Shown: positions 1 through 32,011 of the stretch, piece after piece | How positions within the stretch are numbered: position 1 is the first letter of the stretch | Layout: each line of letters begins with the position of its first letter | Origin: Clostridia bacterium | GTDB lineage: Bacteria; Bacillota; Clostridia; UMGS1883; UMGS1540 | DNA length: 32,011 bases | Reading direction: 5' to 3' | Assembly (NCBI GenBank): GCA_029006755.1 | Contig: JAQXGO010000013.1 | Coordinates: forward strand, 1 to 32,011 | Made by a program: the position numbers and the translations under genes | The notes under the pieces: model-generated | The model's database searches: none | The model's input: the letters and a program-made list of their open reading frames with translations, nothing else | Told to the model about the DNA's origin: nothing

Positions 1-63
1 AAGCTCTAAAAGTTCACGCATGCCTTTTATTCGCTGCGCAATTTCCATAATTTTTTCATCCAT
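1..63 (-). CDS. XRE/cupin-type transcriptional regulator, N-terminal fragment
   Basis: Only the first 21 codons are present; the gene runs off the left edge. The start ATG (61-63) follows a GGAGG about 8 nt upstream. The visible peptide begins MDEKIMEIAQRIKGMREL, which has the amphipathic first helix seen at the start of XRE helix-turn-helix regulators, often fused to a C-terminal cupin in Clostridia. The HTH recognition helix and any cupin lie outside the window, so the family call is an inference from a short N-terminus. It follows cpsB by 62 nt on the same strand. An inverted repeat in that gap suggests separate or self-regulated expression. Confidence 0.5.
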   Translation of the reverse strand, partial: MDEKIMEIAQRIKGMRELLEL

Positions 64-91
64 TTTATTCGCCTCCATACATCTGATCCAT

Positions 92-108
92 ATTGTGATT
101 GCCACAAT
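92..108. promoter_or_regulatory. Operator-like inverted repeat ATTGTG-N5-CACAAT
   Basis: A perfect 6-bp inverted repeat (92-97 and 103-108, 5-nt spacer) lies about 29 nt upstream of the regulator start, in the 62-nt gap after cpsB. Its size and position fit a dimeric repressor operator. The spacer is short for a stable RNA hairpin and there is no T-tract. I see no convincing -35/-10 pair around it. The function is inferred. Confidence 0.35.
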
Positions 109-125
109 GAAAGCTTTATATATCT

Positions 126-854
126 TTATTCATGATATGCAGAAAGAAAGCACATGGGATTATCCCAAAGCAAGCGCTGCGCGTACGCCTTACCACATAT
201 GCGGCGGAGCCTTGCTGCGATGATTGGAGAGAGAGGTGCACGAGTGGTTAGGTTGTGACAATCAGAGGCCACAACAAATACAAGATGATTCCGAAGTAGT
301 TTGCGTACGAAAAGTGCAGTACGCAATCCAAAGCGATAAAAAAGGGAGTGTGCATCAACTTGCAGCAGGGCACCGTTTTCTACGAGCATTCGGGAAAATG
401 CAAGTCTGTTTTTACAACGAAAGCTCCGTTCCACATGTGCCAAAACCGGAATAAAACCATTTTGCCGCATTTGCAGAACAATTTGCAGTACAACCTGCGT
501 TGACAAAAGAGAAGAAAGCTCAACCAGTACATATTGACTTTCTGCAAGTGTCAAGGCACTTCCATTCAGCAGGGCATCCAGAGAGTCTGCATCAGCATAC
601 ACTTCATTTCCACTATAAACATGAATGGAAAGGTTTTCTTTTGCAGCCACCTGATTTAGGGCAGCCACGCGAGATACTAAGGTGTCACGGCTTGGCGCAT
701 CAGAAAGCAGACTCTTATAATGCGGAGTGGCAATGATATGCTTTGTGCCGTTCCGGGCGGCCATTCGGAGCATTTTTACTGCCTTTTCCTTTGTATCGGG
801 CCCATCGTCCGTATGCCAGAGAATATGGGCGTGTGAATCGATATATGAAAACAT
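126..854 (-). CDS. cpsB: CpsB/CapC-type manganese-dependent protein-tyrosine phosphatase (PHP domain)
   Basis: This is a 242-residue PHP-family phosphatase of the type that dephosphorylates the C-terminal tyrosine cluster of the partner BY-kinase in capsule or exopolysaccharide export. Metal-ligand motifs are visible in order: DSHAH near residue 7, TDDG near 15, ATPHY near 42, LAHVER around 140 and ASDCH near 196. The length is close to the usual 240-255. The first motif reads SHAHILWHTDD where most homologues have HSHILPGIDD, a mild variation that keeps the ligands. The start overlaps the kinase stop codon as TAATG, and the AT-rich codons just upstream offer no Shine-Dalgarno, so translation is probably coupled to cpsD. 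It is cytoplasmic. Confidence 0.88.
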   Translation of the reverse strand: MFSYIDSHAHILWHTDDGPDTKEKAVKMLRMAARNGTKHIIATPHYKSLLSDAPSRDTLVSRVAALNQVAAKENLSIHVYSGNEVYADADSLDALLNGSALTLAESQYVLVELSSLLSTQVVLQIVLQMRQNGFIPVLAHVERSFRCKNRLAFSRMLVENGALLQVDAHSLFYRFGLRTALFVRKLLRNHLVFVVASDCHNLTTRAPLSPIIAARLRRICGKAYAQRLLWDNPMCFLSAYHE

Positions 855-1564
855 TAGTAATATTTATAGTATTTGTAATAATAGCTGTAATGCTTGTAGC
901 CACGGGTGCGCTTTGATACATTATTCATAACAAAGCCCAGAATATTTGCACCGGCAGTTTGCAAGTTGCGAACAGCTATATCTAAATCATCCATGTTTGT
1001 TTTGTCAGAGGATACAATCATAAGGGTTGCATCTGAAAAACGTGAGCAGATAGCAGCATCGGTCAAGGCTGCTACGGGAGGCGTATCAATTATAATAATA
1101 TCAAATATTTCGCGTAGTTCATTAATAATGCCCGCAAATTGCGCAGACACCAAAACCTCTGCAGGGTTTGGGGGAACGGTGCCAACATTTAAAAGAAAAA
1201 GATGTTCCACATCAGTTGGTTTAATCGCGTCCTCTAAGCTGTTTTTTCCTAAAAAGTAGTCCATGATGCCAATGGTATTGTCATAGTGGAAAAAGCGGTG
1301 CAAAACAGGACGACGTAAGTCAAGATCTAAAAGAAGGGTCTTTGTGCCGGCATAAGCAAACACCTTTGCTAAATTACATGCAGTTGTAGATTTTCCTTCT
1401 TGAGAAACGGAACTTGTCAGCATTATGGTCTGTGTTTTAGACACACTGCCGGAAAATTCAATATTGGTACGAAGTACGCGATAGGCTTCCATCGCCGGGG
1501 CATCGTTTTTCAGCAGGTAATGCTCACGATGAGACTTATGAGTGTTTTTTTTAGCATTACTCAT
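854..1564 (-). CDS. cpsD: CpsD/CapB-type bacterial tyrosine kinase, polysaccharide regulation
   Basis: This is the cytoplasmic BY-kinase that autophosphorylates on tyrosines and works with the membrane activator CpsC to control polysaccharide chain length and export. The Walker A motif SSVSQEGKST, the Walker A' segment LLLDLDLRRP and the Walker B segment IIIIDTPPV are all present. The C-terminus is a tyrosine cluster (YKHYSYYYKYYKYY), the phosphorylation site in this family. I chose the ATG at 1564 because GAAAGGAG lies 8 nt upstream. An in-frame start 30 nt earlier has no ribosome site. The start overlaps the cpsC end by 8 nt (ATGAGTAA). The length is about 236 residues, normal for the split Gram-positive form. 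Confidence 0.92.
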   Translation of the reverse strand: MSNAKKNTHKSHREHYLLKNDAPAMEAYRVLRTNIEFSGSVSKTQTIMLTSSVSQEGKSTTACNLAKVFAYAGTKTLLLDLDLRRPVLHRFFHYDNTIGIMDYFLGKNSLEDAIKPTDVEHLFLLNVGTVPPNPAEVLVSAQFAGIINELREIFDIIIIDTPPVAALTDAAICSRFSDATLMIVSSDKTNMDDLDIAVRNLQTAGANILGFVMNNVSKRTRGYKHYSYYYKYYKYY

Positions 1565-2264
1565 CGGGAAAATCTCCTTTCTCCTTGACATCATTTTGTG
1601 TAATTTGCGGAATTAATGCCAATATAGGAAGTCCGTAGTGGTCACCAATGTCATCAGGACCATGGATAGTCTTATCAAAAATTTCAAGAATGAACACGAT
1701 GCCAACACCTAATGCTACGCCAATTGCAAAGGCAATGAGCAGATAATTACGCGCAGAAGAAGAATCCGGTGCGGGAGGAATGTTGGCGCGATCAACGGGC
1801 TGTATATTTTCGATTTTTGTCAATTCGCGCGCTTCTACAATTAAAACATCCGTAATTGCATTCGCAATACTGGCAGCATGAGAGGCATTCGAACTCTTTA
1901 CAGTTAACTTCATGATGCGGGAATCTTCCATAAGAGAAATGGATATTTTGGAAGGGTCAATCCTTACATCCGCAGGAAGCTTTTGCCGCACAGCATCAAG
2001 CACGCGGTTGCTCGTAGCAATAACTTGGCAATCCGATAGCATTTTTTCTGCAATGGCAATATTTGTCATTGTAGTTTCATCAGCCTGTGGACTATCATTC
2101 GATACGAATATTGTTGTGGAAGCAACAAAAACCGGATCCATGCGATACATTACGTAATATGTAGCTACTGTCATGCATATCAGTATGCTAATAAGCCATA
2201 TGTATGCACGAGCCTTCAGAGCAATCAGCATCTGATTTAAATCCATTACCTTCCGAACATTCAT
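1557..2264 (-). CDS. cpsC: CpsC/CapA-type Wzz chain-length determinant, tyrosine-kinase activator
   Basis: The protein is about 235 residues with the Wzz layout. There is one membrane segment near residues 20-42 (AYIWLISILICMTVATYYV), an extracellular domain, and a second membrane segment near 170-195 (YLLIAFAIGVALGVGIVFI) preceded by the proline-rich IPPAPDSSS stretch. A short cytoplasmic tail would activate CpsD. The start is the ATG at 2264, with AAAGGA 9 nt upstream. The longer reading frame would need a TTG at 2291 with no ribosome site. It lies 30 nt after the dehydratase gene and overlaps cpsD by 8 nt, so it belongs to one transcript. In the family this protein sets polymer length and exposes the kinase active site. 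Confidence 0.9.
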   Translation of the reverse strand: MNVRKVMDLNQMLIALKARAYIWLISILICMTVATYYVMYRMDPVFVASTTIFVSNDSPQADETTMTNIAIAEKMLSDCQVIATSNRVLDAVRQKLPADVRIDPSKISISLMEDSRIMKLTVKSSNASHAASIANAITDVLIVEARELTKIENIQPVDRANIPPAPDSSSARNYLLIAFAIGVALGVGIVFILEIFDKTIHGPDDIGDHYGLPILALIPQITQNDVKEKGDFPDE

Positions 2265-2294
2265 AGAAAAAAATCCTTTCGTAGTTAGCAATGA

Positions 2295-4136
2295 CTATGT
2301 TATGGGTTGTAATTTTTTACCGATTAGGCTTTCAATACCGGCAATAAGCTTTGCATCATCCTTGTCTACGTATGCCCGTAATGCATAAACCCTATCCAAG
2401 AAATCCTCTTCAATTTCTGTTGGAGGAACCGTATAGATTTTCTTGTATTTTGTAGCTGTGATCCCTTCTTCTTTCAGGAGAAGTTCCTCATAAAGCTTTT
2501 CACCGGGACGCAATCCTGTGTAAACAATTTTAATTTCCTTTCCAGGTTCAAAACCGGCAAGGCGAATCATTTTCTCAGCTAAATCAACAATCTTCACGGG
2601 TTCACCCATATCAAGAATAAAGATTTCACCGCCTTTTGCCAGTGTGCCGGATTGAATGACAAGCTGCGCAGCTTCCGGAATCGTCATGAAAAATCTTGTG
2701 ATTTCCGGATGTGTTACGGTCACAGGACCGCCATAGGCAATTTGCTTTTTAAAATAAGGAATCACGCTACCATTTGAACCTAAAACATTTCCAAAACGTA
2801 CCAGAGAAAAACAGGTTTTACTTCTTTTACTTAAGTATTGAATGATCATTTCAGCTGTACGTTTAGTGGCACCCATAACATTTGTCGGATTTACTGCCTT
2901 ATCTGTTGAAATGAGCACAAAACGAGACACGTTATGTCTATCAGCGCAAAACGCAACATTTAAAGTACCAAAAATGTTGTTTTTCACAGCTTCGCCGGGA
3001 CAATCCTCCATAATGGGGACATGTTTATGTGCGGCTGCGTGAAAAACAATGTCCGGCTTAACACAGGAAAAAACTTCATTCAAGCGAACTTCATCGCGAA
3101 CCGAACCGATCAGCAGTTTCGTAGCAAGCTTCGGATACATGCGGCGTAATTCATTTTGTAATGTGTAAGCATCATTTTCAATTATATCAAAAAGAACGAG
3201 CTTTTGCAAAGAAAAACGTGCAAGCTGACGGCAAAGCTCACTGCCAATGGAGCCGCCGGCGCCTGTAACCAAAACCGTTTTTCCTTCTAAAGACTCTTTG
3301 ATTTCAGAGGAATCTAAGGTGATTTCATCTCGATTTAAAAAGGTCGTGATATCAATATCCTGAAAAGTAGATACAGAAATGCCTTCAAACAGAATGCTCT
3401 GCATAGAGGGCAATGTTTGCATCCTTTTACCGGTGGATAATGCGATTTCTGCGATTTCCTTTCGCTTGGTTTCGGAAACAGAAGGAATAGCAAGGAGAAT
3501 CATGTCAATTTCATATTCCTTCACAAGCTTTGGAATATCCTGTGTTGTACCGACAACCTGAACGCCATGGATAAAGCAATGCATCTTTTCCGGGTTATCG
3601 TCCACCATGACAACAGGAACATAAACATCATGTGCAGTATCTTTCATCGCGCTGATTGCCATCGTTGCCGCATCTCCGGCACCAACGATTAGTACGCGGT
3701 GCATAATCGAAGATTTTGAACGGCGAAGGTAGCCGCGGAGCACACGATATATGATGCGGGACGAACCGATTAGAAGAATTTCAATCGTCCAGCCTACTGC
3801 ATAACCAGGCAATGGCACATACAGGCCTAAAGAGCGATGAAACACAAAGCAGATGATGGTAGAGAGGAGAAGACCGCTCATTAAGAAACCGGTTTCAGGA
3901 AGTTCTGCGTATTCCCATAGGCTTGAATATGCATGGAAAAAATGCAATATGAATAGTGATAAAACAATTGCAGATCCTACATAGCTGTAAAACGATAAGC
4001 CATCGTGCCAAGACAGAGGGGATGCAGGAACAATCAAGGTGGCAACTGTATAGGCTATAAAAACTGATAACAGATCCCAGGCCAGCAATACGCAGCGACG
4101 CAACATTAAGCTGCCGAATCTTTTGCTCATCTTCAT
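2295..4136 (-). CDS. Membrane-anchored UDP-GlcNAc 4,6-dehydratase-type protein (CapD/PglF/WbpM family)
   Basis: The protein has 613 residues. It has four predicted membrane helices in about the first 120 residues, a Rossmann-like region beginning RVLIVGAGDAATMA, and a second, catalytic SDR domain from about residue 285 starting TVLVTGAGGSIGSELCRQL. The active-site segment reads STDKAVNPTNVMGATKR. The Tyr of the usual YxxxK is replaced by Met, as is typical for PglF/WbpM/FlaA1-type dehydratases. These convert UDP-GlcNAc to the 4-keto-6-deoxy sugar, the first step to bacillosamine, QuiNAc or FucNAc. AAAGGA lies 10 nt before the ATG. It sits between prs and cpsC on one strand, so it probably feeds the polysaccharide regulated by the module. 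The exact stereochemistry is not readable from sequence. Confidence 0.88.
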   Translation of the reverse strand: MKMSKRFGSLMLRRCVLLAWDLLSVFIAYTVATLIVPASPLSWHDGLSFYSYVGSAIVLSLFILHFFHAYSSLWEYAELPETGFLMSGLLLSTIICFVFHRSLGLYVPLPGYAVGWTIEILLIGSSRIIYRVLRGYLRRSKSSIMHRVLIVGAGDAATMAISAMKDTAHDVYVPVVMVDDNPEKMHCFIHGVQVVGTTQDIPKLVKEYEIDMILLAIPSVSETKRKEIAEIALSTGKRMQTLPSMQSILFEGISVSTFQDIDITTFLNRDEITLDSSEIKESLEGKTVLVTGAGGSIGSELCRQLARFSLQKLVLFDIIENDAYTLQNELRRMYPKLATKLLIGSVRDEVRLNEVFSCVKPDIVFHAAAHKHVPIMEDCPGEAVKNNIFGTLNVAFCADRHNVSRFVLISTDKAVNPTNVMGATKRTAEMIIQYLSKRSKTCFSLVRFGNVLGSNGSVIPYFKKQIAYGGPVTVTHPEITRFFMTIPEAAQLVIQSGTLAKGGEIFILDMGEPVKIVDLAEKMIRLAGFEPGKEIKIVYTGLRPGEKLYEELLLKEEGITATKYKKIYTVPPTEIEEDFLDRVYALRAYVDKDDAKLIAGIESLIGKKLQPIT

Positions 4137-4177
4137 GCCAACGAAATCCTTTCAAATATATAGGGGTTTGCATTAGA

Positions 4178-5194
4178 TTATGCAAACATGGGGCTGACAG
4201 AAATATCTGCATAAATACGCTTAATTGCTTCAGCAAAAATGTCTGCAACAGATAATACATGAATCTTATCCAGCATTTTTTCAGGAGGCAGAGCAATCGT
4301 ATCCAGAACAACCAATTCCTTAATGGGGCAATTCTGAATTCTTTCCAATGCCGGGCCGGATAAAACCGGGTGCGTGCAACAGGCGTAAATTTCCTTTGCG
4401 CCGCGTTCCATCAAAGCTGAGGCACCATGCGTAATTGTGCCGGCAGTATCAATCATGTCGTCAACCAAAATAATGCGTTTATCTTTAATATCACCGATAA
4501 TATTCATAACTTCGGCAACATTTGCTTTCGGACGTCGCTTATCAATGATGGCGATAGGCACATTCAGACGTTGTGCAAACTTTCTGGCACGCGTTACACT
4601 GCCAAAGTCAGGGGATACAACCACAACATCATCCATATTGTCAGCAAATTTTTTCATAAAATAAGGGGCAAGTTTCGGGAAACCGAGCAGATGGTCAACA
4701 GGAATGTTAAAAAATCCCTGAATCTGCGGTGCATGTAAATCCATAGTCAAAACACGATTTGCACCAGCGGCAGCAATCAAGTCCGCAACAAGTTTTGCGG
4801 AAATCGGATCGCGAGCCTTTGCCTTTCTATCCTGACGTGCATAGCCGTAATAGGGGATCACTGCAGTGATTCGGCCTGCAGATGCACGCTTGAAAGCATC
4901 AATCATAATCAATAATTCCATGAGGTTGTCGTTCACAGGATTGCAAGTGGATTGTACCACAAAGACATCAGAGCCACGAACGGTTTCGTTAATATTCACG
5001 AAAATCTCACCGTCGCTAAATTTGCCGACAGTCGACTTACCCAAGGAAATATCATCCATATGAAGAGTGATATCATTTGGGCAAACAAGCTTATACTCTG
5101 CTACTTTGTTTTTGAGTTCCGCTACAATGTCAACAGCAAGCTGAGGGTTTGAGTTGGCGGTGAAAATTTTTATGTCATTTCCATGGGTTATCAT
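4178..5194 (-). CDS. prs: Ribose-phosphate pyrophosphokinase (PRPP synthase)
   Basis: This enzyme makes PRPP from ribose 5-phosphate and ATP for purine, pyrimidine, His, Trp and NAD synthesis. Recognisable segments include [17 protein letters not shown], the ATP/flexible-loop segment [43 protein letters not shown] and the PRPP-binding loop [16 protein letters not shown]. The ATG at 5194 is preferred over one at 5200, because AAGGGAG is 8 nt from the former and only 2 nt from the latter. The protein is about 338 residues, longer than the usual 310-320. The extra length is about 20 residues inserted between the first helix and the [14 protein letters not shown] motif. Its promoter is read at 5295-5323, and 41 nt separate it from the dehydratase gene. 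Confidence 0.95.
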
Positions 5195-5294
5195 TGGCAT
5201 ATCTCCCTTTTCTTAATACTACTATTTGGCAAATACAACTGGATATTCTTGGTAATAGAAAATATCTTAAAACAAACCAAACCTACTTTAAAAT

Positions 5295-5323
5295 ATTATA
5301 CCGCACTTTCGACAAAAAAGCAA
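5295..5323 (-). promoter_or_regulatory. Sigma-A-type promoter of prs (and the cps genes)
   Basis: On the minus strand, TTGCTT (5318-5323) and TATAAT (5295-5300) are separated by exactly 17 nt. The promoter sits right behind the trmFO stop codon and about 100 nt ahead of the prs start. The leader of roughly 90 nt shows no riboswitch I recognise. No other promoter is obvious down to cpsB, so prs, the dehydratase and cpsCDB may share this one. Confidence 0.72.
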
Positions 5324-5326
5324 CAC

Positions 5327-6631
5327 TTATTTAGTGAAAAGTGCAAAAAAATCTTTCAAATGCGATAGAGAACGTAAAGACAGTGTTTCATATCTTGTGC
5401 GCTTATCGCGAATCCTTTCATTCAGGGGCGGCAAAAGACCAAAATTGGCATTCATAGGTTGAAAGACGCCTTTTGTATCTTCAGAAATATAATGTGAAAG
5501 CGCACCCAGCATACTTTCTCTTGGTAAAACGAGTGTTTCCTGTCCGCATGCACGACGAAAAGCATTCATGCCTGCCATAATGCCGGCAGCGGCGGATTCC
5601 ATATAGCCCTCAACGCCTGTAATCTGTCCTGCAAAAAAAATGTTCGGATAGGCACGCAAGGAAAAATCCGGGGACAAAACCTTGGGAGAATCAATAAAGC
5701 TATTTCTGTGCATAACACCATATCGGGCGAAAACAGCATCATGCAGTGCCGGAATCATAGAAAACACGCGCTTTTGTTCGCCCCATTTTAAGTTGGTTTG
5801 AAAACCGACAAGATTAAAAAGCGTACCGGCTTTATTGTCCTGCCGAAGCTGGACGGCGGCGTACGGACGAGAATTGTCTGCCGGATTGGTTAATCCTACC
5901 GGACGAAGCGGGCCGAAACGCAAAGTGTCCATACCGCGAGATGCCATCACCTCTACCGGCATGCAACCCTCAAAAACCGTTTTATGATCTGCTTCGTGTA
6001 AAACAGCACATTCAGCCGATAATAAAGCTTCGTAAAAAGCAGTATATTCTTCCTGATTCATCGGACAGTTTATGTAATCATCGCCTCCGCGCCCGTATCG
6101 GGCGCCCAAAAAGGCCCGTGACATGTCAATGCTGTCTCGGTAAACAATTGGGGCGGCAGCATCGTAAAAACTGAGACTGTCGCCGGTGAGTGTTTTGATA
6201 TCCTCTGCTAAGGAACCATCCGTTAACGGACCGGTGCAAACAACAACAAAGCCATCCCGCGGGATTTTGGTCATTTCCTCCCGGACAAGGGTAATGCGAG
6301 GGTGGCCTTCGATTTTTTCCGTTACAAGCGCGGCGAAAACATTCCGATCCACTGCCAGCGCGCCACCGGCCGGAACAGCGGATGCAGCTGCACATTGCAG
6401 CGTAATGGATCCCAATAGGCGCATTTCTTCTTTTAACAGGCCGCTTGCACTATCTAAACGATCTGCCTTTAGAGAATTACTGCAAACCAGTTCACATAAA
6501 GATTCAAGTCGGTGTGCCGGAGAAAAACGTATGGGCTTCATTTCGTGTAAAATCACGTCAGCTCCATAATTTGCAGCCTGAAAAGCGGCTTCGCAGCCTG
6601 CAAGACCGCCGCCAATTACATGAATTTGCAT
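5327..6631 (-). CDS. trmFO: Methylenetetrahydrofolate-tRNA-(uracil-5-)-methyltransferase TrmFO
   Basis: This is the folate- and FAD-dependent enzyme that methylates U54 in the T-loop of tRNA. The FAD-binding Rossmann motif is HVIGGGLAGCEAAFQAA at residues 4-20. Family signatures are SNSLKADRLDSASGLLKEE and the C-terminal ITGVEGYMESAAAGIMAG. The product has 434 residues, the normal size. The start is the ATG at 6631, with GGAG 6 nt upstream, rather than the longer frame. It begins 10 nt after the topA stop, the common topA-trmFO pairing in Bacillota, so the two are probably one transcript. No clear terminator follows; the prs promoter begins almost at its stop codon. Confidence 0.95.
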   Translation of the reverse strand: MQIHVIGGGLAGCEAAFQAANYGADVILHEMKPIRFSPAHRLESLCELVCSNSLKADRLDSASGLLKEEMRLLGSITLQCAAASAVPAGGALAVDRNVFAALVTEKIEGHPRITLVREEMTKIPRDGFVVVCTGPLTDGSLAEDIKTLTGDSLSFYDAAAPIVYRDSIDMSRAFLGARYGRGGDDYINCPMNQEEYTAFYEALLSAECAVLHEADHKTVFEGCMPVEVMASRGMDTLRFGPLRPVGLTNPADNSRPYAAVQLRQDNKAGTLFNLVGFQTNLKWGEQKRVFSMIPALHDAVFARYGVMHRNSFIDSPKVLSPDFSLRAYPNIFFAGQITGVEGYMESAAAGIMAGMNAFRRACGQETLVLPRESMLGALSHYISEDTKGVFQPMNANFGLLPPLNERIRDKRTRYETLSLRSLSHLKDFFALFTK

Positions 6632-6641
6632 GGTATACTCC

Positions 6642-8696
6642 TTATTTGCAATCTTTATTGGAGCAGGCCACAAAGTGCGATTTGCCCCTTCTTTTTTCTA
6701 CCAAGGGACTTTCGCACTTATTGCAAAGCTGCCCGGTAGGCTTATCCCAAAGCATTACATCGCAGTTGTCGCTATTTTCACATACGTAGAAAAGGCGGCC
6801 CTTTTTAGAAACGCGTTCCAGAATTTTATTGCCGCATTTAGGACAGGGCACGCCAATGTCCTTGGTAATCGGTTTTGCATTTCTGCATTCAGGGAATCCG
6901 GGACAGGCTAAAAATTTGCCAAAACGTCCCATTTTATACACCATCGTCCGGCCACATTTTTCGCAGATAACGTCCGATTCTTCATCTCGAACTTCCATCT
7001 TGCCGATGGCGGCATCTGCTTTTTGCAGTGTATCAGAAAATGGCACATAGAAAGCGCGCACTAATGAAACCCAGTCTTCCGTACCTTCTTCCACATGGTC
7101 AAGCTGTGCTTCCATATCTGCTGTGAATTCAACGTTAATAATATTGCCAAAATAGTCCTTCATAAGTTCGGTGGTTACATAGCCAAGTTCTGTGGGATAA
7201 AACAGCTTTTTCTCGCGCACTACATAGCCACGGGTTAATATAGTGGAAATAGTCGGCGCATAGGTGCTCGGACGTCCGATGCCCTTTTCCTCCATAGCTC
7301 GAACCAATGCACCTTCTGTATAGCGAGAAGGCGGTTCCGTAAAGTTCTGCTGTTTCTCCAGCTTTTTCAGTGTCAAGATTTGTCCTTTGGTCAAGGAAGG
7401 CAAGGCACCGCTAATACTATCATCCGCATCATCTCCATAAAGCATTTCAAAGCCTTTGAATTTTTGTTTGGAGAAAGAGGCTTTGAAAATATAATCGGCA
7501 GCGGAAATATCAGTTTGCAGTGTTTCGTATACGGCGTTTGCCATTTGGCTTGCCATAAACCGTTCCCAAATCAGCTTATAAAGCTTATACTGGTCGTTGG
7601 GGAGGGATTGTTTAGCAAGATCCGGCGTGATGGCAACATTGGTAGGACGAATAGCTTCGTGGGCATCCTGCGCACCGGCACGGCTTTTATAGTAACGGGG
7701 GCTTGGTGGATTAAACTTCTCCCCATATTTTTCGGCAATAAAGAGGCGGGCGGCTTCCATGGCTTCTACGGATACACGCAGGGAGTCTGTACGCATGTAC
7801 GTGATAAGACCAACTGTACCGTACTCCTGCACATCCACACCTTCATATAAAATCTGCGCGGCTGCCATGGTTTTACGAGAAGTAAAGCCTAAGCGTCTTG
7901 AAGCTTCCTGCTGGAGCGTGCTGGTGGTAAAGGGCGGCGCAGGACTTTTTTGCTTTTCGTCATATTTGGCGGCAGCTACCGTAAAGTCTGATTTTTCAAG
8001 AATAGAGTATATTTCCTCAGCCGTCTGCTGATTTGAAATGGTTAGCTTCTTGCTGCCCTTTCCATGAAAACGAGCTTTAAACTCTGCTTTATGTTTCGGG
8101 TCCTTTAATACGGCGCTTAGTGTCCAGTATTCGTCGGGAATAAAGCCTTCAATTTCCTGCTCACGCTCTACAACAAGACGCGTAACAACAGATTGCACGC
8201 GACCGGCACTTAATCCCTTTTTGATTTTGCGCCATAGAAGCGGACTAAGCTGATAGCCTAAAATACGGTCAACAACTCGGCGTGCTTGCTGTGCATCGAC
8301 TAAAGACAGGTCAATTGCACGCGGCTCACGTACGGCAGCCTTGAGTGCTGTTTTGGTAATCTCATTGAAAGTAATACGGCAGGGAGAGGCGGGATCAAGC
8401 CCTAAAACAGAGGCCAAATGCCATGCAATGGCTTCTCCTTCGCGGTCAGGGTCAGTGGCCAGATACACATGGTCCGCTGCCTTGGCTTCTTTTTTCAAAG
8501 AAGCCATTAGATCTCCTTTCCCTCGAATTGTAATGTACTTGGGCATAAAGTTATTTTCAAGATCAATACCGAGCTGACTTTTCGGCAAATCCCGCAAATG
8601 ACCGAAAGATGCAACGACCGTATAGTCGCGCCCTAAATATTTTTTAATTGTTTTCGCTTTCGCGGGCGATTCCACAATGATTAAATATTTAGCCAT
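6642..8696 (-). CDS. topA: DNA topoisomerase I (type IA)
   Basis: This enzyme relaxes negatively supercoiled DNA through a 5'-phosphotyrosine intermediate. The N-terminal Toprim domain shows YLIIVESPAKAKTIKKYLG and the metal motif TDPDREGEAIAWH. The catalytic tyrosine is in GLITYMRTDS at about residue 300. Three C-terminal zinc-ribbon-like Cys4 modules follow, starting CEKCGRTMV, CPKCGNKIL and CNKCESPLV. The product has 684 residues, within the family range. The ATG at 8696 follows AAGGAAG; the longer frame upstream is just untranslated leader and promoter. It is co-oriented and nearly contiguous with trmFO. Confidence 0.97.
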   Translation of the reverse strand: MAKYLIIVESPAKAKTIKKYLGRDYTVVASFGHLRDLPKSQLGIDLENNFMPKYITIRGKGDLMASLKKEAKAADHVYLATDPDREGEAIAWHLASVLGLDPASPCRITFNEITKTALKAAVREPRAIDLSLVDAQQARRVVDRILGYQLSPLLWRKIKKGLSAGRVQSVVTRLVVEREQEIEGFIPDEYWTLSAVLKDPKHKAEFKARFHGKGSKKLTISNQQTAEEIYSILEKSDFTVAAAKYDEKQKSPAPPFTTSTLQQEASRRLGFTSRKTMAAAQILYEGVDVQEYGTVGLITYMRTDSLRVSVEAMEAARLFIAEKYGEKFNPPSPRYYKSRAGAQDAHEAIRPTNVAITPDLAKQSLPNDQYKLYKLIWERFMASQMANAVYETLQTDISAADYIFKASFSKQKFKGFEMLYGDDADDSISGALPSLTKGQILTLKKLEKQQNFTEPPSRYTEGALVRAMEEKGIGRPSTYAPTISTILTRGYVVREKKLFYPTELGYVTTELMKDYFGNIINVEFTADMEAQLDHVEEGTEDWVSLVRAFYVPFSDTLQKADAAIGKMEVRDEESDVICEKCGRTMVYKMGRFGKFLACPGFPECRNAKPITKDIGVPCPKCGNKILERVSKKGRLFYVCENSDNCDVMLWDKPTGQLCNKCESPLVEKRRGKSHFVACSNKDCK

Positions 8697-8739
8697 AAAG
8701 AGCTTCCTTTCTGCGTTTCTTACAACGGAAATATACTTA

Positions 8740-8768
8740 ACAATACCACATATATAGAAGAATTGCAA
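8740..8768 (-). promoter_or_regulatory. Sigma-A-type promoter of topA-trmFO
   Basis: TTGCAA (8763-8768) and TATTGT (8740-8745) on the minus strand are spaced by 17 nt and stand about 45 nt ahead of the topA start. The promoter fits entirely in the 89-nt gap after uvrC. Confidence 0.62.
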
Positions 8769-8785
8769 CCAAAAATTTCCTTTTT

Positions 8786-10612
8786 TTATTTTTTTTGTTG
8801 AAAAAAGGCATAGATGTTTTCGGCGGCAGCACGATCGATTCCCTTTATAGAAACAAGATCCTCCACACTTGCCGCACGGATTTTGGCAATCGATTTAAAG
8901 TGTGATAAAAGCGCTTTTTTCTTTGCAGGGCCCACACCACGTATCCCGTCCAGTTCTCCGGCGAAAGATTTGGCGCTGCGTAATTTTTTATGATAGTTAA
9001 TGGCAAATCGATGGGCTTCGTCCTGGATGAGTGTTACCAGACGAAAAGCGGCAGAGCCGACGGCCAAGGTTACTTCTCCGTTAGAACGCACAAGACCTCT
9101 GGTACGATGCCCATCATCCTTCACCATCCCCATGACCGGTACGGGAATGGCAAGGTCGGCCAAGATTTCTTCTGCAGCATGCACATGACCAACACCGCCG
9201 TCTACAAGGAGGAGATCCGGCATCGCGGCAAATCCTTCGCTTTCCTCATGAAAACGCATAAAGCGCCGCGCTAAGACCTCTTTCATACAATCATAATCGT
9301 TGGAGCCGACGATATATTTTATCTTAAAGCGTTTGTAGTCGGCCGGTGATTTCTTCCCATCCAAAAAAACGATCATAGAACCTACATTTTCACTGCCGCC
9401 GGTATTGGAAATGTCATAAGCTTCAATGCGATGAGGCGGTATATCCATACCGATTTCTGCAGCAAGTTCACTTAAAGCTTTATCACGGTTTGTTTTGCGC
9501 AGTACATCCAGCCGAAAGTTCTCCAGTGCATGTGCGGAGTTTTTCACCGCCATCTCCGACAGACGACGAAGCTCGCCGCGCTGCGGTGTCCGAACGGAAA
9601 CAGACGCGCCCCGCTTTTCAGAAAGCCATTGCGCCATTTCATCCGCTGCCGGCAGAGGAGAGGCTGCAAAAACATTGGACGGTACCTCTACGTCACGGTT
9701 ATAATAGGCGGTCATAAATCCGCCCAAGGCTTCCGCCGTATCCACATAAAGTCTTCCTTCTTCACGAAAAGTTTTACTTCCAAGCATCTTGCCACCGCGC
9801 AAAAAGAACACAGTAAATACCGCCAGATCATCAAAGGTGGCAACGGCAAAAACATCTGCATTTTTATAACCGGAAATCACCTTTTGCTCTTTTGCAATCC
9901 GCTGTACGCCAAGCAATTTATCGCGGCAGCTTGCAGCGGCCTCAAATTCCAAGTTGGCTGCATGATCCTCCATTTGGGTTTCCAGTTCTTTTATCAGGGC
10001 AGAATGTTCACCATTTAAAAAATGAATGATTTCATCGAAAATACGACGGTATGTCGCACTGTCCACATTTCCTGTACAGGGAGCGCTGCAACGATGCATG
10101 GCATAATAAAGACAAGGACGGCTACGCCCGATTTCCTGCGGGAATTTTTTATTACAGTATTGAATTTTAAATATTTTACGAACCATATCCAGCGTGTCGC
10201 GAATCACGGCGCTGGAAGGGTACGGGCCAAAATAAAGAGCATCATCTCCTGCATTTTTACGCGCAAGAGAAATACGAGGATACGCTTCGTTTGTAATCTT
10301 AATGAACGGATACCCTTTATCATCCTTCAATAAAATATTATATCTGGGACGATGCTTTTTTATTAAATTACATTCAAGACAAAGAGATTCAAATTCCGTA
10401 TCTGTTAAAATATATTCAAAATCAACAATTTTTTCAATCATGGCCTGCACTTTAGGTGGGTGTGGATTGCCGTTTCGAAAATATTGCCGTACACGGTTTT
10501 TCAAAATTTTGGCTTTGCCGACATAAATAATGGTGCCTGCACTGTCTCGCATAATATATACACCCGGCGAGGCAGGCAGATTTTTCAGCTTTTCCGAAAT
10601 CCTCTCATTCAC
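8786..10612 (-). CDS. uvrC: UvrABC excinuclease subunit C
   Basis: This subunit makes both incisions in nucleotide excision repair. Domains in order are: an N-terminal GIY-YIG nuclease (GVYIMRDSAG with IIYVGKAK, residues about 15-95), a UVR helical motif (KELETQMEDHAANLEFEAAASC, near 205-240), the RNase H-like nuclease with IEAYDISNTGG and PDLLLVDGG, and a C-terminal double helix-hairpin-helix (IRGVGPAKKKAL, SIKGIDRAAAENI). The length of 608 residues is normal. The start is a GTG preceded by AGGAGG at 8 nt. An ATG 7 nt upstream opens only a four-codon out-of-frame reading frame across the start. A terminator hairpin stands about 28 nt upstream, so expression may depend on read-through from rpmF-HPr. 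Confidence 0.96.
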   Translation of the reverse strand: MNERISEKLKNLPASPGVYIMRDSAGTIIYVGKAKILKNRVRQYFRNGNPHPPKVQAMIEKIVDFEYILTDTEFESLCLECNLIKKHRPRYNILLKDDKGYPFIKITNEAYPRISLARKNAGDDALYFGPYPSSAVIRDTLDMVRKIFKIQYCNKKFPQEIGRSRPCLYYAMHRCSAPCTGNVDSATYRRIFDEIIHFLNGEHSALIKELETQMEDHAANLEFEAAASCRDKLLGVQRIAKEQKVISGYKNADVFAVATFDDLAVFTVFFLRGGKMLGSKTFREEGRLYVDTAEALGGFMTAYYNRDVEVPSNVFAASPLPAADEMAQWLSEKRGASVSVRTPQRGELRRLSEMAVKNSAHALENFRLDVLRKTNRDKALSELAAEIGMDIPPHRIEAYDISNTGGSENVGSMIVFLDGKKSPADYKRFKIKYIVGSNDYDCMKEVLARRFMRFHEESEGFAAMPDLLLVDGGVGHVHAAEEILADLAIPVPVMGMVKDDGHRTRGLVRSNGEVTLAVGSAAFRLVTLIQDEAHRFAINYHKKLRSAKSFAGELDGIRGVGPAKKKALLSHFKSIAKIRAASVEDLVSIKGIDRAAAENIYAFFQQKK

Positions 10613-10639
10613 GGCGCATATCCTCCTTATTTTTCGGTG

Positions 10640-10666
10640 AAAAAAACAGCCCTATATATAAGGCTG
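10640..10666 (-). terminator. Rho-independent terminator after the HPr gene
   Basis: On the minus strand CAGCC (from 10666) pairs with GGCTG around an AT-rich loop, and seven T residues follow (10646-10640). It lies 22 nt after the HPr-gene stop codon and about 28 nt ahead of the uvrC start. It could end most transcripts while letting some continue into uvrC. Confidence 0.72.
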
Positions 10667-10687
10667 CTTCAAAGCATAAAAAATAAT

Positions 10688-10945
10688 TCATATACCGCTG
10701 TTGATAAAAGCAACAAGGGATTCTATGGCAGCATCTTCGTCAGAACCATCGGCAGACAACACAATTTCCGTTCCACGCGTTATCCCTAATGATAAAACAC
10801 CTAAAAGGCTCTTGGCATTCACGCGGCGATCGGCCTTTTCCAGCCATATACCAGAGGCATATTCATTGGCTTTCTGAATAAATAATGTGGCTGTTTTAGC
10901 ATGTAAACCAACCTGATTCTGCACAACAACAGTTCGAGATACCAT
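10688..10945 (-). CDS. HPr-family phosphocarrier protein
   Basis: This 85-residue HPr-fold protein would be a PTS phosphocarrier and, in Bacillota, a signal for catabolite repression through Ser46 phosphorylation. His15 is present in the segment GLHAKTA and Ser46 in VNAKSLLGVLSLG. However, the near-invariant Arg17 is Lys and the following Pro18 is Thr, where classic HPr reads GLHARPA. This departs from both ptsH HPr and Crh, which lacks His15. It may be an HPr paralogue with mainly regulatory use, or the organism's only HPr. GAGGAG lies 8 nt upstream of the ATG. It follows rpmF by 99 nt and is closed by a terminator. Confidence 0.88.
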   Translation of the reverse strand: MVSRTVVVQNQVGLHAKTATLFIQKANEYASGIWLEKADRRVNAKSLLGVLSLGITRGTEIVLSADGSDEDAAIESLVAFINSGI

Positions 10946-11015
10946 AAAAAACGCTCCTCATTAATCTACAGGTGTATGTCCTTTGTTACAATCGTGTCGT
11001 TCAAAGAAGTTGGAA

Positions 11016-11037
11016 CCGGGCGACAAATGCCGCCCGG
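11016..11037 (-). terminator. GC-rich hairpin between rpmF and the HPr gene
   Basis: A perfect 7-bp stem CCGGGCG/CGCCCGG with an 8-nt loop begins 8 nt after the rpmF stop codon. No T-tract follows on either strand, so it is more likely a processing or stability hairpin, or a weak terminator, than a full intrinsic terminator. Confidence 0.4.
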
Positions 11038-11044
11038 CAGCATA

Positions 11045-11224
11045 TTATTCGCTAACTTTAACGACTTCTCTTCCTTTATAATAGCCGCAGGCACTGCAAA
11101 TGCGATGGGGACGAATGAAAGCCTTGCACTTAGGACATTCAATCATGCCCGGAATGTCCAGCCTATAAGTAGCACGTCTTTTATCGCGTCTTGCCTTTGA
11201 CGTTTTATTCTTCGGTACTGCCAT
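11045..11224 (-). CDS. rpmF: 50S ribosomal protein L32, zinc-binding form
   Basis: This is a 59-residue ribosomal protein with the classic start MAVPKNKTSKARRDKRR. Four cysteines form a zinc ribbon at Cys30, Cys33, Cys43 and Cys46 (CPKC and CSAC), so this is the zinc-dependent version rather than the cysteine-free one used under zinc limitation. The ATG at 11224 is preceded by GAGGTG. The three extra upstream codons of the longer frame are not family-like. A consensus promoter lies about 60 nt upstream. Confidence 0.97.
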   Translation of the reverse strand: MAVPKNKTSKARRDKRRATYRLDIPGMIECPKCKAFIRPHRICSACGYYKGREVVKVSE

Positions 11225-11286
11225 GTTTAACACCTCATCTTTCCATCCGAAAACAATTCAAAAGTATACATTCTGTAATACACAAT

Positions 11287-11315
11287 ATTATATCGTGCTT
11301 ACTCTGCTTTGTCAA
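11287..11315 (-). promoter_or_regulatory. Consensus sigma-A promoter of rpmF
   Basis: TTGACA (11310-11315) and TATAAT (11287-11292) on the minus strand are both perfect consensus, with the ideal 17-nt spacer. This is the strongest promoter visible in the window and fits a ribosomal protein gene. Confidence 0.85.
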
Positions 11316-11348
11316 GATTTTTTTTGAATTTTTATCAATCCATTGGAA

Positions 11349-12377
11349 TTATATCAGCCGAACACCCGAAGAGCCGTTTTCAACCACACCAATTTCATAC
11401 ACATCCTCGCCTTGTGCGCGGAGAATATGCATCGCGGTTTGCGCCTCCGCCTTAGATACGGCGGCAATCATGCCAATGCCCATATTAAAGGTATTATACA
11501 TGTTATCCATTGGCACATTCCCGGCTTTACGAATGTGGTCAAAAATCGGAGGAATAGGGTAGGAAGCTTTGTCAATCACAGCCGTAAGCCCTTCGCGCAT
11601 CATACGCGGTACATTTTCAATAAAGCCACCGCCGGTAATATGGCTAATCGCTTTTACTTCCACCTGTTCACACAGAGCTAAAATTGATTTAGCGTATATT
11701 CTCGTCGGTGCAAGCAGTGCTTCGCCCAAAGTGGTGCCTAAAGCCTCCACATGCTGAAAGACGGCATCTCCTTCTTCAACGGCAAGCGCTTTGCGTACCA
11801 ACGAAAAGCCATTACTGTGCACGCCGGAAGACCCTAAGCCTAAGAGAACATCTCCGGCGCAAAGCTTGGAACCATCGATAATTTTTTTCTTATCTACAAT
11901 ACCTACGGCAAATCCGGCAAGATCATATTCCTCCTCAGGATAAAAACCGGGCATTTCAGCAGTTTCACCGCCAATTAAGGCACAGCCGGCTAAAACGCAG
12001 CCATCGGCAACGCCTTTGACAATAGAAGCGACCTTTTCCGGCTTATTTTTGCCGACAGCAACGTAATCGAGGAAAAAGAGGGGACGTGCACCGGAGCAAA
12101 CGATATCGTTTACACACATGGCGACACAATCCTGCCCAACGGTATCGTGCTTATCCATTAGAAAAGCAATCTTAAGCTTTGTGCCGACACCATCTGTGCC
12201 GGAAACCAAAACAGGTTCCTCCATGCCGATAATATCCGGGGCAAATAGACCGCCAAATCCGCCAATGGGGGACAAGACGCCCGGAATGGTTGTTTTTTTT
12301 ACATGTTCTTTCATTAGCTGCACGGCTTTGTAGCCTGCTTCGATATCTACACCCGCAGCACGGTATGCATCATTCAT
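11349..12377 (-). CDS. purM: Phosphoribosylformylglycinamidine cyclo-ligase (AIR synthetase)
   Basis: This enzyme closes the imidazole ring, converting FGAM and ATP to AIR in de novo purine synthesis. Visible family segments are [13 protein letters not shown] at the N-terminus, [40 protein letters not shown] and [11 protein letters not shown]. The product has 342 residues, normal for the family. I favour the ATG at 12377, which overlaps the purF stop by 8 nt (ATGAATGA). A GTG at 12383 with AAGGAG 5 nt upstream is an equally possible start that adds two residues. It is the last recognisable pur gene here; purN, purH and purD do not follow. Confidence 0.96.
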
Positions 12378-13788
12378 TTTCACTGAATCTCCTTTCCTGG
12401 AAGGATTTTAATGAGCGGTTTTGCGGAATCTCAATGTCGTATTTCCCGGTAAAGCATGCTTCGCAAAAGCCCTTTTCTCTGCCCGGAACTAAGGAAGCCA
12501 AATCTTCTATCCGCAAAAAGGCAAGAGAGTCTGCACCAAAATTCTTACACATTTCTTCTTCTGAATACTTGTAGGCGGCCAATTCATCGCGGGATGGAAT
12601 GTCTGTTCCAAAATAGCAGGGCCACAGAAATAACGGAGAAGAAATCCGCATATGTACCTCCGTTGCACCGGCCTTTTTCAACATTTTAATCAGTTTATGA
12701 CAGGTTGTGCCGCGGACGATAGAGTCATCTACCAACACGACACGTTTGCCACGCAAATTCGCAGCAAGTGCATTCAGCTTAATATCTACGCTTTTTTCTC
12801 GCATATCCTGGGAGGGCTGAATAAAGGTTCGGCCAATGTAACGGTTTTTAATCAGGCCGGTCCCATAAGGAATGCCGCTTTCTTCCGCATAACCGATGGC
12901 AGCACATAAGCCGGAATCCGGAACACCAATCACCAAATCAGCATCAACCGGGGCGGATTTTGCCAATGCATGACCGGCATGCACACGGGCTTCATAAACG
13001 CTTGTTCCCTCGATTACGCTGTCCGGACGGGCAAAATAGATATATTCAAAAATGCAAAGTGCACTTTTCCCGGAGCAGTTTTCTGTGATAGAATGTAGAC
13101 CGTTTTCGTCTGCAATGACAATTTCACCGGGCTCAACATCGCGAACGTAATCGGCACCAATTGCATCCAGTGCACAGGTCTCGGAAGCAAAAATGTATGT
13201 ATTTTGTTTTTTGCCGATACATAAGGGACGATAGCCCAAGGGGTCCCTTGCCGCAATTAGCTTTCTGGGGCTCATGACAAGCAGGGAATATCCGCCTTTC
13301 AGCTTTTTTAATACATTGGATAAGGCTTCTTCGATTGTGTGTGTCCGAATACGTTCTCGTGCGAGATAATAGTTGATAATTTCGGTATCACTGCTTGTCT
13401 GGAAAATGGCGCCGTCGGACTCTAATTTTGTGCGTTCGCCAATCGGGTCGGCAATTGCGCCATTATATGCGGTGGCAAGTGTCCCTTTTTTGTAGCGTGT
13501 AACCAATGGCTGCGCATCTTCACGCACCTTGTCTGATGCAGAATAGCGTACGTGACCGATGGCGGCCCGCCCTTTCAAATGCTGCAATACCACTTCATTA
13601 AAAACATCCGGGACAAGGCCTTTATCCTTATGATAGATAATAACGCCGTCATCATTGACAGCAATACCGGCACTTTCCTGACCACGATGCTGTAGGGCAA
13701 ACAGGGCATAGTAGGTGAGATGGGCACAATCAAATCCATCTCTGTCATAGATGCCGAAAAGACCACATTCCTCATGCAATTTACTCAT
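12370..13788 (-). CDS. purF: Amidophosphoribosyltransferase
   Basis: This enzyme catalyses the committed step of purine synthesis, using PRPP and glutamine. The N-terminal glutamine amidotransferase domain begins at Cys8 ([11 protein letters not shown]), implying removal of a short propeptide. The PRPP loop [12 protein letters not shown] is at about 351-362. Cysteines at about 245, 391, 442 and 445 (the last two as CEAC) match the [4Fe-4S] set of the Bacillus-type enzyme, so this is the oxygen-sensitive Fe-S form. The length is 472 residues. AAGGAGG precedes the ATG. It lies 12 nt after purE and overlaps purM. Confidence 0.97.
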
Positions 13789-13800
13789 TTTTTCTCCTCC

Positions 13801-14313
13801 TTATATTGTCGACAGGGCTGACTGCAGGGCTAAATCCTTTTCAGCAACCTCTTGCACCATAGCCTCCTTATGCGCCAGCAGCTTTTCAGCTACGCATGGA
13901 TAGGATAACGCAATGATCTGTGCGGCTAAGATGGCCGCATTATCTCCGCCGTCAATAGCAACCGTTGCAACCGGGATACCCTTTGGCATCTGCACAATGG
14001 AGAGCAAAGAGTCTAGCCCGTCAAGCGTAGAAGATCGAATGGGGACACCGATAACCGGTAATGTTGTGTACGCTGCCAATACACCGGGAAGGTGGGCAGC
14101 TTTGCCGGCGGCACCGATAATCACAGAAAAGCCGTTTTCCCGCGCACTTTTTGCAAAGGCGGCAGCGGCTTCCGGCGTTCTATGGGCAGAAAACACATGG
14201 GCTTCCACAGAAATGCCAAAAGACTTTAGAAGCGAAATACAGCCGGTCAATGACGGCAGGTCTGAATTACTACCCATTATAAGGGCAACCTTCGGTTCGG
14301 ACAAAACAATCAT
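13801..14313 (-). CDS. purE: N5-carboxyaminoimidazole ribonucleotide mutase
   Basis: This enzyme interconverts N5-CAIR (or AIR plus CO2) and CAIR in purine synthesis. Signatures are ALIMGSNSDLPSL, the active-site SAHRTPEAAAAF and IIGAAGKAAHLPGV. The predicted product is about 170 residues. The frame is open much further upstream, but only as a shadow of the transporter gene. The ATG at 14313 sits only a few nt from AGGG, too close for a good ribosome site. A TTG at 14304 has better spacing and gives a product starting MSEPKVALIMG, so the true start is uncertain by three codons. It begins 5 nt after the transporter stop. Confidence 0.94.
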   Translation of the reverse strand: MIVLSEPKVALIMGSNSDLPSLTGCISLLKSFGISVEAHVFSAHRTPEAAAAFAKSARENGFSVIIGAAGKAAHLPGVLAAYTTLPVIGVPIRSSTLDGLDSLLSIVQMPKGIPVATVAIDGGDNAAILAAQIIALSYPCVAEKLLAHKEAMVQEVAEKDLALQSALSTI

Positions 14314-14318
14314 TCCCT

Positions 14319-15260
14319 TCAAGAAAGTAATGTATATACAAACGGCAGCGTAACAAGGCTGGCCGCAGTTGTCAAACATATAGCGGTGGCAGCATAATCC
14401 GTATCGCCGCCATACTCGCGGGATAAAATGGCAAATACAGATTGACAAGGCATAGCAAGTTCCATAGCGAGTATATAGGGTACAAGCGTATGAATCGGCA
14501 AATCCAAGGCCGGAATCAGCCAGCGAAGAAAATAAAAGGCGGCAATGGGAACACCAATCATTTTAATTACAATGATTGTAATGGAAGAAAGCCCTTCAAA
14601 CAGTTCGCGAAAACGCATGCCGGCAAGAACTGCACCTAAAAACAACATGGATAATACTGTTGTTGTACTGCCAATTTCTGCGGCAGCCTCGTGCAAAAAA
14701 GGCGGCAAACGCAAAGAAAAGGCAAACATTACAGCACCAATCACATAAGAAAGCGTAGTGGGATTGATAAGACGACGAAAATCTATGCGCCCATTCTTCC
14801 CATGGCTTAAAATAAGGACACCGATTGTCCAAGCGGCGAGATCGTTTGCAATGGAGAAAAAGGCAGCATAGAAGACAGCTGTTTCTCCCCAAAGCACACG
14901 GAGAAGGGGATAGGCAAGAAAAATTGTGTTTCCGAAAGAGGTCAGGCAGATATGCACGTCCGCTCTTTTTTTATTAAAATGGAAAGGAATTGCAGATATT
15001 TTCCCTAAAAACAATAAAAGGAATACGAAAAGCAGCCCGAAAATAAAAACGGCCACAGCCGTATGCCAGGTTTCGGCACTTCGAACCTGCCCGGAAAGCG
15101 TGGTAATCACAAGAAGGGGGAGCGTAATGCGGGTCAAAACTTGCGACACAGCCGAGCTGAGCCCTTTTGTAAAGCCGGTTTTCTCCGAAAGAAAGCCAAT
15201 AGCCATGATGACCCCGAGAAAAATAATTTTGCTTGCAATCACGTCCAAAGAAGTGCACAC
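14319..15260 (-). CDS. AEC-family (auxin efflux carrier-like) membrane transporter
   Basis: This is an integral membrane protein of about 313 residues with roughly ten hydrophobic segments in two halves. The first half begins IIFLGVIMAIGFLSEKTGF and contains LTRITLPLLVITTLSG; the second half contains LSMLFLGAVLAGMRF and AMELAMPCQSVFAILSREYGGD. These are typical of AEC carriers, which move organic acids or amino-acid-like compounds in bacteria; the substrate cannot be read. The frame opens at a GTG very close to AAAGGG, and a TTG at 15248 is an alternative. It is the first gene behind the promoter at 15308-15336 and touches purE, so it is very likely co-transcribed with purine genes. Confidence 0.85.
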   Translation of the reverse strand: MCTSLDVIASKIIFLGVIMAIGFLSEKTGFTKGLSSAVSQVLTRITLPLLVITTLSGQVRSAETWHTAVAVFIFGLLFVFLLLFLGKISAIPFHFNKKRADVHICLTSFGNTIFLAYPLLRVLWGETAVFYAAFFSIANDLAAWTIGVLILSHGKNGRIDFRRLINPTTLSYVIGAVMFAFSLRLPPFLHEAAAEIGSTTTVLSMLFLGAVLAGMRFRELFEGLSSITIIVIKMIGVPIAAFYFLRWLIPALDLPIHTLVPYILAMELAMPCQSVFAILSREYGGDTDYAATAICLTTAASLVTLPFVYTLLS

Positions 15261-15307
15261 CCTTTCATGGTATTGCGAAAAAATGAATAACTCACTGTTA
15301 CTTTACT

Positions 15308-15336
15308 ATTATATAACAAAAAGAAGAATTTGTAAA
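15308..15336 (-). promoter_or_regulatory. Sigma-A-type promoter of the transporter-purEFM operon
   Basis: TTTACA (15331-15336) and TATAAT (15308-15313) on the minus strand are separated by 17 nt. The transcript leader would be only about 40 nt, too short for a purine riboswitch. Any purine control must act through a DNA-bound repressor, and I see no clear operator repeat. Confidence 0.72.
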
Positions 15337-15387
15337 CATAAAAAAATTTTTTGTCGGCTCATTCAAGATTATGACAAAAATTAGGGG

Positions 15388-15419
15388 GAAATATAGTAAA
15401 GATAACAAAATCATACATA
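15388..15419 (+). promoter_or_regulatory. Possible sporulation-type promoter of the deacetylase gene
   Basis: GAAATA (15388-15393), an 18-nt spacer and CATACATA (15412-15419) resemble promoters of the forespore or mother-cell sigma factors (CATAC-type -10). A weaker sigma-A reading (TTATGA-17-TATAGT) overlaps it, so the assignment is tentative. Confidence 0.3.
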
Positions 15420-15464
15420 TCTGTTTTCGCTGCTGAATATATAGAAAAGGGAGGTGAAGCGTGT

Positions 15465-16259
15465 ATGCGTATTTTTGTCATGCATAAATCCGTTGTCATT
15501 ACAGCATGTATTGCACTTTTCCTGTCCGTGTTTGTCACTGTCTTTTTTGTTGCAGAGGATACGCCCACAGCCGGCGAGGCGGGCAAAGATTTGCCCATTT
15601 ATTCGGTGGAAACAGAAGATAGGAAGGTGGCGGTTACCTTTAACTGCGCATGGAATGATACCGATATTGATAAGATTTTGGCATGCCTCGCGGAGAGAAA
15701 TGTAAAATGCACTTTTTTTGCAGTCGGCACTTGGCTTGAGAAATATCCGGAGGCCGCAAAAAAGCTTGTGGCAGCAGGCCATGAACTTGCCAGCCATTCG
15801 TATAACCACGCACATTACAACCAACTATCTAAGGAAGAAATGCTTGCAGACATGGAGAAATGCGATGCATTGCTTGCAGATTTAGGCGCTGCGCCGGGAC
15901 TTTTCCGCGCACCCTATGGAGAGTATAATGCACTGTTAGTGCAAACATGTAAGGAATCCGGCAGGTATACGATTCAATGGGATATAGATAGTTTGGATTG
16001 GAAAGGCATTTCGCCGCAGGAAATGGAGAATAGAATTTTGCCCAGACTTCGATGCGGCTCGATTATACTTTTTCATAATGGGACCGAACAAACGGCAGAT
16101 GCACTGCCTGCTATTTTAGACAGAATCATTTCGGAAGGCTATGCCTGTACCACGGTGGGAGAACTCATTTATAGAGAAGATTATATTATCAATCATGAGG
16201 GGAGACAAAATAAAATAGAGAATATAGAAAGTATTGTAAAAACCACTAATTTTAATTAA
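15465..16259 (+). CDS. Membrane-anchored CE4 polysaccharide deacetylase-family protein
   Basis: This 264-residue protein has one N-terminal membrane/signal segment (about 8-30) and a NodB-type domain (about 50-245). CE4 motifs are visible: TFNCAW at 58-63, HSYNH at 111-115 (metal histidines), RAPYGEY at 148, DIDSLDW at 173 and ILFHN at 201. The first motif has Asn60 where the catalytic-base Asp is expected (TFDD, or FDISW in PdaB-like proteins), and no second Asp follows, so activity or metal binding may be altered. Relatives remove N-acetyl groups from peptidoglycan or muramic acid, several during sporulation. The ATG follows GGGAGGTG. It is divergent from the pur operon. Confidence 0.82.
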   Translation: MRIFVMHKSVVITACIALFLSVFVTVFFVAEDTPTAGEAGKDLPIYSVETEDRKVAVTFNCAWNDTDIDKILACLAERNVKCTFFAVGTWLEKYPEAAKKLVAAGHELASHSYNHAHYNQLSKEEMLADMEKCDALLADLGAAPGLFRAPYGEYNALLVQTCKESGRYTIQWDIDSLDWKGISPQEMENRILPRLRCGSIILFHNGTEQTADALPAILDRIISEGYACTTVGELIYREDYIINHEGRQNKIENIESIVKTTNFN

Positions 16260-16317
16260 GAAAAAAGCCGTTTTTACGTATTTTTTTTCAAGTTTTGCAT
16301 GTTTTTTCTAAAAAGTA

Positions 16318-16346
16318 TTGTTTTTTTCTCATCGTAATGGTATAAT
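16318..16346 (+). promoter_or_regulatory. Sigma-A-type promoter of the sugar-binding lipoprotein gene
   Basis: TTGTTT (16318-16323), a 17-nt spacer and TATAAT (16341-16346) stand about 54 nt upstream of the start codon. A short GGAC/GTCC inverted repeat lies in the leader at 16360-16373. Confidence 0.68.
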
Positions 16347-16399
16347 ATAAAAGCAATTAGGACGGAAGTGTCCATAAAATTTTTTAAGGAGGCGTTTTG

Positions 16400-17692
16400 A
16401 TGAAAAAAATCATCAGTGCTGCTGTAGCTGCGGTCATGTCTTTAACATTGCTTGCAGGCTGTAGCGGTGGAGACAAATCAGCAAACGGAAAAACAAAACT
16501 TCTTTTAGGTCTGCCGGGTGGCGACGGCCTAACCCCATGGAAAATCGTTGAAAACTTTAAAGAGGCAAACAAGGATAAGTATGTTGTTGAAGAAGATACA
16601 TCCGCTTGGAGCGATTTCACACAGAAAATTAAGCTGCAGTTTGTATCTAAAAATGATGTAACACCGGTGTTTGTGACTGACTCTATGCAGGCAATTTCCT
16701 TTGGTGCACAGGGTGCAGTAATGGATTTGCAGTCTTGGGTAGACGAGAAAATCGATAAGACTCTATATAATAAGGCCTTAACTACACTGACCGATAAAGA
16801 AGGCCATCTTTGGGGTGTGCCGCACGGCTTAAACTCGATTGCAATGGTGATTAATAAGGACATTTTTGCAGAAAAGGGCGTAGAGATTCCGACAGAGGAT
16901 TGGACATGGCAGGAAATGCTTGATCTGGCAAAGAAACTTACATTCACTCGTGCAGATGGAACAAAGGTTTATGGTATCAACTATACGTCTAACATAACAC
17001 AGGGTTGGCTTCCGTTTATGTCAGCTGTCGGCGTACAGCCTTACAAGGATGATTTCAGAAACTCTAATCTGGATGACCCGAAGGTAAAGGATGCGATGGT
17101 GAAGTATCGTTGGGCAATTGATGAAGGCCTTGTTATGCCTGCTGCAGAGCTGTCTGCAATAGGTGGTGCTGAACAAGCATTTGCAAATGGTCAGATTGCA
17201 ATGGCTTTATTACAGGCTTCCAGCATTAAGCCTATTAATAACTTTGCACCGGATTTGAATTATGATGCGATCATGATGCCGATTGGCTGGAATGGCGAAC
17301 GCACTTGTATCTATGTACCTAACTCCTGGCAGGTTTATGCGGGTGTAAGTGAGGACGAAAAAGAAGGCGTGTTGGCCTGGCTCGAATACTTCCTGAGTGA
17401 AGAGGCACAGATGATTATTGCAAACGAAGGTTCTTCCTTCCCCTGCATGATTAAGGCTTTGGATGCAGTTACCAACTCTGGCAGAAAGCCGGAACATATC
17501 GATGCTTTCTATAAGGGCATTAATGAGTACGGTCTGACACTGTTAGAAAACCCGACATCCGGTACAACACGTTCAGTTGTTGACACAATGACATCCAAGA
17601 TTAAAGCTGGTGACGATATTGACGCTCGTATCGCTGAAGCACATCAGACTATGCAGGATGAGCTCGATTACTTCTATGAGAGCAACGAGTAA
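16400..17692 (+). CDS. ABC-transporter extracellular solute-binding lipoprotein, family 1 (sugar type)
   Basis: This lipoprotein of about 430 residues has a signal peptide ending in the lipobox LLAGC (Cys21), followed by a Ser/Gly-rich linker. The mature part has the sugar-binding fold of family 1: VPVF-like hinge segments, ALNFADGQ-like AEQAFANGQIAMALLQ, and aromatic residues such as DWTWQEMLDLAKKL that usually contact the sugar. AAGGAGG precedes the ATG at 16400; a TTG one codon earlier is not needed. A strong terminator follows. No permease or ATPase gene is adjacent, so it is an orphan that must work with a transporter encoded elsewhere. The ligand is unknown, probably an oligosaccharide. 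Confidence 0.9.
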   Translation: MKKIISAAVAAVMSLTLLAGCSGGDKSANGKTKLLLGLPGGDGLTPWKIVENFKEANKDKYVVEEDTSAWSDFTQKIKLQFVSKNDVTPVFVTDSMQAISFGAQGAVMDLQSWVDEKIDKTLYNKALTTLTDKEGHLWGVPHGLNSIAMVINKDIFAEKGVEIPTEDWTWQEMLDLAKKLTFTRADGTKVYGINYTSNITQGWLPFMSAVGVQPYKDDFRNSNLDDPKVKDAMVKYRWAIDEGLVMPAAELSAIGGAEQAFANGQIAMALLQASSIKPINNFAPDLNYDAIMMPIGWNGERTCIYVPNSWQVYAGVSEDEKEGVLAWLEYFLSEEAQMIIANEGSSFPCMIKALDAVTNSGRKPEHIDAFYKGINEYGLTLLENPTSGTTRSVVDTMTSKIKAGDDIDARIAEAHQTMQDELDYFYESNE

Positions 17693-17770
17693 AGCATATA
17701 CCATGTGAATGAAAAAACCTCCAGCTGAAAACAGCCAAGTATGATGGAAAGGCTGTCAAGCGGGGGGCAA

Positions 17771-17820
17771 AAGAGGCACGAATATGACTCAGTTTGAGTT
17801 GTGTTCGTGCCTTTTGTTTT
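17771..17820 (+). terminator. Strong rho-independent terminator after the solute-binding protein gene
   Basis: GGCACGAA (17775-17782) pairs with TTCGTGCC (17804-17811). The inner arm ACTCA/TGAGT extends the stem, and TTTTGTTTT follows. A shorter ACAGCC/GGCTGT hairpin stands just upstream at 17731-17756. Confidence 0.85.
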
Positions 17821-17918
17821 GGAATGGCGTGTTTTAAGAATGAGGTGCAGCGTTGTATTATGCAGTCGTTGATAAGTGGACGATGCTCATCGGTAAGGGA
17901 GCATGATTTTGGACTTTC

Positions 17919-17932
17919 AATAGAATTCTATT
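17919..17932. repeat. 14-bp perfect palindrome
   Basis: The sequence AATAGAATTCTATT reads the same on both strands. It lies in the non-coding gap between the solute-binding protein terminator and the glycosyltransferase end. No gene starts nearby, so a regulatory role is unclear and it may be chance in AT-rich DNA. Confidence 0.25.
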
Positions 17933-17958
17933 CGCTGCATTGCAAACTAAGTCTGCAT

Positions 17959-17996
17959 CAAAAAATACGAATCTTCTATTCTTCGTTGCAATTCGT
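17959..17996 (-). terminator. Possible terminator overlapping the end of the glycosyltransferase gene
   Basis: On the minus strand ACGAAT (17996-17991) can pair with ATTCGT (17972-17967), with an alternative shorter stem from ACGAA inside the last codons. ATTTTTT follows. The hairpin includes the stop codon (17976-17978). The stem is AT-rich and weak. Confidence 0.4.
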
Positions 17997-19085
17997 AATA
18001 TAATCTAAAATTTGACTCGCAGCGTTTTTGTTAATTTGGAGATGTTGGCAAGCCCGCATTGCAGACGCCATTTCTTTGTCTGTTAAAAGAGAAAGCACAG
18101 CTTCCGCAATTTCCTCCGGCATTTTTCCGCTTTTTGCCATTCCCTTTTCTCCAAAAAAGCGAACGTTATCTTCTTCCCATCCGGGCATCGGGGCAATCTG
18201 CACAAAAGGGATTTCCCGCACAGCCGCTTCTGTTGAGGAAAGACCGCCGGGCTTAGAAATGAGCACATCGGCTGCATCATAATACTGCTCAATTCCGTGT
18301 ATAAAACCAAAGGTACGTAGGCGCTTTTCTTTGCCGAAGTTTGTATCTAAGGATTTTCGTAAACGCTTGTTCGTACCGCAGAATGCAAGAAAAACAGTGT
18401 TTTTTGGAGCATTCTGCAACAAAATACGAATTATATCCTGAATATTTCCAAACCCCATACTACCGGTCATGAGCATAATAATACCGGCGTCTAAAGGCAA
18501 GCCGAGCTGCTTGCGTGCTTTCTCCATCGTTAATTTTTCTGTTTTTCCAGCCATAACAGGAATCCCGGTTGGAATGTAGCGCTTCCCCGGGGCTCTATTT
18601 TCGTATTGTATAACAAAGTCCTTGTGGGGGATAAAGTATGCATCTAACGCAGTTTCATCTACAAGCGGCGTTACGCTGTAATCTGTAACGACAAAATAGC
18701 TCCGAAAGTCGGTGTGTTTTTCCCGAAGGCTTGTGAGTGCTTCGGCGGCAAAAACATGGGTGGCAATGACAGTATCAAAACCATTTTCAACCATGAGTGC
18801 ATAAATGCAATCTGCATTTCGGGCGTTTAAGTAATAGGCAATGGAGCGTGAACCGGGTTTGGTGATCTTGTAAGCAAGCCGGTTTCCGACACCAATTAGC
18901 TTCGGCGCATAGAGTGCACTGTTGATATGAATTTTTTCAACATATCGAGAAGATCGTGGCGATTGAAAGAGCAGAGAGTCCATCATAACACCTGTAATGC
19001 CGCGGCTTTCTGCCTCTTGAATAATGGCTCTGCCGGCAGAATTATGACCTTGTCCTGTGTTGGCAGAGAGCACCAGTATTTTCAT
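17976..19085 (-). CDS. GT28-type glycolipid glycosyltransferase (MGDG synthase / diacylglycerol glucosyltransferase family)
   Basis: This 369-residue protein has the MGDG-synthase N-terminal domain starting MKILVLSANTGQGHNSAGRA and a C-terminal GT28 nucleotide-sugar domain with MLMTGSMGFGNIQDI and the donor-binding loop SKPGGLSSTEAAVRE. Relatives (UgtP, MgdA) transfer glucose or galactose from UDP-sugars to diacylglycerol on the inner membrane face, making membrane glycolipids and lipoteichoic-acid anchors. AAGGAG is 8 nt upstream of the ATG. The start overlaps the stop of the preceding acyltransferase-like gene by 4 nt (ATGA), implying coupled translation and joint action. The donor and acceptor cannot be told from sequence. 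Confidence 0.9.
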   Translation of the reverse strand: MKILVLSANTGQGHNSAGRAIIQEAESRGITGVMMDSLLFQSPRSSRYVEKIHINSALYAPKLIGVGNRLAYKITKPGSRSIAYYLNARNADCIYALMVENGFDTVIATHVFAAEALTSLREKHTDFRSYFVVTDYSVTPLVDETALDAYFIPHKDFVIQYENRAPGKRYIPTGIPVMAGKTEKLTMEKARKQLGLPLDAGIIMLMTGSMGFGNIQDIIRILLQNAPKNTVFLAFCGTNKRLRKSLDTNFGKEKRLRTFGFIHGIEQYYDAADVLISKPGGLSSTEAAVREIPFVQIAPMPGWEEDNVRFFGEKGMAKSGKMPEEIAEAVLSLLTDKEMASAMRACQHLQINKNAASQILDYITNCNEE

Positions 19086-19552
19086 CCAATCATCTCCTTA
19101 TGATCAATTACCCGTAATAGACGCATGCGGTTATATCGCTGCACAAGGATGCAGGGCAAGTGTGAAACAGCATAAAGAACCGCGAAGATTGTACCCCAAG
19201 GCCTTTGAATGTAGAGCGCGAAGAGAGGGCTTAATAACAATAGACAATCATGCATGCATTCAGCCACACAAGTTTCCTTTAAAAGCTGCTGCATATATAG
19301 TATATTATATCCATTTTCCAGACTTTTTTTCACCATTGAATGGATAAGATGGCTTTTGTCCGGCAAATATCGTTTCCAACGACGAATACTAATTTTCTGA
19401 TAGAATTTACCGTTTTTTTCCCAAGTTGAGAATGCGTAGGGAAATTTGTCGGGGAAAAAGAGTCCACGCGGCAGAGCTTCTCCCACAAAATGCGATATAA
19501 TGCCAAGCAGTGTGACACCAAGCAAAAAAGAAATCAACGCATTAAAAAACAT
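19082..19552 (-). CDS. CrtO-like glycosyl acyltransferase-family membrane protein
   Basis: The protein has about 156 residues, with hydrophobic helices at about 1-20 and several toward the C-terminus (LLLLSPLFALYI, GTIFAVLYAVSHLPCILV). Between them is a conserved loop containing FSTWEKNGKFYQK and RRWKRYLPDKSHL. This resembles the family named for staphylococcal CrtO, which acylates a glycosylated carotenoid. No carotenoid genes are nearby. Its 4-nt overlap with a lipid glycosyltransferase suggests it acylates a glycolipid instead; that is an inference. I place the start at 19552, where GGAAGGTG lies 5-7 nt upstream, not at the longer in-frame ATG 36 nt earlier. Confidence 0.68.
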   Translation of the reverse strand: MFFNALISFLLGVTLLGIISHFVGEALPRGLFFPDKFPYAFSTWEKNGKFYQKISIRRWKRYLPDKSHLIHSMVKKSLENGYNILYMQQLLKETCVAECMHDCLLLLSPLFALYIQRPWGTIFAVLYAVSHLPCILVQRYNRMRLLRVIDHKEMIG

Positions 19553-19589
19553 GTTTTCACCTTCCACAATGCAGTTCGGCATCCTCAAA

Positions 19590-19618
19590 AAATAAAGTCT
19601 TTATCCCATTCTATGCAA
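19590..19618 (-). promoter_or_regulatory. Possible promoter of the acyltransferase-glycosyltransferase pair
   Basis: TTGCAT (19613-19618) and TTATTT (19590-19595) on the minus strand are spaced by 17 nt. The -10 match is poor. It lies back to back with the phosphatase promoter. Confidence 0.35.
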
Positions 19619-19625
19619 AAAAAAC

Positions 19626-19654
19626 TTGACTTTTTCTTCCGCACAAAGTACAAT
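19626..19654 (+). promoter_or_regulatory. Sigma-A-type promoter of the histidine phosphatase gene
   Basis: TTGACT (19626-19631), a 17-nt spacer and TACAAT (19649-19654) stand about 30 nt upstream of the start codon at 19685. Confidence 0.68.
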
Positions 19655-19684
19655 ACTTTATAACTAAAGAAAGGAATAATGGGA

Positions 19685-20422
19685 ATGCGTATTTTGTTAA
19701 TTCGACATGGAGATCCTGACTACGCGAATGATACAGTCACAGAAAAGGGCAGACGTGAAGTTTTACTGTTGCGAGATCGTTTGCAAAACGAGAAGATTGA
19801 TAAGATCTACTGTTCCCCTTTAGGGCGCGCCTGCGATACGGCTGCGCCTACAGCAAAGGCACTGGGATTAAAAATGGAAGTGCTGGATTGGCTGCAAGAA
19901 TTGCATGCAAGTGTTGAAATAGACGGGGAAAGGGTTTCGCCCTGGGACATTCCGCCTCTTTACTGGCAGGAAAATCCGCAGCTTACGGATGCGAAAGCAT
20001 GGATGGACTTTCCGATTTATGATGGTTGTCATCTCCGGGAAAAAATAGAGAAAGTACATCATGCATTGGATGCGCTTTTGCTGCAGCATGGGTTTAGGCA
20101 CAAAGGGCACATCTTTGAAATTCTGCCCGGGTATGAAACCTCCAATGAAACGATTGCATTGTTCTGTCACATGGGCCTTGGAAATGTAGTTTTATCACAT
20201 CTTGCCGGTATTGCAACGCCAATATGGTGGCATACAATGTTTTTGCCGCCTACCTCAGTGACAACCGTATATATGGAACGGCACCGTACAGATTTGCCTG
20301 TCGCACTGGCACATTTTGCGGGAATTGGAGATACCTCGCATCTCTATGCAGGGGGAGAACCGATTTCAAGTTCAGGGCTTAAAAACTGTAAAGCTGCATT
20401 TTTCCCGCCGGAAACCCTATAA
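19685..20422 (+). CDS. Histidine phosphatase family protein
   Basis: This 245-residue cytoplasmic protein has the phosphoglycerate-mutase fold. The catalytic phospho-histidine is His8 in the RHG motif (LLIRHGDPDY), the conserved arginine is in YCSPLGRACDTA, the acid is in WLQELHA, and the second histidine is in FCHMGLGNV. Family members range from phosphoglycerate mutases to phosphatases of sugars, nucleotides and alpha-ribazole phosphate, and the substrate cannot be assigned. The ATG at 19685 is preferred (AAAGGA at 9 nt) over one at 19679. The next gene follows after 48 nt on the same strand and may be co-transcribed. Confidence 0.88.
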   Translation: MRILLIRHGDPDYANDTVTEKGRREVLLLRDRLQNEKIDKIYCSPLGRACDTAAPTAKALGLKMEVLDWLQELHASVEIDGERVSPWDIPPLYWQENPQLTDAKAWMDFPIYDGCHLREKIEKVHHALDALLLQHGFRHKGHIFEILPGYETSNETIALFCHMGLGNVVLSHLAGIATPIWWHTMFLPPTSVTTVYMERHRTDLPVALAHFAGIGDTSHLYAGGEPISSSGLKNCKAAFFPPETL

Positions 20423-20470
20423 ATAGGTATTTTTTCTGTGATCATAAAAAAGTACCAAAGGAAGTGAATT

Positions 20471-21205
20471 ATGCAAGAACAGATTGATTTTTCAAAAATG
20501 ACGATTGATGAGCTGACGCCGATTGTATCCATGCGCCCCGGAAAGCAGTATACACGAGAACAACTGCGTGATGCTCGTGCTGCTTTTATGAAGGCCCTGC
20601 AATCGCCCGATGAGAATCACACCGAACAGTTGTTTCAAGAGGCATCTAAAAAGGAAACCGCTTCGGTAGAAGCAGAAAAGCATGCAGATGCATGTGAAAC
20701 AAAACAGTTTTCAACGGTGGACTTTGTATATCAACCGCTTGAAAACAAGGTGGAAGAACCGAGAGAAGAGGAACCCGGAGCTACAGAAACAACAGATGAA
20801 GAAGCAGAGGACTTTCTGACTAAAGCGGAGGGTTCCCTTGCGCGTATTCTATATTTTTTGTACGCATACATGCTTGTGCCCATTGTAACAGCCGCATCTT
20901 TGGTGGTGCTTTTGGCGAGCGTTGCGACGGCCATTGTTGCGCCGGACACGCCATATTTAGTGCTCCATGTGCTTTTTGCCGCTGTACATACGGTTTTTCT
21001 TTCGGTTGCATGGCATCAGTTTATGCATCGAACCTGGGTGGGACTGATTTTAAATCGAGCATTGATCTTGTATCTGTTAGGCAATGGCTTTTTTTTGCTG
21101 ATGAGTGGGAAGGATCTTTTGCTGGGCATCATTGAGGCAGCTGTTTCCACCTTGTTTTTGTTCTTTTTTATCGGATATGATAATGGATTTGTGCGGCATA
21201 ATTAA
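20471..21205 (+). CDS. Unknown protein with acidic N-terminal half and four C-terminal membrane helices
   Basis: I do not recognise this 244-residue protein. The first 120 residues are soluble and charged. They begin with a repeat-like helical segment (DFSKMTIDELTPIVS, YTREQLRDARAAFMKAL), then a Glu-rich linker (EEPREEEPGATETTDEEAEDF). From about 128 to the end come four hydrophobic segments (YAYMLVPIVTAASLVVLLAS, LVLHVLFAAVHTVFLSVAW, ILNRALILYLLGNGFFLL, AAVSTLFLFFFIGYDNGF). AAAGGAAG is 9 nt before the ATG. It ends only 6 nt from the converging spoVAD stop with no hairpin between them, so the two transcripts probably overlap at their 3' ends. Confidence 0.8.
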   Translation: MQEQIDFSKMTIDELTPIVSMRPGKQYTREQLRDARAAFMKALQSPDENHTEQLFQEASKKETASVEAEKHADACETKQFSTVDFVYQPLENKVEEPREEEPGATETTDEEAEDFLTKAEGSLARILYFLYAYMLVPIVTAASLVVLLASVATAIVAPDTPYLVLHVLFAAVHTVFLSVAWHQFMHRTWVGLILNRALILYLLGNGFFLLMSGKDLLLGIIEAAVSTLFLFFFIGYDNGFVRHN

Positions 21206-21211
21206 CGCCGC

Positions 21212-22240
21212 TTATACAGTAAGCGCTATCGCGTGTGCAATAGCCGGAATGCTTTCTCCTTGCAGCGTGGTTGTAGGAGAGAGCAGTGCGCCGGTGGCAA
21301 TGAAAAGCACGCGCCGTAGCGTTTTGCTTTCTAACTGCGGCAAGATGTGACCGCACAAGACGGAAGCACCGCAGCCACATCCGCTTCCACCGGAATGGGT
21401 GTCCTGTGTCTGACTGTCAAAAATCATCATGCCGCAATCTTTGTAATTCGCGCCAATTGCGTACCCTTCCTTATCTAAAAGCTCCGATGCAATGGTGTGG
21501 CCGACAGAACCTAAATCACCGGATAATATAAGGTCATAATCACTGATTGTACGCCCCGTGTCCTGCAAATGGGCCTTTAGAGTGGAAACAAAGGCCGGCG
21601 CCATAGCGGCACCCATATTATTTGCATCCTTGATGCCCATATCCTCTATTCGCCCGGTTGTGGCATGCGTAATCTGGACTGTGCCGCCGGTTCCTACGGC
21701 AATTGCACCGCACCCTGTAACAGTCCATTGGGCACCGGGGGGACGTTGCCCGCCATACTCCAGCGGAAACCGGTATTGCTTTTCCGCAGAACAGAAGTGG
21801 CTGCCTGCTGCAGCAATGACCTTGCCGGCATACCCACCGTCTACAAGCATAGCAGCAAGGGTGAGGCCTTCAGCCATGGTGGAGCATGCACCGTATATCC
21901 CTAAAAATGGAACACCCAGTTCACGTACACCAAAACTGGAGGCTGTACATTGGTTTAGTAAATCTCCGGCGACAATGTAGTTTACGTCCTCAGCAGATAG
22001 ACCGCTTTTGGAAAGACACGAGGTAATGGCTTTGTTGACCATGGCACTTTCTGCCTTTTCCCAGGTTTCCTGCCCAAATAAAGGATCGTTTTCTACAGTA
22101 TCGAAGTCATTGCCTAAAGGGCCTTCCCCTTCTTTTTTCCCGACAACAACGCCGCATCCTAAAATGGTCGGCTTTTGTGTGAATTCAACGGTTTGACCGC
22201 CCAAACGTTTCGTGTAATTCAAATTCTGTACTCCCTTCAT
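21212..22240 (-). CDS. spoVAD: Stage V sporulation protein AD
   Basis: This 342-residue protein is a component of the SpoVA channel that imports dipicolinic acid into the forespore and releases it at germination; SpoVAD is the DPA-binding, thiolase-fold subunit at the inner membrane. Family signatures are PTILGCGVVVGKKEGEGPLG, FDTVENDPLFGQETWEKAE, YIVAGDLLNQCTASSFG, LGIYGACSTMAEGL and GSVGHTIASELL. The ATG at 22240 has a weak AAGGCG. A TTG at 22222 has AAGGGAG at 7 nt and is a serious alternative, shortening the protein by six residues. It follows spoVAC by 10 nt. spoVAE, the usual next gene, is absent. Confidence 0.95.
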   Translation of the reverse strand: MKGVQNLNYTKRLGGQTVEFTQKPTILGCGVVVGKKEGEGPLGNDFDTVENDPLFGQETWEKAESAMVNKAITSCLSKSGLSAEDVNYIVAGDLLNQCTASSFGVRELGVPFLGIYGACSTMAEGLTLAAMLVDGGYAGKVIAAAGSHFCSAEKQYRFPLEYGGQRPPGAQWTVTGCGAIAVGTGGTVQITHATTGRIEDMGIKDANNMGAAMAPAFVSTLKAHLQDTGRTISDYDLILSGDLGSVGHTIASELLDKEGYAIGANYKDCGMMIFDSQTQDTHSGGSGCGCGASVLCGHILPQLESKTLRRVLFIATGALLSPTTTLQGESIPAIAHAIALTV

Positions 22241-22250
22241 ACTTTTCGCC

Positions 22251-22685
22251 TTACAATAAAAATAGATAGTAGATTAGGCCGGCGACAACGGATGATACAA
22301 TACCATAGGTAATTACCGGCCCGGCAACGACAAACATTTTTGCACCTACTCCCAGAATATATCCTTCCGATTTAAATTCAATGGCGGGAGATGCAACTGC
22401 GTTGGCGAATCCGGTAATTGGAACGATTGTACCTGCGCCGGCGTATTTCGCAAGGCGGTCATACAAATCCAAACCGGTAAATAGAATACTTAAAAAGATG
22501 AGCACAATGCTGGTAGCCGTGGAAGCCTCTGTTGCATCCAGACCGCGGCATTTAAAAAAGTTGTTGATCAGCTGTCCGATGGTGCAAATTGCACCACCTA
22601 CTAAGAAAGCGAGCAACATGTTTTTCCAAATGGGAGAGTTAGGGGTGCGTGCTTCGGCGTATTTGGTATAGTCTGTCTGTTTCAA
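22251..22685 (-). CDS. spoVAC: Stage V sporulation protein AC
   Basis: This 144-residue membrane subunit of the SpoVA dipicolinic-acid channel has a mechanosensitive role in germination in Bacillus. Typical segments are MLLAFLVGGAICTIGQLI, ILFTGLDLYDRLAKYAGAGTI (shown here in part), VPITGFANAVASPAIEFKSEG and GVGAKMFVVAGPVI. Four hydrophobic helices are visible. The start is a TTG, preceded by AAGGAGG at 9 nt; no ATG or GTG is available in frame at the right place. It is co-transcribed with spoVAD. I do not see a clear sigma-G promoter in the 180 nt upstream. Confidence 0.95.
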   Translation of the reverse strand: MKQTDYTKYAEARTPNSPIWKNMLLAFLVGGAICTIGQLINNFFKCRGLDATEASTATSIVLIFLSILFTGLDLYDRLAKYAGAGTIVPITGFANAVASPAIEFKSEGYILGVGAKMFVVAGPVITYGIVSSVVAGLIYYLFLL

Positions 22686-22815
22686 ATGGATAAACCTCCT
22701 TTACAAATAAGCTGTTTATATATTTATTGTTCCTATGATTTGAAATATGGTGATTGAAAGCTTGTGCAAGCAAAAAAAGTACTGTCAGTAAAAAATAGCG
22801 CAGTTTTCTCGTCAT
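22639..22815 (-). CDS. Possible 58-residue small membrane or exported protein upstream of spoVAC
   Basis: An ATG at 22815 opens 58 codons that start MTRKLRYFLLTVLFLLAQAF, a good signal or membrane segment, followed by a polar tail rich in Asn, His and Arg. It overlaps the first 47 nt of spoVAC in another frame. The ribosome site is weak (GGTGA at 6 nt). It could be a real small protein coupled to spoVAC, or a chance frame. I do not recognise it. Confidence 0.25.
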   Translation of the reverse strand: MTRKLRYFLLTVLFLLAQAFNHHISNHRNNKYINSLFVKEVYPFETDRLYQIRRSTHP

Positions 22816-22863
22816 AGAAGATCACCCAATACTATTTTGTATGAAAAAAGACTGAATATACAA

Positions 22864-22893
22864 AAAATCCGTAGAGAGATCTCTACGGATTTT
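22864..22893. terminator. Long inverted repeat with T-tract on the minus strand
   Basis: AAAATCCGTAGAGA and TCTCTACGGATTTT are perfect inverted copies separated by 2 nt. On the minus strand six T residues follow (22867-22862), so it looks like an intrinsic terminator for transcription coming from the glycan locus. It also shields the spoVA genes from read-through. Confidence 0.6.
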
Positions 22894-22990
22894 CAGACTG
22901 TCGAAAAACTCGGTCTACCACAAGCAAAGTATATATTGCATTTAAAAAGTTGACTTCTGTGTCCTGCAGCGCAGCGCATATCAAAATGTT

Positions 22991-23028
22991 AAAACCGCAA
23001 GGAAAACGTCGAATTTCCCTTGCGGTTT
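22991..23028. repeat. Inverted repeat, possible bidirectional terminator
   Basis: AAACCGCAAGG pairs with CCTTGCGGTTT (11 bp, 15-nt loop). On the plus strand CTTGTTTTTT follows and on the minus strand TTTT follows. No plus-strand gene ends here, so the plus-strand T-tract has no obvious client. Confidence 0.55.
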
Positions 23029-23039
23029 CTTGTTTTTTA

Positions 23040-23087
23040 CGAATGCAAACTCTACCGTACCATCGTACGCCGACGAATTTGCATTCG
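23040..23087. repeat. Nested inverted repeat
   Basis: CGAATGCAAA (23040-23049) pairs with TTTGCATTCG (23078-23087). Inside, CGTAC (23056-23060) pairs with GTACG (23065-23069), giving a two-level structure. There is no T-tract. Confidence 0.5.
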
Positions 23088-23118
23088 CAAAATATACCTT
23101 CGTTTTTCAACCTCTGAC

Positions 23119-23145
23119 CAGCGTGTCGACGTTATCGCCACGCTG
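23119..23145. repeat. Inverted repeat CAGCGTG/CACGCTG
   Basis: A 7-bp stem, with CGA/TCG pairing continued inside after one mismatch. It abuts the next inverted repeat directly. Confidence 0.5.
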
Positions 23146-23174
23146 CAGCATCCCAATTGTCAATTGGGATGCTG
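23146..23174. repeat. Near-perfect 29-bp palindrome behind the glycan locus
   Basis: CAGCATCCCAATTG and CAATTGGGATGCTG are perfect 14-bp inverted copies around one central T. It lies about 36 nt past the stop of the SLH protein gene. There is no T-tract, so it may act as a 3' stability hairpin or be the end of a small repeat element. Apart from these repeats and the possible small ORF, I see nothing in 22686-23209. Confidence 0.6.
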
Positions 23175-23209
23175 GTTCGTTGTCATATTCTTTTATATCG
23201 GTTTGAATT

Positions 23210-26200
23210 TTATTTCCAGGAGAGAATACGGCTCATAATTACTGCGGCCTCTGCTCTTGTTGTATTACCGAGAGGATTTACCGTACCATCTGGATTGCCT
23301 TTAACAATGCCAGCATCTACCATGGCCGCAATGTCAGCCTTTGCATACTCTGCAATAGAAGCAGAATCCGCAAAAGAGGTAAGGTCAACGTTTTGCCCAA
23401 GCTCTTTGATAAGGCGCATACCACGGGCACAAATTACCATTAGGTCTTGTCTTGAAATAGCTTCATCCGGGTTGTAGTTTACGCCGTCCGTTCCCTTTAA
23501 GATGCCAATTGCTTTTCCGATGGCGATTTCCTTGGCAAATTCATTGTCCTTAGAAACATCGGCAAATTGTTCGTTCTCCGCAGCGGTAAGGTCTAAGGCA
23601 CGAATCAAGAATCCTGCAAATTCTGCTCTTGTAATATTTCGGGCCGGTGCATAGCTCATGGGAGAATTCTCGTTGGAAATATTCTTTTCACGAAGATTTT
23701 CAATCTGATTTCTGGCCCAGGCGTAGTCCCCTAAATCCAGATACTGACAAGGTACAAAGGTGGAGAAATCTACGCCGTTTGCAATAATTTCGTAAAGTTT
23801 TGCACCGCATGGATTTAAGGAAACGGAGAGGGTACCATCTCCAGTAAACGTATCATTGTCGCCGCCGATGCATTTTGCTGTACAAGCGCCGATTTTTACG
23901 CTGCCATCACCGCTTGTCAGGGGAATCTCAATGGTGGTTTCCTCCTTTTCAAGCCGGGAAATAACAGCCATATACAGTTTGCCGTCCTTGATAAAACAAC
24001 GATACCAAGCATTTTCTGCTCTGCCCTCGGTGAAGGTGGGGGTGTCCATGCCGGAAAAGGCTTCATAAACAACAGGGAGCTCTACTTGTGCTAATGACTT
24101 GATACCATCCCACATTTCTACTTGGTTAAGACGGATATTTTCACCATTCTCATTTTGGTCTGCTTCGCCCCAAGTGTAGTAGCCAATGGCACGAGCGCCA
24201 ACAAAGAGCGCCTGATATGCCATAGAACGAATTTCCTCGCTTGAGGGAAGAAAACCGCCTCGGTATGCCTGGAGGATTGCCCATACCGGTTTTTCACTTT
24301 GTACACTTTCCCTGGCCTTTTGCATCTGTGAGGTGACATAGGTTGTCTTGGAACGAGAAGAGGTGGGATAGGGGTCTGTTGCCAAAATATCACAGAATTT
24401 AGAAGACCAGTTGAAGGTGATATCCTGATTATCATTTATATATACCGGATGATTTGGATCGATGTCCCTGATAAACTTGTATGAATCCTTTAACATTTCA
24501 ATACAGTCGAAATAAGGAAGTTTACCGAAGGGTTCATCTTGTACCATCCAGCATAAGATGTTGGGGTCATTCTTGTATTTTTCCAGGATACGTCTCGTAG
24601 AATCAATATTGTCCTCAAAAATGGGACCACCGCCGTTTCTATATAGGGCAACCATTGCCATCATGCCGGCTTCTCTAATTTTTTTCATGGAATTGTCGAA
24701 CTCTTTTTCTGTCTGGAAGGTAATCTGTACACTGTTAATGCCGCCTTCCTTAGCCTCCTCATAGTACTTGCTGTTATGATGGTAGGAGAAGATGGGGTAG
24801 AAGGGCTCACCTTCGCGGCGGAAAATACCGTCCTCCGGCAGATAGTTGGGTCGGGGATACATATATACATCCGTGGAATGCTCTTCGATGACGTTGCCGG
24901 AACCATCGTGGATTCTGGCCACAACGTCAAACCGTTCCTGCATTTTCGTCTTTAATGCATCAGTAGGATAGGTAAAGCTTACGGCGCCATTTTCAAAGGC
25001 TCGGGGCGGCTGTTCGCACACTACGGTATTGCCGTCCATTAGGGCGAAGGAAACGGTTTTACTCTCTATTTCTGTCATGTTAGGGGTGGGCTTTACGGTT
25101 GCAGTACCAGTTTTAAAGTCCGGATAATAAAACACCCAGTCCGTTTCAAAAGAGGCCATCTTTGGGATTTGAGTTTTGTATAGCTGGAAGTCATCAAAGT
25201 ATACGGTGCCTTCGCCATACAGACGGGGATAGAATGCAACACCGTGACAGCCTGCCGGAGTTTGAAAAGTCTGAAATACTTCAACCCAGCCCTTGCCTGC
25301 TTCAACAAGGCCACGCTGGCTGGTCAGGAATTCATAACCGAGAGAGGTTTCCGCTGAGGAACGAGGTTCGGAATAGAATTCAAACTTGACACGCGCAGCG
25401 GCATCAGAACCTTCACCACCACTGACAAATCGTTTCCCGAGCTCTGTTGCTTTAACCCAGAATACCATAACGTATTCTGTGGCAGGCTCTACTTCAATCA
25501 TCTGGCTAATCCATGGATTTACGGGGTTTTTGTAGTTTGGATCATCTTTATATTTTTCTGTAAACTCATGCTTATAGTGAAGTTTTACAGCGTAATTTCC
25601 GGAATGTTTTTCTTCACTGGTAATGCTAACCATAGGGTTATCATCTTTCCAACCTTTATAAGCATTCCAGCCAGCAGTTCCGTTTTCAAAGCCGCCAATA
25701 TTCGCACCATTTTCGTCCACCATAAAGTCGGTTGCACCGTCAGGGATGGTGACAGTTAAAGGCTCAATGGTGATGACATCCTCAAAACCGCCGTTTAAAG
25801 GGTTTTCATAGTCTGAAACCTCCATCTGATCCCAAAAAACGGATACGCCTTCCGGCAACGCCCCAGTATCGAGGCAAACAACGACAAGTCCATCTTCCGG
25901 GGCTTCGAATTGCGCAGTAAGCTTCGTCCATTTTTGGGCATCGGTTACATTATCAGACAGAGCGTAAGCAGCAGCCTGACCGGACTTATATTCCGGTGTA
26001 ATACGAATCATCATGCCCGTGCCTGAAAAATTGACTTTTTTTGAAATCTTGGCATACGAAGAAACTGTGTAGGTTTTCCCAGGTTCAAGACCATAAAGCT
26101 GGTACCAAACACGGCTGGATTTGTCCATCTTATTAAAGATTTCCATGGAGTACTTTCCCTCATAAGCCTCTTTGTCTGTTACTCTTGCCTGGATTCTTTT

Positions 26201-26350
26201 TTCTGTAGCATAGCCGCCGGCGCCAACGCCCCAGCCATCAGCCCAGGTGTAGGTTTCTGCCTGTTCAGTCAGAACTTTGGCGGCTAAAGCCGGAAGAGAG
26301 GAAAATATCATACAGATTGAAAGAAATACAATAGCAATACGTTTTATCAT
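23210..26350 (-). CDS. Exported, SLH-anchored multidomain protein with TIM-barrel glycosidase-like domain
   Basis: The protein has about 1046 residues. A signal peptide (about 1-24, ending ALAA) is followed by two jelly-roll carbohydrate-binding-like modules (about 30-180 and 215-395, each closing with a WDQMEV or FDDFQLY strand), a linker beta domain (400-500), and a TIM-barrel-like domain (505-770). That domain carries WMVQDEPFGKLPYF (Asp605, Glu606), VYINDNQDITF, CDILATDPYP and VWAILQAYRGG. A beta-domain and three SLH repeats (from about 868) complete it; SLH repeats bind wall polymers. I do not know the glycosidase family. Glu606 is the likely acid/base, but no second Glu conserved with its paralogue is evident. 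AAAGGA at 8 nt picks the ATG at 26350. Confidence 0.85.
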   Translation of the reverse strand: MIKRIAIVFLSICMIFSSLPALAAKVLTEQAETYTWADGWGVGAGGYATEKRIQARVTDKEAYEGKYSMEIFNKMDKSSRVWYQLYGLEPGKTYTVSSYAKISKKVNFSGTGMMIRITPEYKSGQAAAYALSDNVTDAQKWTKLTAQFEAPEDGLVVVCLDTGALPEGVSVFWDQMEVSDYENPLNGGFEDVITIEPLTVTIPDGATDFMVDENGANIGGFENGTAGWNAYKGWKDDNPMVSITSEEKHSGNYAVKLHYKHEFTEKYKDDPNYKNPVNPWISQMIEVEPATEYVMVFWVKATELGKRFVSGGEGSDAAARVKFEFYSEPRSSAETSLGYEFLTSQRGLVEAGKGWVEVFQTFQTPAGCHGVAFYPRLYGEGTVYFDDFQLYKTQIPKMASFETDWVFYYPDFKTGTATVKPTPNMTEIESKTVSFALMDGNTVVCEQPPRAFENGAVSFTYPTDALKTKMQERFDVVARIHDGSGNVIEEHSTDVYMYPRPNYLPEDGIFRREGEPFYPIFSYHHNSKYYEEAKEGGINSVQITFQTEKEFDNSMKKIREAGMMAMVALYRNGGGPIFEDNIDSTRRILEKYKNDPNILCWMVQDEPFGKLPYFDCIEMLKDSYKFIRDIDPNHPVYINDNQDITFNWSSKFCDILATDPYPTSSRSKTTYVTSQMQKARESVQSEKPVWAILQAYRGGFLPSSEEIRSMAYQALFVGARAIGYYTWGEADQNENGENIRLNQVEMWDGIKSLAQVELPVVYEAFSGMDTPTFTEGRAENAWYRCFIKDGKLYMAVISRLEKEETTIEIPLTSGDGSVKIGACTAKCIGGDNDTFTGDGTLSVSLNPCGAKLYEIIANGVDFSTFVPCQYLDLGDYAWARNQIENLREKNISNENSPMSYAPARNITRAEFAGFLIRALDLTAAENEQFADVSKDNEFAKEIAIGKAIGILKGTDGVNYNPDEAISRQDLMVICARGMRLIKELGQNVDLTSFADSASIAEYAKADIAAMVDAGIVKGNPDGTVNPLGNTTRAEAAVIMSRILSWK

Positions 26351-26368
26351 TTTATACATCCTTTCTTG

Positions 26369-29182
26369 TTACTTTTTAGAAATGCAAGGGGATAAGCTCA
26401 TTTCCCATACCATGGATTGAAAAGTACCGAGAGCTGCAGGGATAGGAAGAGATAAGGAACCTGTAGCCGGTACATAACTATACACTGTTTTGCCACCATG
26501 GACGGCTATAGGTGTCGCGACCGCCTCTTTTTTTAGAATTTCTAAAGAAAGAAGCTCTCGTATCCCTTCTACATAAGTCCCGTTCATCAAAAGGGTGGGT
26601 TTATATATGCCACTGTAGTGAATCATATAGTCCGTTCCTTGCTGTTCCTTAAAAAGATGAGGCCGAACCTCGTGCAAAGTCAGTGCTGTAATCTTTCCAG
26701 TGCCTCCTGTATCGCCTACTATTAAAACTGTATCTGCACCATGGTCTACCCCATAAAAATAGAGGTTAATATTTCCAGAGGTAGGGATAACATATTGATT
26801 CAGAACTGCTGCCTCGATCTCTTCTGCAGTTCCAAGACCACAGATAATGTCAGCAGTAGAATCCGTATTTTCGTAGATAAAGCTTACTTCATAAAGTGTG
26901 GCAGCGGATAGAGACGGTATCGAATATACCATAGCATTGCCGCGCTTAACGCCTTCGCCTAAATCAATATTGCTTTCATATAAGATAGGAAGCTCTTTGG
27001 AGATTTCCTGTATGGACGGCCAAAGGGCAGTCTGAGAAAGGGGAGATTCTCCGTCTGCATTGCAGTAACGATAGTACCCAATGCCAGTAGCACCCATATG
27101 GATTGAGGCCCGCACCATATCCCAAAGAAGAGCACTATCCGGTAGCATATCGTAATATCGGAAGGCCTGCAAAATAGGATAGAAGGTCTTTTGCTGTACT
27201 TTGGCGGCCTGACGAAGCTTATCTGTCTGCTGCAGTACGTAGCCTACCTTGTCGTCTTTTTTTGCGGGATAGGGATCTGTCAGAAGAATATCACAAAACT
27301 TGGCAGAATCTGTAAACGACGCATCACGGTTGTCATTTAACATAACCGGATGCATTTTATCAATATCACGAATTAGCTTGTACGCTTTGGATAGAGTTTC
27401 TATACAAGTGAAATAGGGGAGTTTGTCAAATGGTTCGTCCAGCAACAAATACCCTAGTACATTGGGGTCATTCTGATAGGTTTTAATAATGCTTTTAATT
27501 ATATTCACATTATCTTCCGATATTAGACTTTCACCGTCTAAATGGATGTAAATCATGGCCATCAGGTCTGCCTCCCGAACCTTTGCCATGGTGGTTGCAA
27601 GGCCAGCCTCCGTTTCAAAGGTAACCTGCACTGTATTCATACCGGCAGCTTTGACTGTACTGTAAGACTCCTGTGGGACGGAGTAACAGAAATAGGGGTA
27701 AAAATCCATCCCGTTTTTCTGATAAATTCCGCTCTGAGGGAGGTTTTTCGGTCTATCATACATATAAATAGGTGTTTGGTAGGTTTCCTGAACTTGGTCA
27801 TCCTTATATACTGTGCATTTTAGCGTAAACTCTGCACTATAGGCAGAGCCTTTTTTAGAAAGCATAGAGTCGGAAGAAAAGCGGCAGTCAACTTTAGTAT
27901 CTGTCAGGCTAATGCCAGTTTCTTCCGCCAGCTTCTCTTTACCGTACCATAGGGAGAAATCAACACATCGACCGGTAACTGTATCGTCTATAACAGACAA
28001 GGAGGCGGTAAAGGCTTTGTTATCCGGATAGAGATATACGCTGTCAGTTGATAGAATTGTTTCTCCGAAGCTTTCAAGCTGGTAGAGAGCAAAGTCATCA
28101 AAAAATGCTGTGCCGGTATTAAAGTAAAGCCTTGGAAGAATGGCTAAAACGTTGCAGTTCGGCATAGTGTCAATCACTTGATAAAACTGCTTCCATTCAC
28201 TCACTTCGCCCAAGGCTCCAGTAATAAGCGAAGTGCCTTGGGAAGAGTATTTTGTCATATCCTTATAAAATTCTACTTTCACTCGTGGAACGCCTAATGT
28301 GCCAGAAGCCATTTTGCAGTAGCCGGTTAAAAGGTATTTAGAGTTTGGAGAAACAGGTACTTTTATACTGCAGTAAGGGTCAATAGCATTATAGTTTGTT
28401 TTGAAGGATGTTTCATAGTGTATGGCGGCTGCGCGTGATCCGTTTCGGCCGCAATTTTCCGGGAAGGAAATCATGGGATTTATGATTTCATTGCTGGGAT
28501 TATATTTGTGCCACAGGCTATCGTCCTCGAAGCTGCCGGCAAGAGCTAAAAGATTTGGACTGTCCTCTGGGATTTCAAATGTGGCAGGGCCTAACGTTGA
28601 AACTTCTTCAAATCCGCCGTTTAAAGTCTTTCCTTCCAAGTTCACATCGTCCCATAAAACGCTTTCACTGTCAGAAATCTGAGGACTGTCCAGCGCAATG
28701 ACCACATTTCCATTTGTTGGAATATTACCGGATAATGTAAGTGAAAGTAGTGTCCATACACCGGTTTTTTTGGTGTAGGCATGCGCAAGGGAGTTGGACT
28801 GCCCACGGTTTTCATGGTCAAGTATCAAAAGACCAAGACCATTACCTCCAATATTTTCAATGTCACCCTTTACATAGCAGGAAACCGTATAGCTTCCCTC
28901 CGGGTCAAGACCGAAAATGCGGGTGAAAATCCGGCTGGCTTTTTTGTCGCTCTTAGACAGAATTTTCATGGCGTAGTTGCCAGTTTTCCCTGGAGAGACA
29001 GCGAAAGCGTTTATTCCTTTTTCCGTTTTATAGTTCGAAAGGTCTGAGGTGTACCAACCATCCGGCCATAGGCAGACCGGTTGCCCGGTGTCTATCTGCA
29101 ACTGCCAGGCAAGCGTCGGCATGCCGGCGGAAATCACACATACGGCAAGAAGAAGACACAACAATGTATATTTTTTTTTCAT
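26369..29182 (-). CDS. Exported multidomain protein, paralogue of the SLH-anchored neighbour, no SLH
   Basis: This 937-residue protein has a signal peptide (about 1-25), two jelly-roll modules (about 28-185 and 210-370, closing with WDDVNL and FDDFALYQ), a beta linker, and a TIM-barrel-like domain (about 485-735). Motifs aligned with the downstream neighbour are LLLDEPFDKLPYFTCIE (Asp582, Glu583), VMLNDNRDASF, CDILLTDPYP and FYPILQAFRYY. The C-terminal 200 residues are a different beta-rich region, and no SLH repeats are present, so it is probably secreted or loosely bound. The start lies 6 nt after the GH89-like stop codon, with GGAAGTAG serving as ribosome site inside the previous gene's end. 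The gene pair looks like a tandem duplication followed by divergence. Substrate unknown. Confidence 0.83.
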   Translation of the reverse strand: MKKKYTLLCLLLAVCVISAGMPTLAWQLQIDTGQPVCLWPDGWYTSDLSNYKTEKGINAFAVSPGKTGNYAMKILSKSDKKASRIFTRIFGLDPEGSYTVSCYVKGDIENIGGNGLGLLILDHENRGQSNSLAHAYTKKTGVWTLLSLTLSGNIPTNGNVVIALDSPQISDSESVLWDDVNLEGKTLNGGFEEVSTLGPATFEIPEDSPNLLALAGSFEDDSLWHKYNPSNEIINPMISFPENCGRNGSRAAAIHYETSFKTNYNAIDPYCSIKVPVSPNSKYLLTGYCKMASGTLGVPRVKVEFYKDMTKYSSQGTSLITGALGEVSEWKQFYQVIDTMPNCNVLAILPRLYFNTGTAFFDDFALYQLESFGETILSTDSVYLYPDNKAFTASLSVIDDTVTGRCVDFSLWYGKEKLAEETGISLTDTKVDCRFSSDSMLSKKGSAYSAEFTLKCTVYKDDQVQETYQTPIYMYDRPKNLPQSGIYQKNGMDFYPYFCYSVPQESYSTVKAAGMNTVQVTFETEAGLATTMAKVREADLMAMIYIHLDGESLISEDNVNIIKSIIKTYQNDPNVLGYLLLDEPFDKLPYFTCIETLSKAYKLIRDIDKMHPVMLNDNRDASFTDSAKFCDILLTDPYPAKKDDKVGYVLQQTDKLRQAAKVQQKTFYPILQAFRYYDMLPDSALLWDMVRASIHMGATGIGYYRYCNADGESPLSQTALWPSIQEISKELPILYESNIDLGEGVKRGNAMVYSIPSLSAATLYEVSFIYENTDSTADIICGLGTAEEIEAAVLNQYVIPTSGNINLYFYGVDHGADTVLIVGDTGGTGKITALTLHEVRPHLFKEQQGTDYMIHYSGIYKPTLLMNGTYVEGIRELLSLEILKKEAVATPIAVHGGKTVYSYVPATGSLSLPIPAALGTFQSMVWEMSLSPCISKK

Positions 29183-29188
29183 AATTAA

Positions 29189-31426
29189 CTACTTCCATAA
29201 CTTACGGATGTTGTTAGCAGCCTCCTGCATAAGGACGGGGAATGCGGGTGCAGCTCTATCCATTTCGGCAAAAGGTAGAGCAAAAAAGCACTCCTTGTTC
29301 TTGACAGCCATTTCCTTGTAGGAGCTGCTGTCCGGCAGGCTGTGGTCACCTTTTTCAAAGGACAGCGCAAGCCATTTGCCCACAATTGCTGTTTCCGGCA
29401 GATACAGATATTTCATGTTTTCATATACATAAGCACGATGGTATTCACATGTAGCGTTCTCTTTTAAGGTATGCTCAAATACGGGATTTACAGGATGCTC
29501 TTCCTGGAGTCTTTTTAAAGAGGCGACCAAAGAATAGTCATCGTGACCGGCAAGCACCTGACAGAGAATTTCAAGAAGAGCTGCTGCCTTCTGGTAGAGA
29601 GGGAGTACCTCACAATCTTTGCCATTTTTCCAGTCAATCATACGAGCGATCACATCGCCCTGCGCCACGTGAATATAGCGGCCAATGAGTGTCCTTGCAA
29701 TATCATAGGCATCCCGGCGAATCATATCGTCCGTCAGGTCTATTGTCGCTAAAGTCTCTAAAATCCATGCAGCATCCTCGGCCATTTTGGCAAGCCGTTC
29801 CGGCTTTTCACAGCGGATGGCCATCTCCTTCTCAATGTACGTCATCATAAGGATGGGATTAAAGAAGAATTCGGAATAGCTCCACCAGTCTTGCATTTCC
29901 ACAAAAGGCTGAAATGCTTTATAGACTTCTGTCAGCTTTTCAGTATCATAGGCGTACCGATCTTTGGCATATTTTTCAATGCGTTCCTCCATGGTGAGCT
30001 CTAAAGGCGACCAAGCATTGGAGGTGAAATATTCGCTCATAAATGTGTCTGAGTGAGAAACTTCCGGCCAATAAATAAGACCACGACACATTTTGTCCGC
30101 TGCTGCAATCTTAAGCCGCTCCTCCGTAATGGCGTAGTCGCCACGAACATCGTTATTTCTGGAATATGCGTGAAAAATACCAAAAATATACGGAAATTTG
30201 CCTATTGTACCCCATTTTGTAAAGTTATTGTCCTTTTTAGAATCAGAGGTGTAATCAAGGAGAATGGTAGAATCCGGGTCAAATTCCTCTAATAGTTTTG
30301 CAGCCTCCTCCGGGGTATACTTAAACCATAAATCCCAGGAGGCAATCATAAGGGGTGCATTGGGGTAATTTTTGCGCACATATTCTCCAATCCGACGGTA
30401 GACGTACTGCTTCATCCGCATATTTACCGCCCTGTCCTCAGAGAACATCCGCTCGGCAAAGCCAATGGTGTGGAAAAGCTGGGGTCTTCCGTATTCTCTG
30501 ATATGCGCTTCGGTAATGGAAAAGTATTTCTGCAGCCATTTATCTTTGCGAATATCCCAACAGAGCTGCTCCGGGTCGCCATAGTTCGCTGTGGCCTGGT
30601 CAAAGAACTCCGGCTTTTCATTTTCGATAAAATCAAGTGGGGTAGGCGTATACCAATGGGTCATGGTGCCACAGTCCTCCGGGTGCATTAAATCCCGGTC
30701 AAAAGCGTAGGACAATACCTTTTTACGAAGTTCGCCCCTGTATCGCAGACCCCAGGCCGACGTCCTGTCGTAGAACATTTTTTTACCCGGACTCTGAAAA
30801 TCATCCTCTGGGGGATATTGACAGCTTTCCGGAAAAGCTTTCTGAAAAATATCGTCATGACCAATGCGGAGCATAAAGAGGTTAAGCCTCTTTTTCAGCA
30901 TCCAGTCAATCTCACGTTTCCAGTCCTCCCAGCCCCAATGCTCTGCTTGAAAGCGCCAAAGCCCTCTATGGGCAAAATAGCGAAGACCGCGGTAGGAGAG
31001 CTTCGGCCGTTCAACAATATCAATACCGTCAATCAATAAGGCGTTTTTCTCCGGAACCCGGTCACCATCCCAGAACCAGCGGCAGCCGCAAACCTTTTCC
31101 AGATAAGTGTAAACGGCGTATAATATCGCGCGACCCCGTCCGCCGCCTATGAAAAGAAAGCTTCTTCCACGCATACGAACACCTCGTATCGCATAGTCCT
31201 CAGAACCATAGCGAATGGGGAATCCGGCAAATTCACCAGATAGAAAAACCTCCGCAGTAAAATGATTGACTGCATCCGTACCAATTAAAACGTAGTCACT
31301 TTTCCCGTCGTCCGCAGTATCGACAGGAATGTCCCGACCTGTAATTAGCCGATGATATTTCATAAATTCCATGTACGCCGCTTCATGAGCGGTGTCCATA
31401 GCATGGGGCTTTAAAAGCTTTAGCAT
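29189..31426 (-). CDS. GH89-like alpha-N-acetylglucosaminidase (NAGLU family), cytoplasmic
   Basis: This protein of about 745 residues has the NAGLU three-part layout: an N-terminal alpha/beta domain (to about 125, with the segment GRGRAILYAVYTYLEKVCG), a barrel, and a helical C-terminal domain from about 475. The barrel begins LSYRGLRYFAHRG with WEDWKREIDWMLKKRLNLFM, the family hallmark. Candidate catalytic glutamates are in IGFAERM (Glu325) and YWPEVSHSD (Glu455). Their 130-residue separation matches that of human NAGLU as I remember it (316 and 446). Family members remove terminal alpha-linked GlcNAc from heparan, mucin or related glycans. There is no signal peptide, so it should act inside the cell. 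GGAGG at 8 nt selects the ATG at 31426, 15 nt past the upstream stop. Confidence 0.8.
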   Translation of the reverse strand: MLKLLKPHAMDTAHEAAYMEFMKYHRLITGRDIPVDTADDGKSDYVLIGTDAVNHFTAEVFLSGEFAGFPIRYGSEDYAIRGVRMRGRSFLFIGGGRGRAILYAVYTYLEKVCGCRWFWDGDRVPEKNALLIDGIDIVERPKLSYRGLRYFAHRGLWRFQAEHWGWEDWKREIDWMLKKRLNLFMLRIGHDDIFQKAFPESCQYPPEDDFQSPGKKMFYDRTSAWGLRYRGELRKKVLSYAFDRDLMHPEDCGTMTHWYTPTPLDFIENEKPEFFDQATANYGDPEQLCWDIRKDKWLQKYFSITEAHIREYGRPQLFHTIGFAERMFSEDRAVNMRMKQYVYRRIGEYVRKNYPNAPLMIASWDLWFKYTPEEAAKLLEEFDPDSTILLDYTSDSKKDNNFTKWGTIGKFPYIFGIFHAYSRNNDVRGDYAITEERLKIAAADKMCRGLIYWPEVSHSDTFMSEYFTSNAWSPLELTMEERIEKYAKDRYAYDTEKLTEVYKAFQPFVEMQDWWSYSEFFFNPILMMTYIEKEMAIRCEKPERLAKMAEDAAWILETLATIDLTDDMIRRDAYDIARTLIGRYIHVAQGDVIARMIDWKNGKDCEVLPLYQKAAALLEILCQVLAGHDDYSLVASLKRLQEEHPVNPVFEHTLKENATCEYHRAYVYENMKYLYLPETAIVGKWLALSFEKGDHSLPDSSSYKEMAVKNKECFFALPFAEMDRAAPAFPVLMQEAANNIRKLWK

Positions 31427-31441
31427 AGTCTGTTCCTCCAT

Positions 31442-32011
31442 TTATTGAATGGTGATTTCAGTAGCAGAACGGAGAGGTATAATGGAAGTCGTGTTTGTCC
31501 AAGCCATAAGCTTTATCGTATTTGCAGCAGTAGGAATCTGCACAGCTTTGCTGCCCATATCAACATATACTGTTGATACCGTGTAGAGAGCCGCAGTCGT
31601 GCCTTCCACTAATTTCTTTTCTATATTTTTTGTAACAACTACTGTATCAATAGCCGTTAATGTTAAATTAGACGCATTGTTATAAAGACAAACCAGGACG
31701 GTAGGAACAGATGCATCTGTTGCTGCAGTCGCAGAAGGATTACTGTAGTAAGAAATAGTAATCTCTTTGCCTGCATCGGTTGTAGTTACAGCCGTATGCT
31801 CAAAATTGTAATCAGAAACTTTCTTTACAGAAATATTATCCAGCAAAGAGCCTTTTTGTCGAGAGGAAAAGTTTAACACTTTATCTTTGGCAATAGCATC
31901 AGCAGGGACATTAAAGTAGAATTCAATTTTTACGTAACCAGACTTAGGAAGAACTGCTAAATTACTGTTTAGCGCCTCGGTTGCGGAACCATCCCGTGTA
32001 CCCGTAAAGAA
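31442..32011 (-). CDS. C-terminal end of a large, probably secreted protein
   Basis: The frame is open to the right edge of the window, so only the last 189 residues are seen; an internal GTG at 31879 is not a start. The fragment is beta-rich and Thr/Ser/Ala-rich. It has a jelly-roll closing strand (SLLDNISVKKVSDY) and a final fibronectin-like segment (ANTIKLMAWTNTTSIIPL) of the kind that ends many clostridial extracellular carbohydrate-active proteins. It precedes the GH89-like gene by 15 nt, so it is the upstream partner in the same operon. Its catalytic or binding domain lies outside the window. Confidence 0.75.
   Translation of the reverse strand, partial: FFTGTRDGSATEALNSNLAVLPKSGYVKIEFYFNVPADAIAKDKVLNFSSRQKGSLLDNISVKKVSDYNFEHTAVTTTDAGKEITISYYSNPSATAATDASVPTVLVCLYNNASNLTLTAIDTVVVTKNIEKKLVEGTTAALYTVSTVYVDMGSKAVQIPTAANTIKLMAWTNTTSIIPLRSATEITIQ

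Follow-up and report, generated by a model that had tools for sequence, protein, structure and literature searches.

Introduction

To our knowledge, the characterised enzymes of clan GH-A retain configuration by means of a glutamate on strand 7 of the barrel, and GH158, GH2, GH5, GH157 and GH164 all have this nucleophile. In GH20 and GH84, a consecutive pair of acidic residues ends strand 4, and strand 7 carries no nucleophile. GH123 has the same arrangement; its consecutive Asp-Glu is the catalytic pair, in which the aspartate stabilizes the 2-acetamido group and the glutamate is the acid/base (PMC11087588). In the GH42 enzyme BiBga42A, N159 contacts O2 of the -1 sugar, E160 is the acid/base and E318 is the nucleophile (PMC10688820). 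When the nucleophile of BiBga42A is removed, both D285 and Y287 form hydrogen bonds to the alpha-anomeric O1; D285 contacts O2 as well as the alpha-face O1 (PMC10688820). We found no relevant account of a nucleophile-less GH-A family in the literature.

Here we describe two adjacent genes from a clostridial genome (G000; 1.78 Mb, 98% complete) whose products are best called members of a lineage of clan GH-A whose active site is altered and which has expanded to an extreme degree, a lineage that is undescribed in Pfam, NCBIfam and the PDB. The window analysed is an entire contig (C13) of 32011 bases.

Results

Two paralogous barrel proteins and their surroundings

The genes for proteins 1 and 2 lie on the same strand, separated by 9 bp (Table 1). 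Their products are paralogues, with 33% identity over 771 aa (BLASTP, E=1e-126). Protein 1 consists of a signal peptide (called on sequence alone), two CBM_4_9-type modules (Pfam CBM_4_9, 5.2e-13), an Ig-like linker, a TIM barrel, an Ig-like domain and three C-terminal SLH repeats (Pfam SLH, 3.1e-22). Protein 2 has a signal peptide, two jelly-roll modules, a linker, a TIM barrel and a beta-rich C-terminus. It gave one CBM_4_9 match (1.1e-4), slightly under the Pfam cut-off, and Pfam found no SLH repeats in it.

Only 6 bp separate the protein 2 gene from a GH89-like gene upstream of it on the same strand, and the two probably form one operon. GH89 enzymes act on GlcNAc. No GH89-like relative adjoins the other family loci that we examined. 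The partial frame further upstream encodes the C-terminal part of another beta-rich protein, which is probably exported. In two related genomes, G004 and G005, a CBM_4_9 protein of 543-615 aa (L087:2971-4599, L086:8-1852) occupies the place in front of the orthologous pair instead. Downstream of the pair are spoVAC and spoVAD. Directly past the stop codon of protein 1 are two palindromic stretches (23145-23175 and 22985-23030) that resemble terminators at the end of the operon; a T run follows the second.

Table 1. Features of the window, by position
Feature	Position	Strand	Remarks
Protein 1 ORF	23210..26359	minus	1049 aa, open reading frame
SLH repeats of protein 1 (cell-wall anchor)	23234..23725	minus	Pfam SLH; S-layer protein Sap match 2.2e-6
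TIM barrel of protein 1	24050..24850	minus	residues about 504-770; AF2 strands, clan GH-A profile matches
Protein 1 Leu696-Gln697	24269..24274	minus	strand 7 end, GH-A nucleophile Glu site; HHalign and HMMER vs GH42
Protein 1 Asp662-Pro-Tyr664	24368..24376	minus	strand 6 end; equivalent of GH42 D285-x-Y287
Protein 1 Asp608-Glu609-Pro610	24530..24538	minus	strand 4 end; acid/base Glu, Asp replacing GH-A Asn
Protein 2 ORF	26369..29182	minus	937 aa, open reading frame
TIM barrel of protein 2	26972..27751	minus	residues about 478-737; AF2, best Foldseek matches clan GH-A
Protein 2 Leu671-Gln672	27167..27172	minus	equivalent to protein 1 Leu696-Gln697; alignment
Protein 2 Asp636-Pro-Tyr638	27269..27277	minus	equivalent to protein 1 Asp662-Pro-Tyr664; alignment
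Protein 2 Asp582-Glu583-Pro584	27431..27439	minus	equivalent to protein 1 Asp608-Glu609-Pro610; alignment
GH89-like (alpha-N-acetylglucosaminidase type) protein	29189..31441	minus	Pfam NAGLU TIM barrel 2.9e-16
Partial ORF, 3' part, open at contig end	31442-32011	minus	upstream of GH89-like gene

The barrels are related to clan GH-A

The initial annotation had taken both proteins for TIM-barrel proteins that could not be matched to a named GH family, and our results support both statements, the second within Pfam, NCBIfam and the PDB. AlphaFold2, given an alignment of 46 family sequences, predicted the barrels with high confidence (pLDDT 95.0 and pTM 0.93 for residues 395-868 of protein 1; pLDDT 94.6 and pTM 0.91 for the barrel of protein 2). 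The predicted barrel has eight strands alternating with helices, a (beta/alpha)8 fold. In the model of protein 1, strands 4, 5, 6 and 7 end at Asp608, 642, 661 and Gln697, respectively. When the barrel alone was compared with the PDB using Foldseek, the matches were mostly clan GH-A enzymes (GH2, GH164, GH158, GH5, GH157 and GH42), with a TM of about 0.6-0.7 by query. GH158, GH2, GH5, GH157 and GH164 share the barrel and the acid/base position with the family, but identity by structure to clan GH-A enzymes is only 10-15%. The top Foldseek match of a three-domain model was a GH66 dextranase, which owes its rank to a shared Ig-barrel-Ig layout; we rejected this kinship because the rmsd was about 24 Å, none of the 50 matches that ranked highest for the barrel alone was a GH66 enzyme, and no sequence match was found.

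Profile searches matched clan GH-A enzymes only (GH158, GH2, GH5 and GH42). Family profiles searched against PDB chains matched GH158 (1.9e-11) and human beta-glucuronidase of GH2 (3.6e-11), with GH5 and GH42 weaker. When the profile covered the C-terminal half alone, it retrieved GH42 enzymes at E values of 2.6e-5, 7e-5, 0.0015 and 0.05, and the sole further match below E 1 was a galactanase (0.56). HHalign against GH42 proteins gave a probability of 98.3 (E 2.2e-14). Judged by these profiles, the C-terminal half has GH42 as its nearest kin. The Pfam GH42 profile (PF02449) scored 17.6 bits with the whole of protein 1 and 22.3 bits with its barrel alone, against a cut-off of 21 and over a third of the profile only; it did not match protein 2. 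The GH2 TIM-barrel domain (PF02836) scored 15.6 and 18.2 bits, under its gathering score of 21, and the GH123 and GH20 family profiles gave no Pfam match to the barrels. Neither Pfam, NCBIfam nor the PDB provided a family name for the barrel, or a strong match to a characterised family.

The acid/base is kept and the nucleophile is missing

The barrel motifs that the two proteins had been said to share (DEPF-KLPYF-CIE, NDN-D, CDIL-TDPYP and ILQA-R) are present and aligned in both. In profile alignments, DEP falls on the NE acid/base motif of GH158, GH2 and GH5, which agrees with the initial placement of the DEPF acid at the clan-A acid/base site. The late-barrel segments, described as lacking an acid, indeed contain no Asp or Glu (PVWAILQAYRGG and TFYPILQAFRYY). 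The nucleophile glutamate of GH42 ('MEQ' or 'MES') aligns with Leu696, one residue ahead of the conserved Gln697. With the GH42 enzyme 5xb7 the alignment slips by one residue, and the window proteins have no acid in either register.

The family resembles GH42 in the strand-4 acid/base Glu, in Asp-x-Tyr-Pro on strand 6 and in R-x-x-x-Y after strand 7. It differs from GH42 in that the nucleophile Glu is replaced by Leu/Gln, the Asn preceding the acid/base is Asp, the accessory domains are different, and Pfam matches are merely partial. Thus, N159-E160, D285-x-Y287 and E318 of BiBga42A correspond here to D608-E609, D662-x-Y664 and Leu/Gln. It had been suggested that the Asp of TDPYP might serve in place of the nucleophile. 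This Asp is conserved, and both the C-terminal-half profile and HHalign align TDPYP with the GH42 'D-x-YP'; however, canonical GH42 enzymes have the same Asp-x-Tyr beside a normal nucleophile, so its presence alone does not prove a replacement.

We next compared 154 near members of the family, with a median pairwise identity of about 29%. Glu609 is present in all 154, and position 608 is acidic in all 154 (Asp in 151, Glu in 3) and never the Asn of GH-A. Asp662 is found in 146 members and Tyr664 in 153; position 697 is Gln in 118 and Glu in 12, and position 643 is acidic in 139. For strand 7, the register was read from the KP anchor, with K+6 and K+7 as the candidate nucleophile positions. No acid stands at either position in 134 members (87%). 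Among the 20 that have one, six G002 paralogues carry Glu at K+6 (MEQ), the exact GH42 nucleophile position, together with Asp608; examples are L082:14381-17479 and L040:1620-4733, which are nested inside nucleophile-less relatives. A possible interpretation of these paralogues is that they re-gained the canonical nucleophile residue. The other fourteen have an acid at K+7 and fall mostly into one nested clade. A small clade with two sequences from the window genome (L020:6895-10758, L015:11485-14802) and one from G005 (L065:12120-15431) has Glu-Glu (WEEP) for Asp-Glu, and no acid at position 643.

A distant set of 42 members, from Lentisphaerota, Planctomycetota, Hydrogenedentota, KSB1 and other Bacillota, retains Asp608 (40/42), Glu609 (42/42), Asp662 (38/42), Tyr664 (42/42) and Gln697 (36/42). 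The conserved catalytic face is therefore Asp-Glu on strand 4, Asp-x-Tyr on strand 6 and Gln on strand 7, and the conserved Asp/Glu pair that the initial annotation had named as support for an undescribed family exists here. As this signature is kept across phyla, it must be old, and loss of the nucleophile is a trait of the family. This rules out the decay of two isolated genes. We also rejected Asp/Glu643 as the missing catalytic residue, because Asp is found there in only 3 of the 42 distant members and the position matches no catalytic column in the GH42 alignment.

Relatives encoded on three Deinococcus plasmids (L142, L143 and L144) keep Asp608, but have DD for DE on strand 4 and Gln for Asp662. 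These are stand-alone proteins of about 350-410 aa, annotated 'hypothetical protein'; L143 and L144 have two copies each, close together.

Copy number, distribution and gene neighbours

In scans of genome contigs, a single-protein query recovered no relatives, an alignment of close members did, and a 76-row alignment was too diverse. The window genome has 31 family copies, which amount to 94 kb or 5.3% of its 1.78 Mb. Genus g3, in the same family-rank group, contains genomes with 34 copies (G002), 32 copies (G005) and, in a relative from goat rectum (G004), 74 copies whose open frames sum to 237 kb and fill about 9.9% of its 2.4 Mb. Two other genera of this family-rank group have none, and 9 of 391 sampled Clostridia gave any match. 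Among further relatives, one from sheep colon (RGIG5440) has 27 copies in 1.5 Mb, and others come from roe-deer cecum. Genomes of Paenibacillus species, at 7-10 Mb, have 1-8 copies, and 23 were counted in one Lentisphaerae MAG of 14 Mb. No relatives were found on viral contigs.

Most copies are arranged in tandem: 21/31, 28/34, 34/42 and 24/30 copies have a family neighbour on the same strand within 500 bp. All 34 G002 copies fall into one clade, together with a few sequences from G000 and G005, which is the pattern of lineage-specific expansion. On another contig of the window genome (C17), two members with identical matches lie inverted (L019:1521-4808 on the plus strand and 4901-8188 on the minus strand); this pair, which is counted among the 31 copies, may reflect a genuine inverted duplication or an artefact of assembly. 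Of 30 members scanned in the window genome, 26 have CBM_4_9 and 19 have SLH.

In G000 and related genomes, the family has GH4, GH35, GH78, GH106, DUF5107 and CBM_4_9-only proteins as neighbours. The neighbours that recur elsewhere are alpha-L-rhamnosidases (GH78/GH106), while GH35 and GH4 are single cases. In Paenibacillus, a GH78/GH106 rhamnosidase occurs no more than 15 kb away from 8 of 32 copies, where 1.5 would be expected; as four of the eight seem to represent a single conserved GH78 arrangement and GH genes cluster anyway, this link is only suggestive. The relatives on the Deinococcus plasmids are found within or next to clusters for polysaccharide synthesis, whose other products include glycosyltransferases, flippases, O-antigen ligases and LCP proteins; such clusters often encode a glycosyl hydrolase (PMC9075953).

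Discussion

Our best explanation, which we put forward tentatively, is that proteins 1 and 2 are exported glycoside hydrolases of an undescribed clan GH-A family that have no enzyme nucleophile and may act by substrate assistance through Asp608-Glu609. The two CBM_4_9-type modules, and in protein 1 the SLH repeats, would hold the enzyme on its glycan and at the cell surface. Glu609 would be the acid/base, with no nucleophile supplied by the enzyme. Asp608, at the place of the GH-A Asn, would orient and polarise the 2-acetamido group of the substrate, and this group would attack C1, as happens in GH123 and GH20 (Asp-Glu) and, with Asp-Asp, in GH84. Tyr664, Asp662 and Gln697 may line the space vacated by the lost nucleophile. 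Since the Asn of GH-A contacts O2 of the -1 sugar, a change from Asn to Asp would set a carboxylate beside the 2-substituent. We prefer substrate assistance because it accounts for both changes, at position 608 and at the nucleophile, and for the DD variant of Deinococcus. The family shares with GH123, GH20 and GH84 the consecutive acidic pair that ends strand 4 and the lack of a strand-7 nucleophile, but its barrels have no sequence-profile match to them; this likeness would therefore be convergence, not membership.

Catalysis, the substrate-assisted route and a HexNAc-containing substrate are what we infer from these features. The GH89-like immediate neighbour and the position of the Deinococcus relatives at polysaccharide-synthesis clusters count for an amino-sugar substrate. 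In contrast, the recurrent GH78/GH106 neighbours and the single GH35 and GH4 neighbours do not point to amino sugars. In addition, the combination of the MEQ Glu with Asp608 in the six G002 paralogues is at odds with a pocket remodelled around an acetamido group.

The main rival is an inverting glycosidase, which we consider unlikely but worth serious attention. Here Glu609 would be the general acid and Asp662, helped by Tyr664 and Gln697, would activate a water on the alpha face, which casts the initial suggestion for the TDPYP Asp as a mechanism. Asp662 is strongly conserved (146/154 near and 38/42 distant members) and could be the inverting base instead; its counterpart and that of Tyr664 bind the alpha-anomeric O1 in nucleophile-less BiBga42A (PMC10688820), at the position that an inverting water would take, and the widely conserved Gln697 could position that water. 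However, the equivalent Asp is also conserved in GH42 enzymes that have their Glu nucleophile, so its conservation needs no new role. An inverting mechanism also leaves the conserved Asn-to-Asp change at 608 unaccounted for, and the Deinococcus relatives have Gln at 662. As these relatives keep Asp608 and have DD on strand 4, the 608/609 pair appears to fit better than a 609/662 pair.

It is less probable still that the barrel is a pseudo-glycosidase that serves as a glycan-binding module and was multiplied as an adhesin or a variable surface layer. The absence of the nucleophile from 87% of members, the very high copy number and the frequency of CBM_4_9 (26/30) and SLH (19/30) in the window genome would all suit such a coat, but known glycoside hydrolases are common as neighbours, Tyr664 is kept in 153/154 near members, and the strict retention of Glu609 (154/154 near, 42/42 distant) is not expected of a merely binding barrel. 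We give little credence to the idea that these are ordinary retaining GH-A enzymes whose nucleophile comes from Asp662, Asp643 or a loop acid, or from a strand-7 Glu re-gained in some members. A strand-7 acid does stand at K+6 or K+7 in 20/154 members, but two nested clades account for most of these, and neither window protein has one. An acid occupies position 643 in 139/154 near members and is lost outside the near family (Asp in 3/42). We saw no further conserved acid on the catalytic face.

Taken more broadly, and with nearly even confidence for and against, the family may be a cross-phylum branch of GH-A that gave up its nucleophile and adopted a mechanism new to the clan, either Asp-Glu substrate assistance or inversion. 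In two clostridial lineages of the ruminant hindgut, it would have grown into tens of surface-anchored enzymes for different linkages of complex glycans, with up to one-tenth of a small genome given over to them. How glycosidases change mechanism can be studied, as in a natural experiment, in a widespread branch that has lost the strand-7 Glu and kept the acid/base. The family also represents a large set of candidate enzymes that are nameless under standard annotation, and the 74 copies in one 2.4-Mb genome mark a strategy of glycan foraging, so far uncharacterised, among bacteria of the ruminant hindgut.
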